A stretch of DNA of 64,000 nt from Salinimonas lutimaris (GTDB lineage Bacteria; Pseudomonadota; Gammaproteobacteria; Enterobacterales; Alteromonadaceae): NCBI RefSeq assembly GCF_005222225.1, contig NZ_CP036536.1, positions 3,682,001-3,746,000 on the forward strand. Reading direction: 5' to 3'. Both the position numbers and the translations under genes were made by a program. A model generated the notes under the pieces. That model saw only the letters and a program-made list of their open reading frames with translations, ran no database searches and had not been told where the DNA came from. Below are positions 1-64,000 of this stretch, piece by piece (within the stretch, counting starts at the first letter, position 1; each line of letters opens with the position of its first letter).

Positions 1-443
1 AAATCAGTAAGCGCTTCACAATTAATACATTTGTTTCGGTTACTACGGTGTCGGTTCTGTCCGATCTCATCCCACGCTTTGTGGATATTTCCCATGCCGA
101 TCCGATTTTTTCTGCGGTCTTTGGCGGGTTATTGATAGGCGTGGGTATGCTTATTATGTTCAGACACAGCTCCAGCCTGGGCGGCCTCGGCATTCTGGCG
201 TTTTACCTGCAATCCAGATACAGCGTGCGAGCCGGTACATTTCAGCTCAGTGTAGACACTGTGATTTTACTTAGCGCCCTGGCTTTTATTGACTGGCCAC
301 TGGTGATGATCAGTGTGCTGGCAGCCGTGTGTCTGAACATGGTGATTTCTCTAAACCACCGCCCGGAGCGTTATATCGCCAAGCCGCAAAGCAGCCATGT
401 TGAGCCTGATATGACAGACGGCCAGGTGCAGCCCCAAAACTAG
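1..443 (+). CDS. YitT-family membrane protein, C-terminal part (cut by window edge)
   Basis: The reading frame is open back to base 3, so the gene begins outside the window; the first internal start-like codon (GTG at 48) is not the true start. What remains has two or three hydrophobic segments with the glycine-rich stretch GGLLIGVG and the motif RHSSSLGG, followed by HRPERYIA, which match the membrane half of YitT/DUF161 proteins from Proteobacteria. The family are multi-pass inner-membrane proteins of unknown substrate. The last 25 or so residues are polar and look like a cytoplasmic tail. The family call is from remembered motif patterns, not a search. Confidence 0.7.
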   Translation, partial: ISKRFTINTFVSVTTVSVLSDLIPRFVDISHADPIFSAVFGGLLIGVGMLIMFRHSSSLGGLGILAFYLQSRYSVRAGTFQLSVDTVILLSALAFIDWPLVMISVLAAVCLNMVISLNHRPERYIAKPQSSHVEPDMTDGQVQPQN

Positions 444-504
444 CAGGTTGACAGCCATCGCTGTGCAGAATCTGGCGAGGATACGCTGGGTGCAGCAGAA
501 CAAA

Positions 505-529
505 TAAAAAACCCGGCGCAAGCGCCGGG
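505..529 (-). terminator. Rho-independent terminator
   Basis: A perfect 8-bp stem (cccggcgc / gcgccggg, 512-519 and 522-529) with a 2-base loop is followed on the minus strand by a run of six T. It lies 15 bases after the stop of the small basic ORF at 544-621 and also sits downstream of the plus-strand YitT-like gene, where it lacks a T-run. Confidence 0.85.
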
Positions 530-543
530 CAGGAATATGAGGA

Positions 544-621
544 TTACTTGGTTGCTTTTTTCGGAATGGGCTTCGAAAACACACCCCTATTAACACGATG
601 ACGAGAATAGGAAGTCCGCAT
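544..621 (-). CDS. Putative 25-residue basic peptide
   Basis: A minus-strand ATG at 621 opens a 25-codon frame ending at TAA (544-546). The peptide has four Arg, four Lys and one His but no acidic residue, so it would be strongly cationic and could bind RNA or ribosomes; that is inference only. Support for it being a gene: an AGAGG ribosome-binding site about 7 bases before the ATG, an AT-rich upstream region, and a strong terminator directly after the stop, which together make a compact transcription unit. I do not recognise the family. It could instead be a leader or a small RNA with a chance frame. Confidence 0.45.
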   Translation of the reverse strand: MRTSYSRHRVNRGVFSKPIPKKATK

Positions 622-734
622 AGAAAAACCTCTTGTTTGTTATTGACTGTATCCTTACAACAAAAAGGCATCCGAGTGTTGCGCAACACAGTCAATATAA
701 CGAGATAAAGAATGCTTTACCTTTATCCTTTAGG

Positions 735-1514
735 CTAAAGCGCAGTATCCAGTATCATCATAAGGACAAAGCCCCCCATCAACGTAAACGTTGCCAGGTT
801 CTGATTCCCGTTGTTATGGGTCTCAGGGATAATCTCGTCACTGATGATAAACAACATGGCACCGGCAGCAAACGCCAATGCCCAGGGCATAAGAACAGCA
901 GCACTGGATACGGCTGTTGCTCCTATTAACCCGCCTACCGGCTCAATCAGCCCGGAAGCAATCCCAATCAGCGCTGAACGTAGCGCGGTGTACCCTACTG
1001 AAAGTAAAGCCACTGCCACCGCCAGCCCCTCAGGAATATTCTGTAAACCAATACCAATGGCCAGGGTAACGCCGTTTTTCACTTCGCCACCGGCAAACCC
1101 CACCCCCACTGCCAGACCTTCCGGAAAATTATGCAGGGTAATGGCAATCACAAATAACCAGATGCGCCCCAGTTTGTACTTATTACTACCTTCCCGACGC
1201 GAATCAAAGTGCTGATGCGGCGCATACTGATGAATAGCGTATAACACAGCGGCTCCGAGCAGAGTCCCTGCCCCCACAGCCAGTGCCCCAATGAGCTCAG
1301 AGCCATAATCTCTACCGGCGTGCTCCAGTGCAGGTAGCAGTAAGGAAAAAAACGACGCTGCCAGCATAATCCCTGCCGCCAAACTCAACAGCCCGTCCTC
1401 CATCTTGCGCGAGAGTTGGCGAATGGTAAACACACCAAGACTCCCGACCGTGGTCCCAAAACTGGCACACAGACTGGCGAGAAATCCCATGTAAATTACA
1501 TCACTGGCAGGCAT
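735..1514 (-). CDS. ZIP-family divalent metal transporter (GufA/ZupT type)
   Basis: This 259-residue protein has about eight hydrophobic segments and the two ZIP signature sites, HNFPEG in the fourth segment and QNIPEG in the fifth, which form the metal-binding centre in the membrane. A short His-containing loop (HQYAPHQHF) lies between segments three and four, as in many ZIP proteins. The family moves zinc, iron, manganese or other divalent cations into the cytoplasm; the exact metal cannot be told from sequence. It starts at an ATG at 1514 and is followed by the small basic ORF on the same strand after more than 100 bases, so it is probably its own unit. Confidence 0.88.
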   Translation of the reverse strand: MPASDVIYMGFLASLCASFGTTVGSLGVFTIRQLSRKMEDGLLSLAAGIMLAASFFSLLLPALEHAGRDYGSELIGALAVGAGTLLGAAVLYAIHQYAPHQHFDSRREGSNKYKLGRIWLFVIAITLHNFPEGLAVGVGFAGGEVKNGVTLAIGIGLQNIPEGLAVAVALLSVGYTALRSALIGIASGLIEPVGGLIGATAVSSAAVLMPWALAFAAGAMLFIISDEIIPETHNNGNQNLATFTLMGGFVLMMILDTAL

Positions 1515-1575
1515 GAAGAAACGGCTTAAGCATGATGTATTAGTACCAGACTAGAGGGTGACTGGTTCAGTGTGA

Positions 1576-2649
1576 TTAAAGATATTTTACCACCCGTGGC
1601 ACCCGTAAAGAGACCCGGGTCACCAGTTCATAGGACACGGTACCGGCGTATCGGGCAATCTCATCAACAGCCAGATTCTGCCCCCAAAGCTCTACTTTGT
1701 CACCAATTTTAACTTCAGGTAAATCAGTCACATCCACACTGAGCATATCCATCGATACACGCCCGGCTAATGGTGCTCGCTGCTGATTGACCAATACTGG
1801 TGTGCCACTGGGGCAGTGGCGGGGATAGCCGTCAGCATAACCAATACCGATAGTGGCGATGCGACTGGGTCGTGAGGCTGTCCATACCTGCCCGTACCCC
1901 ACGCTCTGGCCAGCCGGAATATCGCGCAGGGCGATAACACTGGCGCGCAGCGTCATGGCCGGTGACAATGCCAGCCCGGTATCACGGTCGACCGGATTAC
2001 ATCCATACATAGCCAGCCCCAGCCGGTTCCACGCACTATGGGCGTCCTGCCAGGCTATAGTAGCGGGCGAATTGGCGATACTCAGTGGTAGCCCCGTACT
2101 GACCGCCAGCTGTTGAATTTTTTGAATCTGCTCACGAGTCAGCGGGTTATCCAGCTCATCAGCACAAGCCATGTGGGTGACCAGCACCATGCCCGGCCGG
2201 ATCAGCGCCTGATATTGCTCCAGCAAACCGCTCACTTCATCAGGATGCACGCCTAACCGGTGCATACCGGTGTCCACTTTGAGCCATAATGCCGGAGGGT
2301 TATCCGAGGTATAGTCAGCTACCCACTCAAACTGCTGTGCATGGTGTAATACCAAAGTCAGCGCCTGCTCAGCGGCCACCAGGCAGTCTTTGGGCTGATG
2401 CGGCCCCTCAAGCACAATAATGGGCGCATCCACGCCTTCCTCGCGCAGCTTTATCGCTTCTTCGATAATGGCCACTGCAAATGCATCAGCCTGATCTCGC
2501 AGCATTCTGGCAATACTGGCAGCACCATGCCCGTAGGCATCCGCCTTCACCACCGCCATAGCTTTACTGTCAGGTGCCAGCTCACGTAGCGCCTTAAAAT
2601 TGCGGATAATGGCATCGGCATGGATGATTGCCTGGGTTTGTCTACTCAC
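1576..2649 (-). CDS. alr: Alanine racemase
   Basis: PLP enzyme interconverting L- and D-alanine in the cytoplasm. The PLP lysine is Lys35 in VVKADAYGHG, and the second catalytic base is the Tyr at about 252 in SVGYG; the C-terminal beta domain (about 235-357) carries the conserved RVSMDM motif. The length of 357 is normal. There is no signal peptide. The gene is transcribed away from the symporter-murQ-namZ genes across a 130-base gap, so it could serve D-Ala made for the cell wall, or return D-Ala released from scavenged peptidoglycan to L-Ala. The second role is inferred from its neighbours only. Confidence 0.96.
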   Translation of the reverse strand: MSRQTQAIIHADAIIRNFKALRELAPDSKAMAVVKADAYGHGAASIARMLRDQADAFAVAIIEEAIKLREEGVDAPIIVLEGPHQPKDCLVAAEQALTLVLHHAQQFEWVADYTSDNPPALWLKVDTGMHRLGVHPDEVSGLLEQYQALIRPGMVLVTHMACADELDNPLTREQIQKIQQLAVSTGLPLSIANSPATIAWQDAHSAWNRLGLAMYGCNPVDRDTGLALSPAMTLRASVIALRDIPAGQSVGYGQVWTASRPSRIATIGIGYADGYPRHCPSGTPVLVNQQRAPLAGRVSMDMLSVDVTDLPEVKIGDKVELWGQNLAVDEIARYAGTVSYELVTRVSLRVPRVVKYL

Positions 2650-2779
2650 TGGCGCTTGTCACTTACTTACTGCAGGTCCTGGTCTGAATCTTATCATGAA
2701 TCAGGCTGCGGTCACCGGTCCTATACTTTAGTCGTCGATTATTCTAAGCTGACCAACGTGTTAGCTTAATCACGAACCT

Positions 2780-4357
2780 ATGCTAAATTCATTTTCCTGG
2801 CCTGATATGCTGGTCATTGCCGCCTATGTATGTCTACTGGTGGTCAGTGGTCTGCTGCTCAATCGCAAAGAACAAAGCACCAGCGGCTTTTTTCTCGGCT
2901 CTCGACAGATGCCGGTCTGGGCGGTGGCGATCTCGGTACTGGCTACCTCGCAGTCTGCCGCCACCTTTTTGGGCGGTCCGGATCAGGGCTACCGGGGAGA
3001 TTTAAGCTACCTGACCACCAATCTGGCTGCTTTTATTGCCGCTGGCGTGGTCGCTGCTGTGCTGTTACCCCGGTTTTACCAGCATCAGGTGTACACCGTT
3101 TACGAGCTACTGGCCCGGCGGTTTTCTGCGGCCAGTCAATATCAGGCCGCCCTGCTGTACCTGGGCGGCCGGGTCTTTGCCAGTGGCGCCCGGCTGTATA
3201 TGGCAGCGCTGGCAGTGGCCATGCTGTTATTTGGTAACATCAGCCCATCCAGCGTCTTGATTGCCATCAGCATTATTACTCTGACGGGTCTGCTGTACAC
3301 CCTGGCCGGCGGTATCCGTACAGTCATTTATACCGATGTTGTGCAGGCGGTGCTGTACATCGCAGCGGCGGTTGCCGTGATCATTACCCTGCTATACCAG
3401 ATTGACGCTGACATAAGCACGATTATCACAGTGCTGCAAACCCCGGCAGACGGCGGGCCCGATAAGCTGACCTGGCTTAACACTGAGCCTGGTCTGGGTG
3501 CAGACAACACCTTTTCTCTGTGGTCCATCCTAACCGGGTTTGTGCTGCTGAATATTGCGGCATTCGGGCTTGATCAGGATATGACCCAGCGTCTGCTGAC
3601 CTGCCAGAACAAACGTCAGGCAACCCGGGCCATGCTGCTGTCGGTGGTCATGGGGATTCCGGTGGTCGGATTATTTATCTGTGCAGGCATGCTGCTGTTC
3701 ATTGTTTATCAGCGCCCGGACTTAACCGGATTGCCTTTGAGTGAGCTGGCTCACTCTTTTCAGGGCCAGACAGAAACCGTGTTTATGCACTATGTGTTAA
3801 ATGCCTTGCCTGCAGGCGTAAAAGGACTGGTGGTCACCGGCATCATTGCCGCGGCGTTATCAACGCTCAATTCTGGCTTAAATGCCATGGCCAGTGTGCT
3901 GGTTCAGGATATTTTGCCCGGCCGTAACGATACCCACACAACCACCAGCCAGGGAGTTCGCGCCGGGCGCTGGGCTATGACCGGTATTGCGGTTGTGCTG
4001 GCCCTGATGGCCGCGCTGTGTTTTTACTGGCAGCAATATACCAGCACCCCGCTGTTACAGTTTGCGCTTGGCGTTATGGTGTTTTCCTACAGCGGTTTGC
4101 TGGGCGTCTATTTTGTGGCTGTTTTTACCCATCGTGGCAGCCAGCGCAGTGTCACTGCGGCCCTGCTCAGCGGTTTTGCTGTGCCCCTGTTATGCCAGCC
4201 TTACATTCAGCACTGGTGGCTGCCCGACACTGCTCATTTTGACCTGGCTTTTACCTGGCAACTGTTATGCGGTGCCACTGTCTCTTTTATGGTGTGCCTG
4301 TGTGGTACACCAACCTTTTGTAAGGAACATTATGAATCACCACGACCCCCTGCTTGA
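2780..4357 (+). CDS. Sodium:solute symporter (SSS family), probable amino-sugar importer
   Basis: A 525-residue protein with about 13 hydrophobic segments and the SSS hallmarks: an N-terminal segment followed by [15 protein letters not shown], the Ser/Ala/Thr-rich [11 protein letters not shown] region that forms part of the sodium site, and a conserved [18 protein letters not shown] stretch near residue 360. The family imports sugars, amino acids or sialic acid with Na+. The last 26 bases overlap the start of murQ, so the two are translationally coupled. By position it occupies the place of the MurP phosphotransferase permease in other murQ operons, and MurNAc or a MurNAc-containing fragment is the most economical substrate guess. 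Confidence 0.88.
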
Positions 4358-5255
4358 GCAGCTCAACCAGCTGATCTCAGAAGGCCGTAACCCGGACACC
4401 CTGCACATCGATACTGCCAGTACGCTGGACATTGTGACCGCCATCAATACCGAGGATCACAAGGTAGCACCGGCAGTAGCTGCCTGCCTGCCCGATATTG
4501 CCAGGGCGGTTGATTATATCGCTGATGCCCTGCAAAACGGGGGGCGACTGATTTATACCGGCGCCGGCACCAGTGGCCGGCTGGGCATTCTGGATGCAGT
4601 GGAGTGCCGGCCGACTTTTTCGGTGCCCGACACCCTGGTGGTGGGCGTGATTGCCGGGGGCAAAACCGCGATTGAGCATGCCGTTGAAGGCGCCGAAGAC
4701 GATCACGGACAAGGCGCACTGGATCTGGCTGATATCAGGTTAAGCGCGCATGATGTGGTCGTTGGCCTGTCAGCGAGCGGCCGTACCCCGTATGTCACCG
4801 GCGCTTTGGCGTATGCCAGACAGACAGGCTGCAAAACCATTGGTGTGGCCTGCTCACCGAATACGCCGGTTTTGCAGGCCGCCGATGTTGCCATTTGTCC
4901 CCTCGTCGGACCCGAAGCCCTGACCGGTTCTACCCGCATGAAATCGGGCACCGCCCAAAAGCTGGTGCTTAATATGCTGTCTACCGCCACCATGATTAAA
5001 CAGGGGAAAACCTATCAGAATCTGATGGTGGACGTGAATGCCACCAACCACAAACTCAAAGCCCGGGCCAGACGCATCGTGATGCAGGCCACCGATTGTG
5101 ATGAGGCCACCGCAACTGATGCGCTACAACAGGCTGACCAGCAGGCTAAACTGGCTATTTTACTGGTGCTGACCGGACTTGATGTAGAGTCTGCCCGCAC
5201 GCTGCTTAGTCAGCAAAACGGCTATTTACGGCATGCCCTCAAGGCTCATTGCTAA
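4332..5255 (+). CDS. murQ: N-acetylmuramic acid 6-phosphate etherase
   Basis: MurQ cleaves the lactyl ether of MurNAc-6-phosphate to GlcNAc-6-phosphate and D-lactate in the cytoplasm. The 307-residue protein aligns by eye with E. coli MurQ along its length: the SIS-domain phosphosugar motif [16 protein letters not shown], the AVEGAEDD motif with the catalytic acidic residue, [11 protein letters not shown], and [15 protein letters not shown] (first base Thr instead of Ser). The frame extends upstream to 4062, but the ATG at 4332 begins a normal MurQ N-terminus. Its stop overlaps the ATG of namZ (TAATG). Confidence 0.96.
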
Positions 5256-6391
5256 TGCGTATTTTACTGTTTTTCAGTTACCTGCTATGCGCATCGGTTC
5301 AGGCTATTACCGTGGGCGCTGACCAGCCGGCAGCCTATCTGCCGCTGCTGGCTGACAAACAGGTCGCCGTGGTCGTTAATCAGACCTCCCGTACCCACCA
5401 GCAGCATCTGGTCGACAGTTTGCTGGCCGCGTCGGTCAATGTTACCCGGGTAATGGCACCGGAACATGGTTTTCGGGGTGAAAAAGGCGCCGGAGAGCAG
5501 GTTGAGGATGCCCGGGACGATAAAACCGGCCTGCCGATTGTGTCGTTGTACGGCGCTAACAAAAAACCTACCCCGCAAATGCTGGCAGACGTAGATGTGC
5601 TGGTATTTGATATTCAGGATGTAGGAACCCGTTTTTATACCTATATCAGTACCCTGCATTATGTGATGGAAGCTGCGGCCGAAAATCAGGTAGCCGTGGT
5701 GGTGCTTGACCGGCCAAACCCGAATGGCCGGTTTGTCGACGGCCCGGTTCGCCAGCCCGGGTTTACTTCTTTTGTGGGGCTGGACCCGATACCGGTGCTG
5801 CACGGCATGACGGTGGGCGAACTGGCCCGGATGATCAAAGGAGAAGGCTGGATACAGCACAGCAAGGCACTGGATTTAACCGTGATTCCGGTGCGTCATT
5901 ATCAGCGCGACATGACCTGGTCACTGCCGGTGCCACCGAGTCCTAACCTGCCCAATGACACCGCCATCCGGCTGTATCCGTCGCTGTGCTTTTTTGAAGC
6001 TACCGCGGTCAGTATCGGGCGCGGTACTGATCTGCCTTTTCAGCTTATCGGCCATGATGCAGTTGCTCTGGGCACCCTGTCAGTCATACCGCGCTCACGC
6101 CCGCAGGCCCCCTCACCTAAATTACAGGATACCCCACTACAGGCCAGGGATTTACGCAGCAGCCCAATCGAAGGGCTGGATTTAAGCCTGCTGATAGATA
6201 CGTATAAGCAGTTTAAGCAAGCCGGTGTCCCGTTTTTCACGCAGCCAGACTTTATGGACAAGCTGGCCGGCACCAACACTTTACGTCAAGCCATTGAGGC
6301 AGGGCACAGCGAGGCACAGATCAAAGCCTCCTGGGAGTCGCAGCTTAACGCGTTTAAAGCCCGGCGCGCACCGTATTTACTGTATGACTAA
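5255..6391 (+). CDS. namZ: Exo-beta-N-acetylmuramidase (DUF1343, GH171)
   Basis: The ATG at 5255 overlaps the murQ stop and opens a signal peptide ([17 protein letters not shown]) before the mature domain; a TTG six bases upstream is less likely. The mature part carries DUF1343 landmarks: VVNQTSRTH, MAPEHGFRG, the VLVFDIQDVGTRFYTYI stretch, VVLDRPNPNG and SIGRGTDLPFQ. The founding member, B. subtilis NamZ (YbbC), removes MurNAc from the non-reducing end of glycan strands, and its gene sits with murQ, nagZ and amiE. Here it would act in the periplasm, making free MurNAc for import. Length 378 fits a single-domain family member. Confidence 0.92.
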   Translation: MRILLFFSYLLCASVQAITVGADQPAAYLPLLADKQVAVVVNQTSRTHQQHLVDSLLAASVNVTRVMAPEHGFRGEKGAGEQVEDARDDKTGLPIVSLYGANKKPTPQMLADVDVLVFDIQDVGTRFYTYISTLHYVMEAAAENQVAVVVLDRPNPNGRFVDGPVRQPGFTSFVGLDPIPVLHGMTVGELARMIKGEGWIQHSKALDLTVIPVRHYQRDMTWSLPVPPSPNLPNDTAIRLYPSLCFFEATAVSIGRGTDLPFQLIGHDAVALGTLSVIPRSRPQAPSPKLQDTPLQARDLRSSPIEGLDLSLLIDTYKQFKQAGVPFFTQPDFMDKLAGTNTLRQAIEAGHSEAQIKASWESQLNAFKARRAPYLLYD

Positions 6392-6480
6392 GCGTGTGTC
6401 ACTGTGAATACCGGCACCAGCGGTTGCCTGCGCCGGCAAAATCTTCTTAAATAGGGACATATCAACACACAGGTAGTTTT

Positions 6481-9285
6481 ATGACCTCAACAGTCAGTGC
6501 GGCGACCACCAGCCATTATGAAGCTTTTCATACCCAGCTTGAGGGCTTTTTGCGCCCAGAGCAGCGTATTGAAGATCTGTCCCGCCGAATTGCCTACAGC
6601 ACTGATGCCAGCTTTTACAGCATGATCCCGCGCCTGGTGCTTAAACTGAATCATCATCACGAAGTACGCCGGGTTCTGGCCCTGGCCAACCGCTGGTCAG
6701 TGCCGGTAACCTTTCGGGCCGCCGGCACCAGTTTATCCGGCCAGGCAGTGACCGAGTCGGTGCTGATCCTGCTCTCCGATCACTGGCAGCAGGCTGAGAT
6801 CCTTGATGACGGCAAGGCCATTAAACTCCAGCCGGGTCTTATCGGGGCCAGAGTCAATCAGCTACTGGCACCCTACCAGCGCAAAATTGGCCCGGATCCG
6901 GCGTCCATTAACACCTGCAAAATTGGAGGTATAGCGGCCAATAATGCGTCCGGCATGTGTTGCGGTGTTAAAAACAATAGCTACCACACCCTTAAGGACA
7001 TGATGTTTCTGTTGGCTGACGGCACCTGTGTGGACACCCGCTCACGCCGCTCAGTGGGTCAGTTCAGACGCAAACATGAGGCCATGCTTAGTGCTCTGTC
7101 GGCCCTGCGCGATGAAGTACGTAACAATCCAGCGCTCAGCGAGCGCATCAGGCACCAGTTCAGGCTAAAAAACACCATGGGCTATGGTCTCAATGCCCTG
7201 CTGGATTACGACGACCCGTTGGATATTCTTACCCACCTGCTAATTGGCTCTGAAGGAACGCTGGGCTTTATTGCCGACATTACCTTAGCAACCATTGCCG
7301 TACCGCAGCACAAAGCCACCGGCCTGTACTTATTCAACAGCCCGGGCGAAGCCTGTGCCCTCATTCCGGTGTTACAGCAACATGGCGCAGAGGCTGTTGA
7401 GTTAATGGACAGCCGCGCCCTGCTCAGTGTAGCCGGCCTGCTCAGCCCGTTTGGTGAATTAACCATAGCAGCCGGTCAGGTGGCACTGTTAATAGAACTG
7501 AGCGCGCCTGATCAGGCTGGCCTGAATCAGGCACTTGAGGAGCTCACCCCGGCTCTGGACAGTGCCCGGCCTGTCTGCCCGTTTACCGGTGATATGCGCC
7601 AGGCAGTTCTGCTGTGGAACATTCGTAAAGGTCTGTTTCCGGCTGTCGGGGCGGTGCGTGAAACCGGCACCACTGTGATTATTGAAGATGTGGCTTTTGT
7701 GCCGGATGAGCTGGCCTGTGGTATTGCAGCGCTGGAGGCGTTGTTTGACCAATACGGGTATGACGAGGCCATCATTTTCGGGCATGCGCTGGATGGTAAT
7801 CTGCATTTTGTGTTTACTCAGGCGTTTGACACTTCTGAACAGGTGCAGCGCTACGATGCCTTTATGCAGGATGTGGCAGCACTGGTCACGCAACAGTTTA
7901 ATGGCACACTGAAAGCTGAACATGGTACCGGCCGGAATATGGCGCCGTTTATTGTTCATCAGTGGGGCGCAGATGGTCTGGCCATTATGCAGCAGATCAA
8001 ACAGATTATTGACCCGGACAACATTCTTAATCCCGGGGTGATTATCAATCAGGATGACCAGGCACACATTCAGCACCTCAAACGGATGCCGGCGGTTGAC
8101 CCGATTGTGGACAAATGTATTGAGTGCGGATTTTGCGAGCCGCAGTGCCCGTCACGCCAGCTTACTCTGACGCCGCGACAGCGTATCGCCCTGATGCGCA
8201 GGGCCGCAGCGCTGCCGGCCCATGAGCAGGCTGAAGTGACCGCTGATTTCAGTTATCTGGGTGAGAAAACCTGCGCGGCGACTGGCTTGTGTGCCACCAG
8301 CTGCCCGGTGGGTATCGATACCGGTGCATGGATTAAGTCCCTGCGCCATCAGCAGACCCCACTGGCCGCTCAGGCACTGGCCGACGACCTGGCTTCAGAG
8401 CATGCTCACTACCGTCGGTTACTCAATTTAGCCAGTAAGACAACCCGCTACCTGCCTGACAGCGCGGTGTCGGTAAGCAGTCGTTTGCTACGCAAAATGA
8501 ATCACCAAATTCCGGTGTATTACAAACAAATTCCCGCCGGAGCCAGCACCACACCGCCGGTGTCCGCCTCGTTCGACGATAAAGTCGTGTACATTACCGG
8601 TTGTCCTAACCGCCTGTTTGACGCCCCATCTGGCCAAACACCATTACCCCAGGTAGTCACCCGGCTGCTTAATAAAGCTCGTACAGAAGTGATACTGGCC
8701 TCTGACAATCCACAGCTGTGCTGCGGCCAGAATTGGGAGTCCAAAGGAAATCAGCAGGCTGCACAGCAATATCAGCACGCCATGACAGCACGTTTGATGC
8801 AGCTGACCGAAAATGGTCGCTGGCCGGTTATTTTTGATACCAGCCCCTGTGCACTCAGTCTGCAGGCTCAGCCTGAGCTGAGCGTGTATGAGTTAAGTCA
8901 GTATCTGCTCGATTACGCCCTGCCCCGGTTATCGGTCACACCGACAGATGAGCCTGTCATGCTTCACCGGACCTGCAGTAGCCTGCATCTGGATGAGGGA
9001 CTCGCACTGACCACGCTGGCTCATCAGCTAAGTCGCCGGGTGATTATTCCGCCCGACATTCAGTGCTGTGGTTTTGCCGGTGATAAAGGGCTACACCTGC
9101 CGGAGCTCAATGCCTCTGCGCTTGCCTCCTTAGCGTCACAGATTCCGGATGACTGCCAGCGCGGTTTTTCAAACAGCCGTACCTGTGAGATAGGCCTGAG
9201 CAAAGCCGGCGGCGTGCCTTACCAACACATTGTTTATCTGCTTGACGAAGTAAGCAAGCCCTTACCAACGGAAACCACATCATGA
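6481..9285 (+). CDS. FAD/Fe-S D-lactate dehydrogenase (Dld-II type)
   Basis: A 934-residue three-part oxidoreductase. Residues about 35-280 form an FAD-binding-4 domain (FRAAGTSLSGQAV, NNASGMCCG); about 290-520 the FAD-oxidase C domain (AEHGTGRNMAPF); 546-610 two 4Fe-4S clusters (Cys546/549/552/556 and Cys598/604/608); about 690-900 two CCG domains (Cys747-748, Cys862-863). The family oxidises D-2-hydroxyacids and passes electrons to the respiratory chain. Shewanella D-lactate dehydrogenase Dld-II has this build and about this length. D-lactate is made by MurQ two genes upstream, which fits well. D-2-hydroxyglutarate (YdiJ-like) is the main alternative. A 90-base gap precedes it, so it may have its own promoter. 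Confidence 0.85.
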   Translation: MTSTVSAATTSHYEAFHTQLEGFLRPEQRIEDLSRRIAYSTDASFYSMIPRLVLKLNHHHEVRRVLALANRWSVPVTFRAAGTSLSGQAVTESVLILLSDHWQQAEILDDGKAIKLQPGLIGARVNQLLAPYQRKIGPDPASINTCKIGGIAANNASGMCCGVKNNSYHTLKDMMFLLADGTCVDTRSRRSVGQFRRKHEAMLSALSALRDEVRNNPALSERIRHQFRLKNTMGYGLNALLDYDDPLDILTHLLIGSEGTLGFIADITLATIAVPQHKATGLYLFNSPGEACALIPVLQQHGAEAVELMDSRALLSVAGLLSPFGELTIAAGQVALLIELSAPDQAGLNQALEELTPALDSARPVCPFTGDMRQAVLLWNIRKGLFPAVGAVRETGTTVIIEDVAFVPDELACGIAALEALFDQYGYDEAIIFGHALDGNLHFVFTQAFDTSEQVQRYDAFMQDVAALVTQQFNGTLKAEHGTGRNMAPFIVHQWGADGLAIMQQIKQIIDPDNILNPGVIINQDDQAHIQHLKRMPAVDPIVDKCIECGFCEPQCPSRQLTLTPRQRIALMRRAAALPAHEQAEVTADFSYLGEKTCAATGLCATSCPVGIDTGAWIKSLRHQQTPLAAQALADDLASEHAHYRRLLNLASKTTRYLPDSAVSVSSRLLRKMNHQIPVYYKQIPAGASTTPPVSASFDDKVVYITGCPNRLFDAPSGQTPLPQVVTRLLNKARTEVILASDNPQLCCGQNWESKGNQQAAQQYQHAMTARLMQLTENGRWPVIFDTSPCALSLQAQPELSVYELSQYLLDYALPRLSVTPTDEPVMLHRTCSSLHLDEGLALTTLAHQLSRRVIIPPDIQCCGFAGDKGLHLPELNASALASLASQIPDDCQRGFSNSRTCEIGLSKAGGVPYQHIVYLLDEVSKPLPTETTS

Positions 9286-10613
9286 CCGACTCGACCACCA
9301 GCGGCCTGATTTGTACCCTACTGCGGCGCCACGCTATTGCCACACTGGATAAGCCTCACCTGACATTTGCCGATATCGAACCGGTTATCAGGATGCTGTC
9401 CCGAACGCCGGCTGTGCGCGCTGTGGTGGTCGGGCATTCGTTTAACGGCACGCCAATTTATAGGTTGAGTATGGGCAATGGCCCTGTCACCTTGCTGGGC
9501 TGGACCCAAATGCACGGTGATGAGCCCACCGCCACAGCGGCTGTGCTGGACTGGCTGAGTATTGCCAGCCATCATGCCGACACCCTGTATCCGGCACAGT
9601 GGCAGGATAAAATCAGTGTTCATTTTCTGATCATGCTCAACCCGGATGGCGCAGCCAGTCGCCGCCGGGAAAACGCCCAGGGGCTGGATATCAACCGTGA
9701 TGCCCGGGCCCTGCAAACGCCCGAAGGCGCTATTCTGAATCAGCAGGTCAAACAGCTCAAACCTGATCTTGCGCTGAACCTGCACGATCAGAATGCGTGG
9801 TACCGTGCCGGCAATCATTCCCGCCTGCCATCGACCATGGCGTTTCTGGCCCCGCCGTTTGATGCCGCCGAGACCGTGGACGATAAACGCCGGTTTGCCA
9901 TGCAAATGGTGGCCACAATACATCATCAGCTGCGTCAGCACTTTCAGGTAGGCATGGCCCGGTATGTGGATAGCTACTCACCGCGCTGTTTTGGCGACAC
10001 GATTGCCGCTGTTACACCCACCATACTGATTGAAAGTGGCGCTTGTCCGGGGGATCCTCATCGCCAGACCGCACGCTATATGAACGTGGTGGCGCTGCAC
10101 TGCGCGCTCATCGGATTGTTACGACCTGATAACCTGCGACCTGATACAGAGTATTTTTTGCTGGAAGAAAATATCGAAGACGGCATGCATGATTTGATTT
10201 TGCGACATGTACGTCAGACTCAGGCTCAGACCGCCTTTTACAGCGATATTGGCATTAATAAGAACAAGCGTTCTGGTAAAGCGGAGATTGCCGGCATGGG
10301 CGATTTGGCCGACCAGGGGGCGTTTGAAGAGGTCAACTGCGACAATCTGACCATCATGGATGGCAAAGTATACCGGCTGACCGCTCCCTTTGTCTTAAAT
10401 GACACCGGATACCGGCACTTATTAAAACAGGGCTACACCACCTTCTCAGGAAGTAAAGACTTACTGACGGTAGAGACCCGGTACCCGGTGGTATTTGTAT
10501 GCCGAAACACCCGGACAGGGCAGCCCGCCAGCGGACACCGGCCAGCCTTATTGCTGGGCCGTGACCACGTGCCTGAACTGGCGGTACTGGATGCCTGTGT
10601 GGTGCATCTGTAG
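9282..10613 (+). CDS. M14-family zinc carboxypeptidase
   Basis: Starts in an ATGA overlap with the dehydrogenase stop, so the two are coupled. The metallo-peptidase domain fills residues about 30-270: Zn ligands His78 and Glu81 in MHGDEPTA, substrate-binding DINRDAR, third Zn ligand His168 in NLHDQN, catalytic Glu251 in ILIESG. Residues 280-443 form an extra C-terminal part that I cannot assign. There is no signal peptide. M14 members include MpaA, which cuts the gamma-D-Glu-mDAP bond of murein peptides; the surrounding genes suggest a murein peptide substrate here, but this is inference and amino-acid deacylation or other peptides are possible. Confidence 0.82.
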   Translation: MTDSTTSGLICTLLRRHAIATLDKPHLTFADIEPVIRMLSRTPAVRAVVVGHSFNGTPIYRLSMGNGPVTLLGWTQMHGDEPTATAAVLDWLSIASHHADTLYPAQWQDKISVHFLIMLNPDGAASRRRENAQGLDINRDARALQTPEGAILNQQVKQLKPDLALNLHDQNAWYRAGNHSRLPSTMAFLAPPFDAAETVDDKRRFAMQMVATIHHQLRQHFQVGMARYVDSYSPRCFGDTIAAVTPTILIESGACPGDPHRQTARYMNVVALHCALIGLLRPDNLRPDTEYFLLEENIEDGMHDLILRHVRQTQAQTAFYSDIGINKNKRSGKAEIAGMGDLADQGAFEEVNCDNLTIMDGKVYRLTAPFVLNDTGYRHLLKQGYTTFSGSKDLLTVETRYPVVFVCRNTRTGQPASGHRPALLLGRDHVPELAVLDACVVHL

Positions 10614-10624
10614 CGTAAAAGTCA

Positions 10625-12478
10625 TCAGCGTACAGCCTGCATCGGTACAGTGACTGGTGACACGCCGGTGGCCGGCGCTTTGCCGGTCAGAATCCGGGTG
10701 AGCGCCAGAAATACCGCGGAAGGGACGCCGCTGGCCGTATCCGGATGGACATTATAGCCAAAGGTGGCCAGTGCAACATCGCTGATGGGGGCAAACTGCG
10801 TGACACTGTAAGGCGCCCGCAAGGCAGCAAAAACCGTCAGTGCACCGGCTTGCCGGGCCTGATTCATCTGGGAAAACAACCACTGCTGCTGGGCTGCCAG
10901 TGAAGCACGTGGCCCCGCCGGTTCCATGCCCCCCATTTCAGCAGCATAATGCTGGGGGCTGATATCTGCGCCAATCAGTACATCGGTTGGCCGCCAGTCC
11001 TGCCAGACTGGCGCGGATGGTATTTGCGCCGATGACACACAATCTATCTCCACCGGTATCTGCAAAGCCCCGATGGCATTATGCATCGCTTTGCAGCGCG
11101 CGGTATCGGGCATGACCACCCGCCAGCGGGTCTGACTGGATAATGGCAGATGGTGCTGCCCCTTGAACACCGTAACGGCCGCATTGGCCAGTTGTTGTTC
11201 AATCTTCGCGGCCTTCGCTGAAGGTAGCGCACTGACCGCTTCGGCAATGCGCGTGGCTAGTGGTTTATCCAGCAAGCTACCTGCATTAACCGTCTTTTTA
11301 AGCTGCTCAACACGGGCCACTGACTGCGCAAATGCGGCCTTTGACAACACGCCAGACTCAAGCTGCACCATGATCGCATGACGCAGGGTATTAAATGCCT
11401 CAATATCCTTGGGGGTGCGAATGACAAACGGCATCAGCGCAATATCAGCACCGGCTTTAAAAGTATTAATGATCGCTTCCTGCTCGGAAAAATAATTGGC
11501 GATACCAGCCATATCCAGGGCATCGGTCACAATCACGCCCTGATACTGCAATTCGCCACGCAGCACGCCGGTCAGGATCTTTTTTGATAAGGTTGCCGGC
11601 ACCACGGTTGATGCCCCATCACGGGTTTTCAGGGTGGTATTATCCAGCGCCGGGTACTGAATATGCGCAGTCATGATCATCAGTGGCGGTGTATCGCTTT
11701 GAATGATGTGGCGAAATGGCAGCAAATCCTGGGCATACACCTGCTGCTTGTTATGCCTGACCACCGGCAACCCGGTGTGACTGTCTGTACGAGTATCACC
11801 GTGACCGGGAAAATGTTTGATAGCAGCAGCCACGCCCTGCTGCTGCATGCCTTTGACCATCACCTGGCCAAGCCGGGCAACCTGCTGCGCAGACTCGCCA
11901 AAGCTGCGCACATTAATCACCGGATTATCCGGGTTACTGTTCACATCCACCGAGGGCGCAAAATTAACATTAAATCCCAGCAGGCGGACGCTGAGTCCCA
12001 GCTGCTCTGCCACACTGGCGGCCAGTGTTGTGCCATATTTACCGGTTGATGCGCCAATGGCCATATTGCCCACAAAACGGGTCGCCATGGTGTCGGGAGT
12101 GCGCGCAACACGGCCGCCTTCCTGATCAATAGCCACCAGCAAAGGCGGTAAATTATGCCGGGCCATGATCTCCTGCATCTGATAAATCAGGGTCAACAGC
12201 TGCGCATGACTTTGCATATTTTCGCCAAACAGAATGACGCCGCCAATCTGACCGCTGATAAGCACCTCTTTGAGCGCATCGGGCAGCGTGGTGACCGGCT
12301 GACGACATGCTGAAGACGGCGTGCCATCATCGCAAAAATAACGAAAATCCAGCATCAGCTTTTGCCCCAGCAAGCGGCTGGCTGACACAGACGTACTATC
12401 GGCAGATGCACTCAACGTAAAACAACAAAGAAACAAACAGGTAGTGATAAGGCGAACAACGCGCATTTGACTGGCCAT
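10625..12478 (-). CDS. nagZ: Exported two-domain GH3 beta-N-acetylglucosaminidase (NagZ-like)
   Basis: Residues 1-27 look like a signal peptide ending SASA; an in-frame ATG at 12466 is an alternative start. The GH3 barrel (about 35-390) has the NagZ-specific KHFPGHGDTRTDSHTGLP loop with the His-Asp general acid pair and the nucleophile Asp in VIVTDALDM. Residues about 420-617 form a second, GH3-C-like domain. At 617 residues it is far longer than the cytoplasmic Gram-negative NagZ (about 340) and matches the plan of secreted B. subtilis NagZ (YbbD). It would remove GlcNAc from peptidoglycan ends in the periplasm or outside, alternating with NamZ. It converges on the M14 gene with 11 bases between. 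Confidence 0.88.
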   Translation of the reverse strand: MASQMRVVRLITTCLFLCCFTLSASADSTSVSASRLLGQKLMLDFRYFCDDGTPSSACRQPVTTLPDALKEVLISGQIGGVILFGENMQSHAQLLTLIYQMQEIMARHNLPPLLVAIDQEGGRVARTPDTMATRFVGNMAIGASTGKYGTTLAASVAEQLGLSVRLLGFNVNFAPSVDVNSNPDNPVINVRSFGESAQQVARLGQVMVKGMQQQGVAAAIKHFPGHGDTRTDSHTGLPVVRHNKQQVYAQDLLPFRHIIQSDTPPLMIMTAHIQYPALDNTTLKTRDGASTVVPATLSKKILTGVLRGELQYQGVIVTDALDMAGIANYFSEQEAIINTFKAGADIALMPFVIRTPKDIEAFNTLRHAIMVQLESGVLSKAAFAQSVARVEQLKKTVNAGSLLDKPLATRIAEAVSALPSAKAAKIEQQLANAAVTVFKGQHHLPLSSQTRWRVVMPDTARCKAMHNAIGALQIPVEIDCVSSAQIPSAPVWQDWRPTDVLIGADISPQHYAAEMGGMEPAGPRASLAAQQQWLFSQMNQARQAGALTVFAALRAPYSVTQFAPISDVALATFGYNVHPDTASGVPSAVFLALTRILTGKAPATGVSPVTVPMQAVR

Positions 12479-12613
12479 GCAAAGAATAAGACCGGGCTAT
12501 CCTACTGAAGAGTCGGGTATTCAGGCAAATCAAATCCGCTAATTTACTCATGACAGCCACTATTTGTTTGGGTATGGTGATGTTCAGACAATAAAAGAAC
12601 GGACAATGTCATT

Positions 12614-14527
12614 GTGTTACGCCGGCTTATGGCACTAATGCTGAGTATCGCCAGTCTGGCTGGGTGCAGTTCAGCCTACCAGCAAATCCCTTCTGACAAT
12701 CACGGCCAGCGGGTCAAGTCTCTGGTACTACACTTCACCACGGTGGATTACGCAGAGAGTCTGCACGCGCTGACCGCGCCGGGCGGGCTAAGCGCTCATT
12801 ATCTGGTGACCCGTAGCAACGATGACAGTGCACCGCACACCGATGCCACCGTGATTCAGCTGGTTGATGAATCGGATCGGGCCTGGCATGCCGGAGAGAG
12901 CTACTGGCAGCACCGCTCCCGGCTCAATGATCACTCCATTGGAATTGAGATTGTTTATTCTCCACATTGCCGAACACTGAATCAGCCTACCTACGATGAG
13001 CAGTTATGTCAGTTCCCGGACTATGATCCTGCCCAAATCAGCCAACTGATTAGCCTGATAAAAGACATTCTGGCCCGCCACCGGGATATCTCACCTACCG
13101 CAATTGTCGGACACTCAGATATTGCGTTTAACCGCAAGATGGACCCGGGCCCCCGCTTTCCCTGGCATCAGTTATATCAGGCCGGAATCGGCGCATGGTA
13201 TAACCAGGACACCATGACGGCACTGTGGACGCGATTCAGGCAGTCGCCCCTGCCGCTTACACTGTTGCAGCAGGCCTTGTTTGATTATGGCTATCAGATA
13301 GCCATCACCGGACAGCCTGACGAGATAACCCGCAATGCGCTGGCGGCGTTTCAGATGCATTTTGTGCCCTGGCAGGTCAGCGCCAGCCCGGATGTAGCCA
13401 CCGCTGCTGCGATCATGGCGTTATTAAAAAAATATATGCCGGAAAAATTTGCCTCTGTCATGCAGCGCTATGAGCAACATGCTACGGCACCGGTCGCTGC
13501 CAACACTTTACCGGCCGGGCTGCTGGATACCACAATCAGCCAGCCGGCCCATTTTGTGTTATCCCGCTGGCAGGCAGCAAATCAGCTGCAGCTAAAAGCC
13601 GGGCAAGACGCGAAAGTCAGTCTGCGACTAAACCAGCAAACCGTATTGTCACACGTCTTAAGCCCCGGCCAGACCGTTACCGTGCCACTGAGCCTGTCAT
13701 CGCCTCTAGCCTTGTTATCGATTGATACCACATCGCCAGTACAGATATCGCTGCCATACAGCACTGTGACCCCGATTAAAAACGCTGACAGAGATAGCAC
13801 CGGCGATTACCGGGATCCAGCGGTGATTCGCGGGCAGTATTACGGAGATGTCAACGCCGGTGTGCCGGCAGCGCTGCAAAATACGCTGGCCTTGTTACAT
13901 GCTCTGAGTCGTGCCGATATGGATTTACAGACACCGGTTCAGCGCCTGCTGCCGTACTTTAAAGGCAATGGCCGCAGTAAATGCACCATCGCCGATCTAC
14001 TGAGCCGGCATTGCAGTGGTTACGGGCGGCCCCCGCTTACGACCACAGAAGGTGCATCAGGCCGAGTTTCCCACACGCCGGCCATGTGGCAGCAGGTCGT
14101 GCCAGCTGACGTTTTAGCCGGTCAGAAGCCAGACATTGAAACAGCAAAGACCGGCGCTCAGGCTCCGGTGACCGCGTTACTGGGCCAGCTGGTGAGGGCT
14201 CTGACCGGACAATCACCTGCGGTGACGCTGGACACAGCCTATGGCAAGGTTGCGCCAACATTACCTGTGGTATTACAGACTCTGAGCAATCAGGGCGGCT
14301 ACGGCGCAACGCTGCTTTACACTCCGGTGCTGGCCAGACAGCTAAGCCTGATTGCTCCAGTACCGCCAACAGTCAGTCAGCTGGCGGGGCCGGACAGCTT
14401 CTGGCTGGCCATTTCATCCGGAGGAGTGCTGGTAGATCCTGCCGCCGGACTGGCAACTTGGCTATCTGATGACAAACCTGATGACAAGCCCGATGATCTG
14501 TATCTACAAAAAATTTATCGTAACTAG
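12614..14527 (+). CDS. Lipoprotein N-acetylmuramoyl-L-alanine amidase (AmiD-like) fused to a degenerate beta-lactamase-like domain
   Basis: The start is a GTG; an ATG five codons on also works. A lipobox SLAGC predicts lipidation at Cys18. Amidase_2 spans about 30-200, with Zn ligands His40, His167 and Asp177 (VGHSDI..., KMDPG) and Glu112, the same spacing as in E. coli AmiD. A peptidoglycan-binding-1 helix bundle covers about 212-275. Residues about 400-610 resemble a serine beta-lactamase/PBP4B fold: DLQTPVQRLLPYF, then TIADLLSRHCSGYGRP (compare LLTHTSGL), and GGVLVDPAAGL near the end, but the SxxK nucleophile motif is not visible. It would cut the MurNAc-L-Ala bond. The gene is divergent from nagZ. 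Confidence 0.85.
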   Translation: MLRRLMALMLSIASLAGCSSAYQQIPSDNHGQRVKSLVLHFTTVDYAESLHALTAPGGLSAHYLVTRSNDDSAPHTDATVIQLVDESDRAWHAGESYWQHRSRLNDHSIGIEIVYSPHCRTLNQPTYDEQLCQFPDYDPAQISQLISLIKDILARHRDISPTAIVGHSDIAFNRKMDPGPRFPWHQLYQAGIGAWYNQDTMTALWTRFRQSPLPLTLLQQALFDYGYQIAITGQPDEITRNALAAFQMHFVPWQVSASPDVATAAAIMALLKKYMPEKFASVMQRYEQHATAPVAANTLPAGLLDTTISQPAHFVLSRWQAANQLQLKAGQDAKVSLRLNQQTVLSHVLSPGQTVTVPLSLSSPLALLSIDTTSPVQISLPYSTVTPIKNADRDSTGDYRDPAVIRGQYYGDVNAGVPAALQNTLALLHALSRADMDLQTPVQRLLPYFKGNGRSKCTIADLLSRHCSGYGRPPLTTTEGASGRVSHTPAMWQQVVPADVLAGQKPDIETAKTGAQAPVTALLGQLVRALTGQSPAVTLDTAYGKVAPTLPVVLQTLSNQGGYGATLLYTPVLARQLSLIAPVPPTVSQLAGPDSFWLAISSGGVLVDPAAGLATWLSDDKPDDKPDDLYLQKIYRN

Positions 14528-14686
14528 TACTACCACCACCCCAAAGGGGTATCTTTGGACGGCTAAACTGAGTTAACCTAATTGTTTGCCCGCACCTGAC
14601 CCGATCCCCCCTGCAAGCGCTTTGCGCACCAGCCGGGGCTGGCAGGCTACCCGTGTATCACAGAAATTAAGGTTTTAGGAAACAGT

Positions 14687-16063
14687 ATGGACTGGGTGTC
14701 TATTATCCCCCCACTTGTTGCGATCTTCGTCGTATTCTGGAAAAAAGAAGTCATTATGGCCTTGCTTCTGGCCGTGCTTTGCGCCGAGGCGCTGATCCTC
14801 ACTCAAGGCAGTAATGCATCGGCGATCATGGCCCCCATTACCTCAATGGAGCGGGTGATTGAAGTCGCCTCAAGCCCGGGTAACACCCGTATTTTGCTGT
14901 TTTCTGTGTTAGTCGGGGCCTTACTGGCGTATATCCGCGACTCTGGCGGCGTAACCGCAGCGGTAAACTGGCTGACCAACAAAGGCGTTGCCCGCAGTAA
15001 ACGACAGGTGGGTAGCCTGACCATGCTGACCGGTATCGTGGTGTTTATTGAATCTAACCTCAGTGTCCTCACTTCCGGTATCTTTGCCCGCGGTCTGTTT
15101 GACCGGTTTAAAATGAGTCGGGCGCGACTGGCCTATATTATTGACAGTACCAGTGCTCCGGTCTGTATCCTGATTCTGCTCAATGGCTGGGGGGCATTTG
15201 TACTTAGCCTGCTGGATACCTATGATTTGCCGGGGACCTCGGTGAGTATTCTGTGGGGCACAGTGCCACTGAATTTTTATGCGCTTATCACGCTGGCTAT
15301 TGTGATCTATACCATTGCCAAAGATAAGGTGCACGGACCGATGGCAAGAGAAGAACTGGAGCAGCAAAAGCAGGAAACCACCGTGGATACCGAACCTGCG
15401 ACCAAAGCCCGCTTTATGATTTTACCCTTGCTGACCATGGTACTCAGTATGGTGGGTTTTATGCTGTGGACCGGTAACGGTGTGCTGGCCGAAGGTAGTG
15501 GCAGTAAATCGGTACTGTACGCCACGGTACTGGCTACCGCCGTAGCGTACCTGCTGTTAATCGGGCATCGCCGGTTTACGCATCATGAAGCCGTTAATAT
15601 TGGCTTTAAAGGCATGGGTGAGTTGCTACCACTGGTGACCATTGTCCTGCTGTCCCTGACCCTGGGGACCAGCCTGAAGGTGCTGGGTACCGGTGAGTTT
15701 GTAGCCGGGATTGTTGGTGAATATCTGCCGGTAGTACTGATTGTGCCTATGCTGTTTCTGGCCGGGGGGGTTATGTCATTTACGACCGGCTCATCCTGGG
15801 GCACCTTTGCCATTCTAATTCCCATTGGGGTGCCGTTAATACAGTCACTGGGACTGCCCCCCTCGCTGGTGGTGGCAGCCATTCTTGGTGGCGGCATTTT
15901 TGGTGACCATTGTTCACCAATTTCCGATACCTCTGCGGTATCGTCCATCGCGGCTGGCTGTGATCTTCTGACTCACGTTCGCACTCAGCTTCCTTATGCG
16001 TTAGTCGCCGGAGGACTCACTCTGGCTGCCTATGTTGTCGCAAGTATTTTAATGATTGGATAA
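14687..16063 (+). CDS. NhaC-family Na+/H+ antiporter-like transporter
   Basis: A 458-residue inner-membrane protein with about 11 hydrophobic segments. Features seen: an early GALLAYIRDSGGV loop, IESNLSVLTSGIFARGL, and near the C-terminus the SFTTGSSWGTFAILIPIG and GGIFGDHCSPISDTS motifs that mark the NhaC family. Members exchange Na+ for H+, or malate for lactate (MleN), or import amino-acid-like solutes. The stop lies four bases before the ATG of the gamma-glutamyltransferase, so the pair is likely one operon and the transporter may carry a product of that enzyme; substrate not resolvable from sequence. Confidence 0.85.
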   Translation: MDWVSIIPPLVAIFVVFWKKEVIMALLLAVLCAEALILTQGSNASAIMAPITSMERVIEVASSPGNTRILLFSVLVGALLAYIRDSGGVTAAVNWLTNKGVARSKRQVGSLTMLTGIVVFIESNLSVLTSGIFARGLFDRFKMSRARLAYIIDSTSAPVCILILLNGWGAFVLSLLDTYDLPGTSVSILWGTVPLNFYALITLAIVIYTIAKDKVHGPMAREELEQQKQETTVDTEPATKARFMILPLLTMVLSMVGFMLWTGNGVLAEGSGSKSVLYATVLATAVAYLLLIGHRRFTHHEAVNIGFKGMGELLPLVTIVLLSLTLGTSLKVLGTGEFVAGIVGEYLPVVLIVPMLFLAGGVMSFTTGSSWGTFAILIPIGVPLIQSLGLPPSLVVAAILGGGIFGDHCSPISDTSAVSSIAAGCDLLTHVRTQLPYALVAGGLTLAAYVVASILMIG

Positions 16064-16067
16064 CACT

Positions 16068-17771
16068 ATGCGTAGATTGTTATGGATAAGTTTGGTGGTT
16101 GTAGCGATAACCGGGTGCTCAGGTACCGACTCCTCGCCGGCCCCGGAAGGTACCCCATCGCAGCAGGCGGTCGCCACGCCGGATAGCTTCAGCGCTGATG
16201 CTGCCATGGCGGTGTTACAGGAAGGCGGTAATGCGGTTGATGCTGCCATTACCACCCAGTTTGTGCTGGCTGTCACCCTGCCCGAAGCCGGTAACATAGG
16301 CGGTGGCGGGTTTATGACCCTGGTTTATGATGATGAAGCAGATTTTCTGGATTTTCGTGAAATGGCACCGGGTGCGGCCCACCGGGATATGTATCTGGAT
16401 GACAATGGCGAAGTAAAAACCATGGACTCGCTGTTTGGTGTACGTGCCTCCGGCGTGCCGGGCTCGGTTGCCGGTATGTGGGCAGCGCACAAGAAATATG
16501 GCAGCCTGCCCTGGCGCCGGCTGGTGCAACCGGCCATTGATTTGGCCGAAAACGGGTTTGTAGTCCCCCCAAAACTGGGCAAAGCCATTGAAGAATATCA
16601 ACAGCGCGTGAGTGAAAAAGGCCTTACCAATAACTTTGCCGACTACTTTGCCCAGGCCAAAGGCAATTCGCTTTTCAGGCAACCAGAGCTCGCCCGCACG
16701 CTGACCCGGATTCGTGATGAGGGCCGTAAAGGTTTCTATGCCGGTGAAACCGCCAGACTGATTACCCAGTATATGCAACAAAATGATGGTCTGATTACCT
16801 TAGAGGATCTGGCTAAATACCAAGCCATCTGGCGTAAACCGGTCACGATTGCATGGCAGGACTATACACTGATCACCGCACCACCACCCAGCTCAGGCGG
16901 GGTAGCCGTAGCTCAGTGGCTGGGTATGATGCAGGATGTGGGGGAGTCAAATGCGGTTCCTGAACATAACTCTGTGGCCTATATTCACCAAATGTCTGAG
17001 GTGGGCAAACGGGTGTTTGCCGACCGCGCCAAGTATCTGGGAGACCCGGATTTTATTGATGTACCGGTGGCTGAACTGATTGACGATGACTACATTGCCA
17101 GTCGCGCTGACCAGGTCAATATCGAGGCGATTTCCGATAGCGACAAGATCGGCCCGGGCTTGCACGAAAGTGAGCAAACCACGCATTTTTCAATTGTTGA
17201 TAAGTGGGGTAATGCGGTGGCCATTACCACGACCCTGAACCTGAGCTTTGGTAATGGTGAGGTGGTCAAAGGCGCCGGCTTTTTACTCAATGACGAAATG
17301 GACGACTTCAGTGCCAAAGCCGGTGTTCCCAATTTCTTTGGTGCCGTTGGCGGCAAAGCCAACGAAATTCAGCCCTATAAGCGCATGTTATCGTCAATGA
17401 CACCGACCGTGGTACTGGATAACGCCGGTGAAGTGGCGCTGGTGACCGGTTCTCCGGGTGGCACTACCATCATCTCATCCGTGACGCAGTCGGTGATGAA
17501 TGCCCTGCTGTTTGACATGAGCGCAGAACAGGCCGCTAATGCTCCGCGTTTTCATCATCAGTTATGGCCCAAAGATACTATCCGGATGGCGCCGGGTATT
17601 GCCCAGAGTACGCAGGATTCGTTAAAAGCATTAGGCTATACCCTGCAACAGCGCCACTTTGGCGATGTACAGCTGATTAAACAGGGCAAAAATGGTCTGG
17701 AAGCAGCATCAGAGCATACCGGACGCGGCAAAAGCATTGTCACACCGGCTGTAATTCCGGCAGCCGGGTAA
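16068..17771 (+). CDS. ggt: Gamma-glutamyltransferase, lipoprotein form
   Basis: The ATG at 16068 gives a lipoprotein signal (VVVAITGC, Cys17); a TTG 12 bases upstream inside the preceding gene is disfavoured. The Ntn-hydrolase proenzyme has the large subunit to residue 370 and the small subunit beginning at nucleophile Thr371 in EQTTHFSIVD, followed by GSPGGTTIISSV that holds the gamma-glutamyl group. Early NAVDAAITTQFVLAV and GGGGFM stretches are also typical. GGT hydrolyses or transfers gamma-glutamyl groups from glutathione and gamma-Glu peptides in the periplasm. Next to peptidoglycan enzymes it might act on gamma-D-Glu peptides, but glutathione use is equally possible. Confidence 0.93.
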   Translation: MRRLLWISLVVVAITGCSGTDSSPAPEGTPSQQAVATPDSFSADAAMAVLQEGGNAVDAAITTQFVLAVTLPEAGNIGGGGFMTLVYDDEADFLDFREMAPGAAHRDMYLDDNGEVKTMDSLFGVRASGVPGSVAGMWAAHKKYGSLPWRRLVQPAIDLAENGFVVPPKLGKAIEEYQQRVSEKGLTNNFADYFAQAKGNSLFRQPELARTLTRIRDEGRKGFYAGETARLITQYMQQNDGLITLEDLAKYQAIWRKPVTIAWQDYTLITAPPPSSGGVAVAQWLGMMQDVGESNAVPEHNSVAYIHQMSEVGKRVFADRAKYLGDPDFIDVPVAELIDDDYIASRADQVNIEAISDSDKIGPGLHESEQTTHFSIVDKWGNAVAITTTLNLSFGNGEVVKGAGFLLNDEMDDFSAKAGVPNFFGAVGGKANEIQPYKRMLSSMTPTVVLDNAGEVALVTGSPGGTTIISSVTQSVMNALLFDMSAEQAANAPRFHHQLWPKDTIRMAPGIAQSTQDSLKALGYTLQQRHFGDVQLIKQGKNGLEAASEHTGRGKSIVTPAVIPAAG

Positions 17772-17829
17772 TACCGGGATTAGACTGCCAGGCATGCCTG
17801 GCTGTGCCGGTTAGCGTACTAATGAGTGT

Positions 17830-17857
17830 AACGCCTCCGTTTACCGGGGGCGTTTTT
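17830..17857 (+). terminator. Rho-independent terminator after ggt
   Basis: A 9-bp stem with one G-T pair (acgcctccg / cgggggcgt) and a 4-base loop is followed by TTTTT. It separates ggt from the convergent aldehyde dehydrogenase. Confidence 0.85.
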
Positions 17858-17871
17858 GTGTTTTGCTACGC

Positions 17872-19287
17872 TTATAAAAAACGTTTCAGTAAACTCAGCT
17901 TCCAGCCAGAAAACGGCCCATAACGCGCTTTCACATCCAGCCAGAACTTTTTCACCATCACAGATTTAACATGACTGAGCCGGTCAAACCCGGCCTTACC
18001 ATGATAGCTGCCCATACCACTGTGACCTACCCCACCAAAAGGCAGTTCGGGATTGGTCATAAACATCATAATATCGTTGATACACACACTACCGGCACTG
18101 ATCGCATGAATAATTTTTTGCTCAACCCGGGTGTCGTTGGTAAACAGATACAACGCCAGTGGTTTAGGCCGACTGGTAATAAACGGTAAGCGGTCTGATA
18201 ACTGGCAGGTCGTCAGCACCGGTAAAATCGGACCAAAGATTTCCTCACGCATCAGCGGACTATCCGGGTCCGGGTCCAGCACAATGGTCGGCGCCATCTT
18301 GCACTGCTGTTCATCCACCTGACCGCCACGAAACAGGGTGTGACCAGCCAGATAGCCCTGTAATCGTTGTAAATGCCGCGCATTGATGATTTTGCCATAG
18401 TCACTGTTTTGCAAAGGCTGCTTTCCGTACTGGGCTTTGAGTTCCCGTTTCAACGCTTTGAGCAAGGCTTCTTTCACTGATTCTTCGACAATAACATAAT
18501 CAGGCGCAATACAGGTTTGCCCGGCATTCATCCACTTACCCCATACAATACGCCGGGCGGTTACATCAATATCAGCAGAGCGGTCCACCAGACACGGACT
18601 TTTCCCGCCCAGCTCCAGAGTTACCGGCGTCAGATGATCGCTGGCGGCGCGCATCACAATCCTGCCGACCTGCTCACCGCCGGTATAAAAAATATGATCC
18701 CAAGGCTGGGTCAGCAGATCGCTCGTCGCCTCTTTGCCGCCTTCGATCACAGTGATCGCTGAGTTGTCAAGATAGTTGGGGATAAGTTTTTTGATCAGTG
18801 CCGAAGTGGCGGGCGCAAGCTCGGATGGTTTAAGGAGTACACAATTGCCGGCAGCCAGTGCAGCAATGCACGGAGCCAGGGTTAGCTGCAACGGATAGTT
18901 CCATGCGCCAATCACCAGAATACAGCCTAAAGGCTCGGCTATCTGATAGCTTTTGCCCGGCTGAGCCAGCAGCGGCGTACTGACTTTGCGCGGTTTCATC
19001 CAGCGTTTCAGGTGCGCTCTGGTATGCTTGATGTCGCTGAGCAAAAAACCGATTTCAGCTAACCATGCTTCGGTCTTACACTTGCCAAGGTCCTCGTATA
19101 GCGCGGCCTGCAGCGCATCTGACTGCTCGTTTAACAAACGACTTAATGCATCAAGCTGACTAAGTCGCCATGCCGCTGAACGGGTTTTACCGGTTGCAAA
19201 CGTTGTTTGCAGATGTTGGTGAGCCTGATGACCTGATAAGAAGTCGGATGCATCGTGAGCATCTATGGATGAGGAAGCTGCCTGCAT
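17872..19287 (-). CDS. Class 3-type aldehyde dehydrogenase (coniferyl aldehyde dehydrogenase-like)
   Basis: NAD(P)-dependent oxidation of an aldehyde to an acid. The catalytic Cys is in NAGQTCIAPDYV and the general-base Glu in TLELGGKSPC; the GAWNYPLQL and LLKPSELAP stretches of the nucleotide fold are clear. The short length (471 residues) and the hydrophobic-basic C-terminus (SGWKLSLLKRFL) are features of class 3 or fatty/aromatic aldehyde dehydrogenases, whose C-terminal helix can attach to membranes. The ATG at 19287 is preferred over a TTG eight codons upstream. It stands alone between two terminators; substrate unknown. Confidence 0.9.
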   Translation of the reverse strand: MQAASSSIDAHDASDFLSGHQAHQHLQTTFATGKTRSAAWRLSQLDALSRLLNEQSDALQAALYEDLGKCKTEAWLAEIGFLLSDIKHTRAHLKRWMKPRKVSTPLLAQPGKSYQIAEPLGCILVIGAWNYPLQLTLAPCIAALAAGNCVLLKPSELAPATSALIKKLIPNYLDNSAITVIEGGKEATSDLLTQPWDHIFYTGGEQVGRIVMRAASDHLTPVTLELGGKSPCLVDRSADIDVTARRIVWGKWMNAGQTCIAPDYVIVEESVKEALLKALKRELKAQYGKQPLQNSDYGKIINARHLQRLQGYLAGHTLFRGGQVDEQQCKMAPTIVLDPDPDSPLMREEIFGPILPVLTTCQLSDRLPFITSRPKPLALYLFTNDTRVEQKIIHAISAGSVCINDIMMFMTNPELPFGGVGHSGMGSYHGKAGFDRLSHVKSVMVKKFWLDVKARYGPFSGWKLSLLKRFL

Positions 19288-19368
19288 GATGTGACACGTG
19301 TAAATAATCAATCAGGCAAGTATATCAGAGCTAATGCGCAGAGGAACTACAAAGGATTTTTATGGCTC

Positions 19369-19398
19369 AAAAACAACACAGCCTGCACGGGGCAGGCT
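19369..19398 (-). terminator. Terminator after purA
   Basis: A 7-bp perfect stem (agcctgc / gcaggct) is followed on the minus strand, after a short spacer, by TTTTT. It lies 28 bases past the purA stop. Confidence 0.6.
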
Positions 19399-19425
19399 AT
19401 GGATAACTTTATGGATAAAGTGTGA

Positions 19426-20757
<1,332 letters not shown>

Positions 20758-20856
20758 CTACCAGAGATCTGAACAAATGATCATCCTATTTTTAGGCCAA
20801 TTTCTGAACATCCCCGGATCTGTATGATCCAAAACACATTTCCGCTTTTACAGACC

Positions 20857-22017
20857 TCAGACACACCGGGCCAGCGCATTTAAATCCATGTCTTGCGCAG
20901 TATGATACAGTCCGAAACCAAACCGCAGACGATGACCCCGGTAGTCGGTTTGTATACCCGCTTCCTTGAGCTGCTGATGCAATCTGCCTGCGGTGACTTC
21001 ATCAGGCAATGCAAAGGTAAGAAAATGCCCGCAGCGGGACACATCATTCACCAGCAGATTACGATGGTTAAGTAGTGGATGATGAAGCCCGCTCAGGCGG
21101 GCTAAAAATACCTGCTGCAACTGTTTGATGTAATTGTCGATAACCGGCACGGTCAGGCCCTCTTGCGCAAACAGTTCAAACACAGCGCGCATCCGGTAAA
21201 GAGCACAAAAATCCATGGTGGCTCCGGCAAACTGCATACCGTTATCCGCATAGCGGGTCTGACCGCTGCGTGCCTCGTGTAGCGCACCAAACTCAGCATA
21301 CCAGCCGGTAAACCGGGGCCGATAATGCTGCCCGGGCGGTACGTGCATAAAGCACGCCCCTTCCCCGGCCTGTGCGTATTTGTATCCTCCGGCAATAAAA
21401 AACGCGCGGTGTTTGATGAGGCTTAAATCCACCGGTCTGGCCATAAAACTGTGGTATCCGTCAATCACCACCATCGCTTTGGGATCAGCGCTGTGTACGA
21501 GCGCATTCACATTATCGATTTGAAATCCGGAGTTGAACAATACCTGACTGAAAAACACCAAATCCCAGCACTGCTCAGACAATGCCGTCTGTAAACGCTC
21601 TTGCAAGGTATCAAATGGCTGGCTGCTGATCCGGGTCACTTTGACTATGCCGGCTTCCTCCAGTCGGGTGATTTGCCGGTTGAAGCTGTGAAATTCACTG
21701 TCGGTGGTCAGAATATGCCCGGTGGTATCGGTAGACAGACAGCTTAACAGGCGCATGACCAGCTCATGCGTGTTGGGGGCAAAAACGATTTGCCCGGGCA
21801 GGCCGGTATGTAACAGGTTGCTGATATGCTGTTGCAGAGTGGGAATCAAATCGCTGAAAAAAAAGGCCCATTTATCATCGGCCAGTCTGGCACTGTCGTC
21901 CCAGTAATCCAGCATGGCCTGGCGTGTCACATCAGGCCAGTAATAATGACTATGGCAGCTAAAATGCTGCACGCCGGGATTAGCAGTTAAAAATCGCTGA
22001 TAATACTGTTGGTACAC
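20857..22017 (-). CDS. Class V aminotransferase-fold PLP enzyme, kynureninase-like
   Basis: The start chosen is a GTG at 22017 because an AAGGAGG site sits five bases before it; a longer frame from a TTG at 22035 would run through that site. The 386-residue protein has the PLP lysine in GGYKYAQAGEG and the VVIDGYHSFMARP segment with the cofactor Asp, a layout shared with kynureninase and class V aminotransferases. FFSQVLFNSG resembles the kynureninase SxxxNSG site. No tryptophan-catabolic gene is nearby, so the reaction is not assigned. Lyase, desulfurase or aminotransferase activity are all possible. Confidence 0.7.
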   Translation of the reverse strand: MYQQYYQRFLTANPGVQHFSCHSHYYWPDVTRQAMLDYWDDSARLADDKWAFFFSDLIPTLQQHISNLLHTGLPGQIVFAPNTHELVMRLLSCLSTDTTGHILTTDSEFHSFNRQITRLEEAGIVKVTRISSQPFDTLQERLQTALSEQCWDLVFFSQVLFNSGFQIDNVNALVHSADPKAMVVIDGYHSFMARPVDLSLIKHRAFFIAGGYKYAQAGEGACFMHVPPGQHYRPRFTGWYAEFGALHEARSGQTRYADNGMQFAGATMDFCALYRMRAVFELFAQEGLTVPVIDNYIKQLQQVFLARLSGLHHPLLNHRNLLVNDVSRCGHFLTFALPDEVTAGRLHQQLKEAGIQTDYRGHRLRFGFGLYHTAQDMDLNALARCV

Positions 22018-22171
22018 ACAAGCCTCCTTTTGCAACAGCTGATGTAAGCACCCACTGTCGCAGACCGCTTAAGTTTTATCCAGTCAGATTACAAAAGGAA
22101 GTAGAAAGTTACAGACATCACCTGAATTTCTGCTATACCATAATGATATCAGGCTAGCAGGTAAGGATACG

Positions 22172-22585
22172 ATGCGCTTTTTAAAAAGTGGTAATTTTAC
22201 GTTGGATAAATCAGGCAATATTGTGGAGATCTTTGCCACAGGTGCCTGGGATCTGGCTACCACTGAAGCCATGATGGAAGAAGTACACTTTCTGACTCAG
22301 GACCTGGCCCATCAGCCCTGGGGGGTACTGATTGACTGTCGCCGCTGGGTACTGACCACACCGGAATGCCAGAACGCAATGGCAAAAGGGATCAGATATC
22401 AGATAGACCGGGGACTGAGCCGCACCGCTTATGTCATGGACTCAGGCATGGTTAAACGGGCTCAAATTGAACGGACCCATCCGGATTTTCGCCAGCACCA
22501 ACAAGATCAGCGCTACCAGCGCGAATACTTCTACAGTTATTTTAAAGCCCTGAAATGGCTGGAAACCCAGGGTTTTACTCCCTGA
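22172..22585 (+). CDS. Conserved hypothetical protein, possible STAS/SpoIIAA-like fold
   Basis: A 137-residue soluble protein starting at an ATG preceded by AAGGA. Residues 1-60 alternate short strands and a helix (SGNIVEIFATGAWDL, then a long helix, then WGVLIDCRRW), which is the order seen in SpoIIAA-like and STAS domains that sense or bind partner proteins. The C-terminal 40 residues are rich in Gln, Arg and Tyr. No catalytic motif is visible. It is divergent from the kynureninase-like gene and converges on cnoX with 25 bases between. The fold is a guess from the pattern. Confidence 0.6.
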   Translation: MRFLKSGNFTLDKSGNIVEIFATGAWDLATTEAMMEEVHFLTQDLAHQPWGVLIDCRRWVLTTPECQNAMAKGIRYQIDRGLSRTAYVMDSGMVKRAQIERTHPDFRQHQQDQRYQREYFYSYFKALKWLETQGFTP

Positions 22586-22610
22586 AGCTAGCCAGCCGGC
22601 CCCGGTCGTA

Positions 22611-23474
22611 TTAGTACAGTAAGCTGTAAACCTTGCGCCGATACAGTGATTTCAGCGGATCACCATCAGCCAGCGCATTAATCATATCCAGCATGATTTT
22701 TTTACCCTCTGAAAAGTTCAGGTCGGTTTGCAGAACTCCCAGCAGAAGTGCCAGCGCTTCATCTGGCTTGTGCGCCTGTTGTAACTGTACCGCCAAATCG
22801 ATTTTCAGTTGCAGATCATCCGGGTTTGCCGCTACGTCTGCCTGAAGTTTTTTAAGCTCCGGCGACTCTGCAGCCTGCTCGGCCAGCTCCACCTTGCCCA
22901 TCAGCGCCTGATAGCGGTTGTCCTGATCCACCAGTCGCACGGTCTCCAGTTCAGCCTTGGCCTGAGCCACTGAACCGGTTTCTACCAGACAGTCTATATA
23001 CAGATATTTAGCATCCATATTGTCCGGGCTTAAATCCACTGCCTGCTTGGCAAAAGGGAACGCCCCCTGATAGTCGCCCTGCTCAATCAGCTGAGCAGCT
23101 TTTTGCAAGTCTTCATCACCGGGTTGTGGCAAGTATTTACCCAGCATTTCTCGGATTTGACCTTCGGTTTGCGCGCCGGCAAAACCATCTACAGGCTGTC
23201 CGTCTTTTACCACCATGACAGTGGGCAGACTGCGGATACCAAACTGCCCGGCAATTTCCTGCTGTTTGTCACAGTCCACCCGCGCCAGAATCATATCATT
23301 GGCGTATTCACCGGCAATCTTTTCCAGAATGGGCATTAAATCTTTACATGGCTCACACCAGTCAGCCCAGAAGTCAACAAGTATCAGCTTTTCCTGAGAC
23401 TGTTGTAAAATCACCTGCTGGAAATTTTCCAGCGTGATATCAACAACATTACTTTGCGTCATCGCATCCATCAT
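22611..23474 (-). CDS. cnoX: Thioredoxin-fold co-chaperone CnoX (YbbN)
   Basis: A 287-residue fusion: a thioredoxin domain at about 10-115 and four TPR-like helical repeats from about 120 to the end (YLYIDCLVETGSVAQAKAEL and related). In E. coli, CnoX holds unfolding proteins during bleach stress and hands them to GroEL/ES and DnaK. Here the redox site reads WCEPCK, two cysteines in the usual positions, unlike E. coli where the first is not a Cys, so this protein may be redox-active as in some other bacteria. It starts at one of two adjacent ATG codons and stands alone. Confidence 0.92.
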   Translation of the reverse strand: MMDAMTQSNVVDITLENFQQVILQQSQEKLILVDFWADWCEPCKDLMPILEKIAGEYANDMILARVDCDKQQEIAGQFGIRSLPTVMVVKDGQPVDGFAGAQTEGQIREMLGKYLPQPGDEDLQKAAQLIEQGDYQGAFPFAKQAVDLSPDNMDAKYLYIDCLVETGSVAQAKAELETVRLVDQDNRYQALMGKVELAEQAAESPELKKLQADVAANPDDLQLKIDLAVQLQQAHKPDEALALLLGVLQTDLNFSEGKKIMLDMINALADGDPLKSLYRRKVYSLLY

Positions 23475-23609
23475 AATTCATTGCCTGTCATTGCTTGTTT
23501 GCTCATGATATGGGGCGCGGGAGGTAAAAAAACAAGCCAAAACGTGGCTTGCTTTCCCTGTCAGCCCCGCTTACAGTTTACATCTGATTAACAGTACAGG
23601 TGAAAGTCG

Positions 23610-23972
23610 ATGTCTTCGCGCTTTACCAGCTTTGCCGCATTTTACCCTTACTATTTAAGTGAGCATGCTCAGGCCACCTGTCGACAGTTACACTTTGCCG
23701 GCTCGTCGCTGGTGCTGTTGATACTGGCAATGGCGCTGTTAAGTCAGCAGTCAGTCTGGCTGTTCACCGTACCGCTGGTTGGATATGGGTTTGCCTGGGT
23801 CGGGCATTTCTTTTTTGAAAAAAACCGCCCGGCAACATTTCGCTATCCCCTTTACAGTCTGATGGGCGACTGGGTGATGTTTAAAGATATTCTGTGTGGG
23901 CGGGTATCACTCAAAGGTCAGGCCTTTGATGCCCCTGGACCGGCGCCGAATAAGCACAAAAAAGCGGGCTAA
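23610..23972 (+). CDS. Mpo1-like (DUF962) membrane protein
   Basis: A 120-residue protein with two hydrophobic hairpins and the DUF962 layout: FYPYYLSEHAQATCRQLHF at the N-terminus, then a GYGFAWVGHFFFEKNRPATF segment whose histidines correspond to the metal ligands of yeast Mpo1, then YSLMGDWVMFKDIL. Yeast Mpo1 is an iron-dependent dioxygenase that shortens 2-hydroxy fatty acids by one carbon. The bacterial homologues are uncharacterised, so the activity is inferred. Its stop codon lies inside the hairpin terminator. Confidence 0.88.
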   Translation: MSSRFTSFAAFYPYYLSEHAQATCRQLHFAGSSLVLLILAMALLSQQSVWLFTVPLVGYGFAWVGHFFFEKNRPATFRYPLYSLMGDWVMFKDILCGRVSLKGQAFDAPGPAPNKHKKAG

Positions 23973-23984
23973 TGCCCGCTTTAG
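23958..23984. terminator. Bidirectional terminator between DUF962 gene and sodC
   Basis: A 9-bp perfect stem (aaagcgggc / gcccgcttt) with loop TAAT, flanked by A and T runs on both sides; the plus-strand stop codon is part of the loop. It serves two convergent genes. Confidence 0.8.
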
Positions 23985-24001
23985 TCAATACGAATAGCTC
24001 A

Positions 24002-24538
24002 TCAGATAACACCGCATGCGACGCGGGGACCACCGCCACCCAGTTTTTGTGGCGAGTCCGAATAATTGTCACCGCCTTCATGAACCATCAGCGCCCGCCC
24101 TTTAAGATCATCCATGTCCAGTCGAGGGGCCAGCACCGGTGTGGTCGCTTCTCCCTTATCGTTCACATACAGTAAGGGCAAGTCGCCCAGATGATTATGC
24201 TCAGCCCACGGATAGCCATGAGACTTGGTTTTTTCAGGGTCATAGTGGCTTCCTGCTGCTCCTGCCGGCACGGATTCACCTTTTTTCATGGCACTGTCGC
24301 AACTTGGGTTTTCATGCACATGAAAACCATGACCGCCCGGCTTCAGGCCTGTCAGTGACGGGGTGAGTACCAGTCCGTCATCAGTTTGCTCAACCTTAAC
24401 CATACCGGCAGACTTACCGGACTGTACATGCGTCATCTTGATAGTTTTGACTTCCGGGGCAAACATCTCATCGTCAGCCAGTATCGGGGCGGATAAAACA
24501 GACAGGGCCAGTGGCAGGCCTGCAAGTAATTTATGCAT
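24002..24538 (-). CDS. sodC: Periplasmic Cu/Zn superoxide dismutase
   Basis: Converts superoxide to peroxide and oxygen in the periplasm. The signal peptide (first 21 residues, ending ILA) precedes a 156-residue mature domain. Copper and zinc ligands are seen in GFHVHENPSC, HYDPEK, HGYPWAEHNHLGDLP and the LMVHEGGDNY stretch; the two disulfide cysteines are in NPSCDS and RVACGVI. The sequence is complete. The next genes, dps and the copper chaperone, lie on the same strand but are separated by a terminator, so co-regulation is not evident. Confidence 0.96.
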   Translation of the reverse strand: MHKLLAGLPLALSVLSAPILADDEMFAPEVKTIKMTHVQSGKSAGMVKVEQTDDGLVLTPSLTGLKPGGHGFHVHENPSCDSAMKKGESVPAGAAGSHYDPEKTKSHGYPWAEHNHLGDLPLLYVNDKGEATTPVLAPRLDMDDLKGRALMVHEGGDNYSDSPQKLGGGGPRVACGVI

Positions 24539-24756
24539 TGGGTTGTCCTTAAACGGTCTGTATCAGTCAGCCTCAGGCGACTGATGTTGCTTTGCAGCAA
24601 AAAAATGAATACTACGCTATGGTTACCGTCACCAGGCCCTGGCAGGATCAGTTTGTCGAACAGATGCCTGTCATAAAAGGCAGAATAACAGCGCTTGTCG
24701 GTTCACTTGCAGGCACCAGTCACCAGCACTGCACAGTGCCGACCAGTCAGTAAACA

Positions 24757-24788
24757 AAAAAGCCCGATAGCAGAGCTAGCGGGCTTTC
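24757..24788 (-). terminator. Rho-independent terminator after dps
   Basis: Stem agcccg-atagc / gctag-cgggct with one mismatch and a 3-base loop, followed on the minus strand by six T. It lies 39 bases past the dps stop. The remaining 24539-24756 stretch between sodC and this hairpin shows nothing else I can support. Confidence 0.75.
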
Positions 24789-24826
24789 CGGAATGGGTTT
24801 ACAGGATAAAAACCTGCGTTACCCTG

Positions 24827-25300
24827 TTATTTAGTTTGTGTTGCCCGAAGCATCCAGGCGGTTTTTTCGTGCACACGCATACGATCTGAAATCAGTGCCA
24901 CAGAAGACTCATCATCTGCGTCCTGAGCCGTTTTGAGCGCTTCACGACAGGTTTTAACTACTTGCTCATGGCCATGAGTCAGTAGCCCCACCATCTCCAT
25001 CGCTTCAGGTACGCCTTCCACCTCTTCAATGGCGCTTAATTCAGCCAGTGTCTTGTATGTGCCTGGTGCAACCACATCCAGCGTACGGATACGCTCAGCG
25101 ATATCATCAACCGCTTCAGCAAGCTCGGTGTAATGCTCTTCAAACATCAGGTGCAGTTCACGAAAATGCGGACCGGTCACATTCCAGTGAAAATTGTGAG
25201 TTTGCAGATAAAGTGTATAGGAGTCTGCCAGCAGGCGCTTCAGACCCTCGGCGACTGCGTTACGATCATTTTCTGATATTCCGATATCAATCTTGCTCAT
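24827..25300 (-). CDS. dps: Dps-family ferritin-like DNA-protection protein
   Basis: A four-helix protein of 157 residues that forms a 12-mer shell, oxidises Fe2+ with peroxide and shields DNA. The inter-subunit ferroxidase ligands are present: [17 protein letters not shown] and [20 protein letters not shown]. There is no long basic N-terminal tail, so direct DNA binding is less sure. Of two adjacent ATG codons, the second (25300) lies at a better distance from GAGAGGT. The upstream 100 bases are very AT-rich (promoter region). Followed by its own terminator. Confidence 0.94.
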
Positions 25301-25406
25301 CATTGACCTCTCATTCGTTTAAACGATTAATTTAGTCTATATAATTTACTTTTATTGATACTACTAAAACAACGTACTGGATTACTAATCGAAAAATTCT
25401 GTTGGT

Positions 25407-25874
25407 TTAATCGTGATGCTGATGATCACCTTGCATAGTATTACCGGCTTTGACAGCAAACGATACCGTCTGATTGATACTATCCGTAAAATAAAGCGTT
25501 AATGTCACCGTGTCGCCGGCTGTCAGTGTGGTTTTCAGGCCAGATAGCATGATGTGTTTGCCGCCAGGCGTAAACGCCAGGGTTTCATCGCCGGCCAGCT
25601 TCAGAGGTAAAGGTAAAGGCCGCATACTCATCAGGCCGTCTTTATCCAGTGTTTGATGCAGACCGGCTTTCGCGGCAATTTGTGGACTAACAGAAATACC
25701 GGTGAGTGTTATCGGTTGCCCGGTTTGATTATGCAGTGTCATGTAGCCTGCCGCTGATGTGGACATCGCAACAGGGGCCCGCAACCAGGCATCTTCTACA
25801 GTAATTTGTGCCAGTGCAAGAGATGAACAACATGCCAGCCATAACCCTGCCAGCGTTCGCGTAAATAAGGTCAT
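25407..25874 (-). CDS. Periplasmic copper chaperone, PCuAC domain
   Basis: The ATG at 25874 has an AGGAAGG site five bases before it and starts a signal peptide ending LALA; a frame extending to 25916 is not needed. The mature 130 residues show the PCuAC pattern: VEDAWLRAPV at the N-terminus, HQTLDKDGLMSMRPL and HIMLSGLK, giving the H(M)X10MX21HXM copper(I) site. The tail GDHQHHD adds histidines. Such proteins deliver copper to cytochrome c oxidase, often with a Sco protein; none is nearby. Confidence 0.92.
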   Translation of the reverse strand: MTLFTRTLAGLWLACCSSLALAQITVEDAWLRAPVAMSTSAAGYMTLHNQTGQPITLTGISVSPQIAAKAGLHQTLDKDGLMSMRPLPLPLKLAGDETLAFTPGGKHIMLSGLKTTLTAGDTVTLTLYFTDSINQTVSFAVKAGNTMQGDHQHHD

Positions 25875-25965
25875 ACACGCCTTCCTATGGATATTTTTGT
25901 CCATAGTACTGCACACAGGTAAATTGGCAACAGGTGGAAAATATATAGAGAGGAAAGAAGAGAAA

Positions 25966-26041
<76 letters not shown>

Positions 26042-26184
26042 ACACGCACTTCATCTTTTGAAGCCTGCCTGATGTCGCGTCTTGCTGCATCAAGCGGGGC
26101 GTATTTTAGTTTTTTATCACAGGTTGTCAAGCATATATTTTTCAACTGCGCAATAAACCCGCAACCTGATGAAATTTTAGCTTT

Positions 26185-27324
26185 TTAAAGCTTTTTAAGG
26201 CGTTCAGCTTCGTCTTTAAGGCAGGGAAATTTGCCTTCAGGCATAAACTCAGCCAGCTGGTTTAGTTTGCCCCCCAGCTCGGCGTAGGTGGCCGCCGTCA
26301 GATTAATATGTCCCATTTTGCGCTTCTTCCGCACAGCTTTGCCATACCAGTGCAAATGACACCCTTCAATACTCAGTAAATCTCTGGAAAAAGAGCTACA
26401 ACCGATGACATTGACCATGGCTGCCGGACGATGGGCTTTGGTATCGCCTAATGGTAAGCCAACCACAGCGCGCAGATGGTTTTCAAACTGGCTGGTATCA
26501 CTGCCGGTTAGTGTCCAGTGCCCGGAGTTATGCACGCGCGGTGCCAGCTCATTGACCAACAGGGTATCGCCACACTGAAACATTTCCACTGCCAGCACGC
26601 CAACATACTGCATGCCATTAGCCAGTGTGGTAAAAATCGCTTCAGCCTGTGCCTGCAAGGCGGTATCCACCGCATTGGCCGGTGCCACGGATACGTGCAG
26701 CTGGCCTTCGTGGTGGAGATTTTGTGCCAAAGGATAGACCCTGATATCACCAGCAGCACTGCGTACACCAATTAGCGACAGTTCCCGCTCGAACGACAGC
26801 ATCTGCTCAACCACCAGCGGTACCTGCTGTAAGTCCAGCTCCTGCAGGGCTGCTTTTAATGCGGGCAGCTCCCCGGCGTCTTTTAATCGCCACTGGCCAT
26901 AGCCGTCATAACCATCGCGACTGGCTTTGATGATCAACTTATCGCCCAGCGCGTCGATGCAGTCATCCAGCTGCTCCAGCGCGGTCACAATCCGGTGCGG
27001 ACAGTTAGCTACCTTAAGCTGCTCCAGCAGCTGCTTTTCACGCACCCGGTCAGCCCCAACCAGAATAGCGTCCATGGAAGGCATCAGCTTACCGGTGTCG
27101 GCCGCCTGCTCAAGCAATCGCTCAGGCACATGCTCAAATTCCACTGTCAGCGCATCGGCTTCATCCAATGCATCTTTTAGGCTTTGATTGACCGGCAGCT
27201 TGCTGACGGGATGCACCACGGTGTCCGATTTCACGTCCACCGCCTGTACTTCAATCCCCAGTGGCACGCCCGCCAGATACATCATCTGCGCCAGCTGACC
27301 GTCCCCATATACCACTACTTTCAT
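26185..27324 (-). CDS. purK: N5-carboxyaminoimidazole ribonucleotide synthase
   Basis: ATP-grasp enzyme that carboxylates AIR with bicarbonate in purine synthesis. The N-terminal [12 protein letters not shown] dinucleotide-like loop, the ATP-grasp stretch [15 protein letters not shown], the [27 protein letters not shown] metal site and the C-terminal GKFPCLKDE region (here HINLTA instead of the usual HV) are present. The length of 379 is normal. It overlaps purE by four bases (ATGA), so the two are co-translated. Confidence 0.96.
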
Positions 27325-27815
27325 TGATCCAGCTCCAGCTTGCCGCTTTCCAGCACTTTTTCAGTTTGTTGCTGACGGAAGGCTTTCACCGCTTCGCGTA
27401 CATTTTCATCCTGCAATGCTACCACCTGAGCAGCCAGCAGGCCCGCATTGGCAGCTCCAGCTTCACCAATCGCCAGCGTTCCCACTGCCACACCTTTTGG
27501 CATCTGCACAATCGATAACAAAGAATCCAGCCCGTTCAATGCTTTGGATTTAACCGGGCAGCCAAACACTGGCAGGTGAGTATGGGCGGCAATCATGCCT
27601 GGCAGATGTGCAGCACCGCCTGCACCGGCAATAATACAGCTGAAGCCCTTGTTAGCCGCCGTTTCTGCAAATTCAACCAGCAGATTTGGAGTACGGTGGG
27701 CAGAGACGACCTGCGCCTCAAATTCAACCCCAAAGTCTTTAAGCATCAGCGCGGCCTGTTGCATGGTCGGCCAGTCAGAAGTAGAGCCCATAACGATTGC
27801 GACTTTTGCCATCAA
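27321..27815 (-). CDS. purE: N5-carboxyaminoimidazole ribonucleotide mutase
   Basis: Class I PurE, 164 residues, converts N5-CAIR to CAIR. Typical stretches: [14 protein letters not shown] phosphate loop, VVSAHRTP with the catalytic His, [14 protein letters not shown], and [25 protein letters not shown]. It is the first gene of purE-purK; two ATG codons one base triplet apart could serve as start. I looked for a PurR operator in the 200 bases upstream and did not see a convincing one. Confidence 0.97.
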
Positions 27816-28017
27816 ATGCTTCCTCGTGAGATGTAGATGTCGGAGAAACTGTCACCGGAAAATTAAAATCCGGTGCCGTTAAAGGCGCAAGATTGTAGCG
27901 TAAATTTAGGCGAAAACCTACACAATGCCAGCGGCAAAATTGAACCAAGCTCTGCGTTTTCATCTACAAAGCTCACTATATTACGGTTTTTTTCAATGGT
28001 ATTTACCAAGAAGGTTT

Positions 28018-28896
28018 ATGAATAGTTTGACGTTTAGACTGCTGGAAGTATTTCAGGAAGTGGTAGACAGCGGTTCAGTCACCGCCGCGTCAGCGTCGCT
28101 GTCGCTCTCACAGCCCACGGTTTCCCTGCAGTTAAAAAAGCTCACCAGTGTGGTGGGCCTGCCCCTGCTAGAACAGCTTAACGGAAAAACCCGGATGACC
28201 GAAGCTGGTCAGATTGTATACCGCTGTGCCCAGGAAATGATGGCTTCGCAAACCCGTATGCTCTCCCAAATCAAGTCACTGCAGGGGATGGAAAGCGGCT
28301 CTTTGCGCATTGCTGCGGTGACCACGGCCAAGTACGTGATACCACCTCTACTGGGGGCTTTTTGTAAGCAGCACCCGAATATCGACGTCAATTTTCATGT
28401 CGGTAACCGTGAGCAGATTCTGGAGCGTCTTAAAAATAACCGGGACGACTTATATATCTTCAGCCATCCCCCACAAGAAGAAGCCACGCAAGCCGAACCG
28501 TTTATGGGTAACGATCTGGTCGTTATTGCACCTTCGGATTATACCGGACCAGACCACTGCACCCTGCACGATTTGGCTGATCAGAAATTTTTACTGCGCG
28601 AGGCCGGCAGTGGCACCCGCAAAAGCGTGGATGAGTTTTGCCGCGAACATCACTTTAATTTTATCGACCCGATGATTGTTGAAAGCAACGAAGCTATCCG
28701 CTTGTCAGTGGCCTCGGGGCTAGGACTCGCTATTTTATCGGAGCATACACTGGCCCAAACCGCCCCCAACAGCGTAAAGAAACTGCATGTGGAAGGATTT
28801 CCGCTAAGCAATCAGTGGCATGTGGTAACCCGTAAAAACCGGCCGCTTAGTCTGGCCGCCCAGTCATTTAAAACGTCGGTATTACAGGAGAAATAA
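28018..28896 (+). CDS. LysR-family transcriptional regulator
   Basis: The ATG at 28018 is preceded by AAGAAGG; the frame extends upstream to 27925 without a better start. Residues 1-60 are the winged helix (FQEVVDSGSVTAASASLSLSQ...), and 90-290 the periplasmic-binding-like effector domain with the SNEAIRLSVASGLGLAILSEH stretch typical of the CbbR/CysL group. The stop overlaps the nhaA start (TAATG), so it is co-transcribed with the antiporter and may control it, as NhaR does in E. coli; here the gene order is reversed and the protein is not clearly NhaR. Confidence 0.88.
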   Translation: MNSLTFRLLEVFQEVVDSGSVTAASASLSLSQPTVSLQLKKLTSVVGLPLLEQLNGKTRMTEAGQIVYRCAQEMMASQTRMLSQIKSLQGMESGSLRIAAVTTAKYVIPPLLGAFCKQHPNIDVNFHVGNREQILERLKNNRDDLYIFSHPPQEEATQAEPFMGNDLVVIAPSDYTGPDHCTLHDLADQKFLLREAGSGTRKSVDEFCREHHFNFIDPMIVESNEAIRLSVASGLGLAILSEHTLAQTAPNSVKKLHVEGFPLSNQWHVVTRKNRPLSLAAQSFKTSVLQEK

Positions 28897-30134
28897 TGAA
28901 CCTGAAAGAGGACATTAAGGAAGAAGTCGAACATCTTAATGAAGTTGTAGACAACTTTTTACGACGAGAATCCTCAGCCGGCATCGTGCTGATGGTCGCT
29001 ACCGCCCTGGCACTTATTGTGGCCAACTCGCCTATGTCCGGTCTGTATAATCAGCTGATTGACATTCCGGTAGTGATTGCTGCGGGTGACTGGGGCATAG
29101 AAAAACCCCTGCTATTGTGGATTAACGACGGCCTGATGGCGATATTCTTTTTCCATGTCGGACTGGAACTAAAACGGGAAGTGTGTGAGGGCGAGCTCTC
29201 AAACCCTAAAGAAATTGTCTTTCCTGCCGCTGGCGCCATCGGTGGTATGCTGTTTCCGGCCTTGATTTATGTCTGGGTAAACTGGGGTGACAGTCAGGCG
29301 TTATCCGGCTGGGCTATTCCGGCGGCTACCGACATTGCCTTTGCCCTGGGTATTCTGGCCCTGCTGGGCAGTCGGGTTCCCTCCAGCCTCAAAATCTTTC
29401 TGGTCACGCTGGCTATCATCGATGATATCGGTGCCATCTTAATTATTGCGTTTTTCTACACCAGCAATATTACCGAAACAGCCCTGATAGTGGCAGCTGG
29501 TTGTTTGGCTGTGCTCTGGTTCATGAACCGTCGCCATATTGTTGATCTGCCATCGTATATTCTGGTTGGGCTGGTGCTGTGGGTAGCCTTATTAAAATCT
29601 GGTGTGCATGCTACGCTGGCCGGTGTGATGCTGGCGGCATTTATTCCTATGCGCAGCAAAAGCGACCCTTCCTATTCACCGGTCACCAAACTTGAGCATG
29701 AACTTAACGCGTCGGTGAGCTTTGCTATTCTGCCCATTTTTGCGTTTGCCAATGCCGGCATTGATTTTGGTGCTATTAAGCCGGAAGGTATTTTTCATCC
29801 GGTCACCTTCGGTATTTTTCTGGGGCTGGTTGTTGGTAAGCAGTTGGGCGTATTCGCATTTTGCTGGCTGGTGGTGAAAATGAAACTGGCCACTCTGCCC
29901 AAGGACCTGAACTTCAAGCACATTTACGGTTGTTCACTGCTGTGCGGGGTAGGCTTCACTATGAGCCTGTTCATCGGTTCACTGGCCTTTGAAGACTCTG
30001 GCGTCAACCGTATGTTTGACGAACGGGTGGGTATTCTGGCCGGCTCGCTGGTCTCAGCTATCGCCGGCTACGTAGTGCTGTACCTGCTCGAGCGAAAGCC
30101 CGACCCGGCTAAGGCTGGCGAGGCTGACCAATAA
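28896..30134 (+). CDS. nhaA: Na+/H+ antiporter NhaA
   Basis: Electrogenic exchange of one Na+ or Li+ for two H+ at the inner membrane for salt and pH tolerance. The 412-residue protein has 11-12 hydrophobic segments; the ion-site pair Asp-Asp is in [17 protein letters not shown], and the early [11 protein letters not shown] and [17 protein letters not shown] motifs are intact. It is the second gene after the LysR regulator. Its 3' end overlaps the convergent sensor kinase gene by 26 bases, an unusual tail-to-tail overlap. Confidence 0.96.
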
Positions 30135-32841
30135 ATTTGCCCATCGCTGCAAACAGGTTTAACCGGTTTACCGGCTTGCTGACGTGGGCATTCATGCCGG
30201 CCTCATGACAAGCCGCAATGTCTTCTTTGTAGGCATTGGCGGTCAGGGCAATAATGGGGGTGTCTTTTACCGGCCCGGAAAGCCGCCGGATGGCCTGGGT
30301 GGCGGCAAAGCCATCAAGCACGGGCATCTGGCAATCCATTAAAATGATGTCAAATGCGCGTTTTTGAACAATCTGCAGTGCCTGCTGACCATCCTTGGCC
30401 CGCAGGCATTTCAGTCCGTAATGTTTGAGTAAATCAATCACAATTTGTGCGTTGATGTCGTTGTCTTCCACCACCAGTACCACCGCCCCTTTACGCACCT
30501 CAAACACGGGCTTTTCGTCACTAACCGGCTTTTCGGTAGCAGGCGCAAAGGGCAGTGAAATAATAAACCGACTCCCCCGCCCCGGTTCACTTTCCAGACG
30601 CAGGTCACCGCCCATCAAATCAACCAGTTTTTTGGTGATCGGTAAACCCAGCCCGGTTCCGCCGTAATGGCGCGTGGTAGAGGAGTCAGCCTGTTCGAAC
30701 TGTTCAAAAATATGGGGCTGGCTTTGCGCTGAGATACCGATACCGGTATCAGCAACCATTAACGTAAGCCGTTCGTTATTGTAGTAGGCAGACACTGACA
30801 CATCTCCCTGGTCGGTAAACTTAATGGCATTACTGAGCAGGTTGTTGAGTACCTGATTAAGCCGTCCCGGGTCGCCTTTGACGGAATCAGGCAAATCATC
30901 GCTGTGATGCAGGTAAAGTTTCAGGCCCTTTTGTTCCGCCCCCGGACGGTGCAGGCATGCCACTCCCTCAAGCAAGTCAGATAAACCAAACGGAATCTGC
31001 TCTATCTGCATTTTTCCGGCTTCTATTTTTGACCAGTCCAGAATGGAGTCAAGAATCATCGACAGATTACCGGCAGACTGAGCAATAATGTCTACCCGTC
31101 GATAGGTATCTTCAGGCAGGTCGCTGACCAGCAAATTTTCACAACTGCCAATGATGCCATTTAAGGGCGTGCGAATTTCATGGGACATATTCGCCAGAAA
31201 CTGACTTTTAGCCTTATTGGCGTTGCGGGTTTGCTGTAATGCTTCTTCCAGTGACCGGGTTTTCTCATCAATCCGGTTTTCCAGCGTATGATTCAGCGTA
31301 TCCAGCTGCTTAAACGCATTGAGTAGCCGGGTTTGCAGGGCGGTAAAAGCGCTGTCCAGTGCATATACCTCTTCCAGTTCAAGACGCCTGCCATCAGCCA
31401 GCTGTAATGTTTGACTGCGACTGGGATCAAAGCGGGAAAAGTGCTCTACCAGCGTTTGTAGCGGTGCCGCGAGGTGCCGGGCCAGCATATAACCGCACAG
31501 GAAACCAATGACACAAACGCCAAGCAGCATACTCAACGCCATAACCAGATATTCGCTGGTACTAAGATCAAACTTAGCCATGTCGTAGAACAGGCTGACC
31601 GTCCACTCCTGTGATTTAGCCGGGTAGATGTCACGCATCCACAACCGCTCCTGCATCTGCCACTGACCGGCGCAGGACTCCTCCAGACACGGGTTTATTG
31701 ACGGCGTACTGAGCGGACTGAGGCCGAGCTGGCCGGAGGCATAAATCACCTGACCAATATTATCCTGAATCAGCATGGCAAATCCTTCCAGATTCTGCTG
31801 ATCAAAACGGCGAAACGATGACAGTGACAAAGAACCTTCAGCAATACCGTCAAACCGTCCGTCAGACCGGGTGAGTGGCGCTGAAATCGCCACAATTGGG
31901 TCGGCCCCAAATCCCCGCCCTTCAAAAGCCTGCGATATAAAAGGCTGTCCGGTTTGTCTGACCTGCGAAAAATACTGGCGGCTTTGCACATTTATCATTC
32001 CCGCCTGGCGGGCTTTTTCCATTAGCGCCAGCGGATAAGCGTGGGTTATCTGGCCCTGGCTGTCGGTAACAAGAAAGGTCAGAAACTGCGGATGCTGATT
32101 GGCCAGAATGGTCAGAATATCAGCCTGACTATTGCCTAGCTGGGGTAACGATAACGTTTGTGCCGCCTGAATAACCGCCGCCTGATGGCTGAGCAAAAAG
32201 TCGTCCACTTCTTCGGCCAGTACCCGGGTACGCTGGGTCAGGTAACTATCAATGCTATTTTGCTGGGAAGTCTGAAACGCATGAACATAAAAGAAGTTTA
32301 CCGCCATGTTGCCGGCAAAAAAGACCGCCGCGAACACATAAGTCAGCAGGTATTTAAACGGCAGCCGTGTGCGATGGTCACTGTGCCGGGTGGCAATCCA
32401 GACCAGATAGCCAAGATGCCCGGCTACCAGCGCTGCCATGCCAGACAGCCAGGTCGCGGTGGTGGCACTAAATACTGTGGCCAGCGGCGAGTCCATCACG
32501 GCGGCCTGATAGGCCAGTAACCCCGGCAAGGCGATACAGGACCAGGCAATGCCCCCGCTTTTTAAGGCATGCAGGTGGCTTTTACGATAACTGAACAGAC
32601 CGGTAATTAACGGCTGCAACAACAGCAAAAAAACCGGAACCACATCGTTGAAGCGCCATAGCAAAGGCATGCCGGCTATCAGGGTAATTGCCAGCGTCCA
32701 GCGCAGCGGCAGGGAAAGCGCGGCAAATATCACCGGAATCATGCCAAACACCACAAGCCCTTCGGTTTTGACCGGCTCTGGCAAAAGGTTTAATGCAACG
32801 CTCAGGGCAGCGAGTGCTGCTGCTAAAATCCCTGACTTCAA
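30109..32841 (-). CDS. Hybrid sensor histidine kinase with membrane domain and receiver
   Basis: A 910-residue protein. Residues 1-190 form about six hydrophobic segments (MASE1-like in plan), about 200-430 an extracytoplasmic sensor that looks like a dCache/PDC domain, then a membrane segment and HAMP-like linker, HisKA with His554 in [12 protein letters not shown], an ATPase domain with the [12 protein letters not shown]-box and [11 protein letters not shown], and a receiver domain (about 785-905) with phosphoacceptor Asp836. It resembles BarA/ArcB-type kinases but without an Hpt domain, so a separate phosphotransfer protein is probably needed. The signal is unknown. Confidence 0.9.
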
Positions 32842-32881
32842 CGAAGAGTACCTGTAAAAAATAAATTATCATTAAAATATA

Positions 32882-34171
32882 TTAGTTCTTTTTAAGGTAG
32901 TCTATTGTCATATTGGCTAATAACCGCACACCCAGCTTCATTCCCTTATCATCCACGTAGAACTCTGGCGTATGATGAGCCGGTGATGTTTCTTCAGGTA
33001 CATCAAGGGGCTTACCGCCTACCCACAAAAATAATCCGGGAACCTGCTCCTGATAAAATGCAAAGTCCTCAGCACCTGTCACCGGCTTCGACAACAGCAC
33101 GTTATCTTCACCAGCAGTCTGCTTAAGTACCGGTAACATCGCTGTCGTCAGGTCAGGGTCGTTGTAGGTAATCGGATAGCTGTAGTCCAGCGGAAGTGTC
33201 AGGGTGGCTTGTGCACCCATGCTATCAGCAATGCCCTTCACCTTTCGGGGCATGGCTTCATACATCAGGGCCCGGGCTTCTTTGTCCAGTGTGCGAATTG
33301 TGCCCACCAGCTCAACCTCGTTGGGAATGATATTAGAACGGTTACCACCGTGAATAGAACCGATAGAGACCACAGCAGCACTGTCTATAATTTTCAGCTC
33401 CCGGCTGACAATGGTCTGTAACGACATCACCATTTGCGCGGCGGTTACCACGGGGTCAACACTTTTCCATGGGTAGGCGCCATGGGCCTGCTTTCCTTTA
33501 ATAACAATTTTAAACGGATCGACCGCCGCCATCGCCCCTTGCGGAGTATAACGGACTTTACCGATATCGGTGTTGGCGTTGATATGCAGTCCGAAAATGA
33601 CATCCACATCCGGGTTTTTCAGCACGCCTTCTTTCACCATCACCTCTGCCCCGCCCTGCTCACCGGGAGGCGCACCTTCTTCTGCGGGCTGAAAGATAAA
33701 CTTAATTTTCCCCCGTAATTCGCCTTTCATTTCGCTTAGCACCCGGGCTGCTCCCATCAGCATTGCCATATGGGTGTCATGGCCACAGGCGTGCATCACC
33801 GGGACGGTTTTACCGTTATACTCTGCGGTTTGTTCAGACTTCCAGCTCAATGTATTTTGCTCAGGCACAGGCAAGCCGTCCATATCTGCACGCAGGGCCA
33901 CTACCGGACCGGGCTTACCGGTATCCAGCACAGCCACCACGCCTGTTTTCGCAACACCGGTGGTCACCTTCAAATCCAGGGTGTGCAGAAATTCGGTAAT
34001 GTATTTTGCAGTATTAAATTCCCGGTTCGACAACTCCGGAAATTCATGAAAATGATGGCGCCACTTAATGACATCCGGCTCGACTTTATCAACCAGCGCA
34101 TCGACATTCGATGCGGCATTAAGATAACTACTGGATAAGAGTAACGATAATCCCAAAACTGTTTTTTTCAT
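32882..34171 (-). CDS. Exported M20-family amidohydrolase
   Basis: The ATG at 34171 with an AGGGA site fits a signal peptide (MKKTVLGLSLLLSSSYLNA); a GTG nine codons earlier is disfavoured. Residues about 40-430 are an M20D peptidase/amidohydrolase: first metal motif HACGHDTHMAMLMG, the EEG acid-base motif in FQPAEEGAPPGEQGG, and the dimerisation insert between. Relatives hydrolyse hippurate, indole-acetyl-amino acids or N-acyl amino acids. Substrate unknown; secretion suggests a scavenging role. Confidence 0.88.
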   Translation of the reverse strand: MKKTVLGLSLLLSSSYLNAASNVDALVDKVEPDVIKWRHHFHEFPELSNREFNTAKYITEFLHTLDLKVTTGVAKTGVVAVLDTGKPGPVVALRADMDGLPVPEQNTLSWKSEQTAEYNGKTVPVMHACGHDTHMAMLMGAARVLSEMKGELRGKIKFIFQPAEEGAPPGEQGGAEVMVKEGVLKNPDVDVIFGLHINANTDIGKVRYTPQGAMAAVDPFKIVIKGKQAHGAYPWKSVDPVVTAAQMVMSLQTIVSRELKIIDSAAVVSIGSIHGGNRSNIIPNEVELVGTIRTLDKEARALMYEAMPRKVKGIADSMGAQATLTLPLDYSYPITYNDPDLTTAMLPVLKQTAGEDNVLLSKPVTGAEDFAFYQEQVPGLFLWVGGKPLDVPEETSPAHHTPEFYVDDKGMKLGVRLLANMTIDYLKKN

Positions 34172-34226
34172 GCTGATTCCCTGTGAGGTTTTCTTCACAG
34201 TAGCGCAATCAGTAAACAGTGGAAAT

Positions 34227-34257
34227 AAAAAAACGCGCTTCAGAGAGCGCGTTTTTT
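34227..34257 (-). terminator. Rho-independent terminator after rho
   Basis: A 9-bp stem (aaacgcgct / agcgcgttt) with a 6-base loop, T-runs on both sides. It lies 16 bases past the rho stop and separates rho from the M20 gene on the same strand. Confidence 0.85.
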
Positions 34258-34272
34258 AAAGCTATTAGCTGG

Positions 34273-35538
34273 TTAGCTTTTTTGACGTTTCATCGCATCA
34301 AAGAACTCGTCGTTGGTCTTGGTCATGGAAAGCTTATTGATTAAGAATTCCATGGCGTCAATTTCCGACATTTCATGCACAATCTTGCGCAGGATCCACA
34401 TTTTCTGTAATTCATCCTGGCTAGTCAGCAATTCTTCACGACGGGTACCTGAACGATTAAAGTCGATAGCCGGGAATACCCGCTTTTCTGCAATCTTACG
34501 GTGCAGGTGCAGTTCCATGTTACCGGTACCTTTAAATTCTTCATAGATAACTTCATCCATTTTAGAACCGGTATCGATAAGGGCTGTGGCGATAATGGTC
34601 AGACTACCACCTTCTTCCACATTACGGGCAGCACCAAAGAAACGTTTTGGTTTATGCAGTGCGTTGGCATCCACACCACCAGTCAGTACTTTTCCTGATG
34701 ACGGAATCACAGTGTTGTAGGCACGGGCCAGACGGGTGATAGAGTCCAGCAGGATAACCACGTCTTTCTTGTGCTCAACCAAACGCTTAGCTTTTTCAAT
34801 CACCATTTCAGCAACCTGAACGTGGCGGCTGGCTGGTTCATCAAAGGTTGAAGCAACCACTTCACCCTGCACCAGACGGTGCATTTCAGTGACTTCTTCA
34901 GGACGCTCGTCAATCAGCAGTACCATCAGCTCGCAATCGGGCTGGTTGGCTGCGATAGACTGGGCAATGTTTTGCAGCAGTAATGTTTTACCTGCTTTAG
35001 GCGGCGCCACGATCAGACCACGCTGACCTTTACCAATTGGCGATGCCAAGTCTAAAACCCGTGCGGTAATATCTTCTGTTGAACCATTACCACGTTCCAT
35101 CCGCAGGCGTGATTCAGCGTGCAGCGGCGTCAGGTTTTCAAACAGGATCTTAGTGCGTGAGTTTTCAGGCTTGTCGAAGTTTACTTCGCGAATTTTCAGC
35201 AACGCAAAATAGCGTTCGCTATCTTTAGGAGGTCTGATTTTTCCGGCGATGGTATCGCCTGTACGAAGGTTGAAACGTCGGATTTGGCTAGGAGAAACAT
35301 AGATGTCATCTGGTCCTGCAAGATAGGATGAGTCAGCCGAGCGTAAGAACCCGAATCCATCCTGAAGTATTTCCAGAACCCCATCACCGAAAATATCTTC
35401 ACCGCTTTTAGCGTGTGTTTTCAGGATGGAAAAAATGATGTCTTGCTTTCTGGCTCGCGCCATATTTTCCAGGCCCATTTCTTCGGCCAGGGCAACCAAT
35501 TCGTTGATTGGTTTATTCTTTAATTCAGTTAAATTCAT
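34273..35538 (-). CDS. rho: Transcription termination factor Rho
   Basis: Hexameric RNA helicase of 421 residues. The N-terminal RNA-binding part starts [22 protein letters not shown] and includes GFGFLRS; the Walker A motif is in [12 protein letters not shown], Walker B in [14 protein letters not shown], the Q-loop and R-loop follow ([27 protein letters not shown]). All matches the family at normal length. It sits downstream of trxA with a 341-base leader between, the same order as in E. coli. Confidence 0.99.
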
Positions 35539-35814
35539 ACTGGTGGGTCTTTGTGCTTGGACTTCGCTTACAGGGACTTTCGTCTCTATCTCGTTGTTTA
35601 GCTCGTTATAAAGAAAAGGTTATAGGCCCGGATATGGGCAAGCAGAACGCTGCTCAGATGAGAGCTAATTGAACGTTAGCACCATAACTTTATGACGTCC
35701 AGTTTTTTGCTTGTAAATGTAAAAAAACTTTATATTTTATACGAGCAGGACGTGATTAATTAAATACCGCTGTGATATACAGCCTGTTTTAATTTTTGGA
35801 TGACTGTGGTGATA
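35539..35814 (-). promoter_or_regulatory. rho upstream/leader region
   Basis: About 275 bases between the trxA terminator and rho hold no open frame of note and no tRNA. The region includes AT-rich stretches that could hold the rho promoter, and then a leader. In E. coli the rho leader is the target of autogenous attenuation by Rho; a similar role here is only an analogy, and I see no rhoL-like peptide with a good ribosome-binding site. Confidence 0.4.
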
Positions 35815-35860
35815 AAAAAAGGAAAAAAACCGGCATCTGTAAAAATGCCGGCATTTTGTT
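35815..35860 (-). terminator. Rho-independent terminator after trxA
   Basis: A 7-bp stem (ccggcat / atgccgg) with an 8-base A-rich loop, followed on the minus strand by seven T. It lies about 30 bases past the trxA stop. Confidence 0.8.
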
Positions 35861-35879
35861 TTATTCCGAACTAAAAAAA

Positions 35880-36206
35880 TTACAGATTTTCGTTCAGGAA
35901 TTCGGTTAGTTGCGCTTTTGATAGTGCGCCCACTTTGGTCGCTGCAACATTACCGTTTTTGAACAGTAACAGAGTTGGGATGCCACGAATGCCATATTTA
36001 GGCGGCGTTTCGTTATTTTCGTCGACATTCAACTTTCCAACTGTTAACTTGCCTTCGTACTCGGAAGAAACCTCTTCCAGGATTGGCGCGATCATTTTAC
36101 AAGGGCCGCACCACTCAGCCCAGAAGTCTACCAGTACAGGACCTTCAGCGTTGATAACGTCTGCTTCAAATTTGTCATCAGTTAACTGGATAATTTTGTC
36201 GCTCAT
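35880..36206 (-). CDS. trxA: Thioredoxin 1
   Basis: A 108-residue general disulfide reductase with the WCGPCK active site in a near-identical match to E. coli TrxA ([33 protein letters not shown]). The ATG at 36206 with GGAGAA five bases upstream gives the standard [11 protein letters not shown] start; a longer frame to 36254 is not the gene. It is divergent from rhlB and upstream of rho, as in E. coli. Confidence 0.99.
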
Positions 36207-36307
36207 TCTGTTCTCCATTGTTTGGTCTGTTGCTGATTTGTTCAGCCACACCATAAGTGTTATAAGAAACTGTCTTTTTTAATGCAAGCACCGATAAGCT
36301 ATAAGCT

Positions 36308-37594
36308 ATGCAAACAACTCATTTAACCGAAACGAATTTTTCCGATTTGCCGATCAATCCACAGGTTCTGTCGGCATTGAAAGCATCCAACTTTTCCCAT
36401 TGTACCCCGATTCAGGCGCTGGCGTTACCGCCGTTGCTTGAGGGACTGGATATCGCTGGACAAGCACAAACCGGAACCGGCAAAACCATTGCTTTCCTGG
36501 TTGCCACTTTCCATTACTTGCTGTCTAACAGTCAAGACAATTCCACTGCACCAGCCGGGCCCAGAGCTATCATTATGGCTCCAACACGGGAACTGGCCGT
36601 GCAGATCTATAATGATGCTGAGCACCTCAGCAAACACACCGGATTATCACTTGGCTTGATATATGGGGGTGAGGGTTATGAAAGTCAACGCGAAACTTTG
36701 CAAGAAGGCGTTGATATCATTATTGGCACCACCGGCCGGATTCTGGATTACTACAAACAGCAGGTGTTCACCCTGAATAATATTCAGGTTGCTGTGCTTG
36801 ATGAAGCTGATCGTATGTTCGATTTAGGCTTCATTAAAGATATCCGCTTTTTGTTTAAGCGTATGCCACCTGCCAGCGAACGTCTGAGTATGCTGTTTTC
36901 TGCCACCTTAAGTTACCGGGTACAGGAACTGGCGTATGAACACATGAACAACCCGACCCATGTTCAGGTTGAGCCGGAAACCAAAACTGCCAAGCGGGTT
37001 TCAGAAGAGCTGTTCTATCCGTCTGATGATGACAAAATGAAACTGTTACTCACACTGATGGAAGAAGAATGGCCGGAACGGGCGATTGTTTTTGCTAACA
37101 CCAAACATGCCTGTGAAAAGGTCAGTGACTGGCTTGAAGCAGATAACCACCGGGTGGGACTGCTCAGCGGTGATGTACCGCAGAAAAAACGTATGAGCAT
37201 TCTGGATGACTTTACCAAAGGCAGGGTCGATATTCTGGTGGCAACTGATGTTGCGGCCCGCGGTCTGCACGTGGATGAAGTTAGTCATGTTTTCAACTAT
37301 GATTTACCTGATGACGCTGAAGATTACGTGCACCGGATTGGTCGGACTGGCCGCGCCGGTCGCAGTGGTCATGCGATCAGTTTTGCCTGTGAAAAGTATG
37401 CCCTGAACCTGCCTGCGATTGAGCAGTATATTGCGCATGCGATTCCAGTCACCGATTATGACAGAACTGCCCTGCTCGATGACGTAAGAGCACCGAAGCC
37501 ACGTCAGCGCAAGCGCACGCCGAATGCCCGTAACTCTAATCGTCGCGGTCGCGGCCGGGGTAAGCCGTCAGGTAATTCAGCTAAGAAAAATTAA
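36308..37594 (+). CDS. rhlB: ATP-dependent RNA helicase RhlB
   Basis: DEAD-box helicase, a partner of RNase E in the degradosome. All motifs are seen: Q motif ([13 protein letters not shown]), [20 protein letters not shown] in [13 protein letters not shown], and [13 protein letters not shown]. The basic C-terminal tail (about 395-428, Arg/Asn/Gly-rich) is normal for RhlB. Neighbours match E. coli: trxA divergent and gppA seven bases downstream. Confidence 0.96.
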
Positions 37595-37600
37595 TCGCCT

Positions 37601-39112
37601 ATGCAGCCAGAAATCCAGCACGATTCCCTGGTTCACAGCGAGCACTACGCCGCTGTGGACTTAGGGTCAAATAGTTTTCATATGGTCGTTGTACACGTGG
37701 TAAACGGCAATGTTCAGATCATTGGAAAGGTCAAACAGAAAGTCCGTCTGGCCGCCGGTTTAAATGAAAACATGGAGCTGGACGACATCAGTATGGAGCG
37801 TGGCTGGCAATGCCTGCAAACCTTCGCCGAACGTTTGCAGGATATTCCGGCCTCCAACATTCGTGTTGTCGCCACCGCCACCCTTCGCCTGGCTACCAAC
37901 GCCCAGGCCTTCATCAAAAAAGCCGAGACTATTTTGCGGCATAAACTGGATGTGATTAGCGGCGAAGAAGAAGCCCGCCAGATTTATCTGGGGGTGGCCT
38001 ATACCTCTGCCAATCAGGGTAACTCACTGGTTATCGATATTGGTGGCGCCAGCACTGAAATCATTATTGGTAACGATATGCAACCTATCCACCTGAAAAG
38101 TCTGGATATGGGCTGTGTGACCTTTATGGAGCGCTACTTCAGGGGTGGTCAGCTGACCGCGGCGAATTTTGCCGAGGCTAAGCGTCAGGCTAATTTGTTG
38201 CTGGATGAAGTGGCAGACGCCTTTTTATGTTTTGACTGGCACAATTGCCTGGGGGCATCGGGTACGCCGCAGGCGATTACCGAAATTCTGGTTGCCCAGA
38301 ATATCAGTGATGCCATCCGGCTGGATTACCTACACCAACTGCAGCAGCAATGCATTGAATGTGGCAGCGTAGATAAGCTGGACATTGAAGGGCTGGAAGA
38401 AAACCGCAAGGCTATTTTTGCCAGTGGTCTGGCGATACTGATTTGCTTATTTGAACGCTTGTCTATCAAGGAGATGAATATCTCTGGCGGCGCTCTGCGC
38501 GAAGGGCTGATTTACGGCATGTTAGATAATCTGCAGGAAAATGATCGCCGGGCGCAGACCCTGAATCAGGTCATGGCCCGCTATCACATTGAAAAGTCGC
38601 ATGCTGATGCCGTGCGCGGACTGGCGCTGAACCTGTGTCATCAGCTGTGCGCGCAGGCGGCGATTTGTCACTTAGATACCGAAGCCGTGCTGGGCGCCGC
38701 AGCGACCTTGCATGAAATTGGCCTGCATATCGAATATAAAAAGCATCATCAGCACGGTGCCTATATTTTGTCGCACATTGATTTGCCCGGTTATACCCGT
38801 CTTCAGCGCGAGGCCATCCGGGATCTGGTGCTCTCGCACCGGTTAAAAGTCAATACTGCGGTATTTGATAACTACCATGATGATATTAAGCCCATGCTTA
38901 ACGCCTTGCTGCGTATTCTGCGCATTGCCACGGTCTTGTGCCTGCGTCGTCAGAATAAGCATATTCCGACCGTAGAGCTGATAGTGGATGAGGACAACTG
39001 GACGATTAAGCTGCCGGATGGATGGCTGAGCAGCCACCCGCTCATCAATGCCGAACTGGCCAATGAAAGCTGGCTACAGCATCAGGCCGGCTGGCATTTG
39101 ACCTGCCAGTAA
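37601..39112 (+). CDS. gppA: Exopolyphosphatase / pppGpp phosphohydrolase
   Basis: A 503-residue Ppx/GppA protein with the actin-like ASKHA fold: YAAVDLGSNSFHMVVVHV at the N-terminus, ISGEEEARQIYLGVAY, and VIDIGGASTEII for the phosphate loops, then an HD-like helical region (ATLHEIGLHIEYKKHHQHGAYIL) from about residue 320. It converts pppGpp to ppGpp and/or degrades polyphosphate. Position behind rhlB supports the GppA identity over Ppx. It starts seven bases after the rhlB stop. Confidence 0.93.
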   Translation: MQPEIQHDSLVHSEHYAAVDLGSNSFHMVVVHVVNGNVQIIGKVKQKVRLAAGLNENMELDDISMERGWQCLQTFAERLQDIPASNIRVVATATLRLATNAQAFIKKAETILRHKLDVISGEEEARQIYLGVAYTSANQGNSLVIDIGGASTEIIIGNDMQPIHLKSLDMGCVTFMERYFRGGQLTAANFAEAKRQANLLLDEVADAFLCFDWHNCLGASGTPQAITEILVAQNISDAIRLDYLHQLQQQCIECGSVDKLDIEGLEENRKAIFASGLAILICLFERLSIKEMNISGGALREGLIYGMLDNLQENDRRAQTLNQVMARYHIEKSHADAVRGLALNLCHQLCAQAAICHLDTEAVLGAAATLHEIGLHIEYKKHHQHGAYILSHIDLPGYTRLQREAIRDLVLSHRLKVNTAVFDNYHDDIKPMLNALLRILRIATVLCLRRQNKHIPTVELIVDEDNWTIKLPDGWLSSHPLINAELANESWLQHQAGWHLTCQ

Positions 39113-39118
39113 CACAAT

Positions 39119-39148
39119 AAAAAACAGGGCCATGCGGCCCTGTTTTTT
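39119..39148. terminator. Bidirectional terminator between gppA and hemB
   Basis: A 9-bp perfect stem (aacagggcc / ggccctgtt) with loop ATGC is flanked by an A-run and a T-run, serving two convergent genes. Confidence 0.88.
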
Positions 39149-39157
39149 TATGCTTTA

Positions 39158-40162
<1,005 letters not shown>

Positions 40163-42052
40163 TTATCCTGTTATCATTTGAGCTTTTATCTGGTTTCGGC
40201 CGGCATGTTTTGCCTCATACAGCAAAGCATCAGCGGCGTTAAACAGCGCATCGGCCTGCGACTCATGTTCAATCACCCGGGTCGCTATACCGGCGCTAAT
40301 AGTCATATTGAGCCGCAGGGTGTCTATCTCAACCTCATGGGAACAGATGTTCTGACGAATGGTCTCAATTACCTGCTGAGCGCCTTCCGGCTCGGTATTG
40401 GGCAGCAGAATCACAAACTCCTCACCACCAAAGCGGCAAATATCGTCAGCCGGTCGTTTGATGGTCGACTGTAAGATACGGGCAATATGTACAAGACAGG
40501 CATCGCCGACACTGTGCCCGTGGGTGTCGTTAATTTTTTTGAAGTGGTCCACATCCAGCACCGCCAGCGATAAGGGGGTTTGTTCCCGGCGGCTACGACG
40601 GCTTTCGGCCAGCAGTCGTTTATCAAAATGCCGGCGATTTCGCAGCCCTGTGAGCGGGTCGATGGTGTTCAGGTTTTCCAGTTCTTTGTTAGCCTCAGAC
40701 AGCTCACGCAATGCTATTTCCAGCTCCAGTGTCCGCTCCTGTACTTCATATTCCAGCTCCTCCTGATGCTTTTGCTGCACATCAAACAATTCTGCCCGTG
40801 CTTTTAACATGGCACTTTCCTGCTCCAGCGCCTGAGCCTGCACTACCTGCATCTGTTCCCGGTTGTTGCTGTAGCTGATAGCCAGAATCAGTGCCAGTAA
40901 AGTGGTTTCTACACCAGCCCCGAGCATCAGCATATAGTTTGATGAAATCGGTGCGGTTATCAGCCCCAGATTATCCAGTGAGGCGGCAAAGGCACTGACC
41001 AGCAGGATAAACCAGGCAAAGGAGTAATACCTGGCAATGGCATCACCACGCAGGGCTATCCAGACACTGATGGATAAAGCCAGCATCACGGTGGCGCTCA
41101 GTAAGATCAGAAATACCTTGATAAGCAAGGCATAGGGCAAAATGAAGCTCAAGCCCATGCTTATTGCAAACACCGCTGCCAGCCCTTTGAGCAGCCGCGA
41201 TGCTTTAACACTGTGAGTCCAGACCCGGAGTAACCGGTTGGCAAACAGCATGGCAAACATAATGGTGGAATTGGCAAAAATGGTTACCGCTTTGCTTTGT
41301 AACCAGACCCATTCTGGCCAGATATACGCATACCCTAACCCGTGCATGGTGCCAATGGTCATGGCCAGTGAAAAGACATACCCGGCGTACATAAAAAAGG
41401 TCAGGCTGCCGGTGGTAACAAACAAAAACAGATTACTGAGCCCCATTGCCAGCAACAATCCCAGAAACAAGCCCATCAGTAGATTATCGGTAGCGGTAAA
41501 CGCGATGTAGTCGTTTTCTGTCCAGACCTGAACGGGTAATTTGATAGCGCCGCTGGTGGTCACCTTAAGTAGCACTTCAACCGGCTGATTTTGCTGCGGC
41601 AGCGCAAAGACCAGCGCCGGGACTTTAATGGCTCTGTCGGCAAACGCATTAAGATCGCCGCCATGATAATGGGCCAGACGCTGTGCTGACCCCTGACGAT
41701 AAATAAATACCCGTACATCATCTAACAGCGGGTAACTGATATTCAGCAGCGGTCGCTCGCTATCCAGCACACTGGCATCTAAAGTAAAGCGAAACCAGTA
41801 GGTGTCAGGGTGCATCCCCATACTGACCGGCATCTGTGCCGGCTGCCAGTTAATCCCGCTACTGGCAAATGCATGTTCGGCGGTGAGCTGGCCGGGCTGG
41901 TCGATGTAATAATCGATCTGGGTCACCGGCTGGGCACTGTGTTTAAACGGGGCCAGTGCCTGGTAAAAAAATATCAGCAAACCGGCGATGATCAGACAGG
42001 TTAACAGCATCCAGCCATCGTATCGCCGTTGTGGATTTTGAGAAAATTGCAC
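40163..42052 (-). CDS. Membrane diguanylate cyclase with 7TMR-DISM sensor
   Basis: A 629-residue protein: an N-terminal membrane anchor, a periplasmic 7TMR-DISMED2-type beta domain (about 45-185), seven hydrophobic segments (about 190-390), a coiled coil, and a GGDEF domain (about 450-625). The active site reads GGEEF and an RPAD I-site lies five residues before it, so it should make cyclic-di-GMP and be product-inhibited. It starts with GTG directly after the tatD stop (TAGGTG) and ends three bases before hemB. The sensed ligand is unknown. Confidence 0.93.
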   Translation of the reverse strand: MQFSQNPQRRYDGWMLLTCLIIAGLLIFFYQALAPFKHSAQPVTQIDYYIDQPGQLTAEHAFASSGINWQPAQMPVSMGMHPDTYWFRFTLDASVLDSERPLLNISYPLLDDVRVFIYRQGSAQRLAHYHGGDLNAFADRAIKVPALVFALPQQNQPVEVLLKVTTSGAIKLPVQVWTENDYIAFTATDNLLMGLFLGLLLAMGLSNLFLFVTTGSLTFFMYAGYVFSLAMTIGTMHGLGYAYIWPEWVWLQSKAVTIFANSTIMFAMLFANRLLRVWTHSVKASRLLKGLAAVFAISMGLSFILPYALLIKVFLILLSATVMLALSISVWIALRGDAIARYYSFAWFILLVSAFAASLDNLGLITAPISSNYMLMLGAGVETTLLALILAISYSNNREQMQVVQAQALEQESAMLKARAELFDVQQKHQEELEYEVQERTLELEIALRELSEANKELENLNTIDPLTGLRNRRHFDKRLLAESRRSRREQTPLSLAVLDVDHFKKINDTHGHSVGDACLVHIARILQSTIKRPADDICRFGGEEFVILLPNTEPEGAQQVIETIRQNICSHEVEIDTLRLNMTISAGIATRVIEHESQADALFNAADALLYEAKHAGRNQIKAQMITG

Positions 42053-42832
42053 CTATACCTCGGCTAACAACCTGAACAGCGCGAGCGTATTAGCATAGCT
42101 TTGTTCACTGAGCTGCGCCAAATCACGCCCGGTCAGCTCCGCCACTTTTTCGGCAATGGCCGGAATATTCGCCGGTTCGTTATTGCGTTTTCTCGGGCGC
42201 AGGTTTTTCGGAAAAAGATAGGGCGCATCGGTTTCCAGAATCAGCCGATCCGCGGGTATCTGGCTAACAGCCTGCTGTAACGCTTCTCCCCGTTTGGGAT
42301 CGCACACCCAGCCGGTGATGCCGATATACAGGTCAAACTCCAGGTACGCCTGCATCTGCTGCTGAGTCCCGGTAAAGCAATGGGCAATACCGCCCACCGG
42401 CGGGCACTGATTAAGACAGGTCAGTTGCTGCTGAAATGCATCTCGCTCATGCAGATATACCGGCATATTCAGACGTTTGGCAATGGCCAGCTGGGCATTA
42501 AAAACCTGGATCTGTACCGCAGGCTCAGAAAAGTTCCGGTTAAAATCCAGCCCGCATTCGCCAATGGCGACCACGCCGGGCTCGCCGGCCAGATGAGCCA
42601 GCCGGGTCAGGTCATCATCGCTGGCCAGACGGGCATTATGCGGATGTACCCCCAGCGTGTAGCACAACTGATCCGGATACTGTTGGTAAAGTTCCCGGGC
42701 GGCCTCCCACTCATCAGGGGCGGTGGTAATAAGGCAAATCCGGGTCACGCCCGCCTGCAGTGCGTTGTCCAGCACCAGGGGAATATCAAAGCGCCCATCA
42801 AGCAGATTCGCGCCGGCATCAAACCACTGCAT
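42053..42832 (-). CDS. tatD: TatD-family metal-dependent nuclease
   Basis: A TIM-barrel hydrolase of 259 residues. Despite the name, family members act as 3'-5' DNA exonucleases or quality-control nucleases. Metal ligands: the usual HxH near the N-terminus is replaced by FDAGANL, then GECGLDF, MPVYLHERDAF, GIAHCFTG, and ETDAPYLFP. The first motif is normally D-x-H-x-H; here the two histidines are missing (residues 4-8), which is noteworthy for activity. It follows the orphan periplasmic-protein gene and tatABC. Confidence 0.88.
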   Translation of the reverse strand: MQWFDAGANLLDGRFDIPLVLDNALQAGVTRICLITTAPDEWEAARELYQQYPDQLCYTLGVHPHNARLASDDDLTRLAHLAGEPGVVAIGECGLDFNRNFSEPAVQIQVFNAQLAIAKRLNMPVYLHERDAFQQQLTCLNQCPPVGGIAHCFTGTQQQMQAYLEFDLYIGITGWVCDPKRGEALQQAVSQIPADRLILETDAPYLFPKNLRPRKRNNEPANIPAIAEKVAELTGRDLAQLSEQSYANTLALFRLLAEV

Positions 42833-43366
42833 CTACTGTTGTCGCTTAACTTTAATACGGCGGTTGCTGTCCTCAACCCCCAGATAAAACACGCCCATTG
42901 CACCGCGCTCAATGGTCGCGGTGTCGCCGACCCGGGGCCTGAAAAAGGCGCTATTGGTTTGCTTCCACACCATGCCGTTATCCAGTGTAAGAGTGAACTT
43001 GCCCCGCTTGTCTTTTTCCACTTTGCTGATACCGGCAGAGATTTCATCAAGCTGGTCCTGCTGGTTTTTCTGCAGTCCAAACTCCGCCGGCGTTTGCCGG
43101 TTGGGCGCAGGCTGGGTGGTTGCTGGCGGACTCACTTTAGCGACCTGTCGGGCCGTATCCGACACCAGCGGCGCAGACTGTTTGGCAGGTGCCGGCGTCT
43201 GGCGCATAGTCGCGGTTAGCTGGTCATAGCAGGCCAGTCGTTTATCATCTGCGTCAATTTGCCCGCAATGACGCAACTGGGCAGCTACAGACTGAGCGCT
43301 CGCGGCACTGGCTGGCGCCGCCAGGCCTGCGATCAAAAATGCCAGAGGCAGGATTATTTTTTTCAT
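42833..43366 (-). CDS. Exported hypothetical protein between tatC and tatD
   Basis: The ATG at 43366 with AGAGGA six bases before it starts a signal peptide (MKKIILPLAFLIAGLAAPASA). The mature part has a short Cys pair region, HCGQIDADDKRLACYDQL, then a Pro/Gln-rich linker (about 55-95) and a C-terminal beta-rich part (TLTLDNGMVWKQTNSAFF, VGDTATIERG). The Cys...RLACYD motif recurs in several uncharacterised periplasmic proteins, including some linked to type VI secretion, but no T6SS genes are here. The function is not known. Confidence 0.72.
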   Translation of the reverse strand: MKKIILPLAFLIAGLAAPASAASAQSVAAQLRHCGQIDADDKRLACYDQLTATMRQTPAPAKQSAPLVSDTARQVAKVSPPATTQPAPNRQTPAEFGLQKNQQDQLDEISAGISKVEKDKRGKFTLTLDNGMVWKQTNSAFFRPRVGDTATIERGAMGVFYLGVEDSNRRIKVKRQQ

Positions 43367-43395
43367 TGCTTTCCTCTGTGGGGTGGTTTGGGTTG

Positions 43396-44166
43396 TCATG
43401 ATGGATTGTGCGTATCTGAAATACTGTTTTCCTGTTCATCGTCCTCGCGAACCCCCTTGCCAGCATAAATACCGCCCACAATGACCCCAATTTCAAACAG
43501 GATCCACATGGGCACTGCCAGCAGAGTCTGCGAAATCACATCCGGCGGGGTAAGCAACATGCCAATGACAAATGCCCCGACGATAACAAACGGGCGTTTG
43601 GCGCGCAGTGTTTTGGCATCGGTCACCCCGGTCCAGCACAACAGAATAATGGCAATGGGAATCTCAAACGACACGCCAAAGGCAAAAAACAGTTTAAGGA
43701 CAAAGTCCAGATAGCTGGAGATATCGGTGCTGACTGTAACGCCACTAGGCGCCACATTGGTAAAGAATGCAAAGGCCAGCGGAAAGACCACAAAGTAGGC
43801 AAAAGCCATACCGGCATAAAACAGTAAGGTACTGGAGATAAGCAGCGGCACCACCAGCTTTTTCTCATTTTGATATAAGCCCGGTGCCACGAACGCCCAT
43901 ACCTGATACAGCACATAGGGAATGGCAATAAAAAATGACAATACGAGAGTCAGTTTAAACGGGGCGAAAAAAGGTGAAGCCACATCCGTTGCAATCATTG
44001 AGGCATTTTCGGGCAGCACATCCATCAGCGGACGGGCCAGATAATGGTAAAGATCTTCAGCAAAATACACCAGGCAGAGAAATACCACCAGCACGCTGAG
44101 TAAAGCACGTAAGATTCGGTTTCGCAGCTCAATAAGATGCGAAATCAGGTTGTTAGCGTCGGTCAT
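43396..44166 (-). CDS. tatC: Sec-independent translocase subunit TatC
   Basis: A 256-residue protein with six membrane segments that binds twin-arginine signal peptides at the inner membrane. The N-terminal [15 protein letters not shown] stretch, the [11 protein letters not shown] cap and the FGVSFEIPI stretch are typical. It overlaps tatB by four bases (ATGA). The C-terminal tail ([16 protein letters not shown]) is acidic. Confidence 0.98.
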
Positions 44167-44465
44167 TCGTCTTTCTTATAGGGTTCCTGCACAGACTTGG
44201 CAGCGTCTTTTAATTCATCCACACTTTTTTTTAAGTCAGGAGAGATGTCTTTAAGCCCCTGTTGCTCGGCTTTTTTCAGATTTTCGTGAAGCTCATGAAC
44301 CCGTAACTGGTGTTCGACTTCCTGTTTGAATCCGGTGGCCGCGTTACGCACGCTGCGTACCGTGCTGATGGTAGAGCGAATAGCTCCGGGCAAACGCTCC
44401 GGGCCCAGCACCAGCAGCGCCAGTACGCCGATAACCAACAGTTCCCAAAAGCCGATATCAAACAT
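44163..44465 (-). CDS. tatB: Sec-independent translocase subunit TatB
   Basis: A 100-residue protein: one membrane segment ([21 protein letters not shown]) with the conserved Glu, Pro hinge in GPERLPGAI, then an amphipathic helix and a charged tail. It is shorter than E. coli TatB (171). Start overlaps the end of tatA by one base. Confidence 0.96.
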
Positions 44466-44707
44466 CAGGATTTTTCTTTTACGTTGTTCTGCGTATCGGT
44501 TTGCGCAGACTCAGACTCGCTTTTATTTTCCATTTGCTGATTTTTTTCGAAATCAGCATCTTTTTTTTCTTCTTCCGATACTGCTTTCTTAAAGCCTTTG
44601 ATGGCGCCACCTAGGTCACTGCCTATGCCTTTTAGTCGCTTTGTGCCAAATAATAACACCACAATGACAAGTACAATCAGTAACTGCCAGATACTAATAC
44701 CGCCCAT
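44465..44707 (-). CDS. tatA: Sec-independent translocase subunit TatA
   Basis: An 80-residue pore-forming subunit: [21 protein letters not shown], then the FGTKRL hinge and [15 protein letters not shown] amphipathic helix, and a charged tail. It is the first gene of tatABC with an AAGGAGA site upstream. Confidence 0.97.
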
Positions 44708-44894
44708 AAACTTCTCCTTTCAATAAGAATTACCAGTATGCCATTGCATGTCCAACCTTTCACCATGATATTTGAACTATAGTGAGATTAAGGCGGCACA
44801 CTGTTTAACATCTTTAAACAATTCACCTGTTCTGTTTGACTTATGCTGCGTATCAACTGATTCTGAACTCAAGGGAAATGTAGTAAGGCACGGT

Positions 44895-45854
44895 ATGGCA
44901 TGTATTTTTTTGGCGGTGTGTCCGTTGCTGGCAATGCCTGCAACACCGCTACCGGTACCAGATAAACCCGCACCTGCCCTGCAGGTGCCGCACGCTGATG
45001 CGCCGGTTATCCATGACAGCTGGATGGATGAGTGGCAGGACAACCTGACCAGCTCAATGAATTATACCGTGCAGCAGGTAGATAACTTTTTTGCCCTGAA
45101 AGGGGCTGATCAGTACAACAAAGCAAGGGCGCAGGGACGCATCAGCCTGGGCTGGGAGCCCCGGTCCCGGGATATGAGTGAGTTTGATCTGCGCTTTAAA
45201 ATCAGAGTGAAACTGCCGGCATTAGAAAATCGGGTAGACTTGCTGCTCAGCGATGACGAAAACTTTGATAATCAGGCTTCGATAAAAGCCGCTCGTCAGC
45301 CAATTCAGCGGCGCAGCGACAACACTACTATTGCTCTGGCCTACCGGGCCAGCGATGATGCCAAACTATCGTACCGGCTGGGAACCGGCCGGCGCGGCCA
45401 AATCTATGCTAAAACCCGATTTGAGGATATGGCCGCCTGGTCAAATCAGCTGGCCCTGTTTTACGATGCCGAAGCCTATTACTACAACCGCGATGAGTTC
45501 GGCGCTGAGTTGGGGGCTACCATTCAGTACATCAGTCGGCATGACCATGTTTTCAGGTTCAATAATCGCTATTTTTACCGGGACATGATGGAAGACTGGA
45601 TCTGGCGTCATGAGGCCCAGTATCTGCACCCGATTGATGAACAGGCCGCCATGATTTACACCCTGTTTGTAGAAGGAGGCACCGAGCCGGAAAATCAGGT
45701 GGGCGAGGTGTATACCAGCGCCAAATGGCGCTCTAACCCGCTGCGGGAGTGGCTGTTTTTTGAGCTTGAACCCTTTGTGTTGTTTTTGCGGGACGAGGAT
45801 TTCAAGCCCTCTTACGGAATGGCGATGCGGGTTGAAGTGTACTACGGCGGGTAG
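44895..45854 (+). CDS. Exported hypothetical protein, possible outer-membrane barrel
   Basis: The frame is open from 44772, but the ATG at 44895 (AAGG six bases upstream) begins a signal-like segment (MACIFLAVCPLLAMPA). The 319-residue product then has a Pro-rich stretch and, from about residue 80, many alternating strands with Tyr and Phe (YKAMSEFDLRFKIRV-like; AYYYNRDEFGAEL; RFNNRYFYRDMM; WLFFELEPFVLFLRDED), and ends VEVYYGG. That pattern fits an outer-membrane beta barrel, though the last residue is not aromatic. I do not recognise the family. It is divergent from tatA. Confidence 0.65.
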   Translation: MACIFLAVCPLLAMPATPLPVPDKPAPALQVPHADAPVIHDSWMDEWQDNLTSSMNYTVQQVDNFFALKGADQYNKARAQGRISLGWEPRSRDMSEFDLRFKIRVKLPALENRVDLLLSDDENFDNQASIKAARQPIQRRSDNTTIALAYRASDDAKLSYRLGTGRRGQIYAKTRFEDMAAWSNQLALFYDAEAYYYNRDEFGAELGATIQYISRHDHVFRFNNRYFYRDMMEDWIWRHEAQYLHPIDEQAAMIYTLFVEGGTEPENQVGEVYTSAKWRSNPLREWLFFELEPFVLFLRDEDFKPSYGMAMRVEVYYGG

Positions 45855-45881
45855 ATGTTTTTGTGGCATACAAAGCATAAA

Positions 45882-45913
45882 AAACCCGCTGTATCATCGA
45901 TAGCAGCGGGTTC
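45882..45913 (-). terminator. Terminator after ilvH
   Basis: A 9-bp stem (aacccgctg / cagcgggtt) with a 12-base loop, followed on the minus strand by a run of T. It may also stop the convergent plus-strand gene ending at 45854. Confidence 0.78.
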
Positions 45914-45941
45914 TTATCAGCTGATAATGACGGACTGATGA

Positions 45942-46439
45942 TTAAGGTCTCAGTGCCCGCTCACCGCGGGATAAGCCGCATACGCCGGTCCGTGAAGACT
46001 CAATAATTTCAGCACACTGGTTCATGGTACTGGAAAAAGCATCCAGTTTGTCCGAGGTGCCGGTCAGCTCAATGGTATAGTTACTGGCGGTCACATCCAG
46101 AATCCGGGCCCGGAAAATATCCGCATTACGCTTAACCTCGGCCCGCATCGATTCAGTACGAGTAGCCACCTTAACCAGCATCAGTTCACGCTCAACATGC
46201 GCGCCGTCGGTTAAATCAATGACTTTGAGCACGTCAATCAGCTTATTCACCTGCTTGGTAATCTGCTCAATAACCTTATCATCACCGTGAGTCGTGATAG
46301 TCAGGCGTGACAGGCTGGCATCATCGGTAGGCGCCACACATAATGAGTCCACATTGTAGCCACGCTGGGAAAACACCCCAACAATACGTGACAGCGCTCC
46401 AGGGGCGTTTTCCATTAGTACTGAGATAATTCTTTTCAT
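45942..46439 (-). CDS. ilvH: Acetolactate synthase small (regulatory) subunit
   Basis: 165 residues with an N-terminal ACT domain (ISVLMENAPGALSRIVGVFSQRGYNVDSLCV) that binds valine and a C-terminal second ACT-like half. It activates and feedback-regulates the large subunit. The ATG overlaps the ilvI stop by one base (TGATG), so the two are translationally coupled and made in similar amounts. Confidence 0.97.
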   Translation of the reverse strand: MKRIISVLMENAPGALSRIVGVFSQRGYNVDSLCVAPTDDASLSRLTITTHGDDKVIEQITKQVNKLIDVLKVIDLTDGAHVERELMLVKVATRTESMRAEVKRNADIFRARILDVTASNYTIELTGTSDKLDAFSSTMNQCAEIIESSRTGVCGLSRGERALRP

Positions 46440-48157
46440 CAGGTACGCTCCGTTTTACTCAGGCGCATGTCATCCATGGCACCAAATTTAATCTGCATGG
46501 GATATACGTGCTCATTCTGATCCACCGCTATATCCATGAATACCAGACGATCGGTGTAGCTGAAACACTTCTCCATCGCCGCGTCCAGGTCTTCCAGTTT
46601 GTCGACCCGGATGCCTACGTGACCGTAGGCTTCTGCCAATTTTACAAAATCCGGCATCGAGTCCATATAGGAATGAGAATGACGACCTTTGTAAATCATA
46701 TCCTGCCACTGGCGTACCATGCCCAGTGCCCGGTTATTCAGCGAGATAATTTTGACCGGCAGATTGTACTGCAGGGCGGTCGATAACTCCTGAATATTCA
46801 TCTGAATACTACCATCCCCGGTAACTACTACCGATACCGCATCAGGGTGAGCAAACTGTACGCCCATCGCCGCAGGCAGACCAAAGCCCATGGTGCCAAG
46901 ACCACCGGAGTTAATCCACTGACGGGGCTTTTTGAACGGGTAATACAGGGCCGCAAACATCTGGTGCTGGCCAACATCAGAGCTGACATAGGCATCACCA
47001 TGGGTGTGTTTGTACAGCGCTTCAATCACTTTTTGTGGCTTGATTACCTCTTCAGACTGCTCATAGTTCAGGCACTGACGGGTACGCCACTGATTGATTT
47101 GCTCCCACCATTCGCCCAACTTATCGCGCTGCGTAGCGGCCTGCACGTCTTTTAGCTGATCCAGAATCTGTTCTACAACGTGGTCAACCGACCCTACCAC
47201 CGGAATATGTGCATTCACGGTTTTAGAAATCGACGCCGGGTCGATATCCACATGAATGATTTCGGCATGCGGACAGAATTTTTCCACGTTGTTAGTTACC
47301 CGGTCGTCGAACCGCGCACCCAGCGCTAAAATGCAGTCAGCATTATGCATGGTTTTGTTGGCTTCCAACGTACCGTGCATACCCAGCATGCCAACAAACT
47401 GATCATGCGTACCAGGAAAAGCGCCTAAGCCCATCAGGGTACAGGTGACCGGGGCAGCCAGCTTTTCAGCCAGCTCAATCACGCGGTTTGAGGCGCCGGC
47501 GGCAATTGCACCACCACCTACATAAAGTACCGGACGCTTTGCTTTGGCCAGGGATTTAACCGCTTTTTTCACCTGTCTGGGATGGCCTTTCTCAGTCGGA
47601 CTGTAAGAGCGCATCGTCACATCCGTCGGAAAATGATACGGATGCGAGTCAGCCACATTCACCAGATCTTTGGGTAAATCCACGACCACCGGGCCCGGAC
47701 GACCACTGTTGGCAATGTAATAGGCCTTAGCAATGGCTTCAGGAATATCCACTGCGCGCTTGACCAGAAAACTGTGTTTTACGATAGGCCGGGAACAGCC
47801 CACCATATCGGTTTCCTGAAACGCATCTTCACCAATGTGCATGGACGGCACCTGACCCGACAGAACCACCATCGGAATAGAGTCCATATATGCCGTCGCA
47901 ATACCGGTAATGGTATTGGTTGCACCCGGACCAGAAGTCACCAGAACTGTGCCAGTTTTTCCTGTTGAGCGGGCGTAACCGTCGGCCATATGCGCGGCCG
48001 CCTGTTCGTGACGTACGAGGACATGTTTGACATCATCCTGCGCAAATAACGCATCGTAAATGTCAAGTACGGCACCACCTGGGTAACCGAACACATGTTC
48101 TACTCCTACATCTTTTAGCGCTTCCACCACCATGGCGGCGCCCGACATCATCTTCAC
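46439..48157 (-). CDS. ilvI: Acetolactate synthase large (catalytic) subunit
   Basis: A 572-residue thiamine-diphosphate enzyme for the first shared step of valine, leucine and isoleucine synthesis. Seen: the N-terminal [16 protein letters not shown] with the catalytic Glu in [15 protein letters not shown], the FAD region, and the TPP motif [21 protein letters not shown] at 48157 lies eight bases after GGAG; an ATG two codons on is possible. The 200-base upstream region holds an AT-rich inverted repeat. Confidence 0.97.
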
Positions 48158-48266
48158 AGTCGTGTCTCCTGTTAATCAGTTAGAAATCGAAAGCTTGTTT
48201 CCTACAGCCGGACTATATCGAAGGTGTTAGGAAGTTAAAACAGTAAATCGCAGAAAAGTGAGATGC

Positions 48267-48296
48267 ATATCCCAATATATTAAAATATTAGGATAT
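48267..48296. promoter_or_regulatory. AT-rich imperfect inverted repeat upstream of ilvI
   Basis: A 30-base palindrome: perfect ATATCC / GGATAT outer arms and CAATAT / ATATTA inner arms with one mismatch around ATTAAA, 110 bases before ilvI and 64 bases past the end of maoP. It may be a regulator site or a small hairpin; the function is a guess. Confidence 0.35.
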
Positions 48297-48359
48297 ATCT
48301 TTCGTTTTAGGCTAAATTTCACGCAAAAAGCGGACAATTATTTACACTACATTAACAAA

Positions 48360-48743
48360 CTATTCATCGTCGACTTCTATTTCCAGGCCGGTGTCGTCAA
48401 CCGAGTCTGTTTCTTCATCGTCATCGTCGCTGGCGGCCACTTTTGCTGAACCATAAATACTGGCTGTTTTGGGCCGGTTAATCCGGTTTTGGTATTTTAG
48501 CCAGGCTTTCTCGGTGGCCGAATGTGGTTCACGCAGTCCCAGCGCTACATCAATATATCCGCGCTCTTCTGCTGTTTCGGGCGTCAGTTCGCCGTCAACC
48601 AGCGCAGCGATCAAACTACCATGACTGGTTAACAGTTTGCTTTCTGAAATCGAAAAATCACCGGAGCGTGAAAATCCGTACGGATAATGACGTTTGTCCA
48701 CAAAAGGACGTTTTGAAAGAGATTCTCGCGTTAACAAAGCCAT
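48360..48743 (-). CDS. maoP: MaoP (DUF413) macrodomain Ori organisation protein
   Basis: 128 residues; the ATG at 48743 is used (a TTG two codons upstream is unlikely). The DUF413 core is clear: DKRHYPYGFSRSGDFSISESKLL, then GYIDVALGLREPHSATEKAWLKYQNRI, matching E. coli MaoP (YifE). E. coli MaoP acts on a maoS DNA site to keep the Ori macrodomain insulated. The tail is very acidic (DDDDEET, DDTGLEIEVDDE). Neighbour ilvI also recalls the E. coli ilv region. Confidence 0.88.
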   Translation of the reverse strand: MALLTRESLSKRPFVDKRHYPYGFSRSGDFSISESKLLTSHGSLIAALVDGELTPETAEERGYIDVALGLREPHSATEKAWLKYQNRINRPKTASIYGSAKVAASDDDDEETDSVDDTGLEIEVDDE

Positions 48744-48762
48744 AATCAAACCCTTCTCATGA

Positions 48763-48984
48763 ATGGTTGGACGGGCGTATAAGTATGCCCAGCGTGACTG
48801 TCAGCTGCCTGGCTCTCCGTGGTTGGCAACAAGCGTATATTTCGCAGTGTTCATTGGGGTTTTAGTGCAAATAATAACCAGCGTCAATGAAAAACTACGA
48901 CAGGGGTTACTTTTTAATAATTTTGCTGATTTGCAAACCCGACCAGACGTGAAAATTGGTGGGTCGAACGAGACTGGTCACTAA
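48763..48984 (+). other. Uncertain short frame in the maoP-DUF4442 gap
   Basis: The 331-base gap from 48744 to 49074 holds one 73-residue plus-strand frame with a hydrophobic middle (TSVYFAVFIGVLVQII) and no family I know. After its stop, another frame (48930-49155) reads protein-like (WVERDWSLNKQLKED...) without a start codon, overlapping the DUF4442 3' end. This could be a decayed gene split by a frameshift, or chance. No promoter or terminator is evident. Confidence 0.25.
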
Positions 48985-49074
48985 ACAAGCAGCTTAAGGA
49001 AGATATTAGAAAGGGTGGCGCCGCCGGTGATTTGCCCTCCCCTGACGACGCCGCGCAGATTGATTATATTGTTA

Positions 49075-49569
49075 TTAACTGCGCTTTTTGGGCACCCAGG
49101 CCCAAATCATTTCACACAGTACAGGCTCAATATTCTGAGCATCGGTCACCTTGACCGGTACTGTAACCTCACCTTTGTCCTGATCTTGCATTAGCTGAAT
49201 CTGTTCATCAGTGAGCCAGGCCACCGCCGTCATGTCGCCACTGGCACGCTTGACGTAGTTTAGTTTCATGGATTTGATTAATGGCAGTTTATCGCCGGGT
49301 AGATTGGTACCCACAATAAAGCCGGTTGCCGACTCAGCCAGTAGGGCCATCCCTGCCGCATGCACGCTGCCAATATGATTTTGCACTTTTTTGTAGTTTT
49401 TTTGCCGGAACGTCACAGATTTTAAATCAGTTTCCAGAATTTCCAGGCTCACTGTACGGGTCAGTTTGACCTTGAAACGAAACATTGCGGTAAGCAGACG
49501 CTTAGCCAACCAGTCAGGGTACTGATTAACCTTTTTTGCGTATTGCCGAAGAGGGTTTGCACTTGCCAT
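49075..49569 (-). CDS. DUF4442 hotdog-fold protein
   Basis: A 164-residue protein with the hotdog thioesterase-like plan: HIGSVHAAGMALLAESATGFIVG contains the His and Ser-rich helix, followed by beta strands to VLCEMIWAWVPKK. Relatives are called DUF4442 and are presumed acyl-CoA thioesterases, but no activity is proven. It stands alone with about 110 bases to the TPR-sulfotransferase. Confidence 0.85.
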   Translation of the reverse strand: MASANPLRQYAKKVNQYPDWLAKRLLTAMFRFKVKLTRTVSLEILETDLKSVTFRQKNYKKVQNHIGSVHAAGMALLAESATGFIVGTNLPGDKLPLIKSMKLNYVKRASGDMTAVAWLTDEQIQLMQDQDKGEVTVPVKVTDAQNIEPVLCEMIWAWVPKKRS

Positions 49570-49679
49570 GAGCTATTATCTTTATTATCTGGTAAGACCA
49601 GTAGAATAGGGGGAAGCCCGCCAAATTGCAACACCTTGGCTGAGCGCAGGATACAAATCGCGTACTTAATGTGCGTCAG

Positions 49680-51248
49680 TCAGGGCTGCGCCAGCAGCGC
49701 TTTCAACTCATTTAAGTGAGTCTCGTACCGTTGCCAGCGCCCCACTGATTTCTGGTTGATCGCTTCACGAACCTGCACTTTGCTGGCGGTAGAAACCGGC
49801 GCTGTATTGCGTTCCACGTGCAAACAGCGGGGTTGCCAGTCCAGCTGACAAAATGCCAGCAAATCGCGGCACTGCTGTTCAGGCTGGCGGACCAGTGCTT
49901 CATACGACTGAAGATAGACCTGATTCGGGTAACGCTGCTGGCGGTCAGTCACATGCCGGGCAAAACGCTGATATACCCGGCCGGTATCCAGCAGATCGTA
50001 GGCATAGGCATAATAAGGGCTGTTGATAGAAAATAGCTGACGGTAATTGCCAAGACAGGTGTCCAGCGGATCGCGCATCAGACACACAATCCTGGCCTGT
50101 GGAAATGCCCGCACAATCCAGTCTATGTAGAAAAAATTAAACGGCAGTTTGTCCACGACCCGGCTGGCTCCAGGCGTGGTGAGATACGCAGTACGCTCCA
50201 TGTAGGCGTGTGCCAGAGCAGCGCTATCTAAGTGCTGTGCCTGTTGCAGTGTTGGCAGGTCGAGCACATAAGAAGACGTAGTCTGCGTCAGGCTTTTTAC
50301 CGCTACCCCAAAATCCTGCAGCTCTCCGCCCGAGACCACCTGACTATGATGACTTAAAATCCGTTCCACCAGCGTGGTGCCGGAGCGCGGCATGCCCACC
50401 ACAAATAATGGCTGGTGATTATTCTTATCCGTGGCTGGTAACGGATCATGGGTTACCGCTGTAGCAGGCATTGCCTCCAGGTAATCAAAGATAGCTTTGA
50501 AGGTGGTATCGGTATGGCGTAGCTGTGCTTTTTTTGCCGCTTTTGCTTTATTTAGCGCATCAAAGGCCTTATCAAACTCGCCAATTGCCTCGTATTCCTT
50601 GGCCAGAGCATGCCCTAAATGCAGCTGGGCATCAGGCTGGTTCGCCGCCGCAGTGCGCTGCTCTGTTAATGTAGGTATGCGTGCTTCACCTGGGCTGGCC
50701 GGGGCCAGATCAGATAAGGCAAAATGCGCCTGATAAAATTGCGGGGCCAGGATCAGTGCACGCTCAAAAGCCTCTCGGGCGGCAGTAAAGTCACCGGCAA
50801 ACTTGGCCGACACGCCGTAGTTGTAATAATACTGTGGCTGCTGCTGTTCAACCGACAGCGCCTGTAAAAAATAGGCGCGGGCCTGCTCATGATCACCAAC
50901 CCGGGACAGTGCCACGCCCATGGTATCAAGCTCCAGCGCACCATTAAGCTGGGTCGGCGTCACCTGAGAGGCAGCGCCCAAAGCTGCATTCATATTGCCC
51001 TGCAAAGCATAACACTTGGTCAGGTAGACGGCGGTTTTTACATCATCAGCCAGCGACCGGGCTTTATTGAGCAGCGTAATGGCTTTGCTGATTTGCAGCA
51101 GTTCAATATGCAGGATTCCCAGTAAGAAATACGCTCTGTGCGACTCACCATAGTGTTTTATTGCCCTGACCAGGGCAGTGTGTGCGGCAATAAAGTCCCG
51201 CTTGCCAATGGCGGCTACAGCCTGTTTAAACAGCTCTTCGCGCGTCAC
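49680..51248 (-). CDS. TPR-sulfotransferase protein
   Basis: A 522-residue fusion of six or so tetratricopeptide repeats (about 1-220, for example AYFLLGILHIELLQISKAITLL) and a sulfotransferase domain (about 270-510). The PAPS-binding P-loop is in VVGMPRSGTTLVERIL and the second site in VCLMRDPLDTCLGNYRQ. There is no signal peptide, so it acts in the cytoplasm. The acceptor is unknown. Genes of this type are often found beside TonB-dependent receptors, as here; 14 bases separate it from the small barrel gene, so they are probably one operon. Confidence 0.88.
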   Translation of the reverse strand: MTREELFKQAVAAIGKRDFIAAHTALVRAIKHYGESHRAYFLLGILHIELLQISKAITLLNKARSLADDVKTAVYLTKCYALQGNMNAALGAASQVTPTQLNGALELDTMGVALSRVGDHEQARAYFLQALSVEQQQPQYYYNYGVSAKFAGDFTAAREAFERALILAPQFYQAHFALSDLAPASPGEARIPTLTEQRTAAANQPDAQLHLGHALAKEYEAIGEFDKAFDALNKAKAAKKAQLRHTDTTFKAIFDYLEAMPATAVTHDPLPATDKNNHQPLFVVGMPRSGTTLVERILSHHSQVVSGGELQDFGVAVKSLTQTTSSYVLDLPTLQQAQHLDSAALAHAYMERTAYLTTPGASRVVDKLPFNFFYIDWIVRAFPQARIVCLMRDPLDTCLGNYRQLFSINSPYYAYAYDLLDTGRVYQRFARHVTDRQQRYPNQVYLQSYEALVRQPEQQCRDLLAFCQLDWQPRCLHVERNTAPVSTASKVQVREAINQKSVGRWQRYETHLNELKALLAQP

Positions 51249-51262
51249 ACTGCCCCCTTTAT

Positions 51263-51784
51263 CTAGAAAAAGTAACGTAACCCTACACTGTACAGGGTCT
51301 GATCATCGTAGGTTTCTCCCAACAACTCCCACTGCCACTGCGGCGTGGGCCGGTATTCCATACCTGCGCCATAGCCAAATTCCCAGTCACCGCGCTCCAT
51401 ACTTCCCTGCGAAGTGGACAGCGTCGTGTCAGCTTTGCCATAGGTGGGCTGCACCATGACCGAGAATTTATCACTGAAATCTACCGACAAACGCAGACTG
51501 GCCCCTACATAGCTATCCAGCTCCAGCGTATATTGTTGCCCGGCCAGCTCAAAGTTGTTGTCACTGATACCGGTACCCAGCCGAAGCTGGGGCGTCAGAT
51601 AAAAGCGGCTTTTACCAATATTGTACGTGTAACCCAGATTCAGCTCGGCCATTTTCAGGTTACGGTCAAAGCCGCCGGTATCATCGTCCAGCTGACCAAT
51701 TGCCACGCCAACGCTCATTTGGGCCTGCGCGGATAAGGCCGTCAGCAAGCAGACGCTGCCGGCTAGCAATATAGCGTTTTTCAT
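51263..51784 (-). CDS. Small outer-membrane beta-barrel protein
   Basis: The signal peptide (MKNAILLAGSVCLLTALSAQA) is followed by about 150 residues of short amphipathic strands, ending in RYFF, the C-terminal aromatic that outer-membrane assembly recognises. The pattern (YTYNIGKSRFYLTPQLRLG, DWEFGYGAGMEYRP) fits an eight-strand OmpX/OmpW-like or opacity-type barrel. No ligand can be named. It lies between the TonB receptor and the sulfotransferase. Confidence 0.8.
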   Translation of the reverse strand: MKNAILLAGSVCLLTALSAQAQMSVGVAIGQLDDDTGGFDRNLKMAELNLGYTYNIGKSRFYLTPQLRLGTGISDNNFELAGQQYTLELDSYVGASLRLSVDFSDKFSVMVQPTYGKADTTLSTSQGSMERGDWEFGYGAGMEYRPTPQWQWELLGETYDDQTLYSVGLRYFF

Positions 51785-51845
51785 TGTTTTAATCCCTTAT
51801 AAAAAGCGTCTGTAAGTTAGCGGTTTGGTTTATAAAGTGCAAACA

Positions 51846-51872
51846 AATAAGCCCGGCATGGCCGGGCTTATT
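51846..51872 (-). terminator. Terminator between TonB receptor and small barrel gene
   Basis: A 12-bp perfect stem (aataagcccggc / gccgggcttatt) with loop ATG, T-rich on the minus strand. It separates the receptor from the next two genes, so the latter need their own promoter or read-through. Confidence 0.7.
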
Positions 51873-51895
51873 AACGCTGACAGGCAATAAGAAGA

Positions 51896-54367
51896 TTACA
51901 GCTCAAATTTATAGTTAAATGATACCCCAATCCGGCGCGGGCTCACGACAAAGTGACCGTAATTACGCAGTATGTCGGTGCCGTTAGGTAACATTTCTGC
52001 AAATGTCGGATCCCCCATATCGCCCCGGTCACGGCGCACTGAAGTATACGCATACTTGTCGAACAGGTTGTCGATATAGAAGGTGACGCTCCAGTCCTGA
52101 TCAGAGATTTTGGCATTCAGGTTACTGATCGCATATCCGGGGATCGCTTCGCCATTCTGGCGCAGACCAACAGTTGAGAACACATCGCTTTGGGCAGTCA
52201 GGCCATAGCTGACATCCAGCATTTTGTCTTCCAGAATTTCCTGGCTGTAGGTCACGCCAAACGAGAACTGATGTTCGGCAGAGCCCGGCAGACGATCGCC
52301 ATCTTTACCGTCATAGTAATCCTGTAATGCTGTGCCCTGCTCGTCAAACACGCCGAACAGATAGGGTGCATCCGCGGTCAGCTCTGCTTTGGTGTTCGCG
52401 TAGGTGGCGTACATGGTCAGCTCGTCGGTCACCAGAGCACGCAGTGACAGTTCTACCCCACGGGCGTTGGCACCATCGGCATTGGTGGTAATAGGCTGCT
52501 GACCATTCACGGTCGCGCCGCCCACCTGGGCATTATCCCAGTCAACGTTGAACAGCGCCGCATTCAGTTGCAGACGGTTTTTCAGATAACTGGTTTTTAC
52601 ACCCAGCTCGTAGTTTGTCGTGGTATCACCCAGGTACACCTGCTCACGAGGCAGGGCACACACAATCTGGTTATTAATCTGGTCGATATTGTCCGGACAC
52701 GCGGCCACGGCGTTGGCACCGCCAATCCGAAAGCCTTCACTGACCGTGAAATAACCCATCGTATCGGCATCAAACTGATAGCTGGCGTTGAATTTGTACA
52801 GAGTACCGCTTTCCTCTGCGGTTTCCTGTCCATAATCAAGCTCGATAGAGTCTGAAGCACGGCCTTCATATAACGAGTAATACAGCGGCAGGTCGACCGC
52901 CGAACGGGCATCTACATCATACTTGTAGGAACGCAGACCCACGGTGACATCCAGTTTATCGGTCACTTCATAGGTCAGCTCACCAAAAAAGGCTGACTCT
53001 TTGGTATCGACCTTATCAACCGAATAGTATTCCAGGTTATCCGGACGCGGATTGCCCTCTACACCCCATACATTCAAAGCATACTGGTCAAAAAACGGCG
53101 TAAACTCCTGGCTGCTGTTATCCACTTCAGACTTGTTGTAGTAAAACCCTGCAATCCAGCTTAGCGGCCCCGGAGTCTGAGAAACCAGACGCAGCTCCTG
53201 GGTCAGGTTGGTTTCGCTTTCCACTTCTTCGGTGTAGGCCGAAAAAGCCGGGAATTCTTCATAGCTGTAGTCCAGACGAATCAGCAGGTCGGTCTGATCG
53301 CGCTGACCTTCCCCGTCAAACTCAGCATAGCCGGTTGCCGATACCAGTTCAGCAAAGCCCAGGTCGGCTTTCATTTCCAGACTCAACAGAGAGTCTTCTT
53401 TGTCATAGGGTTCTTCATAGCGATAGGCAGACTCATACGGCCCAATCACATCGTTCAGCGGGTTTTGCGCTGATAACGCATTGTGCTGGGTGATTGAGCG
53501 ACCTTCCACATCCTGCTGTTGGACAAAATATGTCAAGGTACTGTCAAACCAGTCATTCGGCATCCAGCGCAGGGCAATCCTCGCTGTCAGGGTATCTTCG
53601 CCATTCGCATCTTCAACCCGGCGCAGATTTTCATCTACCGCAGCCGCATCACTGAAGTCCGGATCAGGCAACGACACACCGCCTTCGCGTACCACGTAGT
53701 TGTAGTCAATAAAGCCCGGGTTGGTAAAATAGTTAACCGATGCCCGCAGGCCCAGCTCACCATCAATCAGTGGCGTATTGAACACAACCCCGCCTTCCTG
53801 ACCGGTTGAACTGCTTTCACTTAGCGAATAAATGTCACCAAAAATTTCACCGGACGTGAAATCCAGATCGACGGCTTTGGGCATATAGCGAATCGCGCCG
53901 CCCAGTGTGCCGGCTCCGTACAGCGTACCCTGCGGGCCAATCAGCACTTCTACCCGTTCAATGTCAATCAGACGCATATTGACGTAAAGCGGAATTTCGC
54001 CAAAGTAGGTGGCTACCGTACCGCCGTCCGAGCCCGGTCCGGCAGAGTTGGTATTCAAGCCGCGCACCACGATGGGCGAAGCCGAACGGCCTCCCTGATC
54101 AGTAATTGTCAGCCCCGGTACCCAGCGTGCTACATCGTTCAGATCTTCAATGTTCTGCTGCTCCATCACATCTGAGGTCAGTGCAGAAATATTCAGCGGC
54201 ACTTCCTGCAGTGAACCTGAACGGCGGGTGGCGGTAACTTCTATTTTTTCGATTTCCTTATCAGCGATAGGGGCTGTTTGCGCCACTACGATAGCCGGTG
54301 AACAGGCAGCCAGTACCGCGCCTGCAATCAAAGATTTGGCAAACAACCGGTTTGCTGATGAATTCAT
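51896..54367 (-). CDS. TonB-dependent outer-membrane receptor
   Basis: The ATG at 54367 has GGAG seven bases upstream; a longer frame to 54385 covers that site and is not used. 823 residues: signal peptide to about 29 (ending VVAQ), a TonB-box-like segment (IEKIEVTATRR), plug domain (about 40-155: PLNISALTSDVM, GLTITDQGGRSASPIVVRGLN, LYGAGTLGGAIRYMPK), then a 22-strand barrel to the end. The Gly-rich plug and STGQEGG loops are typical of the sugar/oligomer or polyphenol-type receptors in Alteromonadales, but the substrate is unknown. It is followed by a terminator and two genes on the same strand. Confidence 0.92.
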   Translation of the reverse strand: MNSSANRLFAKSLIAGAVLAACSPAIVVAQTAPIADKEIEKIEVTATRRSGSLQEVPLNISALTSDVMEQQNIEDLNDVARWVPGLTITDQGGRSASPIVVRGLNTNSAGPGSDGGTVATYFGEIPLYVNMRLIDIERVEVLIGPQGTLYGAGTLGGAIRYMPKAVDLDFTSGEIFGDIYSLSESSSTGQEGGVVFNTPLIDGELGLRASVNYFTNPGFIDYNYVVREGGVSLPDPDFSDAAAVDENLRRVEDANGEDTLTARIALRWMPNDWFDSTLTYFVQQQDVEGRSITQHNALSAQNPLNDVIGPYESAYRYEEPYDKEDSLLSLEMKADLGFAELVSATGYAEFDGEGQRDQTDLLIRLDYSYEEFPAFSAYTEEVESETNLTQELRLVSQTPGPLSWIAGFYYNKSEVDNSSQEFTPFFDQYALNVWGVEGNPRPDNLEYYSVDKVDTKESAFFGELTYEVTDKLDVTVGLRSYKYDVDARSAVDLPLYYSLYEGRASDSIELDYGQETAEESGTLYKFNASYQFDADTMGYFTVSEGFRIGGANAVAACPDNIDQINNQIVCALPREQVYLGDTTTNYELGVKTSYLKNRLQLNAALFNVDWDNAQVGGATVNGQQPITTNADGANARGVELSLRALVTDELTMYATYANTKAELTADAPYLFGVFDEQGTALQDYYDGKDGDRLPGSAEHQFSFGVTYSQEILEDKMLDVSYGLTAQSDVFSTVGLRQNGEAIPGYAISNLNAKISDQDWSVTFYIDNLFDKYAYTSVRRDRGDMGDPTFAEMLPNGTDILRNYGHFVVSPRRIGVSFNYKFEL

Positions 54368-54853
54368 GTGTGTCTCCAATACCATTTACTACTGGTTTTT
54401 TTGGTTTTCAATTTGTAAATAAGGCAAGAGCAGTTTTTATACCGTCTTTGTGACCAATTTTACTGTCTGTAAAAACAAAAAAACAGCATTTATTGAATAC
54501 AGATTCATTTAAAACACAAAAATATTCAAAAAAGACTGGTATTTGTTATCGGCGCACAATCATAGGACTGGCAGCAGACCACGTAGACTAATGATTTCGT
54601 TATACTTATGTAGAACCCGTAAAATCAGGCCCCGCATTGGTGCTGTATTTTTCGGGTAACTATTCAAAGACGAGTTACTATTTAGTAAAAGTTCGCTGGT
54701 TGCAAAATGAACAACTTTTCAATTTTCTTATGTTAAAAAGATGATAATGGAAAAGTTAGATTAGACTTTTGAGCCTTTGACAAGAATTTTGTTAGCAACC
54801 TACCAAAAGGACATGGATATAGTCTTTAGCATTGCAAATACGGGTAATGGCGG
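54368..54853. other. AT-rich intergenic region upstream of the TonB receptor
   Basis: About 485 bases with no convincing frame. The first half (54423-54720) is AT-rich and probably holds the receptor promoter on the minus strand; no regulator box is clear. A plus-strand frame at 54777-55031 runs into the repeat array and is not a gene. Confidence 0.5.
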
Positions 54854-55557
54854 CCAACTGACCAACGTCATTCATCCGCGGTATCTACAACCCACCGTCG
54901 TCCCGGAATCGCGCAGCGATATCCGGGATCTCCTCAGGCTAACTGACCAACGTCATTCATCCGCGGTATCTACAACCCACCGTCGTCCCGGAATCGCGCA
55001 GCGATATCCGGGATCTCCTCAGGCCAACTGACCAACGTCATTCATCCGCGGTATCTACAACCCACCGTCGTCCCGGAATCGCGCAGCGATATCCGGGATC
55101 TCCTCAGGCCAACTGACTAACGTCATTCATCCGTGGTATCTAGAGCCCACCGTCGTCCCGGAATCGCGCAGCGATATCCGGGATCTCCTCAGGCCAACTG
55201 ACTAACGTCATTCATCCGCGGTATCTACAACCCAACCTTCGTCCCGCAATTGCGCAGCGATATCCGGGATCTCCTCAGGCCAACTGACCGACGTCATTCA
55301 TCCGCGGTATCTACGACCCACCGTCGTCCCGCAATCGCGCAGCGATATCCGGGATCTCCTCAGGCCAACTGACTAACGTCATTCATCCGCGGTATCTACA
55401 ACCCACCGTCGTCCCGGAATCGCGCAGCGATATCCGGGATCTCCTCAGGCCAACTGACTAACGTCATTCATCCGCGGTATCTACGACCCACCGTCGTCCC
55501 GGAATCGCGCAGCGATATCCGGGATCTCCTCAGGCCAACTGACCAACGTCATTCGTT
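54854..55557. repeat. Tandem array of 85-bp repeats with internal palindrome (8 full copies plus a partial)
   Basis: Copies begin at about 54854, 54939, 55024, 55109, 55194, 55280, 55365 and 55450, with a partial ninth at 55535; one copy is 86 bases. Each carries CCGTCGTCCCGGAATCGCG CAGCGATATCCGGGATCTC in which cccgga/tccggg and atcgc/gcgat pair as a bulged hairpin, a REP-like palindrome. Copies are nearly identical (a few substitutions such as GGAATCG to GCAATTG). The period is not a multiple of three and no frame is kept, so the array is non-coding. There are no spacers, so it is not CRISPR. Confidence 0.93.
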
Positions 55558-55584
55558 GCAGTATCTGATGAGCCAGACTGTTCA

Positions 55585-55612
55585 GGAGGTTCCCGTTTCC
55601 ACGGGAATGACC
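55585..55612. repeat. Second, unrelated palindromic element
   Basis: A short perfect hairpin (ttcccgt / acgggaa, loop TTCC) with a flanking AGGAGG... / ...GACCGCGG context, of the GTCATTCCCG type seen as dispersed repeats in many Proteobacteria. It lies just past the 85-bp array. Confidence 0.55.
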
Positions 55613-55670
55613 GCGGGTGAAATGAGCAAGCAGTGATCACTTCAGAAAATGCAATACTTTGCAGGCATGG

Positions 55671-56034
55671 TGTCGCGTTTAAAACTATAGGAAGTATTGA
55701 TTTAACCGGATGGTTAGGAAGAAATTGGAGCGGGATACGTAGATTCGTAACTGGCAGCCACGCTGTCGCGACGTGTCGCGCTTAAAACTATAGGAAGTAT
55801 TGATTTAACCGGATGGTTAAGAAGAAATTGGAGCGGGATACGTAGATTCGTAACTGGCAGCCAAGCTGTCGCGACGTGTCGCGTTTAAAACTATAGGAAG
55901 TATTGATTTAACCGGATGGTTAAGAAGAAATTGGAGCGGGATACGTAGATTCGTAACTGGCAGCCACGCTGTCGCGACGTGTCGCACTTAAAACTATAGG
56001 AAGTATGGATTTAACCGGATGGTTAGGAAGAAAT
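55671..56034 (-). repeat. 103-bp tandem repeats carrying altered tRNA-Gly 3' ends (3 full copies and a partial)
   Basis: Units start at 55671, 55774 and 55877, exactly 103 bases apart; a fourth, at 55980, runs into the intact tRNA-Gly. Each unit contains, on the minus strand, a version of the last 25 or so bases of tRNA-Gly: AACT-CGATTC... is present as AGTTACGAATCTACGTATCCCGC-like sequence, differing by one substitution and two single-base insertions shared by all three copies. The same flank (GGATGGTTA[AG]GAAGAAAT) precedes the repeats and the true gene. The layout, tRNA genes followed by repeats that embed the tRNA 3' end, is like the rtT repeats after E. coli tyrT. Confidence 0.9.
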
Positions 56035-56110
56035 TGGAGCGGGAAACGAGATTCGAACTCGCGACCCCAACCTTGGCAAGGTTGTGCTCTACCAGCTGAG
56101 CTATTCCCGC
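56035..56110 (-). tRNA. tRNA-Gly (GCC), copy 2 (downstream)
   Basis: 76-nt cloverleaf with encoded CCA: acceptor GCGGGAA / TTCCCGC, anticodon loop CTTGCCAAG giving GCC, T-arm with GTTCGAATC. Identical in gene body to the copy at 56158-56233. On the minus strand it is the second of the pair and is followed directly by the 103-bp repeats. Confidence 0.98.
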
Positions 56111-56157
56111 ACACAAATTGTTGATGTTACCGGCCAGATTTCTTAAAAGTAAGAAAT

Positions 56158-56233
56158 TGGAGCGGGAAACGAGATTCGAACTCGCGACCCCAACCTTGGC
56201 AAGGTTGTGCTCTACCAGCTGAGCTATTCCCGC
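56158..56233 (-). tRNA. tRNA-Gly (GCC), copy 1 (upstream)
   Basis: 76-nt cloverleaf identical in body to the next copy, 47 bases upstream of it on the minus strand, probably in one transcript. The anticodon GCC reads GGC/GGU. The stretch from 56234 to orn is AT-rich and holds the likely tRNA promoter on its minus strand. Confidence 0.98.
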
Positions 56234-56355
56234 GCTTTGGTAACATTACTTATCTTCGGAAGTTTGTCTTCCTCGAAAGTGGTGCGCATTTTACAAAATA
56301 TTTTGCGATGCGCAACACCTAATTTGAAGTTTTTATGAAATTCGGGGTCGAATGC

Positions 56356-56901
56356 TTAAATACTGAACACTTTATCCCGGTAAAACTTCAATTCTTCAAT
56401 AGATTCGCGGATATCATCCAGTGCCAGGTGTACGCCTTTCTTTTCAAATCCACTAAGAATTGCCGGTTTCCAGCGGCGGGTCAACTCTTTAATCGTACTG
56501 ACATCAATACTGCGATAATGAAAATAAGCTTCCAGCTCTGGCATGTATTTCACCATAAAGCGGCGATCCTGACCGATGGTATTACCGCACAGTGGCGATT
56601 TGCCAGCATCAACATAGTCGGCCAGAAACGCCATGGTCTGTCGGGCCGCTTCGGCTTCGTCAATGGTGCTTTGGCGGCAACGGGCGGTTAATCCGCTCTC
56701 ACCATGCACCCGGGTACACCATTCATCCATACCATCTAAAATACTATCTGGTTGATGCACCGCAATGACGGGGCCTTCGGCTAATACATTAAGCTGTGGG
56801 TCTGTCACAATAGTGGCAATTTCCAGTACTTTACAGGATTCCGGATCCAGTCCGGTCATCTCCATGTCGATCCATACCAGATTCAAATCATTTTTACTCA
56901 T
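56356..56901 (-). CDS. orn: Oligoribonuclease
   Basis: A 3'-5' exonuclease for RNAs of two to five bases, essential in many Gammaproteobacteria and able to clear pGpG from cyclic-di-GMP turnover. DEDDh residues are in [22 protein letters not shown]-like helix (ESGLTA), [11 protein letters not shown] and [12 protein letters not shown]...HLALDDI, all intact. 181 residues is normal. It lies divergent from rsgA, as in E. coli. Confidence 0.98.
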
Positions 56902-56986
56902 TCAGCGGTTCCTCGTATTCGGACATGGCGCATCAGCCATACAAACGGTATCATAACTACAGTATACGCTAACTTATCATGGAATC

Positions 56987-58021
56987 GTGGCGAAAAAACC
57001 CAAACTTACCCAACGTCAGAAGCGCCAGGTTGCGGCAAATCGCAAACGCCGCCTGGAACAAAAACAAACCACAGCTGTACCCTCCCAGGACCTGCAAAAC
57101 CTGGTTGCCGGGCGGGTAATTGGCCGGTTTGGTAAGCATGCTGATGTCGAAAATAATGCCGGTGAAGTATCCCGTTGCCATATCCGCCGCACTGTTGGTT
57201 CGGTGGTATGTGGTGATAATGTGCTGTTTCATCCCGGTGATGACAATGACGACGGCGTTAGTGGCGTCATTGAAATTGTTCAGGACCGGCACTCTGTGCT
57301 TACCCGCCCGGATTTCTATGATGGTATTAAACCGATTGCTGCCAATATTGATCAGATCATCATTGTCAGCGCGGTGCTACCGGCGCTATCCACCAACATC
57401 ATTGACCGTTACCTCATTGCCTGTGAAGACATTGGCATTAAGCCGGTCATTGTGCTCAATAAAATTGAATTGCTGGATGATGAAGCCCGCGCCAGCACCC
57501 TTGCCGAGCTCACCGTGTATGAGTCTTTGGGCTATCAGGTACATGTGACCAGCTGTAAAACACAGGAAGGGCTGGATGCACTGAATCAGTTGCTCGATGA
57601 TAAGGTCAGTATCTTTGTGGGTCAGTCGGGCGTCGGTAAATCCAGTATTATCAACCGGGTACTGCCTGATGCGGAAGAGCTGGTAGGTGAAGTGTCAGAT
57701 AACTCCGGGCTGGGCCAGCACACTACAACCGCAGCCAAGCTGCTGCATTTACCTGCCGGCGGCGATCTGATTGACTCGCCGGGAGTCCGCGAGTTTGGTC
57801 TGTGGCATTTGCCGGTGGAACGGGTGACCTGGGGCTTTGTCGAATTTCGTGATTACCTGGGTGGCTGTAAGTTCCGTGACTGCAAGCACCTCAATGATCC
57901 GGGCTGCATCATTACCAAGGCTGTGGAAAACGGTGATATCAGTGCAGCCCGCTTTGCCAGCTACCATAAAATTCTCACCTCAATGGAAGAAAACAAACCC
58001 AGTCATATTGGCCAGCCGTAA
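56987..58021 (+). CDS. rsgA: Ribosome small subunit-dependent GTPase A
   Basis: A circularly permuted GTPase of 344 residues that checks late 30S assembly. Order: basic tail, OB fold ([15 protein letters not shown]...), G4 LNKIELL, G1 [11 protein letters not shown]3 DSPGVREFG, then the zinc-binding C-terminal C..C....H...C ([16 protein letters not shown]). The start is GTG at 56987 before [14 protein letters not shown]; an ATG at 56979 is out of frame. It is followed by psd after 145 bases. Confidence 0.97.
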
Positions 58022-58166
58022 GCGGCGCTTTCTGGTCACTATACCGCCCGGCCTGGCGCCGGGTGTTGCCCCTTTATATCACTAAACAAGCTCTCATAAC
58101 CGTTAGATCCTTTTTCTGCGCGCAGGATAGGGTACAATCCCGCTGTCTATTTAAAGGAGAAATGCT

Positions 58167-59057
58167 GTGCTGGACTGGTTTAAAGTTAACCTTCAATACA
58201 TCTTACCGAAACACCTGATTTCGCTGCTTATCGGTAAGCTAGCCTCAGCCAGAGCTGGTGCGCTGACGACCGGGTTAATCAAACTGTTTGTGAAACAATA
58301 TAAAGTGGATATGAGCGAAGCCATGTATCCACAGCCTGAGCATTACAAAACCTTCAACGAATTTTTCACCCGCCCGCTTAAAGAAGGCGCGCGTACGATT
58401 GTTGAAGATGCGCACACGCTGGCGCATCCGGTCGATGGCACCGTCAGTCAGTTTGGCGCTATTCACAACGACAGCATTTTTCAGGCAAAAGGTCATAACT
58501 ATTCCCTGACCACCTTGTTAGGCGGTAAGCCAGAGTTGGCCAAGCCATTTAAAGGCGGCCAATTTGCCACCGTATATCTGGCCCCGCGGGATTATCACCG
58601 CATTCATATGCCGGTAGACGGTGTACTGACCGACATGATTTATGTGCCTGGTGAACTGTTTTCGGTGAACCCGTTAACTGCAGAAAATATCCCGGGTTTG
58701 TTTGCCCGCAACGAACGGGTTATCGCCCTGTTTGACACGCCGGTTGGCAAAATGGCAATGGTGCTGGTGGGTGCCACCATCGTGGCCAGTATTGAAACGG
58801 TATGGGCCGGCACGGTGACGCCACCGGCGGGTCAAAATGTGCAGCACTGGCAGTACGATACCGACAGTGAAGCTACCGTTCGACTGAACAAAGGCGATGA
58901 ACTGGGCCGGTTTAAACTGGGCTCAACCATTGTGGCCTGCTTTGAACCTGATGCGATTGATTTTGCTGGTCTTTCTGCCGGCCAGGTGACCCGACTGGGT
59001 GAAGCATTTGCCCATGTCAGTGGTAAGGAATCAGCCGACCCAGCGCCTGAGGCGTAA
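58167..59057 (+). CDS. psd: Phosphatidylserine decarboxylase proenzyme
   Basis: Makes phosphatidylethanolamine at the inner membrane after self-cleavage between Gly252 and Ser253 of LGST, where the Ser becomes the pyruvoyl group. The start is GTG at 58167 behind AAAGGAGA; a nearby ATG is out of frame. LFVKQYKVDMSEA, RDYHRIHMPVDG and ATIVASIETVWAGTVTPP match E. coli Psd. 296 residues. The stop overlaps the next gene by one base (TAATG). Confidence 0.98.
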   Translation: MLDWFKVNLQYILPKHLISLLIGKLASARAGALTTGLIKLFVKQYKVDMSEAMYPQPEHYKTFNEFFTRPLKEGARTIVEDAHTLAHPVDGTVSQFGAIHNDSIFQAKGHNYSLTTLLGGKPELAKPFKGGQFATVYLAPRDYHRIHMPVDGVLTDMIYVPGELFSVNPLTAENIPGLFARNERVIALFDTPVGKMAMVLVGATIVASIETVWAGTVTPPAGQNVQHWQYDTDSEATVRLNKGDELGRFKLGSTIVACFEPDAIDFAGLSAGQVTRLGEAFAHVSGKESADPAPEA

Positions 59058-59938
59058 TGGATCCGGTTAAACGCAGTCTGATAACCCTGCATATTACGGT
59101 TGTGCTGCTTGGCGGCACAGCCCTGTTTTCGCAGATTATCCCTTTATCAGCAGCAGATATCACGCTGGGCCGTTCGTTGTTTGCCTGCCTGGCCCTGTTT
59201 ATTTTTTTACGCCTGTCTAAAGAAAACTTTCGCTTAGATGCTCCCCGCGACTATGCCATTGCCACCGGGCTTGGCGCCCTCATGGCCCTGCACTGGGTAA
59301 CCTATTTTGCCGCGATGCAATACGCCGGAGTGTCGGTGGGTATGATTGCGCTGTTCACCTTTCCGGTGATCACCGTGTTAATTGAACCCTTGTTTGAAAA
59401 AAGCCGGCTGGCCTGGCAGGACATGATCAGTGCCATTATTGTGTTTGTGGGCATTGCCCTGATTGTGCCGGAAAGCTCATTAAACAATGATGTGACTCTG
59501 GGCGTGATAACCGGCATATTCTCAGCGGTGCTGTATGCTATACGCAATCTGCTACACCGCCAGCATTTTTCCCATTATTCGGGGGCCAAGGCCATGGCCT
59601 GGCAGATTATGGTGGTCTGTGTATGCCTGATTCCGACGTTGTCCGGCAGTCTGACCGGCGCGAGCCAGACCAGCTGGTGGTTGCTGGCTATTCTGGGCAC
59701 CTTGTTTACTGCCCTGCCCCATGCGCTGATTGCCGCAACTTTGGTACATTTAAAAGCAAAAACCTTTTCTTTAATTGCATGTATGCAACCCTTTTACGGG
59801 GTATTACTGGCCATTGTACTGCTAGGCGAAAAACCAGGCTGGAAAGCCCTGGTTGGCGGGGCGCTGGTCATCTCCGCTTCCGTTTACGAAACCGTTAATA
59901 CACATAAACAGCAAAAGGCAGACAGCAAATGTGGGTAA
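59057..59938 (+). CDS. DMT-superfamily (EamA) transporter
   Basis: 293 residues with ten hydrophobic segments in two EamA repeats (about 10-140 and 150-285), the layout of small drug/metabolite exporters. It overlaps psd by one base and the diesterase gene by ten, so it is in the same operon. The substrate is not known. Confidence 0.9.
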   Translation: MDPVKRSLITLHITVVLLGGTALFSQIIPLSAADITLGRSLFACLALFIFLRLSKENFRLDAPRDYAIATGLGALMALHWVTYFAAMQYAGVSVGMIALFTFPVITVLIEPLFEKSRLAWQDMISAIIVFVGIALIVPESSLNNDVTLGVITGIFSAVLYAIRNLLHRQHFSHYSGAKAMAWQIMVVCVCLIPTLSGSLTGASQTSWWLLAILGTLFTALPHALIAATLVHLKAKTFSLIACMQPFYGVLLAIVLLGEKPGWKALVGGALVISASVYETVNTHKQQKADSKCG

Positions 59939-60621
59939 TTGCACATCGGGGAGCCAGCCAACAGGCTCCGGAAAATACATTATCAGCTTTTTCTCTGGCC
60001 CTGCAACAAGGCGCCCATGGCATCGAACTGGACACCTATCAGCTGGAAGACCAGCAGGTGGTCATTCATGATCGCTTTTTGCACCGTACAACCAATGGGC
60101 AGGGCAAGGTTACTGAGGCCAGTGTGGCTTATCTGCGCAGCCTGGATGCCGGCGACGGTAAACCGGTCCCTCTGTTATCTGAGGTGATGCAACTGCTGCC
60201 GGATAACATCATATGTAATGTTGAGATTAAACACCTGACTGATGCTAAAGCCTGGCTGGCCTCGTTGGATGCTGCCATGCAACACAGTGCGCTGCGTCCG
60301 GAAAATCTGATTGTCTCGTCGTTTAATCACACCTGGCTGCAGGACATCAAAGTACTGCGCCCTGATATACAAATTGGCGCACTGACGGCGTCTTATCCGG
60401 TTAACGGGGCTGATTTTGCCAGCCTGCTGGATGCCTATGCCATGCATATCGATATGGATATTGTGGATGAGGACATTGTCCGTCTTGCGCACCGCGAAGG
60501 TCTCAAGGTATTGGTGTATACCGTGGATGACCCACAGGACATGCATAAACTGAAAAGCTGGGGCGTAGACGGCATTTTTACTAATCTGCCAGAGCTGGCC
60601 TTACAGGAAGTCGGCGCTTAG
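59929..60621 (+). CDS. Glycerophosphodiester phosphodiesterase
   Basis: 230 residues, GDPD TIM barrel: IAHRGASQQAPENTLSAF with the catalytic His and metal Glu, ELDTYQLEDQQVVIHDRFLHRTTNGQG with the second His, and the NVEIK stretch. No signal peptide, so it probably acts in the cytoplasm, cutting glycerophosphodiesters to glycerol-3-phosphate and an alcohol. It overlaps the transporter and converges by four bases with yibQ. Confidence 0.94.
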   Translation: MWVIAHRGASQQAPENTLSAFSLALQQGAHGIELDTYQLEDQQVVIHDRFLHRTTNGQGKVTEASVAYLRSLDAGDGKPVPLLSEVMQLLPDNIICNVEIKHLTDAKAWLASLDAAMQHSALRPENLIVSSFNHTWLQDIKVLRPDIQIGALTASYPVNGADFASLLDAYAMHIDMDIVDEDIVRLAHREGLKVLVYTVDDPQDMHKLKSWGVDGIFTNLPELALQEVGA

Positions 60622-61454
60622 CGCGGCGCCGTGGTGGCTGTCCTGGCTTCTTTTCGGGCATAGTCAGCCACAGGCACCGAAGGTTGCTGCATCAACTGAC
60701 TGACCGGCGTGAGCGCCACGCCGTACTGACTCACCGAGCCCAGGGCCTGATTTAAAAACCGTATGGTTTGTGGATGCGGATGGGCAATACCGATGGCACT
60801 GCCGTGCTTACGGGCGAGTTTGATCAGCCTGTCCAGCTGACCCTGCATATACGACTCATCAAGCTGATTATCCAGAAATACATGCCGCCGGGCCACCGGC
60901 ACTCCCGCCTGCAAGGCCGCCTGTTCAGCCACCGAACCAATGGTGGTGCGACTATCGATAAAAAATTTATCATGGGCTTTTAAGGTTCGCATCAGTGCCT
61001 GCATTGGCTGCCACTGCTCGGTCAGCCGGCTTCCCATATGATTATTCACGCCAATCGCAAACGGCAGGCTGAGCAATGCCTGCCGGGTGGTATCGCTAAT
61101 CGCTTCAGGATACATGTCACTGGTCAGGGCTGCCGGACCCTGCGCACGGTCACTGTGCGCTTCCATGGGTAGGTGCAGCATGATATCGCGCCCCTGGGCA
61201 TGCCCGGATAATGCCAGTTCGCTGGCCAGCGGGGTATTGGGTAGCACTGAAAATGTCACCTCAGGAGGCAGACTAAGCGCCAGCGCATCAGTATACCGGT
61301 AACCGATATCATCGATAATGATGGTGATAGTGCCACGGGGTGCCGGGTGTGGCAGGGAAACGGAGGCGGCCAGACCGGCCGGACTAAACCAGCCAGCAAA
61401 TAAAATCAGTAGCAATGAGCGACCAACAACACGGCTCACATTGCCACCTGGCAT
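60618..61454 (-). CDS. yibQ: Divergent polysaccharide deacetylase (YibQ/DUF610)
   Basis: The ATG at 61454 is used; a GTG five codons later with AGGTGG four bases before, or a GTG at 61490, are alternatives. All give a signal segment (GRSLLLILFAGWFSPAGLAA). The domain has ITIIIDDIGYR, the VTFSVLPNTP strand, HLPMEAHS and NHMGSRLTE, with NodB-like ligands partly kept. Neighbours gpmI and envC are as in E. coli, where the role of yibQ is unsettled; a polysaccharide or peptidoglycan deacetylase is likely. Confidence 0.88.
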   Translation of the reverse strand: MPGGNVSRVVGRSLLLILFAGWFSPAGLAASVSLPHPAPRGTITIIIDDIGYRYTDALALSLPPEVTFSVLPNTPLASELALSGHAQGRDIMLHLPMEAHSDRAQGPAALTSDMYPEAISDTTRQALLSLPFAIGVNNHMGSRLTEQWQPMQALMRTLKAHDKFFIDSRTTIGSVAEQAALQAGVPVARRHVFLDNQLDESYMQGQLDRLIKLARKHGSAIGIAHPHPQTIRFLNQALGSVSQYGVALTPVSQLMQQPSVPVADYARKEARTATTAPR

Positions 61455-61658
61455 TGGCCATAGCAATGGTAAAAACGAATTCCAGCGCACAAATCAATGT
61501 TCTTATAGTTGTGTATTTTTATCAGTCGCAAACGATGCGATGGCGCCAGGGCCAGACGATCACCTGCTCTGTATAAAAAGCATACCAGTGTTTGTGCGCA
61601 AAGCAATATTTAAAGCAGGCAGCCCCTGCTGGTGTTCTGGCCAGCCGGGCCTGGCGAT

Positions 61659-62807
61659 TTACAAGTCCAGCCAGCTGGACGGATTGAGCGCTTTGCCTTT
61701 ATGGCGAATTTCAAAGTACAGATTAGGTGAACTCTGTCCGCCGGACTGCCCGACCAGCGCAATTTTTTCGCCACGCTGCACTTTGTCACCGGGTTGCCTG
61801 AGCAGCGCCTGGTTGTGGCCGTATACGCTCATGTAGCCTTTACCGTGATCCACAATCGTTACCAGACCAAAGCCCTTGAGCCAGTTAGCATAAACCACCT
61901 GTCCATGGGAAATCGCGCTCACAGCACTGCCTTCCGAGGCTTCAAAAATGACCCCTTTCCAGCGCACCTCACCCTGTCGACGGGCACCGAATAAGCGGCG
62001 TAATCGCCCCTCTGCCGGCACCAGCAGTTTGCCTTTGAGCTTAGCCAGACCATCGAGCCGGGTTTTAGCCCGCTCGGCTGCCCGCCGCGCTTCTTCAATG
62101 GCGGCCACCAGCGCTTCCTCACTGGCCTGCAACTCCGTGACCTGGGCCTCGTCGGTGGCAATTTTCTGATTCAGCCGGGCCAGGGTCTGTTCCCGGTCCT
62201 GCTGCCGGGCAATCAGTTCTGTTCGCTGGTGCTGCTGCCGGCTAACCAGCTGGCTGAGCTCGGTAGCCTTGTCTTTTAGCTGGGCGTTGACCTGCTCCAG
62301 CCGGGCGACATTATCCTTAAATTTGGTGATTTCGCGCTGACGGGCCTGATTAACATATTTGTAGTAGGTAAGAATACGCTCAAACGATTTGGCTTCTTCC
62401 TGATAAAACACCATTTTGGCGTAATCATAGTTGCCTGCCATAAAGGCACTGCGCAGCTGACTGGCCAGCAAATCCTGCTGCGCCAGAATGGCTTTTTTTA
62501 AATCGTCCTGCTCGCTGAGCAGCGCCTGCTGACGGGCCTGATTGTCAGCCTGGGCCTGACGGGTATTTTCCAGCCGGCGGGCAGCTTCGCCGATCTCTTT
62601 TTCAGAGGTGGCTAAAATATTCTGCAGTTCCCGGGCATCTGCCTGATTGGCCTTGATGGTTGCCTGACGCTGTTTTAGCTGTTCACGCAATTCGGCCAGC
62701 CGGGCCTGCTGATCATCCTGAGCCTGCACACTGCTAAGCGGCCAGCCGGCGACCAAAACGCACAGGCACAACAGCCGGGCAACCAGGCGTTTTGGAGAGT
62801 TTGTCAT
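61659..62807 (-). CDS. envC: EnvC-like murein hydrolase activator
   Basis: A periplasmic activator of the AmiA/AmiB cell-division amidases. The ATG at 62807, two bases after the gpmI stop, begins a signal peptide (to VQAQ). Residues about 35-260 are a long coiled coil rich in Gln, Arg, Ala and Glu; 265-382 a LytM domain (RWKGVIFEASEGSAV, VYGHNQALL, SSPNLYFEIRHKG) whose zinc ligands are replaced (LYF instead of HxH), as in E. coli EnvC. So it is a non-catalytic activator. Confidence 0.95.
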   Translation of the reverse strand: MTNSPKRLVARLLCLCVLVAGWPLSSVQAQDDQQARLAELREQLKQRQATIKANQADARELQNILATSEKEIGEAARRLENTRQAQADNQARQQALLSEQDDLKKAILAQQDLLASQLRSAFMAGNYDYAKMVFYQEEAKSFERILTYYKYVNQARQREITKFKDNVARLEQVNAQLKDKATELSQLVSRQQHQRTELIARQQDREQTLARLNQKIATDEAQVTELQASEEALVAAIEEARRAAERAKTRLDGLAKLKGKLLVPAEGRLRRLFGARRQGEVRWKGVIFEASEGSAVSAISHGQVVYANWLKGFGLVTIVDHGKGYMSVYGHNQALLRQPGDKVQRGEKIALVGQSGGQSSPNLYFEIRHKGKALNPSSWLDL

Positions 62808-62808
62808 G

Positions 62809-64000
62809 TTACTTGCTACCAAATAAGGAAATGCCCGTCATTTCAGCAGGTTTTGGCAGCCCCAGCAAGTGCAGTATGGTGGGCGCAATATCCGCCAGCT
62901 CGCCGCCATGTCGAACCGGCAGGTTCACGCCCCAGTGATAAAACGGCACCAAATTGGTAGTATGCGCCGGTTGCGGCGTGGTGCCATCAGCGGCCAGCAT
63001 GGCTTCGGCATTACCATGATCAGCGGTGACCAGCAGCACATTACCGGTACGCTGACACACGGCCAGCAGCTCCCCAATGGCCTTATCCACCGCTTCACAC
63101 GCCTGAATGACCGCATCTAGCTCACCGGTGTGCCCGACCATATCCGCATTAGCAAAATTGCAGACAATGACCTCATATTCACCGCTTTCGATGGCCGCAG
63201 ACAACTGCTGGCTGACCTGCTCAATATGCATCTGCGGGCATTCAGCATAGTTGGTCACCTTGGGCGATGGCACCAGGGTACGGGTTTCACCGCTAAGCGG
63301 GGCTTCTGCGCCATTATTAAAAAAGAAGGTCACATGCGCATATTTTTCCGTCTCCGCAATCCGGTACTGACGGATACCGTGTGCTGAGAGCCACTGCCCT
63401 AATGTGTTGGGCACATCCTGAACATCAAAGGCCACCCTGGCCGGCACCTGCCCGCCGTATCGGGTCAGCGTAACCAGACTGCTTAGCGCCGGTCCGCCTG
63501 TAATATCAAAATGACAAAAGTCATGAGAATGTCCGACCTGACCATACCCCAGCGCCATGGCCAGCTGCCGGGCCCGATCCGCCCGGAAATTCAGCATCCA
63601 TACAGCATCACCGTCGGTCATCGGTGCTGCCTCACCAATCCATGCAGGCGGCACAAATTCATCGGTCACGGCTTCGCGCCGGGCTGCCTCAATCGCCTGT
63701 TGCGCTGTAGCATAATGTCTTTGTGCATGTCCCCGTGCCATCAGCTGCCAGGCAGTCTCAGTGCGCGCCCAGTTATTGTCCCGATCAAGCGCCCAGAACC
63801 GGCCACACACCGAGGCAATCCGGCAGTCCGGATACGTTGCACAGGCTGTTTCGATAATGGCGAGCAGCGTACCGGCACTATCAGGTGCGCTGTCGCGCCC
63901 GTCAGTAATGACATGCAGGCGCATTACAGGTACCGACAACTGGTGACTTGCCGACAGCGCCGCTTCGATGTGCCGCAGTACCGCATGAACACCGGCATCT
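62809..64000 (-). CDS. gpmI: 2,3-bisphosphoglycerate-independent phosphoglycerate mutase, C-terminal 3/4 (cut by window edge)
   Basis: Mn2+-dependent interconversion of 3- and 2-phosphoglycerate in glycolysis. The frame is open to the right edge, so the start is outside; the first inner start-like codon at 63939 is not the true start. Seen: LHVITDGRDSAPDS, CGRFWALDRDNNW, YAHVTFFFNNGAEAP, NFANADMVGHTGE and VTADHGNAEAM (metal His and Asp). The region that normally reads GGVHSH is diverged here (DAGVHAVLRHI). Order gpmI-envC-yibQ is as in E. coli. Confidence 0.95.
   Translation of the reverse strand, partial: DAGVHAVLRHIEAALSASHQLSVPVMRLHVITDGRDSAPDSAGTLLAIIETACATYPDCRIASVCGRFWALDRDNNWARTETAWQLMARGHAQRHYATAQQAIEAARREAVTDEFVPPAWIGEAAPMTDGDAVWMLNFRADRARQLAMALGYGQVGHSHDFCHFDITGGPALSSLVTLTRYGGQVPARVAFDVQDVPNTLGQWLSAHGIRQYRIAETEKYAHVTFFFNNGAEAPLSGETRTLVPSPKVTNYAECPQMHIEQVSQQLSAAIESGEYEVIVCNFANADMVGHTGELDAVIQACEAVDKAIGELLAVCQRTGNVLLVTADHGNAEAMLAADGTTPQPAHTTNLVPFYHWGVNLPVRHGGELADIAPTILHLLGLPKPAEMTGISLFGSK

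Follow-up and report, generated by a model that had tools for sequence, protein, structure and literature searches.

A tandem repeat with a tRNA-Gly tail behind the tRNA-Gly(GCC) genes of Salinimonas lutimaris resembles RtT in placement and tail but is not RtT

Among described repeats, the closest to the one reported here is RtT (RF00391; rttR of the E. coli tyrT operon), the description of which dates from 1991, as cited in PMC4986893. According to the same paper, RtTs of Actinobacillus gave Northern signals (PMC4986893), and in the literature consulted the function of RtT is put only loosely. In E. coli, the RtT units have a period of 178 and end in AATCCTTCCCCCACCACCA, which is the tail of tRNA-Tyr. 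Ahead of their hairpins they carry a second T-arm block, which reads AAGGTTCGA in two of the three units and is scored as well by 7 to 11 of 300 shuffles. Another system of interest is the 3'ETS-leuZ sponge: RNase E processes tRNA precursors and makes this RNA from a tRNA transcript, as stated in PMC5222698. In the open-licence PMC papers searched, we found no earlier report of an element with a tRNA-Gly tail. Here we describe such an element, which ends in its neighbour's tail as RtT does, and which carries a hairpin in the T-arm that keeps pairing while its sequence changes.

The arrays of the S. lutimaris genome

The window, i.e. the whole stretch of 64,000 nucleotides that was analysed, contains two tRNA-Gly(GCC) genes on the minus strand behind an RNase_T protein that we take to be orn (oligoribonuclease), and the second of them adjoins an array of 103-bp units (ARAGORN; Table 1). 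Tandem Repeats Finder (TRF) placed the array at 55670-56059, with a period of 103, 3.8 copies and 95% matches; it consists of three full units and one truncated copy, directly after the second tRNA-Gly. The end of each full unit is GTTACGAATCTACGTATCCCGCTCCA, where the corresponding stretch of tRNA-Gly reads GTTCGAATCTCGTTTCCCGCTCCA. An earlier note on this DNA had described three such units, each with the same three changes in its tRNA-Gly 3' end, beside two tRNA-Gly(GCC) genes. Both TRF and ARAGORN agreed with that description, and the three changes proved to be two inserted A and one T-to-A, common to all the unit tails. Read in the direction of the tRNA, a unit begins with an A/U-rich start after the preceding CCA and passes through a spacer, hairpin I and hairpin II to CCAGTTACGAATCTACGTATCCCGCTCCA, which is the tRNA-Gly 3' end with the two inserted A and the one substitution. 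The spacer of the window unit includes a small hairpin (TAACC-ATCC-GGTTA). Neither ARAGORN nor RF00005 recognised the repeat units of the window as tRNA genes.

Table 1. Features of the tRNA-Gly locus, in window coordinates.
Feature	Position	Strand	Basis
tRNA-Gly(GCC), first of the pair behind orn	56158..56233	-	ARAGORN; RF00005 69.6 bits
Second tRNA-Gly(GCC) of the pair, immediately upstream of the array	56035..56110	-	ARAGORN; RF00005 69.6 bits
Repeat unit 1 (spacer, hairpins, tRNA-Gly-like tail)	55932..56034	-	Sequence, TRF; model R1 67.9 bits at 55932-55981
Repeat unit 2	55829..55931	-	Sequence, TRF; R1 65.0 bits at 55829-55878
Repeat unit 3	55726..55828	-	Sequence, TRF; R1 67.9 bits at 55726-55775
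Truncated last copy, chiefly spacer, stopping in the hairpin I region	55670..55725	-	TRF range, sequence
Hairpin I of unit 1 (TGCGA-CACG-TCGCG)	55973..55986	-	Fold; alone not significant; equivalents 103 and 206 bp on
Hairpin II of unit 1 (CAGC-GTG-GCTG), in the T-arm	55961..55971	-	Covariation (17 sequences), 65 units; equivalents at 55858-55868 and 55755-55765
tRNA-Gly-like tail of unit 1, with terminal CCA	55932..55960	-	Sequence, R1 match, unit comparison
RNase_T protein, presumably orn (oligoribonuclease), upstream, same strand	56356..56901	-	ORF; Pfam RNase_T 5.3e-36

Two further matters concern the surroundings of the array. A YrlA match at window 56064-56208 (33.6 bits, cut-off 69) covers parts of both tRNA-Gly genes and was set aside as probably a chance match to tRNA halves; the YrlA matches in carrier loci were also below the cut-off and covered parts of two adjacent tRNA-Gly genes. 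Beyond the tRNA-Gly array lies a second tandem array (window 54852-55554; 85 bp, 8.3 copies), and about 40 bp of its unit was found again in clusters around the genome (103 matches).

A further tRNA-Gly array of this genome, with 3.4 copies and a period of 100, is found in an operon of the order gly-cys-leu-gly-(array)-cys-leu, where it follows a tRNA-Gly. Its core and tail are similar to those of the window array, whereas its spacer is different. The distance from tRNA-Gly to tRNA-Cys in this operon is 20 bp in the first copy and 392 bp in the second, which bears the array; the equivalent gap in other genomes was 5 to 41 bp in five array-free operons and 105 to 264 bp in eight operons with elements. 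Apart from this second array, extra copies of tRNA 3' ends were not found at other loci of the genome, in a search of 23 stretches with the last 18 bases of 81 of the 88 tRNAs (counted with RF00005), allowing at most 4 substitutions without gaps; it returned one 4-mismatch tail match, upstream of a Ser cluster. The search is not exhaustive, since it misses the window's own tails, whose inserted base needs a gap.

Hairpins of the repeat unit

Hairpin II is an 11-nt hairpin lying in the T-arm just 5' of the tail, with the loop GTG replaced by TTG in unit 2. When set against tRNA-Gly, it falls between GGGGTCGCGA and GTTCGAATCTCG, that is within the 5' strand of the T-stem. This placement depends on a short shared block before the hairpin, the tRNA's GGGGTCGCGA, which was clear in L052 and L074 (1 of 300 shuffles scoring as well, each) and weaker elsewhere (9 of 300 for L038, 18 for window unit 2, where the block reads GTCGCGA, 34 for L039, 96 for L006 and 102 for L043); eight units entered this test, and one of them, labelled window and cut out of phase, was left out. 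The extra T-loop base to which the earlier note had drawn attention is present, but it is a minor change beside this hairpin, which that note had overlooked.

Our comparison revealed that hairpin II keeps pairing while its sequence changes. On fixed columns of 17 sequences, 68 of 68 cells were paired, against at most 61.8% in slid controls, and three of the four pairs change on both sides (21 cells). The number of paired cells, the number of double-change cells and the covariation score were each above all 500 shuffles, while the two other measures did not beat the shuffles (297/500 for the number of pairs changed on both sides, 474/500 for that of further pair types). Across 65 units from 34 loci, all four pairs form in 62, and 61 of these use one of six Watson-Crick stems (CAAC/GTTG, CCGA/TCGG, CCGG/CCGG, CAGC/GCTG, CCAC/GTGG or TCGA/TCGA); the three imperfect units all belong to the orn-side array of G149. 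The fixed-column count is the stricter of the two because the 65-unit count lets the hairpin position and the loop length float. By eye, hairpin II could be taken for a copy of the host anticodon stem (CAACC/GGTTG or CGACC/GGTCG), an idea that was dropped as L043, L056 and L076 do not fit.

The rest of the unit gave weaker folding signals. Hairpin I reads CGCGA-CACG-TCGCG in the window units, with TGCGA in unit 1. As a conserved stem it was visible by eye in most of 31 folds, but a constrained test reached p<=0.05 in 2 of 33 units, and it is not claimed as such. Whole units folded with mildly low energy: across 31 units z averaged -1.46, and it was positive in 4; in a separate fold set, in which the window unit was cut out of phase, z was above 0 in 2 of 6 units.

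Occurrence in relatives and the origin of the tail

A covariance model, R1, was built from 17 cores. With this model, elements were found in at least 23 of the 295 sampled genomes of the family, in four genera: 12 of 16 genomes in the own genus (g1), 7 genomes in g5, 3 in g12 and 1 in g17. The figure is a lower bound, because scoring was limited to 20 candidates per genome and the filters were strict; matches of at most 43 bits over 34 nt are true tRNA-Gly ends and were left out of the count. Among 126 R1 matches, 65 were counted as units, 47 were true tRNA-Gly ends and 14 were weaker, degenerate units. In the sample of the order, 5 of 394 genomes matched R1 at E<=3e-7, every one in the own genus. 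An exact pattern was found in Alteromonas indica, A. antoniana, Salinimonas profundi, Paraglaciecola polaris and Paraglaciecola sp. 20A4. Four of the 16 genomes of the genus (G068, G219, G244 and G256) were without the element at the R1 threshold, and no element followed the tRNA-Gly genes in their inspected stretches (L048, L096-L099). A tRNA-Gly lies directly upstream in 32 of 34 element loci, the other two (L088, L100) starting at a contig edge. The elements occur in two operon settings, their presence and copy number vary across genomes, and their spacer varies from species to species and from locus to locus. The earlier note had named confinement of the repeats to one assembly as one of two findings that would count against it; both the second array and the family-wide occurrence speak otherwise.

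The T-arm of tRNA-Gly has two forms, GAATC or GAGTC. The element tail has G in 6 of 6 G-form loci versus 1 of 23 A-form loci (Fisher p 1.5e-5, relatedness ignored). The table behind this test covers 29 of 32 loci, each with its first tail matching the pattern, and three loci gave none; in L052 the first pattern match was spurious, but its true tail has A, which leaves the locus in the same cell. Since the tail tracks the host tRNA-Gly allele, it is probably kept matched by recombination with the adjacent gene; the simplest interpretation is gene conversion or unequal crossing-over with the neighbouring tRNA-Gly. Chimeras of tRNA-Gly and insert, seen in L101, L100 and L037, include two that fit this reading. 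L101 holds a tRNA-Gly complete except for the T-arm hairpin (RF00005 27.7 bits, under the cut-off of 29). In L100 (G187), the contig of which opens inside the array, the units measure about 171 bp and amount to almost entire copies of tRNA-Gly, interrupted by inserts in both the anticodon arm and the T-arm.

Other broken pieces of tRNA-Gly were also seen. Between two tRNA-Gly genes of L072 (1090-1372), the 5' part of a pseudo-tRNA-Gly is broken by several small perfect or near-perfect hairpins. The pseudo-tRNA-Gly pieces in L037, L052, L096 and L100, from several genomes of the genus, have a common anticodon-arm insert around CTCGTCAC. In genus g5, which is Paraglaciecola by inference, a 14-nt hairpin is repeated within the T-arm insert of L039, and a similar hairpin (TAACGCGGTTAGCG) splits the acceptor end in L041 and L103 (CCCG / ... 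/ CTCCA or similar).

Could the element be a tRNA-Gly pseudogene repeat without RNA function? In such a case a decayed copy would have been amplified by unequal crossing-over, with its tail refreshed by gene conversion and its hairpins made or mended by template switching. Like tRNA pseudogenes, the element is derived from tRNA-Gly, and L100 and L101 hold nearly full-length copies with inserts; the tail that follows the host allele, the three chimeras, the hairpin-broken pieces of L072 and the variable presence and copy number all agree with this explanation. However, hairpin II stays paired across genera, with three of its four pairs varying, the unit recurs in arrays and the element persists in four genera, which is unlike tRNA pseudogenes. 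Furthermore, the similarity between genera at core positions 7-27 (hairpin II and its flanks) is 0.72, where shuffles give 0.58, and exceeds that of the spacer, which is 0.58 where shuffles give 0.53, each over 304 pairs. According to PMC8794818, template switching can create and mend stems and can thus make covarying hairpins without selection for RNA; for that reason we still regard a non-functional pseudogene repeat as a strong, if less likely, rival explanation.

Possible transcription and processing, and comparison with RtT

In the gly-cys-leu operon, one promoter-like site (11/12 matches) was found, ahead of the first tRNA-Gly. The scan gave no promoter-like site between the array and tRNA-Cys; its sole terminator-like site was in tRNA-Leu, and none was in the array. 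These site numbers are at shuffle level (means 1.7 and 1.4). As the array stands between tRNA genes with no promoter-like site before tRNA-Cys, read-through is suggested, at chance-level site numbers. In the window scan, which was also at chance level, no minus-strand promoter-like site was found, and terminator-like sites lay only in and just after orn. On a loose pattern, an A/U-rich start follows the CCA at 43 of 54 unit ends (with intact CCCGCTCCA), a rate similar to that at true tRNA-Gly ends (40 of 46).

Judged from the sequence, the arrays most likely form part of the tRNA transcripts and give rise, by cleavage, to RNAs of about 100 nt. The array would be co-transcribed with the tRNA-Gly genes, RNase E may cut in the A/U-rich stretch after each CCA, exonucleases would then trim the ends, and the tRNA 3'-end machinery would thereby yield structured RNAs of about 100 nt. 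The copy number presumably shifts by unequal recombination between the near-identical tails. With the lowest confidence of all, we would guess that the released RNAs have a role in trans, as other tRNA-trailer RNAs do, for instance keeping tRNA-processing enzymes occupied or pairing with small RNAs. Taken as a whole, this proposal, in which the 3' trailer of tRNA-Gly(GCC) transcripts carries an RtT-like repeat that derives from the tRNA, is specific to the lineage and is processed in this way, is given a probability of about 50%.

A punctuation device at the DNA or RNA level would make a different use of the same position, limiting read-through from the tRNA operon in an attenuator-like manner, as was proposed for BIMEs and some rtT-like repeats. 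PMC2965389 links rtT-like repeats, BIMEs and attenuation, and in the window the array is followed by the second tandem array with its dispersed repeat. We nevertheless consider such a device improbable, as neither array of the genome has a terminator-like site and the array of the gly-cys-leu operon precedes tRNA-Cys and tRNA-Leu. A mobile-element footprint, either attachment-site remnants of integrases using the tRNA-Gly 3' end or a MITE-like element, is very improbable: tRNA 3' ends are common integration sites and the tandem tail copies look like attachment-site debris, but no integrase was present among the six neighbouring proteins scanned, the units are short and uniform, two exact core patterns had 0 matches in viral contigs, and the loci lie at tRNA-Gly (32/34) or are cut by a contig edge, with none at other sites among the matches listed.

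For the comparison with RtT, RF00391 matched 61 of 295 genomes of the order, 42 of them over the cut-off. We inspected 27 RtT loci, a non-random sample made up of E. coli, six loci returned by the RF00391 search and 20 hand-picked places. In 23 of these 27 loci (Tyr 7, Pro 6, Lys 5, Ser 5; included among L120 and L141-L166), the RtT units finish with the last 16 nt of the tRNA next to them, with no more than 2 mismatches, indicating that RtT too takes its neighbour's tail. At least one exact copy of the tail is present in 20 of the 23, and L151, L164 and L166 have only copies with 1-2 mismatches; at L146, L153, L157 and L165 no tail was found. The likeness to rtT that the earlier note had seen is real and deeper than it had claimed.

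The cores are another matter. RF00391 did not match the element in the window or in G000, nor did it match any of the 12 carrier loci (out of 34) scanned with it at E<=1, and R1 found nothing in the 27 RtT loci at E<=1, so that core homology with RtT was rejected. Weak RF00391 matches occurred once each in G149 (9.7e-4) and G067 (1.1e-4), the latter at a place (L157) without an extra tail. A closing stem, formed by the tail and an upstream complement, was also tested, as a feature taken from the RtT loci studied here and not from a definition. It reached p<=0.05 in 4 of 30 tRNA-Gly element units (combined p 0.13) versus 9 of 14 RtT units (combined p 5e-10; one per locus, the upstream strand varying with the tRNA), over stretches of unequal length, about 50 nt for the element and 89 nt for RtT. 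The four positives were orn-side units of G289, G203 and G100, all of the own genus, and the gly-cys-leu unit of G016, and an RtT-like closing stem as a general feature of the element was rejected. The rtT-like case that had been suggested thus stands for placement and tail, whereas by RF00391 the element is not RtT and the closing stem is generally missing.

3'ETS-leuZ of E. coli and Salmonella is a single trailer, whereas the element described here is a tRNA-derived tandem repeat. The two are alike in that the unit RNA would also be cut by RNase E from a tRNA transcript, as PMC5222698 gives it for leuZ. The resemblance to RtT is closer. In both, the units are often tandem, lie behind tRNA genes and have hairpins just upstream of a tail that is an exact or near-exact 3' end of the neighbouring tRNA (with three changes in the window); the core, the period and the tRNA (Gly) are different. 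Here, then, is a second core, unrelated to that of RtT by the models used, with a neighbour's tail that tracks the host allele, which suggests that the tail is a selected or recombination-locked part. We tentatively propose that RtT and the tRNA-Gly element might be two separate inventions of one general kind, in which a structured element takes the tail of a neighbouring tRNA and is kept identical by recombination, every unit entering the tRNA 3'-end pathway and releasing a small tRNA-tailed RNA. If so, the class would be defined by tail capture and not by the core, and further elements of the kind would be expected behind other tRNAs. With the tRNA-Gly element beside RtT, it can now be asked whether tails of this kind bring RNAs into tRNA 3' processing.
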